DNA of 64,000 nt. Source: Chlorogloea sp. CCALA 695 (GTDB lineage: Bacteria > Cyanobacteriota > Cyanobacteriia > Cyanobacteriales > Chroococcidiopsidaceae). Shown here piece after piece: positions 1 to 64,000 of the stretch. A model generated the notes under the pieces. That model saw only the letters and a program-made list of their open reading frames with translations. It was not told the DNA's origin and made no database searches. The translations under genes were made by a program, and so were the position numbers. Positions within the stretch are counted from its first letter, which is position 1. Every line of letters starts with the position of its first letter. The stretch spans positions 1-64,000 of the forward strand of contig NZ_PVWN01000003.1 in assembly GCF_003003885.1 (NCBI RefSeq), given 5' to 3'.

Positions 1-191
1 CATTTCTTAATAATCTTCTTTTTTACATCTTCAAAGTTTACGATATTTGTAGTGGGTTTGATCTCAAATTGCTGTAAGTCATTTAATTCATAACGGTTAG
101 TAAGTGTACTTATAGCTTCAACAGCAATCCACAAATCCTCTGCAAGCAGGGTTTGAATTGAGGAAGTCGCAAAATCTGTTAGTTCAGGCAT
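1..191 (-). CDS. Partial unidentified protein, cut by the left window edge
   Basis: An open frame begins with ATG at 189-191 on the minus strand and stays open for 63 codons to the window edge, so only the N-terminus is seen. It starts MPELTDFATSSIQTLL and continues as a mixed acidic and basic, partly helical sequence ending in a lysine-rich stretch. No signal peptide or recognisable motif is visible. It lies 25 bp downstream of, and on the same strand as, the HEAT-repeat fragment ending at 216, so the two may once have been co-transcribed. I do not recognise the family. The absence of stops and the normal composition make it likely, but not certain, to be real. Confidence 0.5.
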   Translation of the reverse strand, partial: MPELTDFATSSIQTLLAEDLWIAVEAISTLTNRYELNDLQQFEIKPTTNIVNFEDVKKKIIKK

Positions 192-215
192 TGGTAAAGT
201 TGCGATCGCTAATTT

Positions 216-660
216 CTATCTTAAAGACGAAACCAAACTATCGGTAGCAAGTACCGCCAACACCAAACGAATTGTGGGTAATAATTGACTGCGCCGCCAT
301 TGTGCCTGACTTTGCAAAGCATTAATAGTTGTTTGGATTTGCCTATCGGGTAAAATTTTCTGTACTGTAGCCGCCACCACTTCCCCATCAGCACCGCTAT
401 AGGTACAAAAGAAGGCTTGCGCCGCCGTGAAGGATTCATCGGGAAAAGCCGAGGTTAGGCGTTGAATTAAAGGTTGCTGCAACTGACGCTGGGAATCGGT
501 AACGGGAAGACTTACGCAACGCCGTAGTACATCAATTCTGACTAAGGGATCGGGATGTTGTAATAAAGGTGCGAGTATTGCTGATAACTTTGCCTGTGCT
601 GAGGTAGAAAGAGAATTGCTAGGAATCCTTGTTACCATCGTAGAAATCGCACAGGAGGCT
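216..660 (-). pseudogene. C-terminal fragment of a HEAT-repeat protein
   Basis: From about 650 downward the minus strand encodes helical repeats of HEAT type (LLQHPDPLVRIDVLRRCVSL, then about three more helical pairs) ending at a stop at 216. The open frame extends upstream to 809, but that part (cysteine-rich, MGSSGNLIFRCLQ) does not look like HEAT repeat and overlaps the start of the divergent AraC gene, so I do not count it. A matching N-terminal fragment with a proper ATG lies on the same strand at 2285-2710, and two plus-strand genes sit between. The simplest reading is one long cyanobacterial HEAT-repeat gene that was interrupted and lost its middle. HEAT repeats normally mediate protein binding; no enzymatic motif is visible. 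Confidence 0.55.
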
Positions 661-772
661 GCATAGGCGCTTGGGTACTCACCGAACGCGAAAATACCGC
701 CGCTATGAACCTTTAGTTGACGGCTTGTAATGCGGCAGCATTGAGCAATTGTATTATGTTTGCATTTCGCCT

Positions 773-777
773 GGAGG
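773..777 (+). promoter_or_regulatory. Ribosome binding site deciding the AraC start
   Basis: GGAGG lies nine bases before the ATG at 787. This favours that ATG over the one at 760, which has no comparable site in front of it. Confidence 0.6.
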
Positions 778-786
778 CATCTAAAG

Positions 787-1707
787 ATGAGATTGCCAGA
801 ACTACCCATCAGAACGCTCGATTACCGCCAAGTCAATGCCGCAAATTCCCTCTTGCCAACGCCATCAGTTCTTTCAAGTTCAGCATGGAAAGATATTCAT
901 TTCGAGCTTTTTCAACAGCCCCCTTTTGAGATCGCCGAGCATCAACACACAATGCACGTCATTGCTTGCGGGGTTCCCTATCCACAGACAGAAACAAGGC
1001 TTGACTATTCATGCGGAGAAAGGTGGCTGGATGGAAAGCTAAAAAGAGAGATACGAAATATTGGAGATATTGCGATTATACCTGCCGATATTTTCCATCA
1101 ATGTAATTGGAACACCTCAGTCCAGTTTATGGTTTTAGCAATTGAGCCTTTACTCCTCAAGCAAGTCGGTCAAGATTGGGTGAATCCCGATCGCATTGAA
1201 CTAATTCCTCGGTTTATGACGGCACAAGATGCCCCGATCCAAGGCATTTTTTCAACTTTAAGAAAAGAATTAGAAACTGGCGGGATCGGCGGTTCTCTGC
1301 TTGTTGATAGCCTTAAAACGGCGTTAGCAATTCACTTACTACGGAATTACTGCACTATATCACCAAAACTTTCTAGTTATGGTGGTGGTTTACCCAGTGC
1401 CAAACTAGCCTTAGTGACAGACTACATCAACGCACATCTGCATCAGGAATTGAAATTGACAGAAATTGCAGCGTTAGCTCAAATAAGTCCTTATCATTTT
1501 TTACGGTTGTTTAGGCAAAGTATGGGTATAACACCCCATCAGTATATTTTGCAGAGCCGGATTAATCAGGCGAAGTATTTATTGCAATCAAGGGATCTGA
1601 GCATCGCGGACATTGCGGTTAGAGTTGGCTTTTGCGATCAAAGCCATCTAACTCGCTGTTTCAAACGCATCCTTGGCATGACCCCAAAACAATTTCTGCA
1701 ACGTTAG
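787..1707 (+). CDS. AraC/XylS-family transcriptional regulator
   Basis: A 306-residue regulator. The N-terminal part has a cupin-like effector region with histidines (AEHQHTMHVI and ADIFHQCNW). The last 100 residues form the AraC DNA-binding domain with two helix-turn-helix motifs: LTEIAALAQISPYHFLRLF, then LSIADIAVRVGF followed by FKRILGMTPKQF. I chose the ATG at 787 because GGAGG stands nine bases upstream; the longer frame from 760 adds nine poorly supported residues. The gene lies between the two pieces of the HEAT-repeat gene and just before the MAPEG gene on the same strand, which is its most obvious candidate target. Family assignment is firm; the inducer is unknown. Confidence 0.9.
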   Translation: MRLPELPIRTLDYRQVNAANSLLPTPSVLSSSAWKDIHFELFQQPPFEIAEHQHTMHVIACGVPYPQTETRLDYSCGERWLDGKLKREIRNIGDIAIIPADIFHQCNWNTSVQFMVLAIEPLLLKQVGQDWVNPDRIELIPRFMTAQDAPIQGIFSTLRKELETGGIGGSLLVDSLKTALAIHLLRNYCTISPKLSSYGGGLPSAKLALVTDYINAHLHQELKLTEIAALAQISPYHFLRLFRQSMGITPHQYILQSRINQAKYLLQSRDLSIADIAVRVGFCDQSHLTRCFKRILGMTPKQFLQR

Positions 1708-1798
1708 CCGCAAGAATGTCCTAAAATTCAGCAATTTTTTTCTAGAGTCTAGACTAACTAGTTTTCTAAACTATCAGCAGTAGTTTCTATAAAAAAAG

Positions 1799-2206
1799 AT
1801 GACACCTATCGAACAGATGACTGTCCCGCTCTGGGGATTAGTTATTTTCATGGGATGGACGATCGCGCTCGTTGCTTTTTTAATCATTGTTAGGATTCGG
1901 CATTTATCTACTGGTGGCTCCCCAAAAGATTTTGGAATACCAAATGATGAAAGCTTACTTTGGCGATTATTTCGGGTGCAGTCTAACTTGATAGAGAACC
2001 TTCCTCTATACATGGCAGTTGTGTTTCTCATTACAGTTCGAGGAGTATCAGGAATAGCGATTAATTTGCTGATAGTTGCGTACATCATATCTCGACTTAT
2101 ACACTCAATCATTCATATTGCTGGTATCAATCCAACATTTCGAGTTTTAAGTTTAGCGGTTCAGTTTGCTTGTCTAATCACCTTAACTGTCATGGCAATC
2201 TTATAG
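1799..2206 (+). CDS. MAPEG-family membrane protein
   Basis: A 135-residue integral membrane protein with about four hydrophobic helices. Between helices 1 and 2 it carries the MAPEG signature RLFRVQSNLIENLPLY, which contains the conserved R, Q-x-N-x-x-E-N and P residues. MAPEG proteins (membrane glutathione transferases and relatives) bind glutathione at the bilayer surface and conjugate or reduce lipophilic electrophiles or lipid peroxides. It lies 91 bp after the AraC gene in the same direction and may be regulated by it. Enzymatic specificity cannot be told from sequence. Confidence 0.85.
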   Translation: MTPIEQMTVPLWGLVIFMGWTIALVAFLIIVRIRHLSTGGSPKDFGIPNDESLLWRLFRVQSNLIENLPLYMAVVFLITVRGVSGIAINLLIVAYIISRLIHSIIHIAGINPTFRVLSLAVQFACLITLTVMAIL

Positions 2207-2284
2207 TTGAAAAAAAAGAGCCAGTCACTGTGCAGATTTACACAAATTATTTATTAATCCATCATGCAACAATCAACCGTTTGA

Positions 2285-2710
2285 TCAAGTATAAAAGTTC
2301 CTGAGCAACGGGGTTGCGATCGCTAAATTTGTTAAATAACGTTCAATAACAGCATAACGACGCTTTTTGAGTAATTGCTTGAGGAAATGGGATCTTTGTT
2401 TAGTGGGAATTGCTTCTAACCCAGCAATTAGTTGGTTATCATCTCCAAATAGCACGATTAAACCCAGTGCTAAAGAGCGTATTCTGCAAGATGAATCGCT
2501 TAGACTTTGGTTAATCAACTCAATATTTTGACTACCATAACAGGATTGTAAAGACAAACAGCTTTGATAAAAATCTCCTTGAGCAAGCTGATTTAACGTA
2601 CTTGCTAAGGCTTTATTATCCCTTGACTGCCTGCCTATTTGTACCATCTGCTGCATCCTTCTTTGATGGGTCAACGGTTCTAGAGTTCGCAGCAAGGTAG
2701 TTAGATTCAT
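2285..2710 (-). pseudogene. N-terminal fragment of a HEAT-repeat protein
   Basis: 141 codons starting with ATG at 2710 (MNLTTLLRTLEPLTHQRRMQ). The helical, leucine-rich repeat pattern resembles the N-terminus of long cyanobacterial HEAT-repeat proteins, as far as I can recall the family. The frame stops after ATPLLRNFYT, far short of a full-length family member. The C-terminal piece (216 to about 660) is on the same strand beyond the AraC and MAPEG genes. It could still be translated as a short protein, since its start is intact, but I read it as the 5' remnant of a disrupted gene. Confidence 0.55.
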
Positions 2711-3171
2711 AAAAAAGTTGTAGGTAACGTCAGCTATAAATTAAGGATGCCCATTTTTTGTAAAAAATCACTAATTAACGGCTATCTTAAGCGATCGCCC
2801 TTTTTGATCCAATCTTCATTAACCAAAACTTGCTTTTTAGCCCGTTTATATTAGTACAGATAATCGTCCAAAAGAATTGTCTCTACTCTTAAATACATTG
2901 TTAGATACTGGGTTAACCTAGTTCTATTTATCAAAAACGCGATCGCTAAGAGACAGCAAGAAACTGGGGTTAAATCCGCAAATCTTGTTTTTAATTAAAT
3001 GCTCTAAGGCGTTAAACTTTTTGGTTATTATGTAATCTTATTCGCCGTTTTCGTATCAAAGGGATATGATTTAGCAATGGCAATTATTGATGGTATGGAA
3101 GAAAGAAGCCTAGACGTGGATATGCCTTTGAGCGTTTTATATTTAATTGCGCCTAGCTACTTACTAGCTAA
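2711..3171. other. Intergenic stretch, no gene seen
   Basis: About 460 bp between the divergent HEAT fragment and the 3' end of alr. It holds two HIP1 octamers but no convincing coding frame, RNA structure or hairpin. A plus-strand frame starts at 3077 but most of it is antisense to alr. Confidence 0.4.
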
Positions 3172-4341
3172 TTATTCTTGTACAGATATCCGAGGTAAGC
3201 GGTGTTTGAAAGAGCAAAGAATTTCCCAAGAAATTGTATTTAGCTGCTTTGCCCAATCATCGGCGGAAATTTGTACGTTACCATCAATTCCTAGCAATGT
3301 TACTATTTCTCCCGGTGTCAAATCTGGAATAGCACTAACATCTAGCATTAATTGATCCATTGTAATAGCCCCAATTTGGGGTATTTTTTTACCGCGAATT
3401 ATTACCATCATTTGATTGGATAAATTACGCGGCACTCCATCGGCGTAACCAATCCCAACTACGGCAATTAGAGTCGTGCGATCGCTAATAAATTTGTGAC
3501 CATAACTTACACCTGTTTGAGGCGCAATAGTTTTGACTTGCGTTATCCTGGCTTTGACTTGCAACACTGGTTTCAGATTCACGGCGCTTTGCAGAGAAGT
3601 AGCTGGGTAAAGACCATAAACAGCTAAACCCACCCGTACTAAGTCGTAATGCAACGATGGAGCGGTTAAAGTAGCCGCAGAATTGGCTAGATGCTTACAA
3701 GGTACAGGTAAGTTGATGTCGGCAAGTTGAGCAATTGCCGTTTCAAAGCGTTGTTGCTGCAAGTTCATCACTGTGCGATCGCTACTTTCGGCTGTCGCTA
3801 AATGAGAATAGATACTAGCAATTTGCAGATGAGGCAAATTATGCACCAATTGCACAAATTCAACGGCTTGCTGCCAAGATAGTCCTAGGCGCGACATTCC
3901 GGTATCTATTTTGATATGTACGAGCAGATTGTCTTTTAAAGTTTGAGAATACAGTATAGCTGCGTCCACGCTGCCTAAAGTTGGTTGAAGTTGCCAATGC
4001 GCCACCGCTTCAATTTGCTCAATAGTGTAAGTTGCTCCCAATACCAAAATTGGTGACTCGACCCCGCTTGAGCGCAACTCAATTCCTTCGGGGACTGTCG
4101 CCACGCCTAACCAGTCAGCGCCAGCTTCTATAGCCGTCTTAGCTACTGCGATCGCCCCATGACCGTAAGCATCAGCTTTAACCACTGCCATCAGTGTAGT
4201 TTGGGGCGCTAACAGGCTTTTTAATTCCTTAACATTATGTTTTATGGCACTTAAATCGATCTCTACCCAAGCGCGTTGACGAGCGCCAAGCCCAAGATCG
4301 CACCCAATAGACGTAATTTTTTGGACTTGTTGTTGTCCCAT
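3172..4341 (-). CDS. alr: Alanine racemase
   Basis: A 389-residue PLP enzyme that interconverts L- and D-alanine for peptidoglycan synthesis. The PLP lysine lies in AVVKADAYGHG (Lys55) and the second catalytic base in TGVSYGHKF (Tyr280). The barrel motif HIKIDTGMSRLGL and the C-terminal beta domain (GYADGVPRNLSNQM, MDQLMLDVS) are present, so the protein is full length. A short N-terminal extension of about 20 residues precedes the usual start of the fold. It is transcribed alone, divergent from the HNH nuclease gene across 160 bp. Confidence 0.96.
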   Translation of the reverse strand: MGQQQVQKITSIGCDLGLGARQRAWVEIDLSAIKHNVKELKSLLAPQTTLMAVVKADAYGHGAIAVAKTAIEAGADWLGVATVPEGIELRSSGVESPILVLGATYTIEQIEAVAHWQLQPTLGSVDAAILYSQTLKDNLLVHIKIDTGMSRLGLSWQQAVEFVQLVHNLPHLQIASIYSHLATAESSDRTVMNLQQQRFETAIAQLADINLPVPCKHLANSAATLTAPSLHYDLVRVGLAVYGLYPATSLQSAVNLKPVLQVKARITQVKTIAPQTGVSYGHKFISDRTTLIAVVGIGYADGVPRNLSNQMMVIIRGKKIPQIGAITMDQLMLDVSAIPDLTPGEIVTLLGIDGNVQISADDWAKQLNTISWEILCSFKHRLPRISVQE

Positions 4342-4501
4342 TACTCACACGCAATAAAATCGTTAGCTCTAAGTAATAGCAAAAAAGAGCCGCATTTAAG
4401 AGGTTTTTCTAGAGCGAGCGCACTTACTGAACAATCTTTTAGCGACATTTACTAAATTGTGTTAATATCAGTAAAAACTGTCTGCGATTTGATGTCAATC
4501 G

Positions 4502-4999
4502 ATGGCAAAAGTTTTAGTTCTCAACGCCTCTTACGAACCGCTCAACATTACAAGTTGGCGACGAGCGGCTGTCTTGCTGATTAAAGGCAAAGCAGAACAA
4601 GTAGAAAATAACGGTAAGTTTATCTATACCGGGTTTCCTTTTCCCACCGTTATCCGCCTACGCCATTTCGTGCGCGTACCTTACAAAGAAATTCCCCTCA
4701 CTCGTCGTAATATTCTCCATCGTGATGGTCATGGTTGCCAATACTGTGGTTATACGGGTGATGATTTGACTTTAGATCACGTGATGCCGCGATCGCGCGG
4801 TGGTGGCGAAACTTGGGAAAATATGGTGGCAGCTTGCGTTCGTTGCAACGTTAGAAAAGGCAATCGCACGCCTCAAGAAGCAAAAATGCCTCTATACCAC
4901 CAACCACGCAAACCTTATAGTAGTCTTTACTTTGAAGTCAGTAAGCATCTAAAAAGTGGGCTACATCAAGAGTGGCAAAAATACATTATTGGGCTTTAG
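4502..4999 (+). CDS. HNH endonuclease (cyanobacterial conserved type)
   Basis: A 165-residue protein with a zinc-bound HNH fold: CQYC (Cys79, Cys82), LDHVMPRSRGG (Asp92-His93), then the asparagine of ENMVAACVRC and the second cysteine pair (Cys112, Cys115). The N-terminus VLVLNASYEPLNITSWRRA is typical of a widespread housekeeping HNH family in cyanobacteria and other phyla whose biological role is unsettled. It stands alone, with psbA 216 bp downstream. No intron or mobile context is visible, so it is more likely a resident gene than a homing nuclease. Confidence 0.92.
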   Translation: MAKVLVLNASYEPLNITSWRRAAVLLIKGKAEQVENNGKFIYTGFPFPTVIRLRHFVRVPYKEIPLTRRNILHRDGHGCQYCGYTGDDLTLDHVMPRSRGGGETWENMVAACVRCNVRKGNRTPQEAKMPLYHQPRKPYSSLYFEVSKHLKSGLHQEWQKYIIGL

Positions 5000-5157
5000 G
5001 CGATCGCTCATCATTTATATAAATAAATTAATTATGGCTACAAAGCTGTAGGTATAAGCGTTAGATGTCATTATTACCCTGTAATCAGCTACCTCTAAAT
5101 GAGGATATCTTAAAAAATTATAAAAATACCTTTACAAAACTAAATAGAGGAGGTAGA

Positions 5158-5211
5158 TTGAATACAAGGAAGCAAAAAACTTCTGATTATCCAAAAATCA
5201 AGCAATCATAA
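5158..5211 (+). CDS. Possible 17-codon leader ORF before psbA
   Basis: A TTG at 5158 follows the strong Shine-Dalgarno-like run GAGGAGGT (5147-5154). Reading on gives [17 protein letters not shown] and a stop at 5209-5211, four bases before the psbA ATG. The psbA start itself has no clear Shine-Dalgarno. The frame differs from psbA. It could be a leader peptide coupling translation to psbA. Alternatively, the purine run may only be a ribosome standby or mRNA-stability site. The 4-base spacing to TTG is short. Inference only. Confidence 0.25.
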
Positions 5212-5215
5212 AGAA

Positions 5216-6298
5216 ATGACAACAACATTACAAAGACGCGAAAGCGCCAGCGTATGGGAAAGATTCTGTAGCTGGGTAACATCCACCGAAAACCGTCTAT
5301 ACGTAGGTTGGTTCGGAGTATTGATGATCCCCACACTACTAGCAGCGACAACCTGCTTCATCATCGCCTTTATCGCCGCACCACCAGTAGACATCGACGG
5401 CATCCGCGAGCCAGTAGCAGGTTCATTGATTTACGGAAACAACATCATCACCGGTGCAGTAGTACCTTCCTCGAACGCCATCGGCTTGCACTTCTACCCA
5501 ATATGGGAAGCAGCATCATTGGACGAATGGTTGTACAACGGCGGCCCTTACCAATTAGTAGTATTCCACTTCTTAATCGGAATATTCTGCTACATGGGAC
5601 GTGAGTGGGAACTATCATACAGACTCGGAATGCGCCCCTGGATTGCAGTAGCTTATTCCGCACCAGTAGCCGCAGCAACAGCAGTATTTTTAATCTACCC
5701 AATCGGACAAGGATCATTTTCCGACGGGATGCCTTTAGGAATCAGTGGAACATTCAACTTCATGTTAGTATTCCAAGCGGAACACAACATCTTGATGCAC
5801 CCCTTCCACCAGTTAGGAGTAGCCGGAGTATTCGGCGGTTCATTATTCAGCGCTATGCACGGTTCGTTAGTAACATCCAGCTTAGTTCGTGAAACAACAG
5901 AAACCGAAAGCCAAAACTACGGCTACAAATTCGGACAAGAAGAAGAAACTTACAACATCGTTGCAGCCCACGGCTACTTCGGACGGTTGATCTTCCAATA
6001 CGCATCATTCAACAACAGCCGCAGCTTGCACTTCTTCCTAGCAGCATGGCCAGTAATTGGCATCTGGTTTACATCCTTGGGCATCAGCACCATGGCATTC
6101 AACCTCAACGGATTCAACTTCAACCAGTCAGTAATTGACTCTCAAGGACAGGTAATCGGAACTTGGGCAGACGTACTCAACCGCGCTAACCTAGGAATGG
6201 AAGTAATGCACGAGCGCAATGCTCACAACTTCCCTCTAGACTTGGCTGCGGGTGAAGCGACACCAGTTGCTCTAACTGCACCTGCAATCAACGGTTAA
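5216..6298 (+). CDS. psbA: Photosystem II D1 protein, Glu130 form
   Basis: A 360-residue D1 reaction-centre protein of photosystem II in the thylakoid membrane. It binds P680 chlorophyll, the active-branch pheophytin, QB and the Mn4CaO5 cluster. The five-helix core is complete, and the C-terminal extension after the processing site ([19 protein letters not shown]) is present. Residue 130, which contacts pheophytin, is glutamate (MGREWELSY), as in the high-light D1 forms; Gln130 is typical of low-light forms. QB-pocket residues appear intact ([18 protein letters not shown]). Codon use favours C-ending and A-ending codons more than its neighbours, as expected for a highly expressed gene. The leader contains GAGGAGGT about 60 bases upstream and a possible short ORF. 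Confidence 0.98.
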
Positions 6299-6326
6299 TT
6301 TTTAACCCGACATAGCTAAAATATTT

Positions 6327-6355
6327 AAAGCGCTCTCCACTTGGAGGGCGCTTTT
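6327..6355 (+). terminator. Rho-independent terminator of psbA
   Basis: AAAGCGCTCTCCA pairs with TGGAGGGCGCTTT (one G-T wobble) around a very short loop, followed by TTTTT. It lies 30 bp after the psbA stop. Confidence 0.85.
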
Positions 6356-6382
6356 TAGTTGTTTATGTTTAAAATTAGTGTC

Positions 6383-6874
6383 ATGACAATAATTCCTGAA
6401 CCGTTAAATTTTGCCAGTGCGATTGCCTATACTCAAGAATTACTAGCACAGAGTGAAATATCAGCTTCCGAAGTAGCCCAATTAGTACAAACTGAAGAAG
6501 GTGCTAGAGGTTTTTTTGTTACTTACCTGACCTCAGATTTTGCAGTGTCGGAAGAAATTATTGTAGGATTGCGATCGCATCCTGAAATAGTAGCCGAATT
6601 ACTGATAAAAAACCTAGCAATGTCTACAGCACAAGAGTTGTTTCACCATCGCCGCCAAGATGAAGAAATGGCTAAATCATCCCAACAGGTGCAAGAAAGG
6701 ACGGCGCGATTGATAAAATTAGTAAACTTAGATTTGGTATCCGAGAAGTTGCAGCAGCTAGTCGCAACTATTGAAAATGGCGGTAACTATCAAGCTTTTT
6801 TAGAACGTTGGAATTACGACGACGAACAAAAACAAGCAATAAAAGTAGCAGTTAATAAAGTTTTAGGTAAATAG
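6383..6874 (+). CDS. Conserved hypothetical protein after psbA
   Basis: 163 residues from the ATG at 6383 (MTIIPEPLNFASAIAYTQ). The frame is open back to a TTG at 6359, but that overlaps the T-tract of the psbA terminator, so I prefer the inner start. The protein is soluble, acidic and mostly helical, with no signal peptide or known catalytic motif. It has the look of a conserved cyanobacterial protein, but I cannot name a function. The CPXCG gene follows after five bases, suggesting co-transcription. Confidence 0.7.
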   Translation: MTIIPEPLNFASAIAYTQELLAQSEISASEVAQLVQTEEGARGFFVTYLTSDFAVSEEIIVGLRSHPEIVAELLIKNLAMSTAQELFHHRRQDEEMAKSSQQVQERTARLIKLVNLDLVSEKLQQLVATIENGGNYQAFLERWNYDDEQKQAIKVAVNKVLGK

Positions 6875-6879
6875 TAGCC

Positions 6880-7068
6880 TTGCAAAATTCCACCGAGTAT
6901 TTTTGTGCTTATTGTGGCGAATCCAATGTTGCCTTTATCGATTTGAGTGCGGGTAATTATCAATCTTATATTGAAGACTGTCAGGTTTGTTGTCGCCCGA
7001 ATGTGTTGTATATTCAAGTTGACGAAGAAACTCTAGAACTAAGCGTAAATAGCGAGTATGTAGAGTGA
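6880..7068 (+). CDS. CPXCG-type cysteine-rich zinc-ribbon protein
   Basis: A 62-residue protein with two cysteine pairs, FCAYCGESN near the N-terminus and DCQVCCRPN about 22 residues later, fitting the small CPXCG/zinc-ribbon-2 family. The rest is acidic (VDEETLELSVNSEYVE). The likely start is TTG at 6880, five bases after the preceding stop. Function of the family is unknown; metal binding is inferred from the cysteines. Confidence 0.75.
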   Translation: MQNSTEYFCAYCGESNVAFIDLSAGNYQSYIEDCQVCCRPNVLYIQVDEETLELSVNSEYVE

Positions 7069-7096
7069 AAATATTTATTTTAAGGAATAGAAAGTT

Positions 7097-7627
7097 GTGG
7101 AAATGAAAACAATTATTTCTCGTTATTTGCCTATAGTTTTAACCCTAGTTTTTTTACTAGGAGGAACGATATTATTTTCCGGGCAAACTAAACTATTAGC
7201 AGGTACTAAACCCAATAATCTTGGTATGGCTACAGGTCAATTATTAGCTTGTCCTGCTACCCCTAATTGCGTCAATAGCCAGAGTTTAGATGCCGAGCAT
7301 AAAATTACACCTCTAACCTATACTTCCTCTGCGGAAGATGCTTTTAATACTCTTAAAACTGTTGTTCAATCTTTTAAACAATCTGCGATAGCGCCAGCGC
7401 GCTCGCAGAGCTTCGCCCAAGAAACAGGTAATTATATCTACGCAGAATTTACTATTCCTGTAGTCGGATTTGTGGACGATGTAGAATTTTTGTTAGATAA
7501 AGATGCCCAAGTAATTCATGTTCGTTCAGCTTCCCGTTTAGGCGAGTCAGATTTAGGGGTAAACCGTAAACGAATTGAGACAATTAGAGCTAAATTTAAT
7601 CAGTTGCAAACAGAAGTAAAAGCTTGA
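7097..7627 (+). CDS. DUF1499 domain protein
   Basis: 176 residues. An N-terminal hydrophobic segment (about residues 9-28) is a signal peptide or anchor. The DUF1499 core follows, recognised by LACPATPNCVNSQ and, near the end, VEFLLDKDAQVIHVRSASRLGESDLGVNRKR. Function is unknown; cyanobacterial members are probably membrane-attached. Codons at 7384-7417 encode a 12-residue stretch (IAPARSQSFAQ) read from a GC-rich palindromic repeat that recurs at 36554-36590, so the repeat appears to have inserted here without breaking the frame. This stretch lies in a surface-type loop between conserved blocks. Confidence 0.85.
   Translation: MEMKTIISRYLPIVLTLVFLLGGTILFSGQTKLLAGTKPNNLGMATGQLLACPATPNCVNSQSLDAEHKITPLTYTSSAEDAFNTLKTVVQSFKQSAIAPARSQSFAQETGNYIYAEFTIPVVGFVDDVEFLLDKDAQVIHVRSASRLGESDLGVNRKRIETIRAKFNQLQTEVKA
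7384..7417 (+). repeat. GC-rich dispersed repeat inside a coding sequence, copy 1
   Basis: TGCGATAGCGCCAGCGCGC followed by CTTCGC after a short spacer. The first 19 bases and the CTTCGC tail recur at 36554-36590. It stands out in GC content from the flanking AT-rich gene and is read in frame as part of the DUF1499 protein. Confidence 0.7.
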
Positions 7628-7722
7628 CAATATTGGCTCTACTTCTACACCTAGATAGAGATTTTTTTTGTTACAATTGTTTACGTTAATATTAATATAT
7701 ACAATTGACCTCAGCGCTGACT

Positions 7723-8769
7723 ATGTCTGACACCCTAACCAAGCTGACTTATCAGACTTTTCAAAATGGTAAAAACTACTTTGGTTTAGCTCATAAATAC
7801 TTAAGTTTCCAGGTAATGGGCTTAGTATCTCCCCAGTTGAAACCAAAACCATCGCCCCTTACTCCAGCATTACTACTGAAACTCCAAGCAAGATTAAACC
7901 AATTGCTAGAAGCAGACTGGCAAGATGCGGAGAAGGGAGTATACGCTCATAGTTTACTATTTGATAATCCTTGGTCTGACTTTTTCCGTTACTATCCTGA
8001 AGTTTGGCTAGATATGCCGCAAATTTGGCAGCGACTCAATGAGAAAAACTATCAAGATTTTTCTGTAGAGGTAGCCCAAGACGACTATCCTAATTACTAT
8101 TTGCAAAATTTTCACCACCAAACCAATGGTTATTTAAGCGATTCGTCAGCTAATTTATATGACTTGCAAGTTGAACTATTGTTTGGTGGTTCGGCTGATC
8201 CTATGCGGCGGAGAATTTTAGCACCTTTAAAAGCTAATTTAGCAGCTAATCCCAAGCCTCGGATACTAGATGTAGCTTGCGGTACGGGAAGAACATTGAA
8301 GTTATTACGAAACGCTTTCCCCCAATCGTCGCTATTTGGTACAGATTTGTCTTCCGCTTACTTGCGAAAGGCTAATCAAGAATTGTCGCAAATTCCTGGA
8401 GAATTACCGCAACTTCTCCAAGCTAATGCGGAGGAATTGCCCTATTTAGATAACTACTTTGATGCAGTAACTTGTGTATTTACATTCCACGAGTTGCCAA
8501 GTGCTGCACGTCAGCAGGTAATGGAGGAGTGTTTTAGAGTAGTGCAACCAGGGGGAGTTTTTGTAATTTGCGATTCTATTCAAATGTCAGATTCGCCGGA
8601 AATGTTGCCGATTATGGATAGTTTTCATGAAACCTTCCATGAACCTTACTATAAGCAGTACATTAGCGATGACTTGGTAGAACGGTTAGAAAAGGCGGGT
8701 TTTGAGGATATTACAACTGAGGTACATTTTATGAGTAAGTATTTGATTGCTCATAAAAAAGCAGCTTAA
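7723..8769 (+). CDS. Class I SAM-dependent methyltransferase
   Basis: 348 residues from the ATG at 7723; the frame also allows a TTG at 7705. The N-terminal half (MSDTLTKLTYQTFQNGKNYF) belongs to a conserved cyanobacterial type. The C-terminal half is a Rossmann methyltransferase: motif I ILDVACGTGRTLKLL, the acidic residue of FGTDLSSAYL, QANAEELPY, FDAVTCVFTFHELP, and the post-motif VVQPGGVFVICDS. The substrate is unknown; small lipophilic or quinone-like substrates are common for this fold. It stands alone and ends in a hairpin at 8775. Confidence 0.88.
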   Translation: MSDTLTKLTYQTFQNGKNYFGLAHKYLSFQVMGLVSPQLKPKPSPLTPALLLKLQARLNQLLEADWQDAEKGVYAHSLLFDNPWSDFFRYYPEVWLDMPQIWQRLNEKNYQDFSVEVAQDDYPNYYLQNFHHQTNGYLSDSSANLYDLQVELLFGGSADPMRRRILAPLKANLAANPKPRILDVACGTGRTLKLLRNAFPQSSLFGTDLSSAYLRKANQELSQIPGELPQLLQANAEELPYLDNYFDAVTCVFTFHELPSAARQQVMEECFRVVQPGGVFVICDSIQMSDSPEMLPIMDSFHETFHEPYYKQYISDDLVERLEKAGFEDITTEVHFMSKYLIAHKKAA

Positions 8770-8774
8770 TTTAG

Positions 8775-8798
8775 TAGAGGGGTTCAAAGCCCCCTCTA
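8775..8798 (+). terminator. Terminator-like hairpin
   Basis: Perfect 8-bp stem TAGAGGGG / CCCCTCTA with an 8-base loop, six bases after the methyltransferase stop. No long T-tract follows, so termination strength is uncertain. Confidence 0.5.
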
Positions 8799-8916
8799 TT
8801 GACGAGAGCCTATAAAATACATTGCATTGCCAATAAATCAAATAAAATACTATATGCTTACAGGCGTTAGAGTAGGTTTAAGCAATTAAAAGTAGAGTAT
8901 TTTAGGAGTTATAAGT

Positions 8917-9402
8917 ATGACTAATGCCGATGTGATCGCAAATCAACCCATAACCAGCGAACAAGTAATTAACAATCTAGTGGAAGAAGCGACATCCAGC
9001 CATATAGATGTAATTCAAACCGTAATTGCTAGTCTTGAACAAGACAACAGCGCAATGGTAAGCCAGACGGACTCCAACTATTTATGGAAATTTAAGTACG
9101 GTAGTGTTGAAGTATTTGTACAGCTTAGTGGACTAACAGACGAAGATACGATCGCAGTTTGGGCAAAGGTATTGAATCTACCAACCAAAAATGACGCGGG
9201 ATTGATGCGGAAGCTGTTAGAAATGAATTGGACTAATACCTTTGAAGCTTGTTTTGGCATCGATAAAGAGCAAGTAGTTGTCTTATCAAGCCGCACTTTA
9301 GCAGAATTGTCACCAGGGGAAATTTCTCGCATCATCACGATAGTAGCCACAATCGCCGATGACAATGACGAAGCTTTGCAAGCGGAATTTGGTGCAGCCT
9401 AA
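8917..9402 (+). CDS. YbjN domain-containing protein
   Basis: 161 residues, soluble and acidic. The core YLWKFKYGSVEVFVQLSG, then LMRKLLEMNWTNTFEACFGI and ELSPGEISRIITIV matches the YbjN / type-III-secretion-chaperone-like fold common in cyanobacteria. No enzymatic residues are apparent; family members are thought to bind proteins. A good start region (TTTAGGAGTTATAAGT before the ATG) supports the call. Its end overlaps the start of the lipoate-ligase-like gene, so the two are probably cotranscribed. Confidence 0.82.
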   Translation: MTNADVIANQPITSEQVINNLVEEATSSHIDVIQTVIASLEQDNSAMVSQTDSNYLWKFKYGSVEVFVQLSGLTDEDTIAVWAKVLNLPTKNDAGLMRKLLEMNWTNTFEACFGIDKEQVVVLSSRTLAELSPGEISRIITIVATIADDNDEALQAEFGAA

Positions 9403-10117
9403 ACCTTGTTGGCGGCTAATTCCACTGTTAGAAGCATCTGGGCTAATGCAAATGGCAATAGATAACTGGTTGGTAGAACAACATCAGTTAGGTTTACATC
9501 CGCCAACCTTGCGTTTTTATACTTGGTCGCCTGTAGCAATTTCCTTGGGCTATCATCAGTCTAAATTTCCCCCCCATTGGCAACAAATTACTTGGAATAG
9601 TCAGCCTGTAGACTTAGTACGTCGTCCTACGGGGGGAAGGGGGGTATTGCATCAAGGAGACTTAACTTATGCTGTGGTGACATCAGGATTAGACGGTAAT
9701 CGAATGCAGGTGTATCAGCAGCTTTGTAAGTTTTTGATTAGTGGGTGGCAAAGTTTAGGAGTAGAGTTGCAATATGGTGTAGCTGGGCGGGGATATATTC
9801 ATAACCCTAATTGTTTTGGTACTGCTACGGGCGCGGATTTGGTGTTACTTGATGGGAATAAGTTAATTGGTAGCGCTCAGTTAAAACGCGGTCAGGTAAT
9901 ATTGCAACATGGTTCAATGCGTTTAGCACCGGATCAGGCATTATTTGAGCAAGTGTTTGGTAAAGAGATTTTTCAGCCTATAAAATTACCTCTAATTGAA
10001 CCGACTGCTGTAGTAACAGCATTAACTACTGCTGCTAGCAATTGCTTTAACATTCAATTAGAGGTAAAACCTTTATCTGCGGTAGAGTGGGAAGCAATTT
10101 CATCTAGCCTTTCGTAG
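9392..10117 (+). CDS. Lipoate/biotin protein ligase family protein (LplA/LipM-like)
   Basis: About 241 residues. The fold is shown by the order RLIPLLEASGLMQMAIDNWL, FYTWSPVAISLGYHQ, VDLVRRPTGGRGVLHQGDLTYAVV, a second lysine motif GNKLIGSAQLKRG, and QHGSMRL. These are hallmarks of the BPL/LplA/LipB superfamily, which activates or transfers lipoyl or octanoyl groups onto carrier lysines. The GTG at 9392 gives the family's usual N-terminus and an 11-base overlap with the YbjN gene. The ATG at 9359 would add 11 residues that are antisense-like and unconserved in appearance. Whether it is a ligase or an octanoyltransferase is not decidable here. Confidence 0.85.
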   Translation: MQPKPCWRLIPLLEASGLMQMAIDNWLVEQHQLGLHPPTLRFYTWSPVAISLGYHQSKFPPHWQQITWNSQPVDLVRRPTGGRGVLHQGDLTYAVVTSGLDGNRMQVYQQLCKFLISGWQSLGVELQYGVAGRGYIHNPNCFGTATGADLVLLDGNKLIGSAQLKRGQVILQHGSMRLAPDQALFEQVFGKEIFQPIKLPLIEPTAVVTALTTAASNCFNIQLEVKPLSAVEWEAISSSLS

Positions 10118-11300
10118 ATTTAGCGATCGCACCTAATTGTAAACTAGGCGGAAAACTACCATCGTCTTTAACTCGCTTGATATCAGCGTCAGAAAATGGT
10201 TTATTGAGCTTTGCACCCACCACCCGAACAATATCGCCGCGATCGATTATTCCTGCTACAGCATCGGCGGGAGAAAGAACTACAATTCGGGGCAATTGCT
10301 GGGTTTCTAGCTTTTCAATTACTTCTACTAATGGTGTAGACTCTGTAACCGAGGGAACTTCTGTTAACGGATGCAAGATATCGTGCAAAGTTTTGTTTTC
10401 CCACTCGCTACGCTCTACAGCCCGTAAATCATCCACCGATACTATCCCCCGGTATCTGCCCTCAGAAGCGGCAAAATAGACCTCTGGGGCGGTGGTTTGG
10501 AGTAAATAAGAGTCTGCAAAGGAGCGCAGGCTTTGATCGGCATCAATCACCCTAAAATCGCTACTAATAGCATCATTAGCAACTAACTTGAGTAAAATTT
10601 CTTGCAAGGAAGTTACGCTATTGTAGGCGTTGGCATTGCGAATCCCAAACCAGCCTAGTAAAGCAATCCACAAGCCAGTAATTAATTCGCCAGTAAAAAA
10701 GTCTATGGCTAAACCAGCCGCGATCGCACTCCAACCTAAAATTACCCCCGCTCTTGCTGCCCAATGTACTGCTGTAAAGCGGTTTCCAGTAGCTTTCCAT
10801 ACGGCAGCTTTCAACACTTGTCCGCCATCTAAAGGTAAGCCAGGAATTAAGTTAAATAGGGCAAGAACTAAGTTTATTTTGGCTAAATCTCCCGCCATCT
10901 CACCGACTAAACTACCGCCTGGTAAAACTTGGTTAAGTACCGCCAAAATTACAAATAAACCAATACTAACGGCGGGCCCTGCGATCGCAACTTGAAAAGC
11001 GCCACCGGGAGTTTTTGATTCTTCTTCAATTGCGGCAATTCCACCAAAGAAAAATAAAGTAATCGATTTAACCTTAATTCCCTGATTTTGGGCTACTACA
11101 CTATGACCTAGTTCGTGCAGTAATACTGAACCAAACAGCAGTAGAGCCATTACTAGCCCCGCACTCCAAGATAGTACGCTACCCCATTGAGTATAAGCAA
11201 CGCCAAAATTTACAGTGGCGATCGCTAAAATCCCAAACCATAGCGGATCTAAAAATAAGGGTATTTCAAATAAAGATCCAACTCGCCAACCTGTTTGCAT
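10104..11300 (-). CDS. Site-2 protease (M50 family) with CBS domain pair
   Basis: 398 residues. The N-terminal 230 residues contain about six membrane segments with the zinc motif LLHELGHSV (His62, Glu63, His66) and the second motif LPLDGGQVLKA in a later helix. The C-terminal part is soluble with two CBS motifs (around residues 250-370), the usual arrangement in cyanobacterial rip-like proteases, where CBS pairs bind adenine nucleotides and may gate activity. The role is intramembrane cleavage of anti-sigma factors or membrane regulators; the substrate is unknown. The 3' end overlaps that of the convergent lipoate-ligase-like gene by 14 bp. Confidence 0.93.
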   Translation of the reverse strand: MQTGWRVGSLFEIPLFLDPLWFGILAIATVNFGVAYTQWGSVLSWSAGLVMALLLFGSVLLHELGHSVVAQNQGIKVKSITLFFFGGIAAIEEESKTPGGAFQVAIAGPAVSIGLFVILAVLNQVLPGGSLVGEMAGDLAKINLVLALFNLIPGLPLDGGQVLKAAVWKATGNRFTAVHWAARAGVILGWSAIAAGLAIDFFTGELITGLWIALLGWFGIRNANAYNSVTSLQEILLKLVANDAISSDFRVIDADQSLRSFADSYLLQTTAPEVYFAASEGRYRGIVSVDDLRAVERSEWENKTLHDILHPLTEVPSVTESTPLVEVIEKLETQQLPRIVVLSPADAVAGIIDRGDIVRVVGAKLNKPFSDADIKRVKDDGSFPPSLQLGAIAKSTKG

Positions 11301-11461
11301 GGCATTTTCCTATAACTAAATATTTCCAGGCGACTGCTACAGCAATATGTTGAGCCGCAGCCTGTAACTCCTAGCATAGACAATTGATTGTTAACAGTGC
11401 GACGGAAAACTATTCGCATAATCCGTACTTGCAAGCAATCACGGGAATATATAACCGATAA

Positions 11462-11482
11462 AGGGCGCAAAAATGCGCCCCT
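11462..11482. terminator. Small GC hairpin between psaK and the M50 gene
   Basis: AGGGCGCA and TGCGCCCCT pair around a short A-rich loop. It lies between psaK and the protease gene, both transcribed leftward, so it could end psaK transcription. Confidence 0.4.
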
Positions 11483-11504
11483 ATAGTGATTTCAAAATCA
11501 ATAA

Positions 11505-11533
11505 TAGAGACGTTGCATTGAAACGTCTCTACA
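11505..11533. repeat. AGAGACGTTGC-type palindromic repeat, copy 1
   Basis: AGAGACGTT and AACGTCTCT form a 9-bp stem around GCATTGA, followed by ACA. Related copies lie at 19571-19599, 33811-33843 and 44557-44585, with a degenerate one near 59323. All are between genes. Confidence 0.75.
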
Positions 11534-11570
11534 ATTCATCCACCTAATCAGCAATGCCAGATTTTTTAGC

Positions 11571-11852
11571 CTACTTCAAGACACCAATATTTGTAAGTCC
11601 CAAAACGGTAGCAATCCCCAGAATGTGACCAAAGCTCATAGAAGCTAAGAACGTACCAACGCTAGGATTATTAAATAGCGAAGGGAATGGTAAAGGCATT
11701 TTAGGGCCAGCTTGAGGATAGCGGATGGTTCTACCTGCAACAAGCAGGATAAATAAACTAATACCTACAATAATCGCTGTTCCCGTCCAACTCCATCTCA
11801 CAGTATCGGGTACAGTTGGTTGTACTGCGCCTAGTAACATCAAATTAAGCAA
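11571..11852 (-). CDS. psaK: Photosystem I subunit PsaK
   Basis: 93 residues with two hydrophobic helices and a positively charged connecting loop ([19 protein letters not shown]). The C-terminal helix [20 protein letters not shown] matches the conserved end of PsaK. PsaK sits at the outer edge of photosystem I in the thylakoid membrane, binds antenna chlorophylls and helps attach light-harvesting partners. The short N-terminal extension fits the cleaved leader found on PsaK. It stands alone with its own promoter region upstream (divergent from trpF). Confidence 0.87.
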
Positions 11853-11961
11853 GGTGATTCCTCCCGAAAAAAGGCTATTAACAACTAAGGATTATCAAAA
11901 TAAACTGGCACAAAGCTAAAATTTGTTTTAAAAGTTAATTAAAGATTTGATAAGAATTGCA

Positions 11962-12600
11962 ATGCGAGTCAAAATTTGCGGGATTACTAAACCAGACCAA
12001 GGAAAAGCGATCGCCTCAATGGGTGCAAACGCCCTTGGGTTTATCTGCGTACCTGCTTCACCACGTTACGTCACTTCTAGCCAAATTCGCGCCGTAAGAG
12101 AACAGTTACCAGACAATGTAGAGCGGATTGGGGTTTTTGCCAATTCCACTATTGCAGAAATAGATCGAATAGTGGCGGAGGCTGATTTAACTGGGGTACA
12201 GTTGCACGGTGACGAATCGCCAGATTTTTGCGTCCAACTTCGCCAAGTTTTGCCGCAGGTAGAAATCATCAAAGCGTTGAGGGTGAAAAACTCCCAAGCC
12301 CTAGAACAAGTAGATATTTATACAAGCTACGTTGATACATTGCTGCTTGATGCCTACGATCCTCAGCAACTAGGCGGTACAGGTAAAACTTTAGATTGGG
12401 ATGCTTTGCAAGCATTTAATCCTAAATGTGCTTGGTTACTAGCTGGAGGGTTAACGCCTCTTAACATACTTGAGGCTTTAAGTCAAGTAAAACCTAACGG
12501 AATTGATTTATCTAGCGGTGTAGAACGCAATCCTGGAGATAAAGACTTAAATAAAGTATCTCAGCTATTTGAGCAACTAAAATCTAGTCATTTCGTTTAA
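11962..12600 (+). CDS. trpF: Phosphoribosylanthranilate isomerase
   Basis: 212 residues. Catalyses the Amadori rearrangement of N-(5'-phosphoribosyl)anthranilate in tryptophan synthesis. The start is the ATG giving [14 protein letters not shown] with the catalytic cysteine in KICGIT; an upstream TTG at 11947 adds only five residues. [42 protein letters not shown] (catalytic Asp), LLAGGLTP and [16 protein letters not shown] are all present, so it is full length. As in other cyanobacteria, it stands apart from other trp genes. Confidence 0.96.
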
Positions 12601-12612
12601 AACTTAACCAAA

Positions 12613-12647
12613 TGCAGAAATTGAACTTTATTAATTCAATTTCTGCA
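12613..12647 (+). terminator. Hairpin after trpF
   Basis: TGCAGAAATTGAA and TTCAATTTCTGCA form a perfect 13-bp stem with a 9-base loop, 12 bp after the trpF stop. The following sequence is not T-rich, so it may act as a 3'-end stabiliser rather than a classical terminator. Confidence 0.6.
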
Positions 12648-12743
12648 TCAATTCAAAGGTTTTGTTGTCTTTGCTACAAATAAATCAGTGAATTATTATA
12701 AATGTCTTATTAGGATAATAAAACGTTAATGTAACCTAAATCA

Positions 12744-15281
12744 ATGACAGCCAAAAAGAACCTTGTTGTAGTTGGAAATGGCATGGTAGGGCATAAGTTT
12801 CTAGAAGAAATGATTGCCACAGGTGGGAGTAATTCTTGGAACATTATTACATTCTGCGAAGAACCTCGCGTAGCCTACGATCGCGTTAATTTAAGTGGTT
12901 ACTTTTCCGGCAAAACCGCCGCAGACTTGACTTTAGTTACACCCGGCTTATATCACGAAAATAATATTAAAATTTATATAGGCGATCGCGTAAGTTCCAT
13001 CGACCGTCAGCAAAAAGTAGTCCATAGCGCCAATGGTTTAGAAATTACTTACGACAAAATAGTATTAGCTACGGGTTCTTTTCCTTTTGTACCGCCAATT
13101 AAAGGTAAAGATAGCGCTGGAACGTTTGTTTATCGCACCATTGAAGACTTAGAAGGGATGTCTGCGTATGCCAAAAATTGCCAAACTGGGGTAGTAATTG
13201 GTGGAGGTTTATTAGGCTTAGAATGTGCAAACGCTTTGAAAAATATGGGTTTGAAAACTCATGTAGTTGAGTTTGCACCGCGATTAATGCCTATGCAAAT
13301 AGACGATAACGGCGGTAATGTTCTTCGCAACAAAATCGAAGAATTAGGTGTTAGCGTCCATACAAATAAATCTACAACAGAGATTGTCAGCATGGACGGT
13401 AAAGTTGCCAAAATGACCTTTGCTGATGGTTCGGAATTACAAACAGATATGATAGTATTTTCGGCAGGAATTCGCCCCCGTGACGAAATTGCTAGAGAAT
13501 GCGGTATAGAAGTAGGCGATCGCGGTGGTATTGTAATTAACGAGCATTGTCAAACTTCTGATGCTGATATCTATGCGATCGGTGAATGCGCCCTTTATCA
13601 AAACCGTATTTATGGTTTAGTTGCCCCTGGTTATACAATGGCAAGTGTAGCCGCTAAAGTATTAAGTAACATTCCGAATAGCACGTTTGTAGGCGCAGAT
13701 ATGTCTACAAAGTTGAAACTTTTAGGAGTCGATGTAGCTAGTTTTGGCGATGCTTTTGCTAAAACCTCTGATGCGAAAGAGATTGCAATTACAGATTCAG
13801 TTACCGGAACTTATAAAAAGCTCGTTGTCAATTCTGATGGTAGCCGTTTATTAGGAGGAATTTTAGTAGGCGATGCGGCGAGTTATGGTACTTTGCTGCA
13901 ATTTGTGCAAAATAATATCGCTTTACCACCCCATCCAGAAGACTTACTATTACCACCACGAGAAGGTAAAGTATCAACAGCAATGGGGGTAGAAAATCTC
14001 CCAGACTCGGCGCAAATTTGCTCTTGCAATAATGTAAGTAAAGGACAAATTTGCACGGCGATTCAAGAAAACAATTTCACAGATATAGGTAGCGTCAAAA
14101 AGTGTACTAAAGCGGGTACTGGTTGCGGTGGTTGCGTCCCCTTAGTAACAGATTTACTTAAGTATGAAATGAAAAAAGCCGGGATAGAAGTAAAAAATCA
14201 TCTCTGCGAACACTTTGCTTATTCCCGTCAAGAAATTTACCATTTAGTCCGCACTCACAAAATTATTACTTTCGATGAATTGCTACAAAAACACGGTCAA
14301 GGTAAAGGATGCGAAATTTGCAAGCCTGCGGTAGCTTCTATTCTCGCTTCAACTTGGAATGACTACATTTTGAATCAGCCTCATGTAGGTTTGCAAGATA
14401 CCAACGACGCATTTTTAGCCAATATTCAAAAAGACGGGACTTATTCAGTAATTCCTAGAGTACCTGGCGGCGAATTGACTCCAGATAAATTAATTGTTTT
14501 AGGACAAGTAGCTAAAGAATTTGGGCTTTATACCAAAATTACCGGGGGACAAAGAATTGATTTATTAGGCGCGAGAGTGGATCAATTACCGCCTATTTGG
14601 CGCAAATTAATTGAGGCTGGGTTTGAATCAGGACACGCTTATGGTAAAGCATTAAGAACTATCAAATCCTGTGTAGGTAGCACTTGGTGTAGATTTGGCG
14701 TACAAGATTCTACAACATTAGCGATTGATTTAGAATTACGTTATCGTGGATTGCGATCGCCTCACAAGCTAAAATCGGCTGTATCTGGCTGTACGAGAGA
14801 GTGTGCGGAAGCTCAAAGTAAAGATTTTGGCATCATCGCTACCGAAAAAGGTTGGAATTTGTACGTCTGTGGTAACGGCGGAATGAAGCCGCAACACGCA
14901 CTTTTACTCGCTGAAGATATAGACAGAGAAACATTGATTAAGTATTTAGATCGTTTCTTAATGTTCTACATTCGTACCGCCAATAGATTAGAAAGAACTG
15001 CCACTTGGTTTAATAAGCTAGAAGGTGGAATTGACTATCTTAAGCAAGTAGTGATTTATGATTCATTAGGAATTGCTGAAGAATTAGAACAAGAAATGCA
15101 GCATTTGGTAAATACCTACGAATGCGAGTGGAAAGCAACCATCGAAGACCCCGAAAAACTCAAGAGATTCCGCCATTTTGTTAATTCTGATACACCCGAT
15201 CCAAGTTTACTTTATGTAGAAGAAAGAGAACAAAAACGTCCCGCTTACGAATCAGAGAAACTAACCGCCCAAATCTCGTAG
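12744..15281 (+). CDS. nirB: Nitrite reductase [NAD(P)H] large subunit
   Basis: 845 residues, the usual NirB length. The order is: an FAD/NAD(P)H oxidoreductase part (VVVGNGMVGHKF; VVIGGGLLGLECANALKNMG; IYAIGECALY), a BFD-type [2Fe-2S] part (ICSCNNVSKGQIC, CTKAGTGCGGCVP), then the sulfite/nitrite reductase ferredoxin-like half-domain and the siroheme-4Fe4S part (CVGSTWCRFGVQDS and SGCTRECAEAQ, four cysteines). It reduces nitrite to ammonium in the cytoplasm. Most cyanobacteria use the ferredoxin-dependent NirA instead, so this NAD(P)H type is noteworthy. nirD follows 33 bp downstream. A GT-N10-AC sequence (12664-12677) resembles a weak NtcA site. Confidence 0.95.
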   Translation: MTAKKNLVVVGNGMVGHKFLEEMIATGGSNSWNIITFCEEPRVAYDRVNLSGYFSGKTAADLTLVTPGLYHENNIKIYIGDRVSSIDRQQKVVHSANGLEITYDKIVLATGSFPFVPPIKGKDSAGTFVYRTIEDLEGMSAYAKNCQTGVVIGGGLLGLECANALKNMGLKTHVVEFAPRLMPMQIDDNGGNVLRNKIEELGVSVHTNKSTTEIVSMDGKVAKMTFADGSELQTDMIVFSAGIRPRDEIARECGIEVGDRGGIVINEHCQTSDADIYAIGECALYQNRIYGLVAPGYTMASVAAKVLSNIPNSTFVGADMSTKLKLLGVDVASFGDAFAKTSDAKEIAITDSVTGTYKKLVVNSDGSRLLGGILVGDAASYGTLLQFVQNNIALPPHPEDLLLPPREGKVSTAMGVENLPDSAQICSCNNVSKGQICTAIQENNFTDIGSVKKCTKAGTGCGGCVPLVTDLLKYEMKKAGIEVKNHLCEHFAYSRQEIYHLVRTHKIITFDELLQKHGQGKGCEICKPAVASILASTWNDYILNQPHVGLQDTNDAFLANIQKDGTYSVIPRVPGGELTPDKLIVLGQVAKEFGLYTKITGGQRIDLLGARVDQLPPIWRKLIEAGFESGHAYGKALRTIKSCVGSTWCRFGVQDSTTLAIDLELRYRGLRSPHKLKSAVSGCTRECAEAQSKDFGIIATEKGWNLYVCGNGGMKPQHALLLAEDIDRETLIKYLDRFLMFYIRTANRLERTATWFNKLEGGIDYLKQVVIYDSLGIAEELEQEMQHLVNTYECEWKATIEDPEKLKRFRHFVNSDTPDPSLLYVEEREQKRPAYESEKLTAQIS

Positions 15282-15314
15282 TATTGTTAGGAAAAATTAG
15301 AGGAGACACGAAAA

Positions 15315-15662
15315 ATGGTTCAAGCTTTACCTAAAACTAAATGGGTTGATATTTGTGCAATTGCAGACATCGCCCCAAATACCGGAGTATGTGCATTAGT
15401 TAGCGGCGAACAAGTAGCAATTTTTAGAGTGGGAGATACAAACGATGTGTACGCGATAAGCAACTACGATCCATTTAGTAAAGCCTTTGTAATCTCTAGA
15501 GGAATTGTAGGCGATCGCAATGGCATAACGAAAGTAGCATCGCCAATCTACAAACAAAACTTTAATCTAGCAACCGGACAGTGTTTAGATGACGAAACCG
15601 TTAGTATAGCTACTTATGCAGCAAGAGTTATGGAGGATAAAGTACAAATAGCAACAAGCTAA
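15315..15662 (+). CDS. nirD: Nitrite reductase small subunit
   Basis: 115 residues with a Rieske-like fold. It matches NirD: VDICAIADIAPNTGVCAL, VAIFRVGDTNDVYAISNYDPFSKA, SPIYKQNFNLATGQCLDDETVS. The Cys-His pairs that hold the [2Fe-2S] cluster in true Rieske proteins are absent, as is normal for NirD. It has a good Shine-Dalgarno (AGAGGAGACACG) and lies 33 bp after nirB, so the two form an operon encoding the assimilatory enzyme. Confidence 0.93.
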   Translation: MVQALPKTKWVDICAIADIAPNTGVCALVSGEQVAIFRVGDTNDVYAISNYDPFSKAFVISRGIVGDRNGITKVASPIYKQNFNLATGQCLDDETVSIATYAARVMEDKVQIATS

Positions 15663-15708
15663 CTGAATTACTATAGAAGATAAGAATGCCAGGATCAGGA
15701 GTTTCGCC

Positions 15709-16278
15709 ATGAGCCAGACTACAACCGATAGAGTGCGCTGGACAACAGCAGACATAGAACTCTTAGCCAGTAGCGAAGGTACGCGCTATGAAATTGTTGA
15801 CGGAGAATTGTTTGTGACTAGATCGCCACACTGGATACACCAAGAAACTTGTGGCAATATCTACTCGCAGTTACAAAATTGGTCAAGAGCTAAAGGTTTA
15901 GGACGGGCTACTATCAATCCTGGCATCATATTTACAGATGCCGATAATGTGATTCCCGATGTAGCTTGGGCTAGTAAAGAACGACTAGCAGTTTTGCTAG
16001 ATGATGCGGGACATTTGACAGGCGCACCAGAATTAGTTGTAGAGGTATTATCGTCTGGTGCAGAACAAGAGCGTAGAGACCGGGAAATTAAACTCAAACT
16101 GTATTCTCTAAGAGGAGTACAAGAGTATTGGATTGCAGACTGGCGGTTGGAGACAGTGGAGATTTATCGCCGCGAAAATGCCGCCTTAGTATTAGTAGCA
16201 ACGTTGACAAGTGAAGATGAAATAAATTCGCCTTTGTTGCCAGATTTTGCTTGTTCTGTGGGGCGGTTTTTTAGGTAG
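15709..16278 (+). CDS. Uma2 family (DUF820) PD-(D/E)XK endonuclease-like protein
   Basis: 189 residues. The core IIFTDADNVIPDVAWASKERL, GAPELVVEVLSSGAEQ, RDREIKLKLYSLRGVQEYW carries the Asp, Glu-x-Leu/Val and Lys pattern of the Uma2 nuclease fold. This family is greatly expanded in cyanobacteria, often in many copies per genome; its role is unknown (restriction, mobile-element or toxin links have been suggested). It is 46 bp after nirD but unlikely to be functionally related to it. Confidence 0.88.
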   Translation: MSQTTTDRVRWTTADIELLASSEGTRYEIVDGELFVTRSPHWIHQETCGNIYSQLQNWSRAKGLGRATINPGIIFTDADNVIPDVAWASKERLAVLLDDAGHLTGAPELVVEVLSSGAEQERRDREIKLKLYSLRGVQEYWIADWRLETVEIYRRENAALVLVATLTSEDEINSPLLPDFACSVGRFFR

Positions 16279-16490
16279 AAAAGGATTAAATGCGATCGCA
16301 TGAACTCGTTAAGATAGTAAAAAGCGATCACCACAATGATAAAACTACGCAATTTATCAAACAAATCTATGTACGAACACAACTATTATCAGTTGATAAT
16401 TGAGTAAAATTTATGGAGGAAATAGAGATACATTCAATAATAAAGTAAAATTAGTATTAGGAGCCTTTATATAGTGATTACAGTTGAATA

Positions 16491-17384
16491 ATGATGCAAT
16501 CTAACAGATTAAGGCGATTGGAGAATATTCTCGATGAAGCGGTCACAAACGGGGCAAGAGATCAGAATTCTGCAAGGGTTTTATTGGAGGCAATGAATCT
16601 TGATTTTGCGCCTCAAAATATTGTGGGTTTCTACGAACTTTTGAGCAAAGCAAAGGAAGATGCAAAAAGTTTAAGGAATTTTTCGAGAATCGATAGATAC
16701 ATTAAAGTAATAGAGGATCTTAATACAGTTTTTATTACTAATCATATTTATGGTTCACTGTGGAAGACATTTGCTGATCATATTGAAAGTGGAAATGTTC
16801 TTAATACATTAGACGCACTAGCCAATTATCTGCATTCACAAGAGCCGAAAATATTTTTAGAACAAAATTTTTTAACAGAACTTAGAAATGAGCTTGAAGA
16901 GTTATTAAACAAAGTTTTGAAATCAGACTTGTCTAAAGAATTACAAAAATATTTGTCTGTAAGAATTGAAAATATCTTAAAAGCAATACGCATATATAAT
17001 ATCGATGGAACCAAAGGATTAGAAGATGCTGCTAAATCATTGTTAAATGATTTATTACTCACAGAACATAAACTAAAAGACGAAGATAAGCAAAACCCCA
17101 TATATACACAAGTTAAGGCATGGGGAATTAACCTAACAATATTTTTGACCTCAATGATTGGGGTTGTTCCCGATATATGCGAATTTTGGATACCTAACTT
17201 TCAAGTCCTAGCCGCAGATAGTGAGAAGATAGCTGAAATTCTTAGTGAGGAATCAGATATTCAAGAGGTTTTCAAAAAAGCTTCAGATATACTTAAACAA
17301 GAGCCAAACAAAAGCATTTCAGCCAAGGAGCAAAAAGCTCTTCCTCCTTCAAAGGAGGATGTAAAAAATGACATTGAAAATTAA
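16491..17384 (+). CDS. Unidentified 297-residue protein
   Basis: Starts MMQSNRLRRLENILDEAVT; the two adjacent ATGs at 16491 and 16494 are equivalent choices. The protein is charged and strongly helical with coiled-coil-like stretches (around residues 115-160) and one possible hydrophobic segment (WGINLTIFLTSMIGVVPDIC, about residues 209-228). The tail is lysine- and glutamate-rich. The gene is more AT-rich than its neighbours and lacks HIP1 sites, which suggests later acquisition. I recognise no family. The single hydrophobic segment plus helical bundle could be a membrane-active effector, but this is a guess. Confidence 0.7.
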   Translation: MMQSNRLRRLENILDEAVTNGARDQNSARVLLEAMNLDFAPQNIVGFYELLSKAKEDAKSLRNFSRIDRYIKVIEDLNTVFITNHIYGSLWKTFADHIESGNVLNTLDALANYLHSQEPKIFLEQNFLTELRNELEELLNKVLKSDLSKELQKYLSVRIENILKAIRIYNIDGTKGLEDAAKSLLNDLLLTEHKLKDEDKQNPIYTQVKAWGINLTIFLTSMIGVVPDICEFWIPNFQVLAADSEKIAEILSEESDIQEVFKKASDILKQEPNKSISAKEQKALPPSKEDVKNDIEN

Positions 17385-17444
17385 ATTTTGATAAAGTTAT
17401 TTTAGGTAAATTGGTAAGGTGTCCCATTGACTGTTTGCGAAAAT

Positions 17445-17478
17445 GCGATCGCACTCCCACAAAAAGAAGTGCGATCGC
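17445..17478. repeat. Inverted repeat built from two HIP1 octamers
   Basis: GCGATCGCACT (17445-17455) and AGTGCGATCGC (17468-17478) are perfect 11-bp inverted arms around a 12-base loop. It lies between the 297-residue gene and the ABC permease gene and may act as a transcript-end hairpin. Confidence 0.6.
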
Positions 17479-17534
17479 GCTTCTTCTAGTCCAGATACGC
17501 TAATCTATTCCTAATTGGCAAAAAGGAAACGGCG

Positions 17535-18644
17535 ATGAATTGGTGGCAACGACTGAAAAAAAATCCTTTAGCCCGATTTGGGGCGATATTACTGTTAATT
17601 TTCTATATATCAGTATTTGCGGCGGATTTTGTTGCCCCTTACGATCCCTACGATGCTCAAGCAAATGGCTCTTTATTGCCGCCAACTACAGTTTATTGGA
17701 ATGACGAGGCGGGGTTTGGGCCTCATGTTTATCCTACAACTCAGGGTAAGACAGATTTGGAAACAGGCGATCGCAAATTAATTGTAGATCGTCAAAAACC
17801 TGCATGGTTACGGCTATTTGTCCAAGGTGCGCCTTATCAAATGTTTAAGTTTAGTCTGCCTTTACCTCCCACTTTTGCGGAAGTAGAAATATTTGGCGGT
17901 ATTCCTGGCAATTTACACTTGTTTGGAACTTCAGGAGACGCGGAGTTTAACCTACTTGGTACAGATGAACAAGGGCGCGATCAATTTACGCGATTATTAC
18001 ATGGTGGGCGAATTAGTCTTAGTATTGGCTTACTAGGGATTGCAATTACTTTTCCTTTGGGTATGATTGTCGGTGGTATTTCTGGCTACTTTGGCGGCTG
18101 GACAGATAGTATTATTATGCGCTTGGTAGAAGTGCTAATGACGATTCCGAGTTTGTACCTTTTAGTTGCTTTAGCGGCAGTTTTGCCACCAGGGTTGAGT
18201 AGCAGCGAAAAATTTATTTTAATTGTCTTAATTACTTCTTTTATTGCCTGGGCGGGTTTGGCAAGGGTAATTCGCGGACAAGTGCTATCAATTAAAGAGC
18301 GCGAATTTGTCCAAGCAGCTATTGCTATGGGTGGCAATTCGTTTTACATTATTCTCCGCCACGTTTTGCCCCAAACGGCTAGTTATATTATTATCTCTGC
18401 AACTCTTGCCGTTCCAAGCTTTATTGTGGCGGAGTCGGTACTTAGTTTGATTGGTTTGGGAATTCAGCAACCCGATCCTTCTTGGGGTAATATGCTGTCG
18501 CTGGCAACTAATGCCTCAATTTTAGTGCTGCAACCTTGGCTAGTTTGGCCGCCAGCGTTACTAATTATTCTGACTGTATTGGCGTTTAATTTGCTCGGTG
18601 ATGGATTGCGCGATGCTTTAGATCCCCGGAGTATTCGGCGGTAG
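17535..18644 (+). CDS. ABC transporter permease, oligopeptide/nickel type (DppC/OppC-like)
   Basis: 369 residues. The N-terminus NPLARFGAILLLIFYISVFAADFVAPYDPY is the typical OppC/DppC start. A periplasmic loop of about 120 residues follows, then DEQGRDQFTRLLHGGRISL and five membrane helices. The permease EAA-like loop is REFVQAAIAMGGNSFYIILRHVLP, and the end GDGLRDALDPR is diagnostic. It imports peptides or similar solutes with a partner permease, ATPases and a binding protein, none of which are in the window. The extended periplasmic loop is typical of cyanobacterial members. Its 3' end overlaps menC by 27 bp. Confidence 0.93.
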   Translation: MNWWQRLKKNPLARFGAILLLIFYISVFAADFVAPYDPYDAQANGSLLPPTTVYWNDEAGFGPHVYPTTQGKTDLETGDRKLIVDRQKPAWLRLFVQGAPYQMFKFSLPLPPTFAEVEIFGGIPGNLHLFGTSGDAEFNLLGTDEQGRDQFTRLLHGGRISLSIGLLGIAITFPLGMIVGGISGYFGGWTDSIIMRLVEVLMTIPSLYLLVALAAVLPPGLSSSEKFILIVLITSFIAWAGLARVIRGQVLSIKEREFVQAAIAMGGNSFYIILRHVLPQTASYIIISATLAVPSFIVAESVLSLIGLGIQQPDPSWGNMLSLATNASILVLQPWLVWPPALLIILTVLAFNLLGDGLRDALDPRSIRR

Positions 18645-19529
18645 AAAGTTATCAATCCCAAATCCGACAGCGCGATTAGGGTTAGCTAATTCGACGGCTA
18701 AGTTTAAAGCTGCTTGTCTGCCAATTTCTGTTTCAAAGGATGAGGAGAAAACAGCGTCAATGTTGTACGTTTTGCAAAACTGACGCAAGCGAGAAGGATA
18801 ACCAATAATGCTAGGTTTAATCACAAAAATCCCTTGCCATCCCTTTTGATAGCAAGCTTGGAGTTGATTAAAAGTTGCCACCGATTCATCAAGAGCGATC
18901 GCAGTATTATATAAATTACTTAACTCCTGCATCTGCTCAAACTGTTCTATCCCTAGCGGTTGTTCGATAAATTCAATTAATTTACTACTGTCACTTTTTT
19001 GCAACCATATATTAGCTTCGTCGTAAGTCAATCCGCCATTAGCATCTAAGCGCAATTTTACAGGTTTTGGAATTTGGGTAAAGGCGGCAAAAATTTCTAA
19101 TTCCTCCACAATTGGGTAAACTCCAATTTTCCATTTAAAAGTACGATACCCTTGTTCCCAAAGCTTACCCCATTGTTGTAATGCGTCTTTTCCGGCACTT
19201 AGTAAGCCACTGTAGGTTAGATGGTTTGAATTTTGATTTTTGAGTGCCAAAGCTGACTCAAAGCCAAATTGACAAGCTGGGAGCGAGTCAGGAATTGAGT
19301 AAATAGTTTCTGTGGTAATTTCTGTGGGTAGTTGATGACAATAATTGAGGGCTTGGGTTACAGTTTCAGTACCAAACCAGCTAATCGGGGCAATTTCTCC
19401 CCAACGGGTTTTACCTAAGTTATCTGTAAGACTTAAAATAATCCCTTCCCTAACTTCCCATTTGCCGTGACTTGTTTGCAGAGGTTGCTTAAACTTGCGT
19501 TGGTAAGGCTGAAAAGAGAATTGGTACAT
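18618..19529 (-). CDS. menC: o-Succinylbenzoate synthase
   Basis: 303 residues, enolase superfamily. It dehydrates SHCHC to o-succinylbenzoate in phylloquinone (vitamin K1) synthesis. Catalytic residues are visible: KWK motif (Lys134), Asp162 in LRLDANGG, Glu189 in FIEQPLG, Asp214 in IALDES, and Lys238 in FVIKPS. It lies 70 bp after menA on the same strand, with a repeat in between, so it is probably in one unit with it. menE, which often follows menC in cyanobacteria, is not here; an unrelated permease is convergent instead. Confidence 0.94.
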   Translation of the reverse strand: MYQFSFQPYQRKFKQPLQTSHGKWEVREGIILSLTDNLGKTRWGEIAPISWFGTETVTQALNYCHQLPTEITTETIYSIPDSLPACQFGFESALALKNQNSNHLTYSGLLSAGKDALQQWGKLWEQGYRTFKWKIGVYPIVEELEIFAAFTQIPKPVKLRLDANGGLTYDEANIWLQKSDSSKLIEFIEQPLGIEQFEQMQELSNLYNTAIALDESVATFNQLQACYQKGWQGIFVIKPSIIGYPSRLRQFCKTYNIDAVFSSSFETEIGRQAALNLAVELANPNRAVGFGIDNFLPPNTPGI

Positions 19530-19570
19530 TAACCGTTATTGGGATTGGGTTTCTGTCTTCTTTTAGAAAA

Positions 19571-19599
19571 TACAGACGTTCCGGTGGAACGTCTCTACA
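19571..19599. repeat. AGAGACGTTGC-type palindromic repeat, copy 2
   Basis: AGACGTTCC and GGAACGTCT form a 9-bp stem with a GGT-type loop, followed by CTACA as in the other copies. It lies between menA and menC. Confidence 0.7.
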
Positions 19600-20505
19600 T
19601 TAACCGCCTGCAATCATAAATCCCAAACTCAGCAGTAATCCGCTCCAAAAATGTAAGGCTACGGCGATAAACTTACAATTACTAACTATGTCTGGGCGAT
19701 CATGATTTTGCTGTACGTGTCGAACTAATTTAACCGCAAAAGGGCAACTCAACCAAATAAGTAATGTCCACATTGGAAAGCTTCCCAAGGCTACTAATAC
19801 CGTTGTCAGTACATAAATGCTTCCACCCAGCCAAGGTAATAAATTAGCAGCTTTTAAAGTACCTAAACGCACAATCGGCGATTTTTTCCCGGCGGCTAAA
19901 TCATCGGCTATTTGGTGAAAGTGTGAGCAAAATAAAATTAAACTTGTAGCAACTCCCACCACAACTGAAGCTGATAAGCTAGTCAGAGAGAAGCTTTGCG
20001 CTTGACTATAGTAAGCGGCGGCGACAGCCAAGGGGCCAAAACAAATAAAGCAAATGATTTCGCCTAAACCTTGATATCCCAAGCGAAAAGGCGGCCCTTG
20101 ATAGGTGTAGCCTAATCCGCAACACAATAGAATTAAGCCAATAATAGTTACGTCTTTTTGCCAAAAGGCGATCGCAAGTATCCCAAATAGACCTAAACCT
20201 AAAAACAAATTACCTAACCAAAAAATTAGCTGTTTGTTTCCAGTTAAATTTACCAGAGAATGAGCTTTATTTTTATCAATTCCTGTTTCTGAGTCAAAAA
20301 CATCGTTACTAAGATTAATCCAAGCAACAATCAAAATCGCTGATATCAAAAAAGTAGCAAAATGCCATCCTTGAAATATTTTAGTTTCGGCAAAAGCTAC
20401 CGCCGTTCCCACCCAAATAGGAATAATAGCAACACTATACATCGGCGGCTTAATTGCTGCCATCCACAAGTTAGGTTTTGCGTAGGAGATAAATTCGGTA
20501 GTCAT
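19600..20505 (-). CDS. menA: 1,4-Dihydroxy-2-naphthoate phytyltransferase
   Basis: 301 residues with about eight or nine membrane helices, UbiA family. The prenyl-diphosphate motif NLSNDVFDSETGIDKNKAHS and the second aspartate motif (HFHQIADDLAAGKKSPIVRLG) are clear. It attaches the phytyl chain to dihydroxynaphthoate in the phylloquinone pathway that supplies A1 in photosystem I. It is divergent from menF across about 365 bp and upstream of menC on the same strand. Confidence 0.94.
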   Translation of the reverse strand: MTTEFISYAKPNLWMAAIKPPMYSVAIIPIWVGTAVAFAETKIFQGWHFATFLISAILIVAWINLSNDVFDSETGIDKNKAHSLVNLTGNKQLIFWLGNLFLGLGLFGILAIAFWQKDVTIIGLILLCCGLGYTYQGPPFRLGYQGLGEIICFICFGPLAVAAAYYSQAQSFSLTSLSASVVVGVATSLILFCSHFHQIADDLAAGKKSPIVRLGTLKAANLLPWLGGSIYVLTTVLVALGSFPMWTLLIWLSCPFAVKLVRHVQQNHDRPDIVSNCKFIAVALHFWSGLLLSLGFMIAGG

Positions 20506-20870
20506 AATATTAATTCAATTCTTTTTATTGTCGTTCCAAAAAAGTGTTAAATAAAAGATGCTTTGATTTATTTACGAACAACTGAATATCAAACCTTTAG
20601 TTTAATAGCATTTAATTGGGGTTTTATATTCATTTTTTTATACAACTTAATTTTTCAAATAGGACAGTTATTCGCTAACATAAAGGTATGTTGCTAACAA
20701 TAGCTAGGACTTATATACTATACGGGAGACAAAGGTACAGTAATGAGCATAAAACTTAATCTTTGACTAAGTGGCTAAAGGTTGCCCCAATATGATACCC
20801 CTAGAAATATCATCACAAGAAGCCGCTTTTTAAGAACGGAAGTTTAAAAAAGTTTACTATTTTTACATCC
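20506..20870. other. Divergent menA-menF promoter region
   Basis: An AT-rich 365-bp gap that should hold promoters for both directions. I see a small inverted repeat, AACATA-AAGG-TATGTT, near 20677-20692, but no clear consensus promoter and no small gene. Confidence 0.4.
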
Positions 20871-22280
20871 ATGCCAGTTCTACCTTGTCTTACCAGTTTT
20901 TCTTTAGACTACAAAAAACTATATCAATTTCTCTTAGCTTGCCAGCAAAAATGTTTGCTCAATAGTTGCCAGCAATTCGTTAGCATACCTATGGCAATTG
21001 AACAAGTAGATCCGTTAGTTGTTTTTGAGAATATTGCCCAATTTGAACAATTAAACTTTTATTTTGAGCATAAAGGCAAACAAGAAGCAACGGCGGCAAT
21101 GGATGCGATCGCTCATTTACACTTACAAGGTAAAAATAGATTTAGTAAAGTTCAAGAGTTTATCAAATCTTGTCAGGCAAAGACAGTAATTTTTAGCAAT
21201 CTTAATAATATTGCTTTACCGCCGCGTTTTTTCTGTAGTTTTAGTTTTTTTGACGAAAACGAGGCAAATTATCCTTTTCCCGCCGCCACCGTATTTTTAC
21301 CACGCTGGCAAATTACTAAGTGTATCGACTTCTGTGTATTAGTTGCGAATCTAGTCATTGATGCGAAGACAAACTTAGAACTACTACTAGACGAGTTACA
21401 AAATAATATTCAAAATATTCTCAGCTTAGATGGTCGGTTAAATAAATATCATCTACCAGGCAAGTTAATCAAAAAAGATGTATCAAATATAGACAGATTC
21501 AAACAAACAATCTTATCAGCGCTTGAATCTATCAAGCAAAAAAAGCTTGACAAAATAGTTTTAGCTCAAACCTTAGATGTGTTGGCTGGCAAAGATTTCA
21601 GTTTATATAACTCTTTAAATAATTTGCGGCAAATCCACCCAAATTGTTATGTCTTTTCGACAAGTAACGGCAAAGGACAAAACTTTATCGGTGCAAGTCC
21701 AGAGCGTTTAATCAGTATACGCGATCGCCAATTAGTTATCGATGCCTTAGCAGGAAGCGCCCCACGAGGAAAAACCGCCACCGAAGACGCAGACTTAGCA
21801 AACTTATTACTAAATAGTGACAAAGAAAAACGCGAACACAAAGTAGTTATAGACTTTATCACTCAACACTTACAGGCGCTAGGGATAGAAGCCAATATAT
21901 TACCCCCCAGATTGCGCCAACTATGCAATATTCAACACCTGTGGACACCGATAGAGGCAAAAATCCCCGTTAATGTGCATCCTTTGGAGATTGTGGCACA
22001 ATTGCACCCTACCCCCGCCGTTGCCGGAGTTTCTAGAGAGTTAGCTTGCGCGGAAATTCGGCGTTATGAAGACTTTGAACGCGGATTGTACGCCGCACCT
22101 TTAGGATGGGTAGATTACCAAGGAAACAGCGAATTTATTGTTGGGATTCGTTCGGCTTTAATAGATGGCGATCGCGCTAGACTATACGCAGGAGCAGGAA
22201 TCGTCAAGGGTTCTGATCCAGATAAAGAATTAGCCGAAATTCAACTCAAACTCCAAGCACTGCTTAAAGCTTTAGTCTAA
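20871..22280 (+). CDS. menF: Isochorismate synthase
   Basis: 469 residues, chorismate-binding family. It makes isochorismate from chorismate, the first step to phylloquinone. The C-terminal catalytic part is complete: [50 protein letters not shown], the [15 protein letters not shown] block, and [26 protein letters not shown] with [14 protein letters not shown]. The [10 protein letters not shown] spelling fits isochorismate synthases rather than anthranilate synthase. It is divergent from menA and menC, completing three steps of the pathway locally, and overlaps proA by 9 bp at the 3' end. Confidence 0.95.
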
Positions 22281-23561
22281 ATCCCGATGTTGAAAAGATT
22301 TAGCATCAACCCCGGTATAAGTTGCCGCAATGTGTCCGTCACCGACAAGCTGATACTTGTAAGTAACTAGCCCTTCTAAGCCCACTGGGCCGCGCGGGGG
22401 TAGCTTTTGGGTACTAATTCCCACTTCTGCCCCAAAACCATAGCGGAAGCCGTCAGCAAAGCGCGTAGAACAGTTGTGATAAACCCCGGCGCTATTAACT
22501 TGAGATAGGAAAATATTTGCAGTGGTAGAATCTTCCGTTGCGATCGCATCGGTATGTCCTGAACCATAATAATTAATGTGGGAAGTCGCATCGGCCAAAG
22601 AATCGACTACTTTAATTGACAAAATCAAATCGCTATATTCTGTCTCCCAGTCGGTATCATTGGCGAAAGCTACATCAATAATTTTGCACGTACTTTCATC
22701 GCCTCTTAATTCTACTGAGCGTTCTTTCAAAGCACTAGCTACAACGGGGAGAAACTTCGCCGCAATATCAGTATGGACTAGCAACGTTTCAATCGCATTG
22801 CAAGCGGCGGGATATTGGGTTTTGGCATCAATGGCAATTTCTACAGCTTTGGCTATATCCGCCGCCGCATCCACGTATAAATGACAGATGCCTTCAGCGT
22901 GACCTAATACAGGAATATGAGTATTATTTTGCACAAAGCGGACAAAAGAATTTGAACCTCTAGGGATAATTAAATCTACATACCTATCTAACTTTAATAG
23001 TTCTAATGTTTCTTCCCTAGTTGTAAGTAATTGCACAACTTCAGGGCTAATGTTTGTTTGAGCGAGTCCGTTGTGAATTGCTGTTAAGATTGCTTGACAA
23101 GAGTTAATCGCCTCTTGTCCGCATTTGAGAATTACGCCATTTCCCGACTTAATTGCCAAAGTAGAAATTTGAATAGCCGCGTCGGGTCTAGCTTCAAAAA
23201 TAACTCCCAAAACCCCTAATGGACAAGTAACGCGCTTAAGGATTAAATTGTCATCTAGTTGGCGATGAATTTGAATTGCACCTACAGGATCGCTTAAATT
23301 GGCAACGTCTCGCACTCCAGCAATTGCATCGTTTAGCTTGGCTTCGTCCAACTTTAGGCGGTTGTATAAAGGTTTGGGAATGCCTGCACTGACGGCGGTT
23401 TGGCAATCAATCCCATTAGCAACTATAATTTTGGGCTTTGCTGATTCTAAAGCTAGTGCGATCGCATTTATTGCCCGATTTTTCTCCTCAGTGGTAAGCG
23501 TGGCGAGATTTTGGGCATGATTACGACAAATAGACGCGACTTTAATTAAAGAATTATCCAT
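22272..23561 (-). CDS. proA: Glutamate-5-semialdehyde dehydrogenase (gamma-glutamyl phosphate reductase)
   Basis: 429 residues, full length. It reduces gamma-glutamyl phosphate with NADPH in proline synthesis. Family markers: [58 protein letters not shown], the catalytic cysteine in [16 protein letters not shown], and [18 protein letters not shown]. It begins five bases after the DUF2141 stop, so the two genes are likely cotranscribed. proB is not in the window. Confidence 0.96.
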
Positions 23562-23566
23562 ATCAA

Positions 23567-24010
23567 TTAATTTAAGTATTGCATCGCGATCTTGATAGTT
23601 TTATTTTGACTAAAGTCAAAACTTGCTTCCGTAAACTTAGGAGGACGGGTTTTTGCTTTAGGATTGTTAGAAATCCCAAAACCTTCTGATGGAATCCCTA
23701 AAAAGTTGGTATTTAGCTTACTGTCGCTGTTTTTATCTGCATACAAAGCAACGGCATACTTACCAGGTTTTAAGCCGTAAAAGTGTTTACTGGCAACGGT
23801 TCCCGTAACTTTAGTACATCCGCTTTGCACCACACCTCTAGCACTTGCCGGAAATCCTTGATCGTTAGCGTAAACTCTTAGGCAAACTTGCCCCGATTGA
23901 TGCCTCAATCCATCTATTACAACTGTTAACTTTGCGCCCTGTTGCGCCTGTACTGATAAAGGTATCAAGCCCGATAAAGTAGCTAGTAAAAATACATTAA
24001 ATTTGTTCAT
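23567..24010 (-). CDS. DUF2141 domain secreted protein
   Basis: 147 residues. A signal peptide (about residues 1-22, ending SVQAQQ) precedes a beta-sandwich-like DUF2141 domain: [58 protein letters not shown]. Two cysteines could form a disulfide. Function is unknown; export to the periplasm is inferred. The start is peculiar: a perfect 37-bp tandem duplication covers the first 12 codons, giving a second upstream ATG at 24047 that is out of frame and stops just inside the real gene. The natural upstream sequence, with an AAGG motif, now lies in front of the outer copy. Confidence 0.85.
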
Positions 24011-24047
24011 ATAAAGTAGCTAGTAAAAATACATTAAATTTGTTCAT
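23974..24047 (-). repeat. Perfect 37-bp tandem duplication over a start codon
   Basis: 23974-24010 and 24011-24047 are identical for 37 bp, each beginning (minus strand) with ATGAACAAATTTAATG. As 37 is not a multiple of three, the outer ATG reads 16 codons and stops at TAA inside the inner copy, about ten bases after the inner ATG. Confidence 0.95.
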
Positions 24048-24187
24048 ACCTTATTTTAGGAAAAATCCGCATTGGCGACAAGCAAGGCAAAGTCAATCTC
24101 TAGCATGGTGACAAGGGGAAATGCGATCGCTACTCTGAAGGAAATGTCAAAATAAGAAAGTTACAAAAATTACTATTTAGGCTCCTA

Positions 24188-26008
24188 ATGACTAGCGTAT
24201 CACCTGCAACACCGCCTTTGGAACGTCGCAAGCCAAGGGAAAACGATTGGCGACTGTTCCTCCGGTTAGTACCTTATGCGCGTCGTCACGGGCGATTGCT
24301 ATCGATTTCGATGTTGTTGCTTGTACCTTTGGCGATATCTGGGGCGCTGCAACCTATTTTAATTGGACAAGCAATATCTTTAATTCGCAAAGAATCAAGT
24401 GCTTATGAATTTTTGCGAAATCTCCCCCTAGCGCAAGGATTGGGGATTCTAGAAGGATTATTACTAATAACCGTTGTCATTAGGCTAGTATTTTCCGGGA
24501 TTCAAGGCTATTTGGTACAAAAAGTAGGTCAACAAATCACCGCAGATATTCGAGACGATTTATTTGAGCGCGTTACCTCTTTAGCGGTACGTTTTTTTGA
24601 TCGCACTCCGGTAGGAAAATTGATAACTCGTCTGACTAGCGACGTTGAGGCGTTGGGAGATGTATTTACAACTGGGGCGATTGGGATTGTCAGCGATATA
24701 TTTTCGATGCTGGTAATTATTGTATTTATGTTTCGGGAGCAATGGCAATTAGCTTTGATGTTGGTGTTGATGCTATTGCCAATTACCGCGTTAATTGTTT
24801 ACTTTCAGCAGCAGTACCGCAAAGCAAATTACAAAGCTAGAGAAGAATTATCAGCGCTCAATTCTACTTTGCAAGAAAATATAGTTGGCATTAACGTAGT
24901 GCAGTTGTTTCGCCGGGAAAGATTCAACTCCCAGTTGTTTCGCACTACCAATGAGCGCTATATGAAGGAAGTAGATGCAACTATCTTCCACGACTCCGCC
25001 GTCTCAGCAACTTTAGAATGGATTGCTTTAGTTGCGATCGCTGCTGTACTCTGGCTAGGTGGAATATTTATCTTGCGCCAACAGCTAGATATTGGGCGTT
25101 TATCCACCTTTATCTTATTTGCTCAACGATTATTTGACCCTTTGCGCCAGTTTGCAGAAAAATTCACCGCTATTCAAGCAGGTTTTACAGCCGTAGAACG
25201 AGTTAGCGATATTTTAGACGAACCGATTGAAATCCGCGACCCCGAAAAAGGCAAACGGGCGATCGCGTCTATGATATCTATGGGCGAAATTCGGTTTGAA
25301 AATGTCTGGTTTGCCTACAAAGACGACGATTATATAATTAAAGACTTGAGCTTTACGATTAAGCCTGGCGAAAAAATTGCTTTAGTTGGGCCGACAGGCG
25401 CGGGGAAAAGCTCCATAATTCGTCTATTATGTCGCCTGTACGAACCTAGCCGGGGACGTATCCTTGTAGATGGAGTAGATGTAAGAGATTTACCGCAATC
25501 AGAATTACGCCGTCGTATGGGGGTAATTTTACAAGAAGGTTTCTTATTTGCGGGGGATGTCAAAAGTAATATTACCTTGGGCGATACTTACTCTATGGAC
25601 GAAATTCGCTCCGCCGCCCAAAAAACCAATGTAGACAAGTTTATCGAACAATTGCCCCAAACCTACGATACCCAGTTGCGAGAGCGAGGTACAAACCTTT
25701 CTAGCGGTCAAAAACAGTTGTTAGCCTTTGCACGGGCGGCTATTCGCAATCCACCAATATTAGTATTAGATGAAGCAACCGCGAGCTTGGATGTGGGTAC
25801 AGAAGCTTTGATTCAAGACGCGCTAGATAAATTGCTAATTGGACGTACTGCGATCGTGATTGCTCATCGCCTTTCTACTATCCGTAATGTAGATCGAATC
25901 TTTGTCTTGAAGCGCGGACAATTAATTGAGTCGGGTACTCATGAGGAATTATTGCAACAAGAGGGACTATACGCCAGCTTGCATAACCTGCAAATGTTTG
26001 GAAGTTAG
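24188..26008 (+). CDS. ABC exporter, fused permease and ATPase (MsbA-like)
   Basis: 606 residues. A six-helix type-I exporter membrane domain (about residues 35-340) is followed by an ATPase domain: Walker A GPTGAGKSSIIRLL near residue 400, signature TNLSSGQKQ, Walker B PPILVLDEATASLD, and the switch histidine in IVIAHRLSTI. The half-transporter works as a dimer to export lipids, drugs or peptides; the substrate cannot be told. RVSDILDEP is typical of the multidrug/lipid branch. It stands alone, followed by an antitoxin gene. Confidence 0.94.
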   Translation: MTSVSPATPPLERRKPRENDWRLFLRLVPYARRHGRLLSISMLLLVPLAISGALQPILIGQAISLIRKESSAYEFLRNLPLAQGLGILEGLLLITVVIRLVFSGIQGYLVQKVGQQITADIRDDLFERVTSLAVRFFDRTPVGKLITRLTSDVEALGDVFTTGAIGIVSDIFSMLVIIVFMFREQWQLALMLVLMLLPITALIVYFQQQYRKANYKAREELSALNSTLQENIVGINVVQLFRRERFNSQLFRTTNERYMKEVDATIFHDSAVSATLEWIALVAIAAVLWLGGIFILRQQLDIGRLSTFILFAQRLFDPLRQFAEKFTAIQAGFTAVERVSDILDEPIEIRDPEKGKRAIASMISMGEIRFENVWFAYKDDDYIIKDLSFTIKPGEKIALVGPTGAGKSSIIRLLCRLYEPSRGRILVDGVDVRDLPQSELRRRMGVILQEGFLFAGDVKSNITLGDTYSMDEIRSAAQKTNVDKFIEQLPQTYDTQLRERGTNLSSGQKQLLAFARAAIRNPPILVLDEATASLDVGTEALIQDALDKLLIGRTAIVIAHRLSTIRNVDRIFVLKRGQLIESGTHEELLQQEGLYASLHNLQMFGS

Positions 26009-26092
26009 ATTATATTTTTTTTGCAATCCCAAATTCTAGGCATTTTCAGACTCAATGTCACAATATCTACAGCCTGACATTATTTGATTAAT

Positions 26093-26329
26093 ATGACAGA
26101 AGTGATAATACGTGTCAACGAACAAGGAAAAGTTGTAATCCCAGCCAATTTACGCCAGGAATTAGGTTTAGTTTCTGGGTCAAAGTTGATAGTTCACTTG
26201 GAAGGTAGAAGAATTGTTTTAGAGCAGCCAGAGGATGTTTTTAGGCGGCTGCGTTCTACTTTTAATTCTCCCAAATCTTTAGTCGATGAGTTAGTTGAGG
26301 AGCGACCTACAGAGGCGAGACATGAGTAG
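26093..26329 (+). CDS. AbrB/VapB-type antitoxin (orphan)
   Basis: 78 residues from the ATG at 26093; a TTG at 26084 adds three. The N-terminal swapped-hairpin DNA-binding domain is clear: VIIRVNEQGKVVIPANLRQE and LGLVSGSKLIVHLEGRRIVL. The C-terminal part (SPKSLVDELVEERPTEARHE) is the toxin-binding tail. It overlaps by eight bases the start of a PIN-toxin gene that is cut off after 16 recognisable residues. The antitoxin is thus intact but its toxin is broken, leaving it with self-repression or cross-neutralisation at most. Confidence 0.88.
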   Translation: MTEVIIRVNEQGKVVIPANLRQELGLVSGSKLIVHLEGRRIVLEQPEDVFRRLRSTFNSPKSLVDELVEERPTEARHE

Positions 26330-26399
26330 TTATGTTTTAGATCCGTCAGCAATTTTAGCTTTGCTTAATTTGGTGTTGCCCAATTTTTGGAACGCCTAA
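26322..26399 (+). pseudogene. Truncated VapC-type PIN toxin
   Basis: ATG at 26322, overlapping the antitoxin stop, reads MSSYVLDPSAILALLN, the hallmark N-terminus of a VapC PIN domain with its first catalytic aspartate. The frame then runs into unrelated sequence and stops at 26397-26399 after 25 residues. The remaining acidic residues are missing, so there is no nuclease. Confidence 0.8.
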
Positions 26400-26514
26400 C
26401 AATTAGTCGATTTGAGCCATGTTTGTATATTCAGTCAATAACTCATCAAGAGTGTCTGTTTCTACTTGAGGACTCCAGATTAACTCAAACATGATCAAAA
26501 GGATAAGCTAAATT

Positions 26515-26661
26515 TCATTTTCCTAAGTCTGCAAGTTGAGGGGGAAGTTTGATATTACCTCTAGCCGTCCGCAACTGACCTTTTTCTAAACGCACTTTAC
26601 CTCTAATCATCGCTATTTGCGCCTGTCTTAGCGCTTCGGCTTTAGTTATTGATATTCTTAA
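26515..26661 (-). pseudogene. C-terminal fragment of a CHAT-domain protein
   Basis: The minus strand reads ITKAEALRQAQIAMIRGKVR, then LEKGQLRTARGNIKLPPQLADLGK and a stop at 26515. KAEALRQAQ-x-AMI and the LPP-x-LA-x-LG ending resemble the tail region of cyanobacterial CHAT proteins (caspase-like domain attached to TPR repeats), in which a final block of about 20 residues normally follows. No upstream coding region remains. This is a relic of a large gene. Confidence 0.6.
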
Positions 26662-26740
26662 CTACGGATATAGTTGGGACATTAGGGCTAAAGTCCCTTC
26701 ATAAATACCTCATTTAGGCTCAGTATAAGGCGAGGCTGCT

Positions 26741-26765
26741 AATAGGCAAGTAAAAACTGCCTATT
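26741..26765 (-). terminator. Hairpin after the DUF5615 toxin gene
   Basis: AATAGGCA and TGCCTATT form a perfect 8-bp stem with a 9-base loop, 15 bp beyond the stop of the minus-strand DUF5615 gene. Confidence 0.5.
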
Positions 26766-26779
26766 CTACTGTGACTTTT

Positions 26780-27169
26780 TTAATATTCTTGGATAGTAAA
26801 AACTTTTACAGACGTGCCTTTTTGATTCTGCTTTTTAATCCGAATTAGCCTGCCTTGCAAAGAGCGATCATCTTGTAAAATAAATTCATCAATTAGCTGG
26901 ACTTGTCCTTTATAATCTTGATCGTCTTTACAAATAATAATTCCACTATGAGCTTCGCCTTGTTGATGTAGAGAAACAAAATCGTCTCGATTAAGAGTAA
27001 TAATAATTTTATTTCTTTCTTGAGCAAACTTCAAAACGTTTTCATCGCTAATAGACTTATTCGCTTGCTGGGCTTCGTAAGAGGTTAAAACATCATAATC
27101 AAGCTGCCGTAGTTCTTCAATTATCGCTCTTGGAAGATTCTCGTCAGCATAAAATCTAATCGTTTTCAT
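26780..27169 (-). CDS. DUF5615 PIN-like toxin
   Basis: 129 residues. The N-terminus IRFYADENLPRAIIEELRQ carries the first acidic pair, and RNKIIITLNRDDFVSLH carries the second acidic centre. This is the Mut7-C/PIN-like fold of DUF5615, the usual toxin partner of DUF433. Members are predicted RNases. The ATG lies inside the end of the DUF433 gene (14-base overlap), so translation is coupled and the antitoxin comes first. The C-terminal part (ILQDDRSLQGRLIRI) is longer than in minimal members. Confidence 0.88.
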   Translation of the reverse strand: MKTIRFYADENLPRAIIEELRQLDYDVLTSYEAQQANKSISDENVLKFAQERNKIIITLNRDDFVSLHQQGEAHSGIIICKDDQDYKGQVQLIDEFILQDDRSLQGRLIRIKKQNQKGTSVKVFTIQEY

Positions 27170-27416
27170 CCCAGCTAGCGATTAATTGGTCAATTTCTTG
27201 TGAATATTGACCATAATATGACCAAGCTGCTGCTAAATCTTGTTGATTTAACCCTAGATAATTTCTCAGTAATTCTTCTTCCGATGCGCCCTGCTGACGA
27301 AAAGAAACCAGCGTCCAAACAGGGATACGAGTGTCTCGAATCCGTGCATTTCCGCCACAGACTCCCGCAGTTTTTTGAATTAGTTTATTCTGGTTGTGTT
27401 GTAGAAAAGATAACAT
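27156..27416 (-). CDS. DUF433 antitoxin
   Basis: 86 residues from the ATG at 27416; a TTG at 27425 is the alternative. GVCGGNARIRDTRIPVWTLV is the diagnostic DUF433 block, followed by GASEEELLRNYLGLNQQDL and an AAWSYY helix. DUF433 is a small winged-helix DNA-binding domain that neutralises and represses a DUF5615 toxin, which follows with a 14-base overlap. The pair looks intact and is a complete type II module. Confidence 0.87.
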   Translation of the reverse strand: MLSFLQHNQNKLIQKTAGVCGGNARIRDTRIPVWTLVSFRQQGASEEELLRNYLGLNQQDLAAAWSYYGQYSQEIDQLIASWDEND

Positions 27417-27568
27417 ACGCGCCAACTAGCTAAACAGCCAAACTCTTACAGTTTTTTATGAGTTCGTGTAGCATTACTGTTTACAGGTGTCAACACCGAT
27501 CTCTTGATAGTATAACGTTAGCTTTGAATGCGATATCGCCTTAGTTGGTTAATCAATCTCTTTAACCT

Positions 27569-29101
27569 ATGCCCTTATACTGCACCAAAAACCATATAAA
27601 CCAGTCAGGAAGCGGCTTTTGTACCAGTTGCGGCGAAGTTTTGTGGCTGCTACCTGGGTATATTCTCGCCAGTCGTTATCGAATTAGTCAACACCTCGGA
27701 CATGGTGGTTTTGGGCGCACTTATTTAGCAGAAGATTTGCATCGGTTTAACGAGCGCTGCGTACTCAAACAATTTGCCCCCCAAGAACAAGCAACTAGCC
27801 AGTTAGAAAAAGCTAAGATGTTGTTTGAACGTGAAGCCAGCGCCCTCTACAAGCTCTCACACCCGCAATTACCAGCATTTCGAGAGTTTTTTGCTGCCGA
27901 TTTGGGCAAGGGGGCAAAGGGATTGTTTTTAGCCCAAGATTACATTGAAGGCACAACTTATAGCGATTTACCCAAGCCGTTAAGTGAAGCAGAGGTGAGT
28001 AAGTTAATTAGCCAATTGCTGCCAGTATTAACTTACATTCACTCCCAAGGAACAATTCACCGCGATATCTCTCCTGATAATCTAATTTTACGCAACGAAG
28101 ATCGCCTGCCAGTATTAATTGATTTTGGCGGTGTAAAGCAATTAGTCACTGCAAGTATTAACCAAAACGGACAAGTATTGACTAAGTTGGGCAAACAAGG
28201 CTACGCTCCCGAAGAACAGTTAAGATCGGGGGAAGTGTTGCCTAGTAGCGATTTGTATGCGTTGGCGGTAACGGCGATAGTATTAGTTACAGGTAAAGAA
28301 CCAGACGAATTGTACGATAGCTATAAGGGAACTTGGCGTTGGGGTAAGGAAATTAGAGTTAGTGGCAAGTTAGAGAAAGTATTAAAAAAAATGCTGGCTT
28401 ATAAACAGTGCGATCGCTACAAATCGGCAGAGGATGTGGCAAAAGCTTTGAAATTACCTGCTAATTTACCAGAAATAACTAATCTCTCGCAAATCGCTAC
28501 AGTTAATGTAGTCGGACAAAAAAACTTGCCAACGCCCATCAGCAAACCCCAAGGCAATACACAAGTTTTGGTTGCGAGTCCTAGGTTTGGTTGGCTAAAA
28601 CCGATAGTTTTAAAAGTTGCAGGCGCAGGTTTGCTATTATTTGTAGTTATAAATGCCTTGCCTTTGCTAAGTTCGTTAAAGTCATTAGTACCTGTAATAG
28701 CACCTACTGTAACGGTTACAGACGCTCAAGTTGCAAACTTAGTTCGTCGCCGCCAAGCGCTCAAAATTAATTCAAGGTTTTTTAATACCACAGTAAACGA
28801 GGCTTTTTATCAGAAACACCCCAAGTTAAATCGCCGCAGTTTAAAACCTGCCCCTGAAGACGCAGATTTGAGGACTGATTGGTACAATATTGCCGAAGAC
28901 TTGCTGAATAAATTAGATAGTCTCAGTCCCGAAGCAAGGCTTAAACTAGGTACTTATAGCAAAACTAATCGCCATCAGTTTAAACAAGAGAGCGATCGCA
29001 AGTTTTATCAATGGTTTCCTCAACAGCGAGGTAAAAAACTTAATCCCAATACTTATGGTCAAATTTGGGAAGCGATCGCCTTTGATAAAATCCGCCTTTA
29101 G
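27569..29101 (+). CDS. Zinc-ribbon Ser/Thr protein kinase with membrane anchor (first of pair)
   Basis: 510 residues. A short zinc ribbon (Cys5, Cys18, Cys21; YCTKNH...FCTSCGE) precedes a Hanks-type kinase: glycine loop GHGGFGRTY (from residue 44), ATP lysine in CVLKQF (Lys67), catalytic IHRDISPDNLIL (Asp166), and LIDFGGVKQ. The catalytic loop has serine in place of the usual HRD-x-K lysine, common in this cyanobacterial subfamily. One membrane helix (about 346-368) leads to a C-terminal domain of about 120 residues, presumably on the far side of the membrane and acting as sensor. That domain is shared with the next kinase but not with any named family I know. Confidence 0.92.
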   Translation: MPLYCTKNHINQSGSGFCTSCGEVLWLLPGYILASRYRISQHLGHGGFGRTYLAEDLHRFNERCVLKQFAPQEQATSQLEKAKMLFEREASALYKLSHPQLPAFREFFAADLGKGAKGLFLAQDYIEGTTYSDLPKPLSEAEVSKLISQLLPVLTYIHSQGTIHRDISPDNLILRNEDRLPVLIDFGGVKQLVTASINQNGQVLTKLGKQGYAPEEQLRSGEVLPSSDLYALAVTAIVLVTGKEPDELYDSYKGTWRWGKEIRVSGKLEKVLKKMLAYKQCDRYKSAEDVAKALKLPANLPEITNLSQIATVNVVGQKNLPTPISKPQGNTQVLVASPRFGWLKPIVLKVAGAGLLLFVVINALPLLSSLKSLVPVIAPTVTVTDAQVANLVRRRQALKINSRFFNTTVNEAFYQKHPKLNRRSLKPAPEDADLRTDWYNIAEDLLNKLDSLSPEARLKLGTYSKTNRHQFKQESDRKFYQWFPQQRGKKLNPNTYGQIWEAIAFDKIRL

Positions 29102-29145
29102 GAAAGGGTGATAATAACAAATTAGTGATGTTTTCTTGACTGCCA

Positions 29146-31218
29146 ATGCCGCCTACAACTCCTCAATACTGCACCAAAGGACACGAAAACCCGTCAGGAA
29201 GTCGCTTTTGTCTTCATTGTGGCGAACAAATGGTATCAGCACCCGCACCCCAGGGTATTTATTCAGGGCTAATTTTGGGCAGTCGCTATCGAGTTATTCG
29301 CCAATTAGGACAAGGTGGTTTTGGGAAAACTTATCTAGCTGAAGATGTCAACCGCTTTAATGAATTGTGCGTACTAAAAGAATTTGCTCCCCAAGTGCAA
29401 ACTAGCGCGGTTTTACAAAAAGCTGAGGAATTATTTGCCCGTGAAGCTGGGGTACTTTATCAACTGCAACATCCCCAAATTCCCCGTTTCCGTGAATTAT
29501 TCCGCGTCAATGTTGAAACCAAAGACTATTTATTTTTAGTCCAAGATTATGTAGCAGGAAAAAACTTATTTTCTTTGCTGCACTCCCGTCAACCACCGCG
29601 ATTGACAGAAGCTGATGTAACGCAATTATTGCTAGATATTTTGCCAGTTTTAGAATACATCCATTCTTTGGGAGTAATTCACCGCGATATTTCCCCCGAT
29701 AACTTAATACTGCGAGATTCTGACTCGCGCCCGGTATTAATAGATTTTGGTGGAGTCAAGCAAATTGCCGCCACTGTATCCCAATTAGCCCAGTCTGAAG
29801 CCGGAAAAGCTGCCCCTCCAGCCACGTTACTCGGAAAGGTAGGGTATGCCCCTAACGAGCAAATGCGGACGGGTACAGTTTACCCTCACAGCGATTTGTA
29901 TGCCTTAGCAGTAACGGCTTTAGTATTGCTAACCGGAAAAGAACCCCAATCATTAATCGATCCGCGCACCTTATCTTGGCAGTGGCAACAAGAGGTAAAT
30001 GTTAGCAATACCTTAGCTACGGTACTAAATAAAATGTTGCAGCCAAAAATGAGCGATCGCTATCAAACTGCGCGAGAAGTTTGGAGTGCCTTAAATACTT
30101 CTACTCCCGAAAATACTTTAGCCATTGCGCCAGCTTATACCGGGGCTTCGGTAATTAATACTTATCAAGCACCAACCCCTGATAGTTATCCTAGCCCCCC
30201 CGGATTCCCCATCGGCAAAACAATACTCGGATTTTTGTTTTTATTCGGGTTAGCAAGTGCGACTTTTTGGGGAGTAGGTAGCCTAATGAAGTCTACTAAT
30301 GTTGTGCCAATTATCGAAACGCCATCCCCACCTATAGCAAGTGTTAGTCCATCAATTACACCCACACCTACACCCCAGTTACCCGCCGCCGAAAGAGCGA
30401 TCGCCGATGCTTTAATTACTAGACGACAAAATCTAGGCATTAGTGAAACCTATTACTTTAGCGTCATGGATCGGCTATTTTGGGCAAAATATCCCGATTG
30501 GCAAGGGCGCAAACTTACAAGCGATCCAGCTTACGCAGAGATACGGAGTCAATGGTATAAAATTGCGGATGAATTGCTCGATAAACTCGAAACAATTAGT
30601 GTTACTTCACGGCAAAACTTGGGAAACTATACTAAAGCCGATCGCGATCGCACGGTAAACGCAATTAATCAAGTATTTGTCGGTAGCCGCTCGTTGTACG
30701 ATCTTACCGATGCTGCCTTTTTTAACTTATTTCCCGACCAAAAAGGCAAAAATTTTGTTACTCAACCCGTCGGGCAAATTTGGAGTGCGATCGCCCAAGA
30801 CAAAGCTAGTAATATTATTGCAGGTACAGCTTACGAAAAAATTGTCTTTGCTCCCGATACCACTAGCACCCAACTAAGCGGTAGCCTCAATCCTGGTGAA
30901 GGAAAGGTTTTTGTAGCCCAGTTAGTGCAAGAGCAATTGATGAAACTCGATTTGCAAGCAGAAGCTCAAGTTTTGGTTTCTATCTATTCTCCTACAGGTA
31001 AAACTTCATTGTTAGAAGACTCTGCAACTCGCACTTGGTCGCAAACTTTACCTGAAGATGGCTACTACGAAATAGTTGTAGTTTCAAATGCCTCAACGCC
31101 GATGGATTATCAACTTAATTTGAGTGTAGAAGATAAATTACCGCAGCCCATAATTGAGCCAATCGCCCCCGACGCAACCCCAACACCGACACCTACAGAA
31201 ACCTTACCTAGCCAGTAA
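29146..31218 (+). CDS. Zinc-ribbon Ser/Thr protein kinase with membrane anchor and PPC-like domain (second of pair)
   Basis: 690 residues, paralogue of the kinase 44 bp upstream. It has a zinc ribbon (Cys9, Cys22, Cys25), glycine loop GQGGFGKTY, Lys78 in CVLKEF, catalytic VIHRDISPDNLIL and LIDFGGVKQ. A membrane helix (near residue 350-372) is followed by a threonine/proline linker (ITPTPTPQLP), the same C-terminal domain as in the first kinase (YFSVMDRLFWAKYPDW...RSQWYKIADELLDKL), then a beta-rich prepeptidase-C-terminal-like domain (IVFAPDTTSTQLSGSLNPGE; YYEIVVVSN) and a proline-threonine tail. It probably senses an extracytoplasmic cue; no substrate is evident. Confidence 0.92.
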   Translation: MPPTTPQYCTKGHENPSGSRFCLHCGEQMVSAPAPQGIYSGLILGSRYRVIRQLGQGGFGKTYLAEDVNRFNELCVLKEFAPQVQTSAVLQKAEELFAREAGVLYQLQHPQIPRFRELFRVNVETKDYLFLVQDYVAGKNLFSLLHSRQPPRLTEADVTQLLLDILPVLEYIHSLGVIHRDISPDNLILRDSDSRPVLIDFGGVKQIAATVSQLAQSEAGKAAPPATLLGKVGYAPNEQMRTGTVYPHSDLYALAVTALVLLTGKEPQSLIDPRTLSWQWQQEVNVSNTLATVLNKMLQPKMSDRYQTAREVWSALNTSTPENTLAIAPAYTGASVINTYQAPTPDSYPSPPGFPIGKTILGFLFLFGLASATFWGVGSLMKSTNVVPIIETPSPPIASVSPSITPTPTPQLPAAERAIADALITRRQNLGISETYYFSVMDRLFWAKYPDWQGRKLTSDPAYAEIRSQWYKIADELLDKLETISVTSRQNLGNYTKADRDRTVNAINQVFVGSRSLYDLTDAAFFNLFPDQKGKNFVTQPVGQIWSAIAQDKASNIIAGTAYEKIVFAPDTTSTQLSGSLNPGEGKVFVAQLVQEQLMKLDLQAEAQVLVSIYSPTGKTSLLEDSATRTWSQTLPEDGYYEIVVVSNASTPMDYQLNLSVEDKLPQPIIEPIAPDATPTPTPTETLPSQ

Positions 31219-31309
31219 TCAGGCGTAAAATCTTAAGGTTTTAGACCTAATATTATTTTACTTTTTGGCGGCGAGGCTGAATAAGATAAGTGAAAAAAAT
31301 ATCCGAGTG

Positions 31310-31681
31310 TTAGGCTGCTTGCGAAGTTGATACAGGGTAATCTAACGCTCGCCAAGCTGCGACTCCGCCTCTTAATTCCGATACATTCTGAAACCCTGCA
31401 TCCCGCAATAGTGACGCAGCAAAAGCTGTTTCTTCATCGGTTTCGCCGTAAATATAAATATCGCGGCTGTTTTCTAAAGATGATTTCGCGCGATTTACAA
31501 GTTCTGACACGGGCATAGGAATAGCACCTAGTATATGCCGAAAATTAAATTCTGTGCGATCGCGTGCGTCAATAATTGTCAATGCTGGTTCGCCCCAATC
31601 TAACCTTGATTTCAATTCAAAAACTAGCGACTTAGCCTTAAATGGTGGCGGTGTGGGGATCATTCCTAAAAACTGAACCAT
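31310..31681 (-). CDS. Rhodanese-like protein lacking the catalytic cysteine (1)
   Basis: 123 residues with a single rhodanese domain: LTIIDARDRTEFNFRHILGA, then DIYIYGETDEETAFAA where the sulfur-accepting cysteine is expected, and VSELRGGVAAWRALDYPV. Glycine (Gly79) stands at the catalytic position, so persulfide chemistry is unlikely and a binding role is more plausible. It is a close paralogue of the gene at 31944-32396 on the same strand. Such Cys-less copies are, as far as I know, common in cyanobacteria. Confidence 0.85.
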   Translation of the reverse strand: MVQFLGMIPTPPPFKAKSLVFELKSRLDWGEPALTIIDARDRTEFNFRHILGAIPMPVSELVNRAKSSLENSRDIYIYGETDEETAFAASLLRDAGFQNVSELRGGVAAWRALDYPVSTSQAA

Positions 31682-31851
31682 AACTATTACATTTATTAAT
31701 TTTCTTTTTCATAATGTAACAAAAAACTTTAATGTTTACAAAGTTTTGGGAATAATTCTCAGAATTTTGGGTCATTAATGAGTAACAATCTACTTATCTA
31801 TATTTATTTATTGTCATAGTGTGTCCTGTCGTACACTTATTCAAATAAATA

Positions 31852-31879
31852 ACCCACCTCTAAAAGTCTAAAGGTGGGT
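31852..31879 (-). terminator. Terminator between the two rhodanese-like genes
   Basis: ACCCACCT and AGGTGGGT form a perfect 8-bp stem; on the minus strand it is followed by TTATTTATTTG. It ends transcripts from the upstream rhodanese-like gene. Confidence 0.7.
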
Positions 31880-31943
31880 ATTTTAAGCCCTGTTATTTTA
31901 ATTAAATGCAGTTGGACTATTAATTTTTAGGAAAAAACGTTAT

Positions 31944-32396
31944 CTACACGTCTTTCTTTAGAGTTTCAGCGTGATTTTGCAATCTAGATACTACATTGTA
32001 GTCATCCGCACCCGCCGGAGTTCTCGACTCGATAATGCCTTCAGTAGGCCCGCCGATGGCTTTCCATGCTGGTAAACCACCTTTTAGCTCAGATATATGC
32101 TCAAATCCAACACTGCGGAGTTGTTGGGCGACAAGGGAAGTTTCTTCATCGGTTTCGCCATAAATGTAAATATCGCGACTAGGAGCAATAGTATTTTTGG
32201 CAATTTCTACCACTTTATCTTTAGACATTGACATAGCGCCCATGATATGCCCATCATTGTAGACCATGCGATCGCTCACATCAAGAATTGTAAAAGCAGG
32301 TTCTCCCCACTCTAGACGGGATTTCAGTTCGTGAGCATTGGATTGCGAATCGATGGGTGGCTGGGAGGGAATAATGTCACCGATAGGATTATTCAT
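31944..32396 (-). CDS. Rhodanese-like protein lacking the catalytic cysteine (2)
   Basis: 150 residues. The rhodanese domain reads FTILDVSDRMVYNDGHIMGA, DIYIYGETDEETSLVAQQLR, and ISELKGGLPAWKAIGGPTEG. As in its neighbour, the active-site cysteine is replaced by glycine (Gly80), while IYGETDEET is retained almost exactly, implying a conserved non-catalytic job. A 30-residue C-terminal tail (RTPAGADDYNVVSRLQNHAE) is extra. It is divergent from desB across 311 bp. Confidence 0.86.
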   Translation of the reverse strand: MNNPIGDIIPSQPPIDSQSNAHELKSRLEWGEPAFTILDVSDRMVYNDGHIMGAMSMSKDKVVEIAKNTIAPSRDIYIYGETDEETSLVAQQLRSVGFEHISELKGGLPAWKAIGGPTEGIIESRTPAGADDYNVVSRLQNHAETLKKDV

Positions 32397-32707
32397 AGGT
32401 TTGTCCTATTTGATTTGATTACACGCAATGTACCAAGGATTCCACTCTTAAACGATCTTTCTTTAGAATGAATCCTAAAACAATTGGGTATGAAGTTTGA
32501 GATGAATCTGCTTTGAACGAATTAATCGCCAAAAATCACTAAGCTTGTCACCATCAAGTTTAGAACTTTTAACTTGACGCTATCTATGGTTTTGGATACT
32601 TTATAAATCAATTTTGTAACTCTTGTACGCAAAAATTTTACAAAAATATATCTTTTGAAGGATAGAATAAGTGCTGTTGTCTAAAATCAAGTTTAAGCAA
32701 AAACTGC
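32397..32707. other. Divergent region upstream of desB
   Basis: A 311-bp AT-rich gap. It contains a sigma70-like promoter candidate for desB (32574-32602), leaving an untranslated leader of about 100 bases. No small gene is seen. Confidence 0.45.
32574..32602 (+). promoter_or_regulatory. Candidate sigma70-type promoter of desB
   Basis: TTGACG (32574-32579), a 17-base spacer and TACTTT (32597-32602). Spacing is ideal and the -35 box differs from consensus at one base. Confidence 0.45.
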
Positions 32708-33793
32708 GTGCAGTCAAACTCCATCGAGCAAAACAATTCTTCTCTGCAAGAATTACCACATAATAGTTACTCAGAACTTCCCTTTACTCTAAAACAATTG
32801 AGAGCCGCAATTCCTGGTTATTGCTTTGAACCATCGGCGAGGCGATCGCTTTTTTACTTTTTCAGCGATATTACAATTATTGGCATCCTCTATTGGGGAG
32901 CCGCTTTTTTTGATTCTTGGTTGGTTTATCCCTTTTTCTGGCTGATACAAGGTACGATGTTTTGGGCGCTTTTTGTGGTTGGACACGACTGCGGTCATGG
33001 TTCTTTTTCCCAGAAAAAATGGCTCAATAATTTAATTGGGCATTTATCCCATACACCACTTCTTGTCCCTTACCACGGCTGGCGCATTAGTCACAGAACC
33101 CACCATCAAAATACAGGAAATATTGAAACCGACGAAAGCTGGTATCCCGTTACCGAAGCGAAGTATCGAGAAATGCAGTGGTGGGAAAAATTCCTGCGTT
33201 TTGAGGTATTTCTGCTGATGTATCCACTTTATTTGTTCAAACGTTCTCCTGAGCGGGAGGCTGCCTCTCATTTTATGCCCGATAGTCCTCTATTTCGCCC
33301 CTCTGAAAAGTGGGATGTGATTGTTAGTACAATTTGTTGGGCATTAATGGTTGGCTTTTTGGGCGGCTTAACTTATCAATTTGGTTGGTTGTTCCTGCTG
33401 AAATACTACGCCGGGCCTTATTTAGTATTTGTGGTTTGGCTTGACTTGGTAACTTTTTTGCACCACACAGAGTCTGATATTCCTTGGTATCGCGGCAAAG
33501 ATTGGTATTTTCTCAAAGGTGCATTATCTACCATTGACCGCGATTATGGTGTTTTTAATAACATTCACCACAATATTGGTACTCATGTAGCGCATCATAT
33601 CTTTTTAAATATGCCGCACTACCACCTAAAAACTGCTACAGCATCAATTAAGCCCCTATTAGGTGAGTATTATCGTAAATCAAATGATTCTATCTTCAAG
33701 GCACTTCTGCATTCCTGGAAGAGTTGCCATTTTGTTAAGGATCATGGGGGTAAAGTTTTCTATCAAAGCAAGAGTGATTTGACTAAAGGATAA
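32708..33793 (+). CDS. desB: Omega-3 (delta-15) acyl-lipid desaturase
   Basis: 361 residues. The three histidine boxes that bind the di-iron centre are intact: HDCGH (93-97), HRTHH (129-133) and HVAHH (293-297). The flanking sequence GHGSFSQKKWLNNLIGHLSHT and QNTGNI fits DesB rather than the delta-12 enzyme DesA. It introduces the omega-3 double bond into membrane lipid acyl chains using ferredoxin, which increases fluidity in the cold. Four hydrophobic helices are visible. The start is GTG at 32708. desB is cold-induced in other cyanobacteria. Confidence 0.92.
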   Translation: MQSNSIEQNNSSLQELPHNSYSELPFTLKQLRAAIPGYCFEPSARRSLFYFFSDITIIGILYWGAAFFDSWLVYPFFWLIQGTMFWALFVVGHDCGHGSFSQKKWLNNLIGHLSHTPLLVPYHGWRISHRTHHQNTGNIETDESWYPVTEAKYREMQWWEKFLRFEVFLLMYPLYLFKRSPEREAASHFMPDSPLFRPSEKWDVIVSTICWALMVGFLGGLTYQFGWLFLLKYYAGPYLVFVVWLDLVTFLHHTESDIPWYRGKDWYFLKGALSTIDRDYGVFNNIHHNIGTHVAHHIFLNMPHYHLKTATASIKPLLGEYYRKSNDSIFKALLHSWKSCHFVKDHGGKVFYQSKSDLTKG

Positions 33794-33810
33794 TTTAGTT
33801 AACTATCGGA

Positions 33811-33843
33811 TTGTAGAGGCGTGTTAATAGCACGCCTCTACAA
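33811..33843. repeat. Palindromic repeat, GTAGAGGCGTG variant, copy 3
   Basis: TTGTAGAGGCGTG and CACGCCTCTACAA form a perfect 13-bp stem with a 7-base loop, 17 bp after the desB stop. It belongs to the same TAGAGRCGT...CTCTACA family as the other copies and probably also ends the desB transcript. Confidence 0.75.
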
Positions 33844-33879
33844 CGAAAACTTGTAATTATCTAAAAACAAACAAAATAA

Positions 33880-34176
33880 TTACTCCCAAGTAGAAATACT
33901 CCGCAGCACATCAGGAATTTGCTCCTGAGTGGCGGGAAACTCCAAAATAGTCTCGCTTAAGCCCAAATATCGGGATTCGCTAAACGATAACAGCATCCGA
34001 GATAATGCTACCCATACCTCGGCTTCGTATTCCCAGTCACGATTGCGGTAAGCTTGTCCTGCAATCGAGCGTAACGCCCAAAAATAACTATTTCTGACTA
34101 CTGAGCCACCTTTTTTAAATTCTGGGACATCTTCTTTATGGATGTAAAGAACCATAGCTTCAATTTTGGCTCTCAT
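33880..34176 (-). CDS. Conserved hypothetical protein, 98 residues
   Basis: Starts MRAKIEAMVLYIHKEDVPEF and ends LRSISTWE. It is a soluble alpha/beta protein with no cysteine motif or signal peptide. The ATG at 34155 (MVLYIHKEDVPEF) is a plausible alternative start. I do not recognise a function; its normal codon use and HIP1-free body suggest a genuine small gene. It lies downstream of the TPR gene on the same strand (54 bp). Confidence 0.65.
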   Translation of the reverse strand: MRAKIEAMVLYIHKEDVPEFKKGGSVVRNSYFWALRSIAGQAYRNRDWEYEAEVWVALSRMLLSFSESRYLGLSETILEFPATQEQIPDVLRSISTWE

Positions 34177-34230
34177 AAATTGTAAACCTGGCGCGATCGC
34201 AACTACTCTATAATGACCAAATTTACAAAC

Positions 34231-35028
34231 TTAAGCATCAACTATTTCAAAGTTTGATCCCAATATTTGTTGAATTTGCTCAATGCAATGAATAGTTTTT
34301 TGATAAGCTGCTTGGTTTTTTTGAGTAATAAAGTTTTTTGAAGCTTGTTGTAAGTCTTGAATAGCTGCTTGCTGGTAACCTAGCTGATGTCTAGCAATAC
34401 CTCTATTTACATAAGCTTGGGAATTAGCTGGGTTGAGTTGCAAAGACGTTGTAAAGTTTGCGATCGCATTATAATAATCCCCATGCAGAAAGCAAGTACA
34501 ACCTCGGTTATAATAAGCCCTAGCATCCTGGGGATTGAGCCGAATTGCTAGAGAAAAGTCTTGCATAGCTGCTTGATAGTCGGCTAATTCAAACCTAGCG
34601 AGTCCTCTATCGGTATAAATGTCTGCTAATAGAGAATGAGACATACTTGTAAGTTGTACCAAAGCAAGATTTAGATCAGCGACGGCTTTGAGGTAGTTTT
34701 TCTCGCCAGCTTCAGCTAAGGCGCGATTGTAGTAGGCGCGAAAATCGCACTTATGCAAAGCAATTACGCGATCGCTATCGATAATAGCAGCTTGATAGTT
34801 TCCTTGGCGGTAGTAGGCAATAGAGCGGCTGAGGAGGGGTTCTGTAGGGTTATTTGCTAGAGTAATTGCCTTAGTACAGTCAGAAATCGCACTTTGGTAA
34901 TCAGCTAACTCAATTCGCGCATTACACAATTGACTATAAACTTCTGCTTGGCTGTTTTGCGCAGCTACCGGGGAAGTAAAGGCAAAAGTTACGATAACGA
35001 GTATTATGACTGATAATATTTTCTGCAT
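34231..35028 (-). CDS. Secreted TPR-repeat protein
   Basis: 265 residues from the ATG at 35028, which starts a clear signal peptide (MQKILSVIILVIVTFAFTS, cleavage near VAAQ). The frame is open 20 residues further upstream, but that part is hydrophilic and would bury the signal. At least six tetratricopeptide repeats follow (for example AYYNRGCTCFLHGDYYNAIA, AYVNRGIARHQLGYQQAAIQ). TPR arrays bind protein partners; an extracytoplasmic scaffold role is inferred. It is divergent from the ABC permease gene. Confidence 0.86.
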   Translation of the reverse strand: MQKILSVIILVIVTFAFTSPVAAQNSQAEVYSQLCNARIELADYQSAISDCTKAITLANNPTEPLLSRSIAYYRQGNYQAAIIDSDRVIALHKCDFRAYYNRALAEAGEKNYLKAVADLNLALVQLTSMSHSLLADIYTDRGLARFELADYQAAMQDFSLAIRLNPQDARAYYNRGCTCFLHGDYYNAIANFTTSLQLNPANSQAYVNRGIARHQLGYQQAAIQDLQQASKNFITQKNQAAYQKTIHCIEQIQQILGSNFEIVDA

Positions 35029-35122
35029 AGGTTCTCTTTTTGCACTGTTGCTATTTTGAGTTGAAAGCCTTTTGCAGTCAAAAGACAAGTTGTAAAACTT
35101 GCAGCTAATTTTAATAAACTAA

Positions 35123-36025
35123 ATGCAAAAAACCATCTCTGCAAACCGAGTATTAATCCAACGCTTGACTCCCTATTTATTTTTGCTTCCAGCGCTGTTG
35201 ATTTTGGGATTAACGGTATTTTTACCAGCTATGCAAGCTTTTTATCTCAGCTTTACTCGCTACGAGTACGATTTGACGCAACCGCCGCAGTGGATAGGGT
35301 TAGCTAATTTTAAACGTTTATGGAGCGATCGCGTGTTTTGGAAAACTCTGCAAAACACCGTACTTTATCTTATTGGTGTCGTGCCGATTTTGGTAACTTT
35401 TCCACTTGCGATCGCAATTTTAGTTAACCAAAAACTCCGGGGAATGAACTGGTTTAGAGCCGCCTTTTATACCCCTGTAGTAATTTCTATGGTGGTGGCG
35501 GGAATTGCTTGGCGCTGGCTGTACGCCGAAAATGGCTTACTCAACCAAATTATTAAAAGTGTTTTTGCTGTTAAAGAGGGTGTCGGGTGGCTAACCAGCC
35601 CTCAATTTGCCCTATTTAGCGTCATGGCAGTAACGATATGGAAAGGTTTGGGGTATTACATGGTTATTTACTTAGCAGGGCTGCAAGCTATCCCCGCAGA
35701 CTTGTACGAAGCCGCCGCTATAGATGGTTCTGACGGTATCTCTAAGCATTGGGATATAACGGTTCCTTTGATGAAACCTTATATAGTTTTGGTAGCTGTA
35801 ATCTCGGCAATTTCAGCTACCAAGGTTTTTGAAGAAATCTACATTATGACTCAAGGAGGCCCGCGCAATAGCTCCAAAACAGTAGTTTATTATCTCTACG
35901 AGCAAGCCTTCCAAAACCTAGAAATTAGTTATGCTTGCACAATTGGGTTAGTGCTGTTTTTGGCAATTTTGGGCTTATCTATCTTGAATTTGAAGCTATC
36001 GGCTGGGAGATCGAGTATTAGCTAG
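35123..36025 (+). CDS. Carbohydrate ABC transporter permease (MalF/UgpA type)
   Basis: 300 residues with six membrane helices. The permease signature EAAAIDGSDGISKHWDITVPL (cytoplasmic EAA loop) and the N-terminal LFLLPALLILGLTVFLPAMQ are characteristic of the first permease of sugar importers. Partner permease, binding protein and ATPase are not adjacent, so the system is dispersed, as happens in cyanobacteria. Its 3' end is four bases from the convergent gene at 36030. Confidence 0.92.
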   Translation: MQKTISANRVLIQRLTPYLFLLPALLILGLTVFLPAMQAFYLSFTRYEYDLTQPPQWIGLANFKRLWSDRVFWKTLQNTVLYLIGVVPILVTFPLAIAILVNQKLRGMNWFRAAFYTPVVISMVVAGIAWRWLYAENGLLNQIIKSVFAVKEGVGWLTSPQFALFSVMAVTIWKGLGYYMVIYLAGLQAIPADLYEAAAIDGSDGISKHWDITVPLMKPYIVLVAVISAISATKVFEEIYIMTQGGPRNSSKTVVYYLYEQAFQNLEISYACTIGLVLFLAILGLSILNLKLSAGRSSIS

Positions 36026-36029
36026 GGAT

Positions 36030-36509
36030 TCATAGAGCGATCGCATTTTCTGGCTGATGAATAATGCCCGCAACAATTTTCCAGGGATTAGCGGTGGCTT
36101 CTGTAGCTGGAGGTTCTGTAGCTTTAGCGGTAGGTGCAGGTGGATCTTTGCGGAAAGTGTAAGTAACGCCGATTCGCTCTAGCTCAACTTCTTTCGTATC
36201 TGTCCCTGGCTCTTTTTTATAGCGAATCGCCGAGCCACTGACGATCGCAATATTATCGCTCAACATTTTTGCGCTGAGGTTATCTACATCTAGTTTGCTA
36301 CAAGTGAAGTTTTGCTTTTTCAATAGCCCCATAAATTGGGTAAAAACGCCCTCAACCTCCTGTTCTGTAGTCATTGTGGCTACGACTCCTGTAGTTATCA
36401 AAATAGAACCCAAAGCAAAGAAAGGAAGTATTAATTTAGGATCGAGTTTGTTAAATACCTCAGAATATTTGATAAATTGTGCTTTTACAGCTTCAATTTC
36501 GTTAGACAT
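36030..36509 (-). CDS. Unidentified protein with one membrane helix, fused in frame to the gene upstream
   Basis: 159 residues from the ATG at 36509, preceded by AAGGAG at a 10-base spacing. An N-terminal helical part (NEIEAVKAQFIKYSEVFNKL) leads into a membrane segment (ILPFFALGSILITTGVVATM), then a small domain (VEGVFTQFMGLLKKQNFTCS, then IAIVSGSAIRYKKEP, GVTYTFRKDPP) resembling a nuclear-transport-factor-2-like fold, and a proline/threonine-rich stretch. The frame is continuous with the broken hydrolase upstream, but the ribosome site supports an independent start. Function unknown. Confidence 0.6.
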   Translation of the reverse strand: MSNEIEAVKAQFIKYSEVFNKLDPKLILPFFALGSILITTGVVATMTTEQEVEGVFTQFMGLLKKQNFTCSKLDVDNLSAKMLSDNIAIVSGSAIRYKKEPGTDTKEVELERIGVTYTFRKDPPAPTAKATEPPATEATANPWKIVAGIIHQPENAIAL

Positions 36510-37359
36510 ATTAGATTTGCTCCTTTTAAGTAATTTGAAAATTTCTGGATGAATGCGATAGCGCCAGCGCGCCCGGTTACGGGCTTCGCAAATTCCGGCG
36601 GGTATATCGTGTCCAACACCGTCCATTTCGATTAGTTGAGAATCAGCGATTAATTTGGCGTACTCTATAGCATGAGTAGCGGGAATTAAAGGATCGGCTG
36701 TACCGTAGAGAATGAGAGTAGGAATATCGATTAAAGCTAAATCTGGTATGGGCGATCGCGCGATCGCACTTAGTTGATGAGTTATACAATTAGGGTTGTA
36801 GCGTGTACTTTCCTCTACACTGTCTTTGTATAACTGGGTGTACAAAGGAATATCAAGCGGATAAGTTGTACCAACCAGCACCGACCAAAACCCCAAATAT
36901 TCCTCTAACGATGGGACTTTAGCAAAGAAAGATAGAGATAAAATACTGCTCTTTGTCAAGGCCGAAGCATCAGCAAAAGAGACAATAGAAGTAAGAGACA
37001 AAACCCGTTTGGGGTAGCTAATAGCTATCCGTTGCGCGATCGATCCTCCCATAGATGCACCGATAACGTGCGCTTTGTCAATCTCCAATGCTGTGAGCAA
37101 CTCTACGCTATCGGTAGCCAGATCATCTAAAGAATAGGGTTTTGTTTCCCAGTCCTTAGTATTGCTCCAGGTTGATAAACCTATATCTCGATTATCGAAG
37201 CGAATGACGTAGTAACCTTGTTCTACTATAGGTTCGTAGAAGTAAGGAAACCAGTTACTGACAACCCAATCCCATAATTAAGAGTACGGCGGGATGTGTG
37301 CGATCGCCAAAGGTTTCTACATAAATGTCAATATTGTTGGCTTTAACAGTTGTTTGCAT
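36510..37359 (-). pseudogene. Frameshifted alpha/beta hydrolase
   Basis: The ATG at 37359 (MQTTVKANNIDIYVETFGDR) reads a typical alpha/beta-hydrolase N-terminus up to LIMGLGCQ and then a stop at 37255-37257. The continuation (NWFPYFYEPIVEQGYYVIRF DNRDIG) is in another frame, consistent with a small deletion at the stop. The rest is intact from HVIGASMGGSIAQRIA (nucleophile Ser) through ILYGTADPLIP (Asp) to GVGHDIP (His). Just after that histidine the dispersed repeat at 36554-36590 supplies ICEARNRARWRYR and removes the normal C-terminus. Inactive unless frameshifted during translation or the base call is wrong. Confidence 0.75.
36554..36590 (-). repeat. GC-rich dispersed repeat inside a coding sequence, copy 2
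   Basis: Shares TGCGATAGCGCCAGCGCGC and the GCTTCGC tail with the copy at 7384-7417; the inner part differs. Here it is read in the opposite direction to the host gene and replaces the C-terminus of the hydrolase. Confidence 0.7.
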
Positions 37360-37395
37360 GATTTTGTGGTCATAAACCATAAGTTGTTATTTTTA

Positions 37396-37779
37396 TTACT
37401 CCGGTGAATCTCTGATTGCAATTACTACGTCACCAATCATAAATTCAGCTTCTGCAAATGCTTTGATTACATCTTGATTAGACTTTTCACCTGTATCAAA
37501 TCGTCTTAGTTCTGCCGCTTTTAGATGTCTATGTGCTTGACGAAAACCATTACCTTTGCGCCCTACATCTGTGGTTTTAATTAATGCTACTGAGGTGGCA
37601 CTTGTAGCCGCCAAAACTTTTATCCAAAATGGTTCAAGTTCTTCTGTAAAAGTAGCGACTAACACAGATGATACTACTGAAATCACTCCTAAAGCTATGT
37701 AAGTGGAGTGTAAGCTTATTGCACTGTAATGCCATCTTTTGAGTTGAGATTTTATTTCTTTGTCAATATTTTGGGTCAT
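37396..37779 (-). CDS. Small two-helix membrane protein (SLATT/DUF4231-like)
   Basis: 127 residues. An amphipathic N-terminal region (KEIKSQLKRWHYSAISLHST) runs into two hydrophobic helices (YIALGVISVVSSVLVATF and WIKVLAATSATSVALIKT) and then a cytosolic charged helix (FRQAHRHLKAAELRRFDTGE). This layout resembles the SLATT or DUF4231 families of two-helix membrane proteins associated with nucleotide-signalling effector systems, but similarity is judged by eye only. It follows the SGNH hydrolase gene on the same strand by 67 bp. It may be an orphan effector or a simple membrane protein. Confidence 0.6.
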   Translation of the reverse strand: MTQNIDKEIKSQLKRWHYSAISLHSTYIALGVISVVSSVLVATFTEELEPFWIKVLAATSATSVALIKTTDVGRKGNGFRQAHRHLKAAELRRFDTGEKSNQDVIKAFAEAEFMIGDVVIAIRDSPE

Positions 37780-37846
37780 GATTGTAATCCTATCTAGTAG
37801 TCAAAGCGATCGCTTACCGATTAAGCGTAAAAACCACTAATTCTTA

Positions 37847-39325
37847 TTAATAAAAACCGCTAAGAATATCGAGTAGTTTTTTTAAAGGTGTACGGTGATA
37901 GAGAAAACCTAATGTATTTTCTAAATACTCTAAATTTGCTGGAGGGGCTGTCAAAAGTTTGTCCGACTTTACTATATCGCTCCACCAACTTTGTGGCTGA
38001 TTGATAGCAACACCAATATCTTTCATTTTCATCAAAAACTCATGAGCAACTAAGCCATAACATACAGGAGTCGGGTGAAATCCATCTAAGCCAATAAGTC
38101 CACCTATAAATCTATTTTCTGGATTATTGTCGTTAGGGTTTAGACGAATATACCGAGTGTCTATCAGAGGTTTTTCTGCTGAAGTTATTCGGTGCGGAAC
38201 ATTAGTTCTTAATGCGTCAATTAATTCTGTTGGAAAAGTATAGCTAACCTTTCCCCCCTGACGACGAAATGCTAATTGATCGAGCTTTTCACACAGATCA
38301 ACAACATGAAATCCTTCCTGGGTAGCAACCTCTTTGATAGCTTGATTGTACTGGTCAATAATATCATCTATTAATTTGGCTTCTGTACCTACTAAATGAG
38401 GATATTGTTCAGGGTTTTTACTAAACTCATCATCCCAAATCCAAAAATGAGTATAAAACTCATAGTATCCATTTGAAGCCAGTGCGTCTGTTCCCGTTCT
38501 TCCAGGAGTAATGCCGCGACATATTGGAGGAATAGTAACATGAGGAATAGTTGCTAGAAAAACGTTTTTAGCATTTATAGCTTTAATTTGAGGAATAATT
38601 CTTTTAAGTAGTTTTCGGAAATGTTCTGGTTGCCAAAGATTGCAGCTTTGTTCGCCTGCTAATTTATAAATGTCTTCGGGTTTAGACCAATTAATTTTTA
38701 ACTGAATAACCGTACCTAAACAGTTATTTGACCCTAGCCAGAAAATTAAATTATCAATTCCACCCTGCGTTTGAGCAATTTCTTGAGCAGCAGTGACTTG
38801 TGAATATTGCTCAAATTGACCATTTAAACTTGGATTTAATGTTCTCCTTGCAGCACGATACATTGCTAACTCAGGTAGTTGTTGAAAAAAGTTATCTTTA
38901 AGTTTTTGCTTTTGTAATATACGGCGGCAAACTGCGTCTGTTAGCGTGTCACAATTTCCTAGTTTAAATCCTAAAACGCCTAAATTGTGATGTAAAGAAC
39001 CCGTACCGGAAGCTTTGGTTCCTTCTCCTGTTTCCCAATAATCTTCTACGCGATCAAGTAGATTTTGCACTGCTAAAAAGGCAGGAGCAATTTCAAATAA
39101 ATCAATTTTATTTCCAAATTTTTCAACTAGCAGGCGTAACAATTTTTCTATATTTAGGGGTAAACCACCTTCACCTGTAAAATCAGGACGTTTGAATTGA
39201 TCTAAATCTGGATCGCCAAGACAACGGGCAATTAAAGCAGGATATGCAATATCTGTACGACAAACACCCCCGCTAGTAACGCCGTGAGTCAAGCTATCAC
39301 CGATCGCAACGAGTGGAACTGGCAT
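37847..39325 (-). CDS. SGNH/GDSL-type hydrolase
   Basis: 492 residues, long for the family. The N-terminus VPLVAIGDSLTHGVTSGGVC holds the nucleophile (Ser11), IFWLGSNNCLG provides the block III asparagine, and GLIGLDGFHPTPVCYGLVA provides the catalytic Asp and His. No signal peptide is visible, so it is probably cytoplasmic. It likely cleaves an ester, but the substrate is unknown. A long insertion (about residues 40-175) between blocks I and III is unusual. Confidence 0.88.
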   Translation of the reverse strand: MPVPLVAIGDSLTHGVTSGGVCRTDIAYPALIARCLGDPDLDQFKRPDFTGEGGLPLNIEKLLRLLVEKFGNKIDLFEIAPAFLAVQNLLDRVEDYWETGEGTKASGTGSLHHNLGVLGFKLGNCDTLTDAVCRRILQKQKLKDNFFQQLPELAMYRAARRTLNPSLNGQFEQYSQVTAAQEIAQTQGGIDNLIFWLGSNNCLGTVIQLKINWSKPEDIYKLAGEQSCNLWQPEHFRKLLKRIIPQIKAINAKNVFLATIPHVTIPPICRGITPGRTGTDALASNGYYEFYTHFWIWDDEFSKNPEQYPHLVGTEAKLIDDIIDQYNQAIKEVATQEGFHVVDLCEKLDQLAFRRQGGKVSYTFPTELIDALRTNVPHRITSAEKPLIDTRYIRLNPNDNNPENRFIGGLIGLDGFHPTPVCYGLVAHEFLMKMKDIGVAINQPQSWWSDIVKSDKLLTAPPANLEYLENTLGFLYHRTPLKKLLDILSGFY

Positions 39326-39531
39326 AATTCTTCTCCATTTTTAAAAGTTTGTAGTTATCAGTGTAAAATTTTGGATGACCAAAAAACAATTTTGAGTACG
39401 AGTTTTTGATAGTTTGACCTACTAAAAACTTATGATTAACAGCGATCGCATTAATTTACTATTAGAAAATGATGGGCGATCGCATTTTCAAACTTTTGGA
39501 TTATTGCCTGAAATCCTGACGAGATTGCCAA

Positions 39532-39969
39532 CTAGGAAGCATTTTGACAAGCTTGTGCTGCAACATTTTCACTGGTGTCGGTTCTAACTTGACGGATTTC
39601 TGTTTTACTACAACTACCAAATCGAGTTTGAGTACATATCTCAACATTTTTATAAAGTAGCTTATTCACGCAACTAGCAATTCCATCGGGTGAACCACCT
39701 CTAGGCTGACTAGAACCAGTGGGAGCGGTGTTATTTGTAGGTTGAGGCTGTGGTTGGGCAGAACTTGGACAGCCAAACGGCGTACAAGCATCGCCTACAG
39801 GCGGATTAGGGCAACCAAAGGGATTACACTCTGCTGCACTTGATGGGGAACAGCCAAAGGGGTTGCAGCCAGCAATGGCGGGTTTATTGGCGAGGGCGAT
39901 CGCAATGGCGCTGACTGGAATTGTTAGCAAAAATGCTGTAGTTAGCGACTTTTTGAGAGTTTGTAACAT
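39532..39969 (-). CDS. Secreted cysteine-rich protein with C-x-PFGC repeats
   Basis: 145 residues. A signal peptide (LKKSLTTAFLLTIPVSAIAI, cleavage before GCNPF) leads to three tandem motifs, CNPFGC, CNPFGC, CTPFGC, spaced by about 14-16 residues. A Pro/Gln/Thr-rich linker follows, then a C-terminal domain with four more cysteines (ASCVNKLLYKNVEICTQTRF, SCSKTEI, AAQACQNAS). The paired cysteines suggest disulfides or metal binding outside the cytoplasm. I do not recognise a named family. It is next to the secreted lectin gene on the same strand (41 bp), so both may be exported together. Confidence 0.75.
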   Translation of the reverse strand: MLQTLKKSLTTAFLLTIPVSAIAIALANKPAIAGCNPFGCSPSSAAECNPFGCPNPPVGDACTPFGCPSSAQPQPQPTNNTAPTGSSQPRGGSPDGIASCVNKLLYKNVEICTQTRFGSCSKTEIRQVRTDTSENVAAQACQNAS

Positions 39970-40010
39970 TTATTAATTCCTATTTAAGTGTGCTGATTAA
40001 CTTAATCTGC

Positions 40011-40541
40011 TCACCAACTCCATCTTTGATCTGTTATTGAATTATTGTCTCGGTTACGTCCAGACAGTTCACAATCCCAAAGTTGTAACTGTGCGCCATT
40101 CTGTTGACCTGGAGCGCCAGCAATATCAATACACTTCCCAGACAGTTGATTTTTAATGAATCCTCTACTCGTCAATGCCCATCTTTGATCTGTATCAGGA
40201 TCGGAGGTTTCACAATCATAGAGTATCAATGGCGTACCATTGGCAGTCCCTGGATAACCAGATACATCAAGACATTTTCCAGAGAGCGTATTTATGATGA
40301 ATCCTCTACTCGTCAATCTCCATCTTTGATCTGTATCAGGATCGGAGGTTTCACAATCATAGAGTATTAATGGCGTACCATTAGCAGTGCCTGGATAACC
40401 AGATACATCAAGACATTTTTTAGACAACAGGTTCCTAACAAGCCGTCCACTAGCCTGTTGTGCAAAGGCACTTTGGCTTACATCAACACACATCGCCATT
40501 AAGCAAGCTGTACCGTAGCATAGAAATCTCTTTAAATTCAT
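40011..40541 (-). CDS. Secreted ricin-type beta-trefoil lectin
   Basis: 176 residues. A signal peptide (FLCYGTACLMAMCVDVSQSA, cleavage near FAQQ) precedes one beta-trefoil made of three RICIN subdomains, each with CLDVSGYPGTANGTPLILYD or its variant and a Q-x-W motif (DQRWRL, DQRWAL, DQRWSW). It should bind galactose-like or other carbohydrates outside the cell. Subdomains 1 and 2 are almost identical at DNA level with a 141-bp period, showing a recent duplication or gene conversion; subdomain 3 is diverged. It stands 41 bp upstream of the C-x-PFGC protein gene. Confidence 0.9.
   Translation of the reverse strand: MNLKRFLCYGTACLMAMCVDVSQSAFAQQASGRLVRNLLSKKCLDVSGYPGTANGTPLILYDCETSDPDTDQRWRLTSRGFIINTLSGKCLDVSGYPGTANGTPLILYDCETSDPDTDQRWALTSRGFIKNQLSGKCIDIAGAPGQQNGAQLQLWDCELSGRNRDNNSITDQRWSW
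40181..40440 (-). repeat. Near-identical 141-bp tandem repeats within the lectin gene
   Basis: ATCTTTGATCTGTATCAGG starts at 40181 and again at 40322, with nearly identical following sequence (few substitutions), so the period is 141 bp or 47 codons. Confidence 0.9.
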
Positions 40542-40978
40542 TTCTTACTTCCTTATTCGTAACTCAAACATGACTATTTATTTAACTGCTTAATATGGGA
40601 TAACACTCACGCTAGTTAGGTTATCCTGTACATCTGCCGTTTAATTCCAGAAAGGCATTAGCAACTTTTGCTGCGCCTTAACTCAATCAATCACCTCAAC
40701 GAGATCGTACTTATCAAGAAAAAAGTTTGACTGCTTGTGGTGCGAACAAATCCAAGTTAACCGTTAAATATCGGCTTTGTCAGTCGGTAAAAGGTCAGTA
40801 AAAAGTCAGATAAAAGTCAGTAACTTAGCTAAATGCGATCGCACTATTCCACCTTTTTGTCAGGAATTGCTGGGATTTGAAGGTAAAAGTTAAAATAATC
40901 TGGCATTTAAGCGCGATCGCCTCCGAAATTAAGATAATACTCTTTGTAGTGAGTAACCAACCTATCCCCCTTGTGCCA
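40542..40978. other. Region upstream of the NLR-like gene
   Basis: A 437-bp divergent gap between the lectin gene and the NB-ARC/WD40 gene. It contains three tandem 11-bp iterons (40787-40819), two HIP1-containing stretches and no convincing gene. A frame open from 40877 runs into the NLR gene but its first 34 codons look non-coding. Confidence 0.5.
40787..40819 (+). repeat. Three 11-bp iterons upstream of the NLR-like gene
   Basis: GTAAAAGGTCA, GTAAAAAGTCA and GATAAAAGTCA follow head to tail, one helical turn apart, 160 bp before the start of the gene. This pattern is typical of a cooperative protein-binding site. Confidence 0.6.
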
Positions 40979-43900
40979 ATGACTGTTGAAGATGCAATCG
41001 CATTTATTGAGCAAGTTGTACAACCCAAACAATTGAATAAGATACAACGCCTTGTTCTGGATTGCTCTTATCAAGGTCATTCTTATCAAGAAATGGCGAT
41101 TGGTTCTGGGTATGACTGCGGCTATATTAAAGACACTGGTTATAAATTGTGGCTGCTACTATCTGATAGTTTGGGAGAAAAAGTAAATAAGCAAAATTGT
41201 CAAGCAGTTATTAAACGTTTGGCTCAAAAAAGTATAAATCCTGCTCCTGTAGTTTCTTTGAGTCAAGATTGGGGAGAGGCAATAGATGTCTCAGTGTTTT
41301 ACGGGCGAATTATTGAATTAACTACTTTGCAACAATGGATAGTAGGCGATCGCTGTCGATTGATTACAATTTTGGGTATGGGCGGAATTGGTAAAACTGC
41401 TCTGGCGGTAAAAATTGCCGAACAAGTAAAAGCAGATTTTCAATTTTTAATTTGGCGAAGTCTGCGTAATGCACCTGCTATTGAAAAGCTGCTATCTGAC
41501 TTAATTTTATTTGTTTCTAACCAGCAAGCAGGCGAAAAACCTGGAAGTATTGACGAGCAAATTTCTTTATTAATTAAATACCTCGCCTCCTCGCGCTGTC
41601 TGTTGGTGCTTGATAATACTGAAACAATCTTGCAAAGTGGCGAACGAGGAGGAAACTATCGTCAAGGTTATGAAGGGTACGGACAACTAATTAGACGCAT
41701 TGCTGATGAGCGTCATCAAAGTTGTTTGATATTAACAAGTAGAGAAAAACCCGTTGGATTGTCGGCTAGAGAAGGTGAAATTCTCCCGGTAAAGTCACTC
41801 TCTATTACGGGAGTTGCTCAAGAAACCGGGCAAATAATTCTGGCATCTGTTGGTTTAACGCAATTTGACGACGCAAAAGAATTAAGTGATCGCTATGCTG
41901 GTAATCCTTTAGCGCTAAAAATTGCCGCCTCTACAATTAAATCTTTATTTGGCGGTAATATTAGCGCCTTTTTTAACCAAGGAACTATAGTATTTGGCGA
42001 TATCTGGGATTTACTCGAACAACAATGCGATCGCTTATCCAACGTAGAAACGCAAATAATGCGGTGGTTGGCAATTGCCCGCGAAAGGGTGACGTTACAA
42101 GAATTATACGCAGACATCATTCCCAAAATCCCCCAGCGCGAACTAATGGAAGTGCTGGAATCTTTGCAAAAGCGATCGCTAATTGAAATTAATACTTTTG
42201 GCTGCACCCAGCAACCCTTAGTTATGGAGTATGTAACCGAGCGCTTAGTTAAACAGTTTTATACTGAAATAGCTGATCATCAATTGCAGTTACTTAATAG
42301 CTATGTCTTAATTAAAGCCTCCGCTAAAGACTACATCCGAGAAGCACAAATTCGGCTAATTCTGCAACCTGTAAGTGAAGCGCTAAAAAATAGCTTTGAA
42401 AATAAGCAGCTACTTAAAGCCCATCTCGATCAACTTCTGGGGACTTTACGGGCTAACTCTGCTTACCAAAATGGTTATGCTGCGGGAAACTTGCTTAACT
42501 TGTATTGGCATCTGCAAACTGATCGTAGTGATGCTAGGGACTATTCTTACTTGGCTGTCCGCCAAGCTTACTTACCCAACGTAACACTACATCAATTCAA
42601 CTTTACTCAAACAGAATTTGATCGCTGTGTGTTTGCGGAAACTTTTGGCGGTATTACTGGTGTTGCTTTTAGCCCCGATAATCAATTACTCGCAACTAGC
42701 GATACTGGCGGCAAAATTCATATCTGCCAAGTTAGCGATCGCACGCAATTAACTATTTGCAAAGGTCATATACATTGGGCTTGGGCGATCGCATTTAGTC
42801 CTAATGGGCAGCTTTTGGCAAGTGTGGCGGATGATTATTTGGTCAAGCTTTGGGATGTAAAATCTGGAAATTGTCTAGCTACTTTAGAAGGGCATACTTA
42901 TTCAGTAAATACGGTAGCTTTTAGTCCTGATGGGCAAACTTTGGCTACTAGCGGTCAAGATCGAGAGATTAGGCTTTGGGATTTGAGTAATATCAAAAAT
43001 GCACCCCGCGTACTGAAAGGACACTCTGAGCGCGTGTGGTCAGTGGCTTTTAGTCCTGATGGACGAATGCTGGCTAGTGGATCTGAAGATAATGCGATCG
43101 CTTTATGGGATCTAGCAACGGGTAACTGTCATTATCTCCAAGGACATACAAACTGGGTGCGAACTGTTGCTTTTAGCGTTGATGGGCAAACTCTTGTTAG
43201 TGGTGGCTACGACCAAACTTTAAGGTTTTGGGATGTTAATACTCGACAATGCTTGAACATCATTTCCGCGCATACAGGGGTAATTACCGCCGTGAGTTTT
43301 AGTAGTAACGGGCAATGGTTGGCTAGTAGCAGTTACGATCAAACTCTCAAACTTTGGGATGTCAGAACCCTTGAATGCCAAAAGACTTTTATCGGACATA
43401 CTAACCGAGTTTGGAGCGTGGCGTTTAGTCCCGACAATCAACAACTAGCTAGTGGCGCAGATGACCACGCAACGGCGTTGTGGAATATTAAAACTGGGGA
43501 ATGCGATCGCACAACTATCGGACATACTAATTCAGTTTTGGCACTCGCTCTAAGTAACGACGGTAATTTATTAGCAAGCGGACACGAAGACCAAACTATT
43601 CGGCTATGGAATTTAGCTCAAGGTAAATGCTGTCAAACTATCCAAGGACATACTAACCGCGTTTGGAGCGTGGCTTTTGCGCCTCAAGAAGAAGTTTTAG
43701 CCACAAGTAGCGCCGATCGCACTATTAAATTATGGAACTATAAAACTGGGGAATGTCTGCGGACTATAATGGGTCATTCTAGTTGGGTTTGGTCGGTGGT
43801 TTTTAGTCCTGATGGCGATTATTTAGCCAGCGCTAGTTACGACCAAACGGTCAAAGTGTGGGAAGTGAAGACCGGAAAATGCCTGCAAACTTTGACAGAA

Positions 43901-44527
43901 CATACAGCGTCAGTAACGGCGGTAGCTTTTAGTCCTGATGGCAAACACTTGGCTAGTAGTAGTTTCGACCAAACTATTAAAGTGTGGGAAGTTTCCACAG
44001 GACAATGTATTTTTACGCTGCTAGGTCATACTAATAGCATCTGGGCAGTTTCTTTTAGTCCTGATGGTCAACAATTAGCTAGTGGTAGTTTCGATTGTAC
44101 TATCCGTGTCTGGAATATCACTACAAGAGTATGTACGCATATATTAAAGGGACATACCGCCCCTGTTACTTCGATTTATTATCAACCGATGCAGACAGCT
44201 TTCCCTACCGCAGATAATTGGCAATTAGTGAGTGCGGGTTTTGACCAAACTATTCGCCAATGGAATTTACAAACTTGCGAATGCACCCAAATGACCGGAC
44301 ATACAGGAATTGTCTATGCGATCGCCATGTCTGCGTCTATACCCAAGCAAATTGTTTTTAGCGGCAGTTTTGACGAAACTATTAAGGCTTGGAATCTGGA
44401 AACGGAAAATTGTTTTTTATCTATGCGATCGCCTCGTCCCTACGAAGGAATGCAAATTACTAAGGTCAAAGGATTGACTCAGGCACAAAAATCAACCTTA
44501 AAAGCTTTAGGTGCTATAGAAAATTAG
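40979..44527 (+). CDS. NLR-like protein: HTH-like N-terminus, NB-ARC ATPase, 14 WD40 repeats
   Basis: 1182 residues from the ATG at 40979 (MTVEDAIAFIEQVV), the start usual for this class; a longer frame back to 40877 looks non-coding. The N-terminal 100 residues (SYQEMAIGSGYDCGYIKDTG) form the helical vMAP-type domain seen before NB-ARC in cyanobacteria. The ATPase follows: Walker A LGMGGIGKTALAV (near residue 132), Walker B CLLVLDN, LILTSREKP and GNPLALKIAA. A linker (residues 380-540) precedes 14 WD40 repeats, two seven-bladed propellers (for example VWSVAFSPDGRMLASGSED). Such STAND proteins oligomerise on ligand binding; some related bacterial ones act in phage defence. No effector domain is identified. 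Confidence 0.9.
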   Translation: MTVEDAIAFIEQVVQPKQLNKIQRLVLDCSYQGHSYQEMAIGSGYDCGYIKDTGYKLWLLLSDSLGEKVNKQNCQAVIKRLAQKSINPAPVVSLSQDWGEAIDVSVFYGRIIELTTLQQWIVGDRCRLITILGMGGIGKTALAVKIAEQVKADFQFLIWRSLRNAPAIEKLLSDLILFVSNQQAGEKPGSIDEQISLLIKYLASSRCLLVLDNTETILQSGERGGNYRQGYEGYGQLIRRIADERHQSCLILTSREKPVGLSAREGEILPVKSLSITGVAQETGQIILASVGLTQFDDAKELSDRYAGNPLALKIAASTIKSLFGGNISAFFNQGTIVFGDIWDLLEQQCDRLSNVETQIMRWLAIARERVTLQELYADIIPKIPQRELMEVLESLQKRSLIEINTFGCTQQPLVMEYVTERLVKQFYTEIADHQLQLLNSYVLIKASAKDYIREAQIRLILQPVSEALKNSFENKQLLKAHLDQLLGTLRANSAYQNGYAAGNLLNLYWHLQTDRSDARDYSYLAVRQAYLPNVTLHQFNFTQTEFDRCVFAETFGGITGVAFSPDNQLLATSDTGGKIHICQVSDRTQLTICKGHIHWAWAIAFSPNGQLLASVADDYLVKLWDVKSGNCLATLEGHTYSVNTVAFSPDGQTLATSGQDREIRLWDLSNIKNAPRVLKGHSERVWSVAFSPDGRMLASGSEDNAIALWDLATGNCHYLQGHTNWVRTVAFSVDGQTLVSGGYDQTLRFWDVNTRQCLNIISAHTGVITAVSFSSNGQWLASSSYDQTLKLWDVRTLECQKTFIGHTNRVWSVAFSPDNQQLASGADDHATALWNIKTGECDRTTIGHTNSVLALALSNDGNLLASGHEDQTIRLWNLAQGKCCQTIQGHTNRVWSVAFAPQEEVLATSSADRTIKLWNYKTGECLRTIMGHSSWVWSVVFSPDGDYLASASYDQTVKVWEVKTGKCLQTLTEHTASVTAVAFSPDGKHLASSSFDQTIKVWEVSTGQCIFTLLGHTNSIWAVSFSPDGQQLASGSFDCTIRVWNITTRVCTHILKGHTAPVTSIYYQPMQTAFPTADNWQLVSAGFDQTIRQWNLQTCECTQMTGHTGIVYAIAMSASIPKQIVFSGSFDETIKAWNLETENCFLSMRSPRPYEGMQITKVKGLTQAQKSTLKALGAIEN

Positions 44528-44556
44528 ACGTTGTTTTAGATACATTAATTTTGGTA

Positions 44557-44585
44557 TAGAGACGTTGCAATGCAACATCTCTACA
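44557..44585. repeat. AGAGACGTTGC-type palindromic repeat, copy 4
   Basis: AGAGACGTTGCA and TGCAACATCTCT form a 12-bp stem with one mismatch, followed by ACA. It lies between the convergent NLR-like and PEP-CTERM genes and may end both transcripts. Confidence 0.75.
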
Positions 44586-44591
44586 ATGTGG

Positions 44592-45701
44592 TTATTTCTT
44601 GCGTTTACGCCAATTACTAAGACCAAATAATCCTAAACCTAATACTCCCAAAACAGAACTTGGTTCGGGTACTGCTGTGGCGATAAAACCGCGCTGTACG
44701 CCGTTATAAAGACCAACTCCAATAATATCGCCATTATTATTAATCTCCAACGCCGAAGTAAGTTCCCATCCTACGCTGGGGTCAACCAAGCTATTGAGAT
44801 CGAGTATTTCGCCATCTTCCCATAAAAAAGCGTGTTGTGTAGATTCCCCTGACAGGGTGGAATCGCCAACTATCTGTTGGGAATTATTAACGCCCAAAGC
44901 CTTGCTAAAATTACCACCTAATGACCCTAAACTAACTCCGATTTGGGTAGGATCTTCCCACAAAGTAGCAAACTCTACATCATTTGAAAGGGAGTTGCTA
45001 GAGCTACCAACAATATTACCTGAATCGTTAATATCGCTTGCAGTAGTACCATATAGATAGAGTAAGGGATCTTCAGGCTCGGTTGAAGCGGGAATAAGAA
45101 AATTCTCACCGCTATTATTAGTTGTACCCTTGATACCAATTCCACTATATATGCCCGTACCAATTACTTGGTCTTGATTATTGATAGCAATATTAGAAAG
45201 GCTTCTGGTAAATATAGCTTCAATTGTCGAGCCGTCGCTTTGTTGCACTAAGCCGACACGACTATCATAATTTAGTGCTATTGTACCCGAATCGTTGATG
45301 TCTTCTGCTGTGTTGGGAGAACAAAAATCACTACAGATTTGATCGCGGGGTAAGCCAGAAATTGTCAGTCCGTCGGAAATGAAAGCTTGATCGGGTATGG
45401 TTTCTTGATACAGCGTAGATTCATTGATTGTCAGCCCACCGCCGACGATCGCACCTTTATTATTGATAGATGTAGCAAAAAGATCGCTATTGTTAGCGCC
45501 CTGAAGGGTATTTAGATTAGTGACATTGCCATTTTGCCACAAATACTGTTGTCCTACTACCTGAGCGCTATCATTGATATCTGAAGGCAGAAAATCTAAA
45601 CCAGTAATTGCATACAAAGAAGCTGCATTAACGGGTGCAATGCTTCCTAGTCCAATTGCGATTCCAGCAGTAGCGATTGATAGTTTTTTGACTGAAAACA
45701 T
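44592..45701 (-). CDS. HAF-repeat PEP-CTERM protein
   Basis: 369 residues from the ATG at 45701, which has AGGAAAATC before it and begins the signal peptide (KKLSIATAGIAIGLGSIA). An upstream start at 45728 adds nine unlikely residues. The body contains HAF-type repeats (INDSGNIVGSSSN, VNNSQQIVGDSTL, HAFLWEDGEILDLNSL). The C-terminus has VPEPSSVLGVLGLGLFGL followed by RKRKK, the PEP-CTERM sorting signal recognised by exosortase. It is probably an exported, surface or matrix protein. No exosortase gene is in the window. Confidence 0.92.
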   Translation of the reverse strand: MFSVKKLSIATAGIAIGLGSIAPVNAASLYAITGLDFLPSDINDSAQVVGQQYLWQNGNVTNLNTLQGANNSDLFATSINNKGAIVGGGLTINESTLYQETIPDQAFISDGLTISGLPRDQICSDFCSPNTAEDINDSGTIALNYDSRVGLVQQSDGSTIEAIFTRSLSNIAINNQDQVIGTGIYSGIGIKGTTNNSGENFLIPASTEPEDPLLYLYGTTASDINDSGNIVGSSSNSLSNDVEFATLWEDPTQIGVSLGSLGGNFSKALGVNNSQQIVGDSTLSGESTQHAFLWEDGEILDLNSLVDPSVGWELTSALEINNNGDIIGVGLYNGVQRGFIATAVPEPSSVLGVLGLGLFGLSNWRKRKK

Positions 45702-45957
45702 GATTTTCCTATTCTTACAATTTGACAAAATAATTCGCCTAGCCTGTTATTAGATAATTAGTCTTATCTACAATAGATTAGTTGTTTAATAAAAGCTTTT
45801 TTCTATCGCTCAATTAGTGCGTAATTTTTCAACAAGTTAAATATAACTTATAAATTTATATTTTTATGTAAAATTACTGTGAAGTTAGCCATATATAAAA
45901 TTACTGTAACGTTGCTCAAGTGCTTGTGTATGGCAAGTTTAACTAGTAATGAGTATC

Positions 45958-45997
45958 AAATTATACTTATATAAACCTATACTTATAAGTATAATTT
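45958..45997. terminator. AT-rich inverted repeat at the end of tamB
   Basis: AAATTATACTTAT (45958-45970) and ATAAGTATAATTT (45985-45997) are perfect 13-bp arms. The right arm overlaps the tamB stop codon and contains half of a second palindrome, TATACTTATAAGTATA (45978-45993), so two alternative hairpins are possible. Confidence 0.55.
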
Positions 45998-48900
45998 AAA
46001 AGCTGTTTTGGTACTCGAAAATTGCCAAACTTTCAGCGTTTAAATTTGATGAAGCTCGGATACGGACGCGATCGCTCAACCGATAACTTAAACCAAATTG
46101 GGTAGGATCATTAGTGGTGAGTATTTTTAGCACCGACACCGAAAGATTGCGCGAAAGATCGACATTTCCTTCGGCTGCTAACCCCAAGGTTGAACTGCGC
46201 GATTCTTCAGAAGTCGTGACTGTTGGAAATAGACGCAATTCGTCTAAACCCAAAGCATTACCAATGCGGCTGAACGTGCCTTGAAAATTGCCTAAGATTG
46301 CTGAACCTGCTAAGTTGGCTAAACCTAATGTGCTGTCACCCCGTCCAAGAGTATCGACAAAGCCACCACCAATTAGGGCAACAATTTCGTTTTGGCTGCG
46401 GCTAGGATCACTGGTTAATTCTAAGTTATCAAAGAGTTGACTAGCGGGGCCTTGTACTCTAGCTTGAACGCGCACGGTGCGCAGAGAGCCAAGATCGGTA
46501 GCCAAAGCTTCACTAATTTCCGAGGAAATAGGAGATGATGGAACTCGACTTGATTGAGTTACTTCGGGAACTCTAGCCACCAATCGAACATCAAGATCGG
46601 GGTCTAATCCGCGATCAGGAATAAACGTTGCTTGATTTTTGTAGTCACGAGAGAGGACAAATTGAGTCGTAAATAAATTGACCCCCCCACTACGCAAACG
46701 AATATTACCTTGGGGGCGAATATCGTCTAAAGAGCCGTTGATAGTGAGCGTACCGCCTGCTTGAAATTGTAAAATTGGCTGACGAGCGATCGCAATATTA
46801 TCGCCCAAAGTCAATAGCAAATTATTAAATGCTGGAGAAGTTGAAACGGGACTAACCGTAGATGGACGTAAAGAATTAGCTATTTGTTGACGGCTAGAAG
46901 TTGCCGCATCTTGATTTTCACCCAGCAATACTTGACCATCGGCTAACAGCACTTCACCGCCAATTACAGGACTATTTGCAGCGCCAGAAACGACTACATT
47001 ACCACTTGCGCCCCCCCGATACAATCCTTTGAGATTGAGTGCCAGTTGGTCTAAGTTAAAAGTTAGGGGATTAGCTAAATCGGGGTCATTGGGTGGCAAA
47101 CTTTTAAAGATGGGGAGAACACCTTTAACTACTACTTGACCTTTAGAAAAATTGCCTTGGAGATTTTCAACTTGTAAGCGGTCAAAATCAAAGTCTACAG
47201 TCCCCGTTACATTGGTCAAAGGTTCCGGTAAAGCTTGGGCGGTAATTGTGGCGTTGTTGATTGTAGCAACACCTGTAGCTACTGGTTGCTTGAGCGTTCC
47301 CCGGACTTGGAGTTGCACTTTGCCTTGACCATTTTGCCAAGCTACTTGATTAGTAAATAAATTGAGTAATGCCAAACCTTCATCTTGAACGTTGATATCT
47401 AGCGTAATGCGATCGCTCTCAGGTTTAACGGTCACAAAAGGCAAGGCTAGAGGGACGTTACCACTAATTGTTACAGGTTGGGGGCTATCAACTTTAATCG
47501 TGCTATCGAAGTTTAACCGAGCGTTGTTATAACCAAAGCTGGAAGTTGCGTTATTAATTTCTTTTTGGTTTAAAGTGCCGTTTGCTAAACTAAGTTTGCC
47601 GATTACTTGGGGATTAGAAAGTTGTCCTGTTAAAGTTGCTTGCGCGTTGAGGTTTCCTGTTATATCTACAGGCAATTTCACAAAACTATTGAGCGCCTCA
47701 ATAGGAAAATTGTTGATTTGCAATTGTCCGGTTTGCCTTGTACCGCCAATTTGACCGCTAAATGCTACTAATGACTGGTCTGATTGCAGACGTAAGGGGG
47801 CAAAAGTTAAAACACCGCCCATTAAGCTACCTTCTGCTTTTACTTGATTTGCAGTGTAGTAGTTGCCTAGTTTCCAGTCTGTACCGTCAATGTCAAACTT
47901 TACTGATACATTTGGTACAGTGCCATTAACTGCAATGTCTGCGTTAAAAATTCCCTCTAAGTCTTCAAGCTTGGGTATTTGGGGCGAATTGCTACGACGC
48001 TCTTGTTGCTGTAGCTGTAGCAACATATTAATTTCCGAGTAGCGGCGCAATTGAGCAAGCAAAGTTGCACCGGGTAAGCCTACGGGTAAAGCCCGGAGAC
48101 TATTTGCGCCTCCTGGGGTTGGTAATACACCACTAGAATTTTGTAAACTTATTAATTGAAAAGCAGCGATCGCATCAGTGACTTTTCCATTTGTAACTTT
48201 CAGTTGTCCTTTGATTTGAGGAGCGCCCGAACCATTGGGGGCAAAGCTTCCGGTGGCTGCATAGAGACTTTCACCAATTTTAAATCGGGCATCGGTTAAA
48301 CTTACAGCGCCATTATTGTAGGTAAATTGTCCGGTAAATTCTTCGCCTTTAAGCCGACCTAAAACGGGTTGAGAAATAGCTACATCGCCAGCGACGGCAA
48401 TTGTTTGTTTATTAACGGTAAAATCTCCCGTTAGCAAGCCACCGACAGGTTGCGAACCCAAAGCAGTATTAGGCAAGCGTAAGGAAAGCGCCAATAAGGG
48501 GAAGTTTTCGACCTTTACTAACAGATTTTCGCCGTTAGTTTCACCTGTTGCGATCGCGCGATCGCGTTGTACAGTAAAAGAATTAGGGAGATAATTAGGG
48601 TCAAGGTTTAGAGCAATGCGATCATTATTTCCTTTAACATCTAACTCCACGCCGCTACTCGTTGTAGTCTGTACGTTTCCGGTTAAAACTCTTTCAAAAG
48701 CCAGCTTATTTACTACCAAATCGCGTAGCCGCACCGCCCCTACTACATTGGGAGTTGGTAAAGTACCGCTAATTCTCCCAGCAAAATCTCCCTTTCCTGC
48801 CAAACTTACGGTATTAGGAAGGTTAAAAGGTAAGTCTTGTAAGGCGTAGTTTTTTGCCTGGACTTGCAAGTTTAATGATTCAATAGCGGGAATTTGCGGA

Positions 48901-51623
48901 TTAACAAAAACAACTCCACTAGCAATAGTGTCAACAGAAGTAGCTTTTAAGACGGTAACTTTTCTGCCATCCCATTTAATGTCTGCCGTTAGCGGTTGCG
49001 TTACTAAAGACACTCCTTGAGACAATATTACTTGTCCGTTGGCGCGAACTCCTGCCAAATTGAAAGCTGCAACATTTCCATTTACCTGCAATTGACCGTC
49101 TAAATTGCCGCGTAAATCTGGGGAAAATTGACTTAGTTGGAGTTGGTTGGGGTTGACAAGCGCTTGAAAATTGCCTTTATTTAGCTGAATATTTGTCGCC
49201 ACAATCCTACCACTAGCAGCATTTAATTGTCCTCTCCCGGTGGCAGAAATTGCATTTAGTTCAAAGGATTCGGTAGTTCCAGAAGCCTGAAATACCCCGC
49301 TTGCTCTCCCTCTAAACTGCGGTGGTACAGTAGTAGGAACTATTTGTTGTAATTGCACATCTTCAGCTTGAACAAGGGCTTGATAATTGCCTCTATTTAG
49401 CCTGATATTGGTAGCTGTAACCGTTCCATCAGCAACCTTTAAGCGTCCGATTCCCGTAGCTGCGATCGCATTGGGCGCAAAAGATGCCGTAGTTCCAGAA
49501 GCATTAAATATACCCGTCAATCTGCCTTGTCTTAACTGTGGCGGTACAGGGACTAAACTACCTAGTTGCACATCTTGAGGTCTAACAAGGGCTTTATAGT
49601 TACCTTTATTTAGCTGGATATTGGTAGCTGTAACTGTACCACCGCCAATATTTAAGCGCCCACTTCCCGCAAGTGCGATCTCATTTGGTTGAAATGATGC
49701 CGTAGTGCCAGAAGCCTGAAATACGCCTGTTAATCTGCCTTGTCTTAACTGGGTTGGGACTTCTACTAAACTACCTAGCTGCACGTTTTGAGGTTTAACT
49801 AGGGCTTGCCAGTTACCTTTATTTAGCTTGATATTTGTAGCTGTAACTGTACCGCCGCCCACCGCTAATTGCCCAACCCCTTCAGCTAAGATCGTTTCTG
49901 GCTTAAAAGACTTTGTAGAACCTAAAACGTTAAATCGACCGCTTGAAGGCGCTTGCAAGGCTGGCGGAACAGAAGTTAGTTGTCCTAGCCTGACTCTATT
50001 TGCAATTATGGATGCTCTAAAAACTTCGCCTTTTAATTGTCCCGCCGCTTGGACTATACCGCCTGCTACCAAAAGCTTTGTATCGCGGAAGGTGAAAGTA
50101 TCAGCGTTATTTATAACAATTTGTCCGCTACCAGGATAACTCGCTTGGGGTGCTTGCCAATTGACAATGGTTTGTAAGTTACCGATACCGCCGCTAACAA
50201 AAGTTTTAGCCGATACTGTACCAAGTCTTAATTGTGGCGAGATATTGTACTGACGCGCGATCGCATCTCCGGGAATATTTCGCGCCACCGTATCAAATCC
50301 TAGCTGTGGCGTTTCCCCTAATTTAATAATCCCATTTCCGGTAACTTGTCCTCCGGCGACGGGAATTGCTTGAATATTTCTAAAAGCAATTACTAATTTT
50401 GCGGGTGCATAGGCAAATTCACTGCGGATTTGCTTAAAATTTATTCTGTCAATCCGGGTGATTTTAGTATTGACTACCGTACCGGATAATACTGGCGTTT
50501 CTAAAGCGCCCACCAACTGAACCTTAGCGCTTACATTCCCGCTTACTGGTACGGGTAATTGCAACTTTAGAGTTTTTTGAGCATTAGCTAAAGTCACCGA
50601 TGGGACAATTGCGCTAATATTGTAACCTCGCTGCGTATCTAAAATTCCGTTGGCTATTAGCCCAATTAAGCCGTAGCTAGTGGTAACTTTATCTAGTCCA
50701 ATCACCGTACCAGTAAACCGCAGATTACCGTTTGCTTGCTTAAAAGCTTGGGGTAGTTGCTTTACTTTGGCGGTAACAGAACTTAAATTAACTGCGCCAG
50801 TTAATAATATTGGTTGCTGTGGCTTGCTGTAAATTTTTAAATTGCCACTAACTCTACCCGATTGGAGTTCTAGAGGTAACTTAATTAAGCGAGTTGCTTC
50901 TGATGCTAAAACATCTTGAGCGCGAAGCTGTAAGTTTGTTTCTTCAGTTTTAGGACGGGTTTCGCCTCTAATCGACAGGCTACCATTAGTTGACAATTGA
51001 CCGTTTAGATCGTACTTAACTAACTGGTTATTTTCTAAAAGTTGAGCCGAACCATTGTCTATATTGACTTGTACTTGATTTTTGCCCTTAGTTTTAATAT
51101 TTGGGACTAATACAACATTAGCGTTTTGAACCCGAATATTATCTAACTGGGTTTTAAAAGCTCCTTTACTCTCTTGGGTATTGATGGTAGTAGCAATCCA
51201 CTGTCCGGTTGAATCTTGGTCAATATAGACATCAGGATTAATTAGAGTTATATCTAGCTTTAAAGTCCGCGTCAATGCTAGTTGAAATAAGTCAAACTTA
51301 ACTTCTACAGCTTCCACCGTAGCGCGATCGCGATCTTTATTTGTAGCAGGTATGGCAGACTTACCAAAACGCAAGCTAGTTAGGGAAACTCTTTCAACTT
51401 GTCCTAGCTGAACATCTCGATTTAAAGTTTGAATTAAATTTGCTTGGATTATCGGCGCTAATTGCTCTTGCACAAAACCCCACAGCCACCAAGCACCCCC
51501 CGCAACTCCAATTAAAACGGGAATACCTAAATATATACCTGTGCGTCTAAATAACATAAACCAGAAACGCTGACGGGAATTATATTTATTTTTGCTATGG
51601 ACTTCTGCCGATAATTTCGTCAT
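45996..51623 (-). CDS. tamB: TamB-like translocation/assembly module (DUF490)
   Basis: 1875 residues. One N-terminal membrane anchor (IYLGIPVLIGVAGGAWWLW, about residues 32-50) precedes a very long beta-rich region of the AsmA/TamB type, and the C-terminal DUF490 domain (from about residue 1500; FIPDRGLDPDLDVRLVARV, SRSQNEIVALIGGG, LSYRLSDRVRIRASSN) ends in a phenylalanine, as in outer-membrane-associated proteins. It should span the periplasm, moving lipids or assisting outer-membrane protein assembly with an Omp85 partner. In cyanobacteria a homologue is essential to the chloroplast-like envelope (TIC236 relation). Residues about 540-850 hold four to five near-copies of a 72-residue unit. 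Confidence 0.93.
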   Translation of the reverse strand: MTKLSAEVHSKNKYNSRQRFWFMLFRRTGIYLGIPVLIGVAGGAWWLWGFVQEQLAPIIQANLIQTLNRDVQLGQVERVSLTSLRFGKSAIPATNKDRDRATVEAVEVKFDLFQLALTRTLKLDITLINPDVYIDQDSTGQWIATTINTQESKGAFKTQLDNIRVQNANVVLVPNIKTKGKNQVQVNIDNGSAQLLENNQLVKYDLNGQLSTNGSLSIRGETRPKTEETNLQLRAQDVLASEATRLIKLPLELQSGRVSGNLKIYSKPQQPILLTGAVNLSSVTAKVKQLPQAFKQANGNLRFTGTVIGLDKVTTSYGLIGLIANGILDTQRGYNISAIVPSVTLANAQKTLKLQLPVPVSGNVSAKVQLVGALETPVLSGTVVNTKITRIDRINFKQIRSEFAYAPAKLVIAFRNIQAIPVAGGQVTGNGIIKLGETPQLGFDTVARNIPGDAIARQYNISPQLRLGTVSAKTFVSGGIGNLQTIVNWQAPQASYPGSGQIVINNADTFTFRDTKLLVAGGIVQAAGQLKGEVFRASIIANRVRLGQLTSVPPALQAPSSGRFNVLGSTKSFKPETILAEGVGQLAVGGGTVTATNIKLNKGNWQALVKPQNVQLGSLVEVPTQLRQGRLTGVFQASGTTASFQPNEIALAGSGRLNIGGGTVTATNIQLNKGNYKALVRPQDVQLGSLVPVPPQLRQGRLTGIFNASGTTASFAPNAIAATGIGRLKVADGTVTATNIRLNRGNYQALVQAEDVQLQQIVPTTVPPQFRGRASGVFQASGTTESFELNAISATGRGQLNAASGRIVATNIQLNKGNFQALVNPNQLQLSQFSPDLRGNLDGQLQVNGNVAAFNLAGVRANGQVILSQGVSLVTQPLTADIKWDGRKVTVLKATSVDTIASGVVFVNPQIPAIESLNLQVQAKNYALQDLPFNLPNTVSLAGKGDFAGRISGTLPTPNVVGAVRLRDLVVNKLAFERVLTGNVQTTTSSGVELDVKGNNDRIALNLDPNYLPNSFTVQRDRAIATGETNGENLLVKVENFPLLALSLRLPNTALGSQPVGGLLTGDFTVNKQTIAVAGDVAISQPVLGRLKGEEFTGQFTYNNGAVSLTDARFKIGESLYAATGSFAPNGSGAPQIKGQLKVTNGKVTDAIAAFQLISLQNSSGVLPTPGGANSLRALPVGLPGATLLAQLRRYSEINMLLQLQQQERRSNSPQIPKLEDLEGIFNADIAVNGTVPNVSVKFDIDGTDWKLGNYYTANQVKAEGSLMGGVLTFAPLRLQSDQSLVAFSGQIGGTRQTGQLQINNFPIEALNSFVKLPVDITGNLNAQATLTGQLSNPQVIGKLSLANGTLNQKEINNATSSFGYNNARLNFDSTIKVDSPQPVTISGNVPLALPFVTVKPESDRITLDINVQDEGLALLNLFTNQVAWQNGQGKVQLQVRGTLKQPVATGVATINNATITAQALPEPLTNVTGTVDFDFDRLQVENLQGNFSKGQVVVKGVLPIFKSLPPNDPDLANPLTFNLDQLALNLKGLYRGGASGNVVVSGAANSPVIGGEVLLADGQVLLGENQDAATSSRQQIANSLRPSTVSPVSTSPAFNNLLLTLGDNIAIARQPILQFQAGGTLTINGSLDDIRPQGNIRLRSGGVNLFTTQFVLSRDYKNQATFIPDRGLDPDLDVRLVARVPEVTQSSRVPSSPISSEISEALATDLGSLRTVRVQARVQGPASQLFDNLELTSDPSRSQNEIVALIGGGFVDTLGRGDSTLGLANLAGSAILGNFQGTFSRIGNALGLDELRLFPTVTTSEESRSSTLGLAAEGNVDLSRNLSVSVLKILTTNDPTQFGLSYRLSDRVRIRASSNLNAESLAIFEYQNSF
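49070..50010 (-). repeat. Tandem 72-codon repeats inside tamB
   Basis: The unit GGGTVTATNIQLNKGN, ALVRPQDVQLGSLV, LRQGRLTG-FQASGTTASF recurs four to five times with decreasing similarity from the centre outward. High DNA similarity between central copies indicates recent expansion. Confidence 0.8.
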
Positions 51624-51850
51624 TCCACCTCACAATTAGCAAAAGTAACCGAATCAATAGATGTTACAACTGCTGTGTTCCTACGGCAAGGGGTACAAAA
51701 AATTCTTAATGGCGCGATCGCCTAGGATAGAAGCTAAGGACGCTAATTTATTATAAGTAGTTGCAAAAAATTAATTTAAGTTAGCGCTAGTTCTTTATGG
51801 TAGAGAATGGTGAAACCTGAAAAATGAGTAATTGAGGATCGAAACTAAAC

Positions 51851-52243
51851 ATGGTCGCACCTATGCGCGTATTCGTTTTATTATTTAATGCTCGTACCGA
51901 AAACGAGGGTATCCATACAATTCAAGTAGGCGATCGCAATAAGCTATTGATGTTTGAATCAGAGGATGATGCTACTCGCTTTGCACTCATGTTAGAAGCC
52001 CAAGACTTTCCTCCAGCTACGGTAGAAAGGATGGATAGCGACGAAGTAGAAGAATTTTGTAATGGTGCTGGCTACGATTGGGAACTTGTACCCGACGGCG
52101 CTTTAGCTGTACCACCCGAAAGCAATGTTGAAGATACCGACTGGAAAGAAGAAGGTAAAAATCCCTCACCAGACGACAAAGAAATAACCGACGACGATGC
52201 AGAATTAGACAGGATTCGCCGCCAGTTTGAGGGATTGCTGTAA
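51851..52243 (+). CDS. DUF3110 domain protein
   Basis: 130 residues. The N-terminal domain MRVFVLLFNARTENEGIHTI, then FESEDDATRFALMLEAQDFP and CNGAGYDWELVPDG is DUF3110, found in cyanobacteria and plant plastids and of unknown function. The C-terminus is a very acidic tail (SPDDKEITDDDAELDR). It abuts murQ without a gap, and both are transcribed together. Confidence 0.9.
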   Translation: MVAPMRVFVLLFNARTENEGIHTIQVGDRNKLLMFESEDDATRFALMLEAQDFPPATVERMDSDEVEEFCNGAGYDWELVPDGALAVPPESNVEDTDWKEEGKNPSPDDKEITDDDAELDRIRRQFEGLL

Positions 52244-53155
52244 ATGACTAATTCAGATCGGGGATACTTACTAACTGAGCAAGTTAATCCTCATAGTCAA
52301 AACTTAGACAAGCTAAGTTGTCTAGAAATTGTCGAGTTATTTAACCGCGAAGATGAAAAGGCGACTTCCGCCGTCGCCGCAGCAAAAATCCCCCTAGCGG
52401 AGGCTATCGAGCGTACGGCGGCGGCTTTAAGCAAAGGTGGGAGGTTATTTTACATTGGTGCGGGTACGAGCGGTAGATTGGGCGTATTAGATGCGGCGGA
52501 ATGTCCGCCAACTTTTTGCACTCCGCCAGAATTGGTACAAGGTATTATTGCGGGGGGTGCGGGGGCTTTGCTAAAGAGTTCTGAAGACTTGGAAGATCGC
52601 GCCGAAGATGGTGCAAGTGCGATCGCAGTGCATCAAATTACCCAACTAGATGTAGTAGTAGGAATTACCGCCGGAGGAACTACACCTTATGTACACGGCG
52701 CTTTGCAAGCGGCAAGGCAAAGCGGCGCAACTACTATTTTTATCGCTTGCGTACCTGTAGAACAAGTAAGTATCCCCGTAGATATTGACATTCGGCTCTT
52801 GACTGGTGCGGAAATTGTTGCAGGTTCTACACGGCTTAAAGCTGGTACGGCGACAAAACTTGCCTTAAATATTTTATCTACAGGGGTAATGGTAAAGCTA
52901 GGCAAAGTTTACGGCAACCGGATGATTGATGTAGCAGTAACTAATAAAAAATTACGCGATCGCGCAATCAGAATGCTACAAGATTTAACGACCTTAAACC
53001 CTGAACAAGCAGATTTATTGCTCGAACAAAGCGGTAAATCGGTCAAACTTGCTCTAGCTATGCACTGGACGGGTTTAGACAAAGAAGCAAGCGCTCGCTT
53101 ATTATCTACACATCAGGGCAATTTAAGAGCCGCAGTAGAAAGGGGTAATGGGTAA
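52244..53155 (+). CDS. murQ: N-acetylmuramic acid 6-phosphate etherase
   Basis: 303 residues with a SIS (sugar isomerase) fold. It splits the lactyl ether of MurNAc-6-phosphate to give GlcNAc-6-phosphate and D-lactate during wall recycling. Motifs: LFYIGAGTSGRLGVLDAAEC, PELVQGIIAGG, EDGASAI, VVGITAGGTTPYV, and EIVAGSTRLKAGTATKLALN. The ATG follows the DUF3110 stop directly. The last codons (GNG) and the stop are made from a heptad repeat that continues downstream, so the C-terminus may have been remodelled by that repeat. Confidence 0.95.
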   Translation: MTNSDRGYLLTEQVNPHSQNLDKLSCLEIVELFNREDEKATSAVAAAKIPLAEAIERTAAALSKGGRLFYIGAGTSGRLGVLDAAECPPTFCTPPELVQGIIAGGAGALLKSSEDLEDRAEDGASAIAVHQITQLDVVVGITAGGTTPYVHGALQAARQSGATTIFIACVPVEQVSIPVDIDIRLLTGAEIVAGSTRLKAGTATKLALNILSTGVMVKLGKVYGNRMIDVAVTNKKLRDRAIRMLQDLTTLNPEQADLLLEQSGKSVKLALAMHWTGLDKEASARLLSTHQGNLRAAVERGNG

Positions 53156-53178
53156 TTGGTAATGGGTAATTGGTAATT
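53143..53178 (+). repeat. Short tandem repeat GGGTAAT/TGGTAAT
   Basis: About five heptad units of GGGTAAT or TGGTAAT run through the end and stop codon of murQ. Heptad repeats of this type are a known class in cyanobacteria. Confidence 0.8.
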
Positions 53179-53187
53179 CCCACTTCT

Positions 53188-54363
53188 TTAGGCAATACTG
53201 CCGCGTTTTCGGGCTTCTTTGTAGGAAATCGCTACATTTTGTAACCCGGCTTTAATCATTTGCTGTTCTAACAGCGCAAAGAAACTCGCGCGATCGCCTC
53301 CTCGTACTACTGCCTGATTGTGCGCCTCAGCCAGTGCTACGGGGTAGCCATAGCCTTTTTGCACCTGTGCCAACATCAAGCCCAAAGATTGCTCTAAAAG
53401 TACCGAATCTTCAGCTACCCAAGCTGGTAATTCAATTCGAGCGATTTCTGTACCGACATGGACGTAGCAAAAGTAAATACTATGAGTATTGTAAGATTCA
53501 GTAATTCGCGCCGAACTTCGCCAAAAAGCGCTACGTTGCCCAGGTTTTAGCTCAATTGTCCACAATGCCGCGTCTTTAAGCGGTTCTAATACCTGACAAG
53601 GCAGTTTTTCTAATTGATTAGGACAATAGGTAATACAATCGGGGTTTTCATGAATGCAGGCTTGCAAGCGTAAAAAGTTGAGAGCTTCCCCGCTTCTTGT
53701 GGCGCTAAGATAACCCATAATTGGAATGCCAAATTCCTGCATCCGATCCCAAGCATCAATAATTGGTGGCAAAATGCGATCGCGCGCTTCGTGAGGTAAT
53801 TGTTCTAAAAACCAGTAAATCAACGATCCATCAACCATTGCCAATGTTGGCACAGACATCGGCGCATTTCCGGCTAATTCTGCCAAAACTACGGTTTCTG
53901 AAGCGGTACGTTTGTAACCCATCCATTCCTCAGTCCGAATTCCCCATTGCCTTGACACATACAAGTCTTCGGGGCGATAAAATACTTCAGGCAAACTATC
54001 TAATAATGGCTGGCGATTTTGCCCGTAGTGCAGCATGACTCTACCAATATTTAGCAGATAGCAATAGGCAATTTCGTGATGGTTGGGGGCAATTTGCGAA
54101 CCATCAGTCGCAATTACTGTATGCACTTTTGGCGGTACAGGTAAATCAATACAGGTATTGAGGGGTTCTACGGGAGTAGCTGCATTAAATAATATGCGAT
54201 CGCGCCATTGTTTTTGTTTTTCTACTAAAGCCGCCTGTTGCGCGTAGGCAGCGGTGAGTAATTGCTGCGCCAACTTTCTACGCTGAATACCCGCCGCCGC
54301 TTCCAACGTTAGGTGCTGGCTAATGCCTTGCATCGAATTTGCTAGTTTTGTAAGGTCAAGCAT
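53188..54363 (-). CDS. NurA-domain nuclease
   Basis: 391 residues. The NurA domain begins at VIATDGSQIAPNHHEIAYCY (catalytic aspartate in ATDGSQ), followed by LAMVDGSLIYWFLEQL (second aspartate) and later the HVGTEIARIELPAWVAED block and a C-terminal YPVALAEAHNQAVV with histidine. NurA is a 5'-to-3' nuclease that works with the HerA helicase in DNA end processing. No herA homologue is adjacent here. An N-terminal helical region of about 75 residues precedes the domain. Confidence 0.9.
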   Translation of the reverse strand: MLDLTKLANSMQGISQHLTLEAAAGIQRRKLAQQLLTAAYAQQAALVEKQKQWRDRILFNAATPVEPLNTCIDLPVPPKVHTVIATDGSQIAPNHHEIAYCYLLNIGRVMLHYGQNRQPLLDSLPEVFYRPEDLYVSRQWGIRTEEWMGYKRTASETVVLAELAGNAPMSVPTLAMVDGSLIYWFLEQLPHEARDRILPPIIDAWDRMQEFGIPIMGYLSATRSGEALNFLRLQACIHENPDCITYCPNQLEKLPCQVLEPLKDAALWTIELKPGQRSAFWRSSARITESYNTHSIYFCYVHVGTEIARIELPAWVAEDSVLLEQSLGLMLAQVQKGYGYPVALAEAHNQAVVRGGDRASFFALLEQQMIKAGLQNVAISYKEARKRGSIA

Positions 54364-54391
54364 AGGTAGCCAATAGCCCGTGTGTTCAACG

Positions 54392-55165
54392 TTAGCAGAT
54401 AGGAAAGTTGGTTTGCGTAAAGTCCGATAGCGATATTAGCTCAATGCCGGAGGTTTGACGGGCTTGTTCTCGCTCGGATGCCACATTGTATCCCCAGTCG
54501 GCTAAATAAAGCTTTACGGCGGCAAGAATAGGCTGTTGTTGGACTACTTGTAGTGTTTTTAGCCGATCTTCTACAAACCATATTACTTTAGTTTCTGCCA
54601 TTAACTCTGTTAAAATTTGGTGCTTAGGACGCTTGGATTCTTTACCGATAATGCAGTGTTCAGGTATTTCTACTCCTTGCTGTTGCAACAACTGACGCAC
54701 AAAGCGCCCTTCTTTAGTTGTAATAATCATTATATGTATGTTGCGATCGCTCACATTTTGCATTTTTTCCACTACACCGGGGTAAAATCGATGCAAATTC
54801 AACCAGCTTTCTAAATCGGTACTAATCCACTCATCGCGGATTTGGTCAAGTTTTAAGGCAATATCTGCGGCAATTAATTTGTCTTTTTGCAGGCATAATT
54901 GAGAAATTTCTCCCCATTGATGTAATATTTCCTGTTCAGAAATTCCCTCTACCAAAGCTTTAATTAGTATTGGCATTTCCCAGCCTGTTTCGATTACAGG
55001 TCTTAACCTATAGAAACTAGCAGCTATTTCTGCTGATGGCGTGTCGCTACTAGGCGACCATATTTGGCAGTAAGTACGCCAAGCCGTTTCAAAATATTCT
55101 TTCAGCCCATCACAAACTACACCGTCAAAGTCCAGGGCTAAAATGCTAGAAGTATCTACCTTCAT
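54392..55165 (-). CDS. HAD-family hydrolase
   Basis: 257 residues. Motif I LALDFDGVVCDGLKEY (Asp nucleophile and Asp+2), motif II IMIITTKEGRF, and motif III/IV KHQILTELMAETKVIWFVEDR with the acidic pair. A helical cap of about 100 residues lies between I and II. It probably dephosphorylates a small metabolite; the substrate is unknown. It is 28 bp upstream of the NurA gene on the same strand. Confidence 0.88.
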   Translation of the reverse strand: MKVDTSSILALDFDGVVCDGLKEYFETAWRTYCQIWSPSSDTPSAEIAASFYRLRPVIETGWEMPILIKALVEGISEQEILHQWGEISQLCLQKDKLIAADIALKLDQIRDEWISTDLESWLNLHRFYPGVVEKMQNVSDRNIHIMIITTKEGRFVRQLLQQQGVEIPEHCIIGKESKRPKHQILTELMAETKVIWFVEDRLKTLQVVQQQPILAAVKLYLADWGYNVASEREQARQTSGIELISLSDFTQTNFPIC

Positions 55166-55216
55166 TAGTTTTGGTGCAATAAATTTTTATCTATCATTGC
55201 ACGCAATTTAGTTTAA

Positions 55217-55288
55217 CTGGGGTGCTAGGATTCGAACCTAGGAATGCCGGGACCAAAACCCGGTGCCTTACCACTTGGCGACACCCCA
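55217..55288 (-). tRNA. trnQ-UUG: tRNA-Gln (anticodon UUG)
   Basis: Minus strand, 72 bases. Acceptor stem TGGGGTG / CACCCCA with discriminator G; D-arm CGCCAAGTGGTAAGGC; anticodon stem CCGGG / CCCGG around TTTTGGT, giving UUG; T-arm CCTAG-GTTCGAATC-CTAG. CCA is not encoded. Sequence matches the glutamine tRNA pattern (T1-A72 pair). Confidence 0.97.
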
Positions 55289-55374
55289 TTGATTTCACCT
55301 TAGCCATTCTAACAGGCATCTGTAGGAAACTGTCAAGGATGATTGAAAATTAATTTGCTAAATAAACAAAAAAG

Positions 55375-55965
55375 TTAACTTTTCCAGTCATATTCCATAT
55401 ATTCAGCCGTTTTTATAGCTTCCTCTTTGCCTAAGAGTTTGGCAACAACATAGAGAGACATATCGATTCCGGCAGAGATTCCGGCAGATAGGATTATTTT
55501 GCCATTATCTACAAAGCGATCGCCTGCTCTAATTTCCGTATTAGGAGCAACTTCTTTGAGTAAATCTATAGCCAAGTGATGAGTAGTTGCAGCTAAGTTT
55601 TCTAGTAACCCAGCTTTAGCGAGTAGTAAAGCTCCCGTACACACAGATAGTAATAATTCTGAGTGTAAATAACTTTGTCTGATCCAGTCAATCAAAACAA
55701 AGTTGTGCATCTGTTGGCGCGTACCAAAACCACCGGGTACTAACAAAATATCTGACGGCGGACAGTTTGCGATCGCGTATTGTGGGTTAATGCTTAATTT
55801 ATTGCGAGCAAGTATTGGTTTTGAATGTTCGGCAACTGTATAAACGTTAAACGGTTGAGAATTATTCTGTTTACCTGTAACTCCAAATACCTCATAAGGC
55901 CCGCAAAAGTCGAGAATTTCTACATCATCAAATATCAAAATCGCCACATTTCTACTTTGAATCAT
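55375..55965 (-). CDS. DJ-1/PfpI family protein
   Basis: 196 residues, glutamine-amidotransferase-like fold. VAILIFDDVEILDFCGPYEV is the typical N-terminus, DILLVPGGFGTRQQM the oxyanion loop, and LLLSVCTGALLLAKAGLL carries the nucleophile cysteine. TTHHLAIDLLKEV provides the histidine, and SAGISAGIDMSLYVVAKL ends the domain. Family members act as chaperones, deglycases, hydratases or, when fused, as transcription factors. No DNA-binding domain is present here. Confidence 0.92.
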   Translation of the reverse strand: MIQSRNVAILIFDDVEILDFCGPYEVFGVTGKQNNSQPFNVYTVAEHSKPILARNKLSINPQYAIANCPPSDILLVPGGFGTRQQMHNFVLIDWIRQSYLHSELLLSVCTGALLLAKAGLLENLAATTHHLAIDLLKEVAPNTEIRAGDRFVDNGKIILSAGISAGIDMSLYVVAKLLGKEEAIKTAEYMEYDWKS

Positions 55966-56108
55966 AACCTTGCCGATTTAAAGGTATAACTAGAACAGAA
56001 CTTTATTGTTAGCTTTTAAAACGTTATTGTTTCCGTAATTGTCCCCTATTTCATTGTTTATGTAACTATAAAAGTAATACATCTATTCTATTTTTGAGCA
56101 TTAAAACT

Positions 56109-56930
56109 ATGATCTTTGATAAGTTTAAATTTGGTTCTCTACTTACAGGAAGCATTGTTTTATTAGTTGTGGCAATTATTTTCAAACCATTTACAATCGT
56201 AAATGCTGGGGAACGAGGGGTAATGTTACAATTTGGCAAAGTTCAAGACAACGTCTTAGATGAGGGGATTCATCCAATAATCCCTATTATTACGCAAGTA
56301 AAACGTCTTAGCGTCCGCGTTCAACAAAATAGTTTTAAGGCGGATGCAGCTTCTAAAGATTTACAAAAAGTTTCTACCCAACTTGCAGTAAATTGGCATA
56401 TTGATGCAAGGCAAGTTAATAAAGTTTTTCAGCGAATTGGCGACCAAGAGGAGATAATTAGTAGAATTATTACCCCCGCAGTTTCGGAAGTATTGAAAGC
56501 CGCTACTGCCAACAAAACCGCGGAAGAAATTATTACCAAACGCAACGATTTGAAACAAGAAATAGATAATAATCTCAAAAATCGGTTAGCTAATTATGGC
56601 GTACTGATTGATGATGTTTCTTTAGTTGATTTCACTTTTTCACCAGAATTTAGTAAAGCTATTGAATCCAAACAAATAGCCGAACAAGAAGCCAAGCAAG
56701 CAGAATTTATCGCTCTCAAAGCCGCCAAGGAAGCGGTAGGCGAAGTAAACCGCGCTAAAGGACAAGCCGAAGCGCAAAGATTGCAAAGACAAACTTTAAC
56801 CAAAGAATTGCTGCAAAAACAAGCAATTGAAAAATGGGATGGGCGCTTTCCTACCGTAATGGCTGGTGATGGCGCATTACCCTTAATAAACCTCGATGCT
56901 GCTACTTTGTCTACGCCAAAATCTAAGTAG
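56109..56930 (+). CDS. Prohibitin/SPFH-domain membrane protein
   Basis: 273 residues from the ATG at 56109; a TTG at 56094 is a weaker alternative. An N-terminal membrane helix (LLTGSIVLLVVAIIF) is followed by the SPFH domain (VNAGERGVMLQFGKVQDNVL, then EGIHPIIPIITQVKRLSVRV) and a coiled-coil with repeated glutamate and alanine (IAEQEAKQAEFIALKAAKEA). Prohibitins form large ring complexes that organise membranes and modulate proteases such as FtsH. The 3' end overlaps mnmH by eight bases. Confidence 0.92.
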   Translation: MIFDKFKFGSLLTGSIVLLVVAIIFKPFTIVNAGERGVMLQFGKVQDNVLDEGIHPIIPIITQVKRLSVRVQQNSFKADAASKDLQKVSTQLAVNWHIDARQVNKVFQRIGDQEEIISRIITPAVSEVLKAATANKTAEEIITKRNDLKQEIDNNLKNRLANYGVLIDDVSLVDFTFSPEFSKAIESKQIAEQEAKQAEFIALKAAKEAVGEVNRAKGQAEAQRLQRQTLTKELLQKQAIEKWDGRFPTVMAGDGALPLINLDAATLSTPKSK

Positions 56931-57981
56931 ATAATTGAGTTAAAGAGTATAGTAAGTTTTCAGTAGTGCGATCGCTAAGTTCTTCTATGTTCAAAGTTCG
57001 TTCTACTTTAGCAAAATCTCGCTCTATAGATTGGGTGTAACTGGGATCGTAATGACATTGCAATAAGTCTTGAACAAACTCTTGCCATAGTCCACCATCA
57101 ATTAGCTGCTCCCATTGATTTATTTTATCTTTACCGTAACGAGGTTTAAGTAGTTGCAATTTAGCTTTGAGGATTTCAGGATTATCGACTAAGTGCGGAT
57201 AGGTTGCTAATAAAAACTGCACTCTAGCTTTTAATGGTAATTGAATCTCTGTGCAACTTGCTTGTTTCATTTTCTGCCATAAAGACGGCGGTAAATGAAC
57301 TTGTCCAATCTTGTTACTTTCTGATTCTACCCACACTGGTAAACTCGGATTAAAACTTTGCAATTGTTGCAGCAGTAAAGACTCAAATTGTTTTTGTGTT
57401 GGCTGAGAAAGAGCTTTATTTGTCCATTCTTCCCCCAAAAGCGAACCGCGATGATTGGCCAAAGCTTCTAAATCGAGAACTTGTTGACTTGTGCGTTGAC
57501 TCAATTGCTGCAAAATATGGGTTTTGCCTGTACCTGTAAGTCCGCAGAGTATCTTATAGGTAAATTGGGTAGGTAATTGTTCTAACTGCTGACGCACATA
57601 AGCGCGGTAAGTTTTATAACCGCCTTCGAGAACGGTAACTTGCCAGCCAACTTGTGATAATACTAGCGCCATGCTATTAGATCGCTGTCCACCACGCCAA
57701 CAGTAAACCAAGGGGCGATAGTTTTTATCTTTTGATTCGAAATGGTCAATTAAGTGTTGAGATAGATTGGAGGCGACTAGAGCCGCTCCTTTTTTTCGGG
57801 CAGTAAAAGGCGATTGCTTGTAAATTGTGCCAACTTCCGCCCGTTCTAAGTTACTCAAAACGGGCAAATTTATCGACCCCGGAATACAATCTTCGGCAAA
57901 TTCGGCGGGGGAGCGAACATCAATAATTTCGCTGTAAGTTTCTGTCCAAGGCTGTTTAGTAAAGTTAGGAGAAGGCGGCAT
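56923..57981 (-). CDS. mnmH: tRNA 2-selenouridine/geranyl-2-thiouridine synthase
   Basis: 352 residues. The N-terminal rhodanese domain (IIDVRSPAEFAEDCIPGSIN) has the catalytic cysteine in VYCWRGGQRS (Cys94). The C-terminal part is a P-loop domain (LCGLTGTGKT, residues 145-154) followed by VLDLEALANHRGSLLG. This pairing is diagnostic of MnmH/SelU, which modifies the wobble uridine of tRNAs for Lys, Glu and Gln. It lies about 1.7 kb from a tRNA-Gln(UUG), one of its substrates, although that proximity may be chance. No selD is present here. Confidence 0.95.
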   Translation of the reverse strand: MPPSPNFTKQPWTETYSEIIDVRSPAEFAEDCIPGSINLPVLSNLERAEVGTIYKQSPFTARKKGAALVASNLSQHLIDHFESKDKNYRPLVYCWRGGQRSNSMALVLSQVGWQVTVLEGGYKTYRAYVRQQLEQLPTQFTYKILCGLTGTGKTHILQQLSQRTSQQVLDLEALANHRGSLLGEEWTNKALSQPTQKQFESLLLQQLQSFNPSLPVWVESESNKIGQVHLPPSLWQKMKQASCTEIQLPLKARVQFLLATYPHLVDNPEILKAKLQLLKPRYGKDKINQWEQLIDGGLWQEFVQDLLQCHYDPSYTQSIERDFAKVERTLNIEELSDRTTENLLYSLTQLST

Positions 57982-58079
57982 TTACAATCAAGTTCTAGGT
58001 TTCTTGATTGTGACACTCAAAAGACTTTAAATGACTCGCACTTAGAAGACGTTTTCAAACATCCTCTAAGCAGCGAATA

Positions 58080-59213
58080 TTAGCTATGAACCATTAAAAA
58101 TTGACCGTTACCATTATATTCACCGTCACAACTAGCAAAGTTGCAAACAAACCACATCAAATAAAACCGCCAAATCCGGCGAAACTTAGCATAATCCATA
58201 CCGTAATCTAAATGTTTGACGGTTGCTTGATTGTTATCAAAATTAGTTAGCCAAGTAGCAAAGGTTTTAGAGTAATTAGAACCATTTAGATACCATTTGT
58301 TAATAGTTTTGAGATGTTGATTGTGGCTAGGGACTGCGTCGTAATTCCAAAACCTACCGTGAGGGAAAATGTATTGATGAGTGTAAACACTAGATATATG
58401 ATTGGGTGTGCGGACGGTAATTATATGAATGAAAACTTTACCATTATCTTTTAGAAATGAAGCTAATTTTTTAAAAGCGTTTGTTAAGTTGCCCACATGA
58501 CAAAAAACCCCAATTGAGAGAATTTTATCAAACTTTGTTTCAAAGATTGCATCGTTCAAGTCGCCTTCGTGTAAAGTAAATCTATCCGAACTAAGATAGC
58601 TTACGGGATCAAGCTTTTTGTGGCGAATATATTCACATTGTTCGTGACTTAAATTTAGACCTGTAAACTTAACGTTAGGAAACTTAGACAAAATGTAATT
58701 AGGAACACACCCCCAACCGCAGCCAAAATCTAAAATATTATCTCCATCTTGAATGTCTAATTTCTCAATCACATCCTCAATCATCATCATTTGAGCTTGC
58801 TCAAGATTTAATGCTCCCTTTTCCCATAATCCCATACTGTATTTAGGATAAATAAGCGGATAATCCCCCAGCATTTGATTTAACATTGTTTGCGGTAAGT
58901 CGTACTGAACCTTCATTAAATCTTTTGAACCTTCTGCAAGATGTTCTGTTTCGTTTAATACCCATTCGTAAGGTGCGAGTAGTGAGGGAAAATACTGAAA
59001 CATGACTGGCATACAAGTATTAAAAAGGCTCTGGATCACATAATCGGGAGCTTCTAATCCGTTGATATAAGCCTCTGCTACTGCCATTTGTAAGGTGTTA
59101 GCAATTTCAACAGCCCCACGAGTTAAGTGATATGCTAATGGGCTTTTAAGGTTGACATCTCCTACTAGCGGAATATGTTTTTGGATGTCTTGCGGCATAC
59201 TGCGGTTAGTCAT
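58080..59213 (-). CDS. CFA-synthase-like SAM methyltransferase
   Basis: 377 residues. Residues 1-140 form a helical domain (YHLTRGAVEIANTLQMAVAE). The methyltransferase core reads YSMGLWEKGALNLEQAQMMM, NILDFGCGWGCVPNYILSKF, FTGLNLSHEQCEYI and FDKILSIGVFCHVG. The arrangement matches the cyclopropane-fatty-acid synthase and coclaurine-N-methyltransferase group. Likely acts on a lipid or small amine; the substrate is unknown. It stands alone. Confidence 0.88.
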   Translation of the reverse strand: MTNRSMPQDIQKHIPLVGDVNLKSPLAYHLTRGAVEIANTLQMAVAEAYINGLEAPDYVIQSLFNTCMPVMFQYFPSLLAPYEWVLNETEHLAEGSKDLMKVQYDLPQTMLNQMLGDYPLIYPKYSMGLWEKGALNLEQAQMMMIEDVIEKLDIQDGDNILDFGCGWGCVPNYILSKFPNVKFTGLNLSHEQCEYIRHKKLDPVSYLSSDRFTLHEGDLNDAIFETKFDKILSIGVFCHVGNLTNAFKKLASFLKDNGKVFIHIITVRTPNHISSVYTHQYIFPHGRFWNYDAVPSHNQHLKTINKWYLNGSNYSKTFATWLTNFDNNQATVKHLDYGMDYAKFRRIWRFYLMWFVCNFASCDGEYNGNGQFLMVHS

Positions 59214-59542
59214 CTTTTATCCCTTTAATATTAAAAAGCTTGTGATATCTAATAACAGTAAGCCATAACAAAATAGTAAGTTATCTATTTAGTGAAAGTT
59301 TATATAGCTACATAGAGGGGACACCACATTGCAACATCTCTTTGCCAAAATTCATACATATAATTAGTAACGTCGAATTTTTGAATGGGTTAAAACTCTA
59401 AAAATCAATGTTCAATTGTTGAATTATGCTGGATTTCAAAGCATGAGAGGAACTGCTTATATATTTAGATGCTATGGATAATTAGTTATTAGTATAAGTA
59501 TTGCGGCGCGATCGCACGGCAACACTCAGATAATATAAAACT
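59214..59542. other. Intergenic stretch with a degenerate palindrome
   Basis: 329 bp between divergent genes. A decayed copy of the AGAGACGTTGC repeat (59323-59342, ending GCAACATCTCT) is recognisable. No gene or clear promoter is seen. Confidence 0.45.
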
Positions 59543-59956
59543 ATGGTACAAATCTCTAAAACGGTAATTATTCCCGATGACCAACTTGAATTAAGCGCAA
59601 TTCGTTCTCAAGGTGCTGGCGGTCAAAATGTCAACAAAGTAGCAACGGCGATTCATCTCCGGTTTGACATTAAGGCTTCTTCGTTGCCCAACTATTATAA
59701 AGACATACTATTGCAATTGAGCGATCGCCGAATTACAAAAGATGGGGTAGTTGTAATTAAAGCCCAAGAACACCGCAGCCAAGAACAGAACCGAGAGGAA
59801 GCAATAAAAAGACTGCAAGAGTTGGTTAGAAGCGCCATTATCGTACCCAAACTCCGCAAAGCCAGTCAACCGTCGCGTAACTCCCAAAAAAGGCGGCTAG
59901 ATAGTAAAACTAAGCGATCGCAAATTAAGGCAAATAGAGGAAATATTACTGAATAA
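59543..59956 (+). CDS. arfB: Alternative ribosome-rescue factor (peptidyl-tRNA hydrolase)
   Basis: 137 residues. The catalytic GGQ lies in RSQGAGGQNVNKVATAIHLR (residues 26-28), followed by the release-factor core. The basic tail (RKASQPSRNSQKRRLDSKTK) enters the empty mRNA channel of stalled ribosomes. It hydrolyses peptidyl-tRNA on non-stop complexes. Length and motif match ArfB (YaeJ) rather than RF1 or RF2. Confidence 0.94.
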   Translation: MVQISKTVIIPDDQLELSAIRSQGAGGQNVNKVATAIHLRFDIKASSLPNYYKDILLQLSDRRITKDGVVVIKAQEHRSQEQNREEAIKRLQELVRSAIIVPKLRKASQPSRNSQKRRLDSKTKRSQIKANRGNITE

Positions 59957-60080
59957 GTTGGATAGTCAGGGCAGAGTATTTTTGTTAACGTTGAAAAGCT
60001 ATCAATCGTACTGCTGATATGGGAGAAAAAGCTATTATTGCAGGAGCATTACTGACTTGCACTAAACAAAACATGGGTTT

Positions 60081-61109
60081 ATGAACGAAGAAGCTCGGCA
60101 GATTCACTCTTACTTTCGGGAACATTCATTACCGCTTCCTACAACTATTGCCGAGAGCATTGCTCAAATCAAAACCTTTGCGTTGCAAGAGTTTGACCGA
60201 GAAATTGTCCAAAAGCAGCTTTACTATCACACCCGCGATCATATAAACAATGTTCAGCGACGAGCAGACCAAATTTTTGAAGTAGTTTGTCCTTATTGGA
60301 GCGCATCAAATCAAATTACCGCAATTGACATCTCGCGGCGAAAATTGCTACTAGACCTATGTGCGGTTTCTCATGACATGGTGCAGGTGTTTATTGCTCC
60401 CACCCAAGCGCACGCTCCTAGGCGGCGACAACCGGGAGTAAGTGAAATGGCAACTATTGAGCAATTGCTAGATTATATTAATCAGTTGAACCAATTGCTA
60501 GAAGATGCTCCTAAAAGCCCAGCAAGATTGACTGACGAGGATATAGCAATTATTAGAGATGCGATTTCAGCAACAATTTGTGCCTATGATTCTACAGAGC
60601 AAGCAATTTATCAACCTGATCTTTATAACCCGAATAAATCCTTATCGCCTGTCGCTCGGATTCTTGCCCTAGCAGATATTGGGGCTTTGGGTATAGACGG
60701 AGTGGAGGTTTATCACCAAGAAGGAAGCCTGATTGTTTTAGAAGAAAACCTCGATTTGATTCCACTTATTTTGGATGGAACAATCTACTCTTTAAAATCG
60801 CACAACTTTGAGCTTTATCAAAATATTCAGAAACGCTTACTCAATCGATGCCGCTTTCAAGTAAACTTTGCTAAAAGTCGGGCTGCAAGGTTGGAGCGTG
60901 AAATTGCCGACTTTCCAGAAGGTGCAATTTCACCACTCCATGAAGTGTTTAAGTACCTAAACCCAACCGCAATTGCAGAAGTTGAAGCAAAGACACCAAC
61001 CGATGAAAGCGCAACTCTTGAAGTGCTACTACAATTTTTTGAATTTGAACGATACATCAACTTTAAGACGATTGCAAAAGATTCTTTAGTTCTTGCTCCC
61101 GATGATTAA
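60081..61109 (+). CDS. HD-domain phosphohydrolase-like protein
   Basis: 342 residues. A metal-binding HD pattern is visible: His50/His54 in YYHTRDHINNVQRRA, His98-Asp99 in DLCAVSHDMVQ, and Asp199 in ARILALADIGALG. HD proteins cleave phosphates of nucleotides or cyclic dinucleotides; here the specific substrate is unknown. The C-terminal 80 residues (RCRFQVNFAKSRAARLEREI) are an extra helical region. The start overlaps a 21-codon frame (60019-60084) by ATGA, which may be chance. It overlaps the convergent SulP gene by 47 bp at the 3' end. Confidence 0.72.
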   Translation: MNEEARQIHSYFREHSLPLPTTIAESIAQIKTFALQEFDREIVQKQLYYHTRDHINNVQRRADQIFEVVCPYWSASNQITAIDISRRKLLLDLCAVSHDMVQVFIAPTQAHAPRRRQPGVSEMATIEQLLDYINQLNQLLEDAPKSPARLTDEDIAIIRDAISATICAYDSTEQAIYQPDLYNPNKSLSPVARILALADIGALGIDGVEVYHQEGSLIVLEENLDLIPLILDGTIYSLKSHNFELYQNIQKRLLNRCRFQVNFAKSRAARLEREIADFPEGAISPLHEVFKYLNPTAIAEVEAKTPTDESATLEVLLQFFEFERYINFKTIAKDSLVLAPDD

Positions 61110-63276
61110 GCCTTTCTGCCAACAAATTGACAATAAATCGATGAATATTAGATGCTAGGAGGGGATCTTTTGCTTCAATTTGCGTAAACGCTTCTGTAGC
61201 CAGAAAATACACAGTGCTTGGTTTATCAGCAACAACAGATGCCATCCTCTGGGTTTTGCGATAAAGACCCATTTCGCCAATTGTATTACCAACGGTATAG
61301 GTACGAATGCGCTTAGTTTGTCCCTCGCCCAGTTCTAGCACTACACTTACTTGCCCCGATCCAATAAAATATAAGCCGTCAAAGGGATCGCCTTGCCGAA
61401 ACAGATGTTCCCCCGCAGCTAGTTGACGAACTTCAAGACAGTTCATTAGGCGATCGACTTGTTTTGGGTCGGCAAAATCTGATTCCAAGTGTTCGTGCAG
61501 ACTTCGCTCTTTTAACTGACTTAAACTGCTCGTTTGCAGAATTTGTTGTTCGCACCATTCCAGCCCCCGATCCAAGTCAGCAAAAACATGACAGAAAGGA
61601 TCGTCAGCTTCTAAACATTCTCCCTGCTGCAACAGTTGCATCGCGTCTGGTGACAAATTAGTAAACAACACGTGAATCTGCTTTTGGGTTGCAACTTGCT
61701 TAAGTTTGGCAAAACTAAGGACGGCTGAAGCATCAAGTCCGCTTACCAAACGAAAGTCTAAGACTACAAATTTAACTTCTTTGGCGGCAGAATCGTCAAT
61801 GCGACTTCGGATCTGATTAAGTAATTTATTCGCCGTCCCAAAAAAGATTAATCCTTGCAATTCTAGGATAAAAGTTTGCTCTCCTTCTACTTGCAAGATG
61901 TCCGTTTCCTCGGAAGTCCTCATCACATTACTATTGTGATAATCACCAGAACTAGCGCGTTTTGTAATCGTCAAACGACTATAACTGACCACAAATAGCA
62001 CGATCGCGGCAATTAATCCGACTCCAATACCCTGAAGATAGCCTAGCGTTGCAGTTACGAGGACAATCAGAACGATAGTCGCGTAATCTGAGCGCGAAAA
62101 TTTGAACCATCCTCGATAGAGCCATTCATAAAAGAATTCTATTCCCAGTAGCAGTGGAATTCCCACCAAAATTAATTTAGGAATGTACGATAGCAGCGCC
62201 GCGCCACCCAATAGCATTGCTAGGCAAATACCAGCGACTAACCCACCTGCAAGGCGACTGCTTGCCCCTAAATTGCGAGAAAGCGTGTTCTCTGCCACAC
62301 TGCCAAAGCCGCCGATACCGCCACCTATTCCCGACGCGATCGTGCCAGTTCCAGCAACTTTTAACTCGTGATTAAGATCCAAATCCCGCCCCGCTAGTAA
62401 CTCAATTCCGTTCGCATTCAGCAACAGCGCCATAGAATCGACCAGCCAGAGTGCTGCTATACTTGGAATTTGCCTAGTAACAACACTCCAATCCGCTCCA
62501 CCCAATGACTGGAATGTACCAAATTTATAAAGACCTCCTGGAGCAATTTTCGCCAGCAGCAACCCTTGCTCCTGTGCCTGTGCAATTGGGGTTCCCGTTA
62601 TTGCCAACCCCACATAAAACAGTGCAATCGAACCTATAATAATCCCAGGAATTACCAAAAAATGATCGATGCGGTGGGGAAGCGCAAACATGGCGATCGC
62701 AAAAATCAAAGCGGGAACCCACTGAAGCAAGACAATCGGCTGAAACAATGCCGAAATAGTGAAGTGGTGGTGATCGATGCCACTAATGGTATGAAATGCG
62801 CCTAAAACTAACAGCGCTCCTGTTCCTGCCAAAAAGCCACCCACAACCGGATAGGGAATAAACCGGACAAATCCACCCAGCTTAAACTGTCCTAAAGCTA
62901 GAAAAATGATGCCGCTACCTACTGTGTAGACAATAATCGTGGCTGTTACTGTAAACAGCTTGTCCTCAAACGCAGCGTTGGGCATCTGCTCAAAGATTTG
63001 GCGAGCCACCAGACTCAGAACCGGAATGCTAGGCTCTGAAACCGTCGCCACAATTGGGGAATAGTAACTCAAGCAAGTAGCGATCGCACTCACAACGGTC
63101 GCACTAAATATAATCAGCCCGATCCCGGATGGCGCGGCGCTTGCGAGTTCCCCAGAGAAAATTACTGTCCCGAAGGAGGCGGCGGTAATAACGATTAATA
63201 GTCCCATAGTCGCGCCTGAAATCAGATTCAAGACGAGGGGGTTTGCAGCAGGTTTGGAATGCGCTATTTTAGACAC
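61063..63276 (-). CDS. SulP-family anion transporter with STAS and cyclic-nucleotide-binding domains
   Basis: 737 residues. The membrane part (about residues 15-430, 12 or more segments) has SulP features (FVRFIPYPVVGGFLAGTGAL, GGIGGFGSVAENTLSRNLGA). A STAS domain follows (VKFVVLDFRLVSGLDASAVLSFAKLKQ in two blocks), then a cNMP-binding domain (LRQL-type GEHLFRQGDPFDGLYFIGSG and IGEMGLYRKTQRMASV). This fusion is typical of cyanobacterial bicarbonate or sulfate transporter relatives and suggests regulation by cAMP. Substrate may be bicarbonate or sulfate. Confidence 0.92.
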   Translation of the reverse strand: MSKIAHSKPAANPLVLNLISGATMGLLIVITAASFGTVIFSGELASAAPSGIGLIIFSATVVSAIATCLSYYSPIVATVSEPSIPVLSLVARQIFEQMPNAAFEDKLFTVTATIIVYTVGSGIIFLALGQFKLGGFVRFIPYPVVGGFLAGTGALLVLGAFHTISGIDHHHFTISALFQPIVLLQWVPALIFAIAMFALPHRIDHFLVIPGIIIGSIALFYVGLAITGTPIAQAQEQGLLLAKIAPGGLYKFGTFQSLGGADWSVVTRQIPSIAALWLVDSMALLLNANGIELLAGRDLDLNHELKVAGTGTIASGIGGGIGGFGSVAENTLSRNLGASSRLAGGLVAGICLAMLLGGAALLSYIPKLILVGIPLLLGIEFFYEWLYRGWFKFSRSDYATIVLIVLVTATLGYLQGIGVGLIAAIVLFVVSYSRLTITKRASSGDYHNSNVMRTSEETDILQVEGEQTFILELQGLIFFGTANKLLNQIRSRIDDSAAKEVKFVVLDFRLVSGLDASAVLSFAKLKQVATQKQIHVLFTNLSPDAMQLLQQGECLEADDPFCHVFADLDRGLEWCEQQILQTSSLSQLKERSLHEHLESDFADPKQVDRLMNCLEVRQLAAGEHLFRQGDPFDGLYFIGSGQVSVVLELGEGQTKRIRTYTVGNTIGEMGLYRKTQRMASVVADKPSTVYFLATEAFTQIEAKDPLLASNIHRFIVNLLAERLNHREQELKNLLQSS

Positions 63277-63486
63277 TTTTTATAGAATTGCTGAATGTGA
63301 TAGGATTTTTAGATAACTTTTTCATATTACAAGAATTATCAACTCTGTTCGCGCTAAGTAGTAACGTTTCGTTCTGGCGTGACCTTAAAGGCTAGATCAG
63401 AAAAGTAAGGCTCTAGGTTTTGCTACTGCTTAGGCGCGCAACTTAAAGTTTGTTAATATTAAGCGGGTTGTCGGCAGCTTCTCACT

Positions 63487-64000
63487 ATGCAATTTCAATC
63501 AGCACTCGACTGGGCAAAGGAGCAAGTAGAATATCTTTTTCAATCTTTACTAAACGCCTTTAACATCAGTTTGTTCGCGTTTGGAGGAGAAAAATTTTCC
63601 TTTGGCTCGATTACAGAATTGATTGCTTGGGCGATCGCAGTTTTAGCGATCGCCGGGACGACGAAGCAACTACTAAAACAACGCATTCTGCCTTCCTTTG
63701 GCTTAGAAGTTGGCACGCGCGAATCGCTTTCAGCCATTACAAGCTATATCATTACGATTGTTGGCTTATTAATTGTTTTGCAAACGACGGGAATTAATCT
63801 TAGTTCTTTAGCCGTATTTGCAGGCGCGCTGGGAATCGGCTTCGGGATTGGCTTACAGAATTTAGCCAGTAACTTTATTAGTGGTCTAACTTTACTATTT
63901 GAACAACCAATCAAAGTAGGTGATTATGTTGAAGTCGATAAATTAGCCGGAACCGTTGAAAAAATCGCTATCCGCTCGACAACAATTCGTACTGTTAACG
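63487..64000 (+). CDS. MscS-type mechanosensitive channel, 3' end cut by window
   Basis: Starts at the ATG at 63487 and stays open to the window edge (171 codons). Three membrane helices are visible: SITELIAWAIAVLAIAG, ITSYIITIVGLLIVLQTTG and the pore helix LAVFAGALGIGFGIGLQNLA. The beta-domain starts at GLTLLFEQPIKVGDYVEVD. These are diagnostic of MscS-like channels that release solutes on hypo-osmotic shock. The C-terminus is not seen, so any extra domain is unknown. It is divergent from the SulP gene. Confidence 0.93.
   Translation, partial: MQFQSALDWAKEQVEYLFQSLLNAFNISLFAFGGEKFSFGSITELIAWAIAVLAIAGTTKQLLKQRILPSFGLEVGTRESLSAITSYIITIVGLLIVLQTTGINLSSLAVFAGALGIGFGIGLQNLASNFISGLTLLFEQPIKVGDYVEVDKLAGTVEKIAIRSTTIRTVN

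Follow-up and report, generated by a model that had tools for sequence, protein, structure and literature searches.

A two-half helical domain in tandem, putatively receptor-like kinases of cyanobacteria, retained where the kinase part is degenerate or absent

The window (the whole stretch of DNA analysed: 64,000 nucleotides of contig NZ_PVWN01000003.1 from Chlorogloea sp. CCALA 695) contains two adjacent genes whose products, K1 and K2, are by sequence paralogous receptor-like Ser/Thr kinases, and which share a C-terminal helical domain composed of two related halves. In several other lineages the kinase is degenerate or gone and the membrane helix, the helical domain and a following β-sandwich are retained. 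The reading that we think probable, with some room for doubt, is that these are receptor kinases whose outer module binds a partner and mediates pairing, and that the same module also serves without a kinase.

Two tandem kinases

The features of the locus, all on the forward strand, are the following.

27569..29101, +, K1, 510 aa: Hanks-type kinase, one predicted membrane helix and C-terminal two-half helical domain
27581..27634, +, zinc-ribbon-like motif of K1, CTKNHINQSGSGFCTSCG, read by eye
28058..28081, +, K1 catalytic loop HRDISPDN (K1 aa 164-171)
28604..28660, +, K1 predicted membrane helix (hydropathy; K1 aa 346-364)
28721..28915, +, leading helix plus first half-repeat of the K1 domain
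28991..29098, +, second half-repeat of the K1 domain, with a shortened linker to the first
29146..31218, +, K2, 690 aa: Hanks-type kinase, one predicted membrane helix, helical domain and PPC-like β-sandwich
29170..29223, +, zinc-ribbon-like motif of K2, CTKGHENPSGSRFCLHCG, read by eye; below the Zn_Ribbon_1 cut-off
29680..29703, +, K2 catalytic loop HRDISPDN (K2 aa 179-186)
30223..30279, +, K2 predicted membrane helix (hydropathy; K2 aa 360-378)
30388..30588, +, leading helix plus first half-repeat of the K2 domain (model helices 1-3)
30688..30819, +, K2 domain, second half-repeat
30820..31134, +, K2 C-terminal β-sandwich, PPC/GOLD/PliG-like predicted fold (structure prediction)

The K1 stop and the K2 start are 44 bases apart, and the two genes probably form one operon. 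Both open reading frames lie where the initial annotation had placed them, and both match the Pfam Pkinase profile (K1 at 2.1e-27 and 96.6 bits, K2 at 3.6e-33 and 115.5 bits; curated cut-off 31.7) with HRDIS in place of HRD-x-K, as it had said; the single membrane helix that it gave to each protein is also what hydropathy predicts. The G-loop (GHGGFGRTY in K1, GQGGFGKTY in K2), VLK, HRDISPDN and DFG are intact. The lysine of HRDxKPxN, present in 86.7% of cyanobacterial STKs according to PMC2176072, is replaced by Ser in K1 and K2, and relatives in which HRD is preserved have Ser, Ala, Thr or Cys at this position. Of the zinc ribbon that had been claimed for both kinases, the motif is there at each N-terminus (C-x3-H...C-x2-C, ribbon-like) but a profile match over a curated cut-off is not: Zn_Ribbon_1 reaches E 0.006 and 16.8 bits in K2 (cut-off 25), 4Cys_prefix_kin reaches E 0.071 and 13.4 bits (cut-off 24), and K1 has no listed match to either. 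The putative ribbons are a motif call.

The last domain of K2 is a PPC-like β-sandwich, as judged from its predicted structure. (What had been annotated as a PPC domain of the second kinase only is thus upheld as a PPC/GOLD-like predicted fold, separate from the helical domain, but not as a Pfam assignment.) A sandwich of nine strands is predicted, and its best 50 listed structural matches, at Z 10.4-15.3 over 86-115 residues, include PliG, collagen-binding, GOLD and PPC domains: 4dzg (PliG; Z 15.3, 103 residues, rmsd 1.9), ColG 1nqj (Z 12.0, 92 residues, rmsd 2.1) and TMED1 GOLD 7rrm (Z 12.0, 93 residues, rmsd 2.0). The likeness is in predicted fold; identity to these three structures is just 14-19%, and K2 has no context of inhibitors or proteases. 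None of six family members exceeds the cut-off of PPC PF04151; the sole match among them (L096; E 0.0018) has 19.5 bits against a cut-off of 25.9, and K2 of the window has no Pfam PPC match.

The shared helical domain

With the K1 domain as query, K2 is found at E 2.5e-18 and 39% identity, confirming a common C-terminal domain; beyond K2 the window's own genome yields no match at E <= 10. The domain is larger than the ~110 residues originally ascribed to it. Its full length is ~145 residues, and the K1 copy is reduced to ~125 by a deletion between the halves (14-18 residues, depending on the alignment) which is also present in the relatives L001, L002 and L003. Four columns are invariant and 15 near-invariant.

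The proposal that the domain consists of two half-repeats is supported by internal profile comparison with hhalign (probability 90.5), in which the profile score of 30.7 lies above all 60 column shuffles (at most 15.6). Structure models for which seven sequences, drawn from two groups of paralogues, were used give a consistent fold of two three-helix halves (pLDDT 85.7, pTM 0.81), and a longer model (pLDDT 77, pTM 0.60) has the identical helix layout. Six kinases (L116, L117, L118, L119, L121 and L122) have the first half only; these stop at most 10 residues past it and have no β part. All half-domain forms found are joined to HRD kinases.

The helical domain of the window's proteins has no Pfam or NCBIfam match over cut-off, in agreement with its description as unnamed, and the PDB gave no convincing match in sequence or fold. 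Identity with a known named domain and lack of a consistent fold, which the initial annotation had listed as the outcomes that would count against it, were both looked for and neither was found. It is distinctly unlikely that the domain belongs, as a divergent member, to a known helical family and was overlooked by the libraries, since each library family matches at most 3 of 33 domain members. What might point to one are weak matches to WXG100 (PDB 4i0x, E 0.0043 over 44 residues; TIGR03930 in three of the 33 members, reaching E 0.0091 at best) and FliX (a single member of the 33, with E 0.0003 and 0.00021; curated cut-offs of weak matches were displayed for the first member only, not for this one), and a Foldseek list led by globins at E 0.29, with none at E <= 0.001. 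The WXG100 matches, however, span ~40 residues in the first half only, and on the K2 domain that profile scores 16.2 bits over 41 residues against a cut-off of 44.85. VIA, which compared 624 chains, gives Z of at most 5.0, over 64 residues (a missing match above this value is no proof of a new fold). The WXG100, FliX, bHLH, globin and other such weak matches were rejected because they involve at most 3 of 33 members or one helix pair only.

Distribution and tandem order

Of 386 genomes sampled from the phylum, 123 have the domain, and every one of these belongs to the window's class or is closer still. (At most 10 candidates were scored per genome, so that weak extra copies may escape this survey.) A second survey of nearly the same genomes matched 122 of 386, and scoring of all candidates in 28 chosen genomes gave matches at E <= 1 in 15. 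Beyond the phylum the comparison consists of exact short K1 peptides only, by which close relatives are detectable; against 84,980 species these gave three loci. Plasmid records contain no match to the K2 outer part at E <= 1e-3, and viral contigs none to the one query used. Horizontal spread was considered for L001, titled Tatlockia, and rejected: the 5.7-kb contig carries K1 and K2 regions 90-97% identical to those of the window and is read, from this sequence, as a misbinned cyanobacterial contig.

Among the 45 two-copy genomes tabulated (the table covers the best 74 genomes of the survey, down to the row of G334), 40 have the two copies one behind the other on a single strand, their domains 1.2-1.8 kb apart, and five have no such adjacency. 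Gene maps yielded no neighbour recognised as conserved across lineages. Genes resembling egtB are grouped near the domain gene in several lineages; the maps suggest that the g22 matches belong to a second kinase with another domain, and the genes vary in orientation and distance, so that a link to ergothioneine was dropped as chance and single-linkage. In single-contig genomes of family f23 the domain gene lies at 0.12-0.18 Mb in many and at 1.7-2.7 Mb in others; in view of the latter, the resemblance of its position to gene numbers such as sync_0122 was given no weight.

In the domain tree, which is unrooted and has 27 of 57 inner branches starred as weak, the 13 rows without a β part (one of them from a broken gene) form one clade with support 100/99. 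This group was defined by a tail of no more than 60 residues behind the domain, which makes the absence of the β part a matter of construction, and only the clade is a result. The tree label 'active' accepted Gln at the VAIK lysine; L049 and L096 have this Gln and are therefore full-length but perhaps impaired. Two broken rows, L099 (G215) and the G095 copy (L111), were discounted.

Retention of the outer part without a kinase

Kinase-less forms occur at about five places in the tree, intermediate states of kinase decay are present among the relatives, and the outer module is also retained in two diatom spheroid bodies. In eight kinase-less genes examined, no kinase is left directly upstream. 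One locus, L097 (G385), is not truly kinase-less, its K1 and K2 being broken with kinase DNA directly upstream; of the six 'none' changes in the tree, one is due to it, as is one of the K1 rows. In G139 and G189 the single Pkinase match above cut-off is the domain protein itself, and G257, G266 and G316 have the module and no Pkinase match above the Pfam cut-off.

The outer module is under purifying selection in kinase-less forms: for the domain, three pairs of close kinase-less relatives give dN/dS values of 0.11-0.28, and a fourth pair, near saturation, gives 0.24. Pseudokinase parts have 0.18-0.30 (four pairs), and in the pair L087/L104 the helical domain, at 0.36, is less constrained than the pseudokinase, at 0.28. 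The outer part is thus not everything, since what remains of the pseudokinase is also conserved, but it probably does something on its own.

The absence of the kinase most simply reflects loss, on an unrooted tree. That the module is older and independent and that kinases were attached to it later is very improbable: the scatter of kinase-less forms over the unrooted tree could be taken in this sense, but the kinase-less rows stand (on starred branches) among rows with full-length or degenerate kinases, and these placements together with the intermediate decay states make loss the simpler account. The joining of all half-domain forms found to HRD kinases also speaks against later attachment.

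Interpretation

In the reading that we favour, the kinase of each protein would be cytoplasmic and a single membrane helix would connect it to a helical domain outside the cytoplasm, a location suggested by hydropathy and by the order of kinase, single helix and domain. The outer module (helical domain and β-sandwich) would bind a partner in the cell envelope, and the helical domain, possibly a sensor, would mediate pairing, of K1 with K2 where both are present. Pairing or partner binding would then bring kinase domains together for trans-activation. The envelope partner and this direction of signalling are conjectural, and gene order only suggests that K1 pairs with K2. The module is more than a kinase input domain because it also sits on degenerate or absent kinases in several lineages. 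Its retention in these lineages after the kinase decayed or disappeared implies a kinase-independent job, which might most simply be that of a membrane-tethered envelope scaffold or adaptor.

Alternatively, the helical domain could be a dimerising stalk that holds the PPC-like domain, as the part that binds the ligand, away from the membrane. Proteins or polymers are common ligands of PPC, GOLD and collagen-binding folds, and an all-helical, membrane-proximal domain would suit such a stalk. Nevertheless, this seems unlikely: the K1 lineage (one clade) ends at the helical domain with no β part, the six half-domain kinases lack it as well, and the domain is well conserved in its invariant and near-invariant columns. 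Close to an even call, if slightly on the doubtful side, is the further proposition that the K2 family and the SpkE (Slr1443) family are one and the same, with an outer module contacting type IV pilus assembly or outer-side pilin-modifying enzymes and an intact kinase tuning this. Zhang et al. 2007 (PMC2176072) list Slr1443 among five STKs without the catalytic Asp, and describe three marine Synechococcus strains and Prochlorococcus MIT9313 as having one STK each, which cluster with Slr1443; these would be degenerate forms of the K2 family, and the sole above-cut-off match in G139 and G189 (family f23) fits that description. Reviews cite Kim et al. 2004 for the involvement of Slr1443 in the biogenesis of pili and the modification of pilin (PMC11863333, PMC7076178), and slower growth of the slr1443 mutant in day/night cycles is reported (PMC10651672). 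Against this, the identity is drawn from literature descriptions and distribution; the activity of SpkE is disputed, one group describing it as inactive and another as active; and diatom spheroid bodies retain the module, which would count against a pilus function if they lack pili. Searched at E <= 0.001, the three g5 genomes give 10-17 Pkinase matches, against seven named Hanks-type kinases of PCC 6803, so that equating g5 with Synechocystis is not supported. Unlike SpkE, K1 and K2 retain their catalytic motifs save for the HRDxK lysine.

PknB/PASTA receptor kinases (NF033483) have a similar layout, in which a Hanks kinase in the cytoplasm is followed by one membrane helix and an outer C-terminal module. 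NF033483 matches the kinase parts at E 1.6e-29 and 4.3e-31 (103 and 109 bits; curated cut-off 450), but K1 and K2 have HRDIS and not HRDxK, their outer module is the two-half helical domain, to which K2 adds a PPC-like sandwich, and no PASTA repeats are listed up to E 10 under HMMER filters. The class cbSTKI-other of Zhang et al. 2007 comprises 107 STKs with long unidentified C-terminal parts, and includes adjacently numbered genes such as alr2411-alr2412 of Anabaena PCC 7120; it resembles K1 and K2 in that a kinase is joined to an unassigned C-terminal part, but the class is defined by the absence of known domains (PMC2176072). The K1 and K2 of that strain could be alr2411-alr2412, which are described as cbSTKI-other and as lowered in a furA mutant (PMC12282138), or alr4366/alr4368.

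A broader proposition, which we put forward tentatively and with more doubt than conviction, is that the selected unit is the outer module rather than the kinase, serving the envelope (perhaps pilus or pilin maturation) as a factor tethered to the membrane, and that the kinase is an optional regulator in the cytoplasm: duplicated as K1/K2 in large-genome lineages, reduced to a pseudokinase in picocyanobacteria with small genomes, and lost on about five occasions, with losses reaching diatom endosymbionts and genomes without a recognisable Hanks kinase. About one-third of the sampled genomes of the phylum carry a domain unnamed in the libraries searched that is predicted to be a defined, foldable piece. 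The series from full kinase through pseudokinase to none, with the outer part constant, would separate a role in the envelope from one in phosphorylation, and may offer a reason why SpkE, with its catalytic aspartate missing, still gives a mutant phenotype.

Tandem kinases and their surroundings

The two kinase genes adjoin one another in a genome of 5.2 Mb:

27569-29101, + strand: K1, kinase with the C-terminal domain
29146-31218, + strand: K2, kinase, separated from K1 by a gap of 44 bases

Both proteins have an N-terminal ribbon-like Cys/His motif, a Pkinase domain (G-loop, VLK and DFG intact; HRDIS replacing HRDxK) and a single predicted membrane helix. The initial annotation's observation of tandem HRDIS kinases with one membrane helix and a common C-terminal domain is confirmed. 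When the K1 domain is searched against its own genome, K2 is the sole match at E <= 10 (E 2.5e-18, 39% identity). The scan for near relatives of the K1 domain yielded three loci, from MAGs that bear the titles Tatlockia, Aliterella and Chroococcus. The first of these (L001, Legionellaceae) carries a K1-K2 pair 90-97% identical to the window's and is probably a misbinned cyanobacterial contig.

Upstream of K1 (window 26078-27425) lie an AbrB-like gene (+ strand) and a PIN-like/DUF433-like pair (- strand), by eye a cassette of toxin-antitoxin type; just 3' of K2 (31310-32396) is, also by eye, a tandem pair of similar rhodanese-like genes on the - strand. Terminator-like sites are rarer in the scanned region than in shuffles (1 versus a mean of 4.9), the sole site (28619-28634) being within K1.

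A predicted two-part helical domain and beta-sandwich

In the alignment and profile A1 (33 members, a non-redundant pick from 83 matching entries that include duplicates), G81, P118, Q132 and W134 (K2-domain numbering) are invariant and 15 other columns nearly so. The domain had been proposed to be undescribed. The window's two copies reach no Pfam or NCBIfam cut-off, and each family in the libraries matches at most three of the 33 members. The top family match is FliX (one member, E 0.0003 and 0.00021, taken as E values alone and not against a cut-off); the top PDB sequence match has E 0.0043 over 44 residues. Searches of mostly open-access literature on such kinases, domains and gene names turned up no account of it; Zhang et al. 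(2007, PMC2176072) mention 107 STKs with "long unidentified C-terminal domains".

The two half-repeats of the initial annotation are real: their profiles align in hhalign with probability 90.5 and score 30.7, versus at most 15.6 in 60 column shuffles of half 2. The fold predicted by AlphaFold2 (models built on seven sequences) is consistent. For the domain alone (pLDDT 85.7, pTM 0.81; pLDDT 72.6-85.7 across five models) helices are predicted at 2-18, 22-36 and 49-69 in the first part and at 85-98, 105-116 and 131-146 in the second, with a short helix at 74-78, and a longer, weaker model (pLDDT 77, pTM 0.60) has the identical helix layout. With the domain model, Foldseek returned nothing at E <= 0.001 and VIA-align no Z above 5.0. 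Half 1 can exist alone, since six other kinases, all HRD-bearing, stop within 10 residues past it (E 5.1e-19 to 1.9e-8). The window's K1 copy is missing 14-18 residues between the halves. The membrane helices of members from family f23 and genera g22 and g32 (L086-L096) close with much the same small-residue/GW pattern, which may serve as a helix-packing motif.

Behind the helical domain K2 has nine predicted strands (the beta part).

Structure matches of the K2 beta part (predicted model)
PliG 4dzg: Z 15.3, 103 residues, rmsd 1.9 (Foldseek E 5.7e-9)
ColG collagen-binding domain 1nqj: Z 12.0, 92 residues, rmsd 2.1
GOLD 7rrm: Z 12.0, 93 residues, rmsd 2.0
PPC 5sv5: Z 11.4, 98 residues, rmsd 2.5

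Pfam PPC matches one of six relatives, under cut-off (E 0.0018), and Pfam GOLD two of six (E 0.0069 and 0.0019). Of the PPC assignment originally made for K2, a PPC-like fold therefore holds and Pfam PPC membership fails. The initial interpretation of the kinase pair is supported in part.

Distribution and genes without a kinase

Among 386 genomes sampled across the phylum, A1 matched 123 at E <= 0.001, all belonging to the window's class or closer. Two copies are present in 45 of 74 tabulated genomes, and in 40 of the 45 they lie on the same strand, one upstream of the other within 2.5 kb (exceptions: G334, G174, G060, G008, G197). Thirteen rows of the tree continue for no more than 60 residues past the domain, and they fall into a single clade (support 100/99).

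Eight examined genes consist of the membrane helix, domain and beta part alone: L090 and L112 (f23), L091-L093 (g22), L094 and L095 (g32) and L108 (genus g5). Tblastn with five kinase queries detected no kinase remnant directly upstream of them (1.1-1.2 kb of DNA searched for L091, L108 and L112). A different kinase (23-27% identity) lies ~3.4 kb upstream of L092, and one 36-residue kinase match at L090 overlaps that gene's own N-terminus. Four more frames of 327-334 aa (G357, G097, G235, G268) appear to be of the same kind. On the midpoint-rooted tree (27 of 57 branches starred as weak) the kinase-less state changes six times, once through a broken gene in L097, leaving about five losses should the kinase be the ancestral state. 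Domain dN/dS in kinase-less pairs is 0.23 (L094/L095), 0.28 (L092/L093), 0.11 (L091/L092) and, near saturation, 0.24 (L112/L090), which places these genes under purifying selection.

Both reduced spheroid-body endosymbionts, of Rhopalodia gibberula (G183) and Epithemia turgida (G147), called non-photosynthetic in the title of PMC5638926, have kept just the membrane helix, the domain and the beta part; their free-living relative Cyanothece PCC 8801 (G143) retains a full-length K2 (L096).

Broken copies affect both kinases in G385 (L097 7964-10658), K2 in G215 (L099 6554-8675) and a kinase-less gene in G095 (L111). In two distant lineages egtB/egtD-like genes lie within 7 kb of a domain gene (L043 2413-4866; L088 9808-10977), a proximity taken as chance.

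Kinase decay and a possible link to SpkE

Each of the eight f23 proteins read that carry a kinase part (L086-L089, L104, L105, L113, L115) has HGD for HRD and Arg for the VAIK lysine; f23 genomes are small, compatible with picocyanobacteria. Kinases are also degenerate in L048, L052, L098, L103, L109 and L110, while L049 and L096 keep HRD and DFG with Gln at the VAIK lysine. The pseudokinase parts are conserved too, judging by dN/dS of 0.18-0.30 in four pairs; for L087/L104 the pseudokinase (0.28) is under tighter constraint than the domain (0.36). Cyanobacterial CP1 pseudokinases have no membrane helices, according to a review from 2025 on pseudokinases in bacteria (PMC12599244), whereas the domain-bearing pseudokinases here have one.

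The domain protein is the sole Pkinase match above the Pfam cut-off in G139 and in G189. None exceeds that cut-off in G257, G266 or G316, where the domain is present (without a kinase in the first two, on a degenerate kinase in the third) and weak Pkinase matches (E about 5e-4) are probably ABC1-type proteins. Zhang et al. (2007, PMC2176072) count just one STK in each of three marine Synechococcus strains. They name five STKs in which the catalytic Asp is missing, SpkE (Slr1443 of Synechocystis PCC 6803) being one of them, and find that it clusters with STKs from marine Synechococcus and Prochlorococcus. Together with the Pkinase matches above, these reports point to SpkE as a likely Synechocystis member of the K2 family, which offers a lead. 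Reviews (PMC11863333, PMC7076178) credit SpkE with a role in pilin modification (citing Kim et al. 2004) and with a cold response and kinase activity (citing Zorina et al. 2014); growth of the SpkE mutant is reported to be slower in day/night cycles (PMC10651672).

The outer module of helical domain and beta part is best regarded as a conserved, probably envelope-facing unit that reports usually, but not always, to a kinase.
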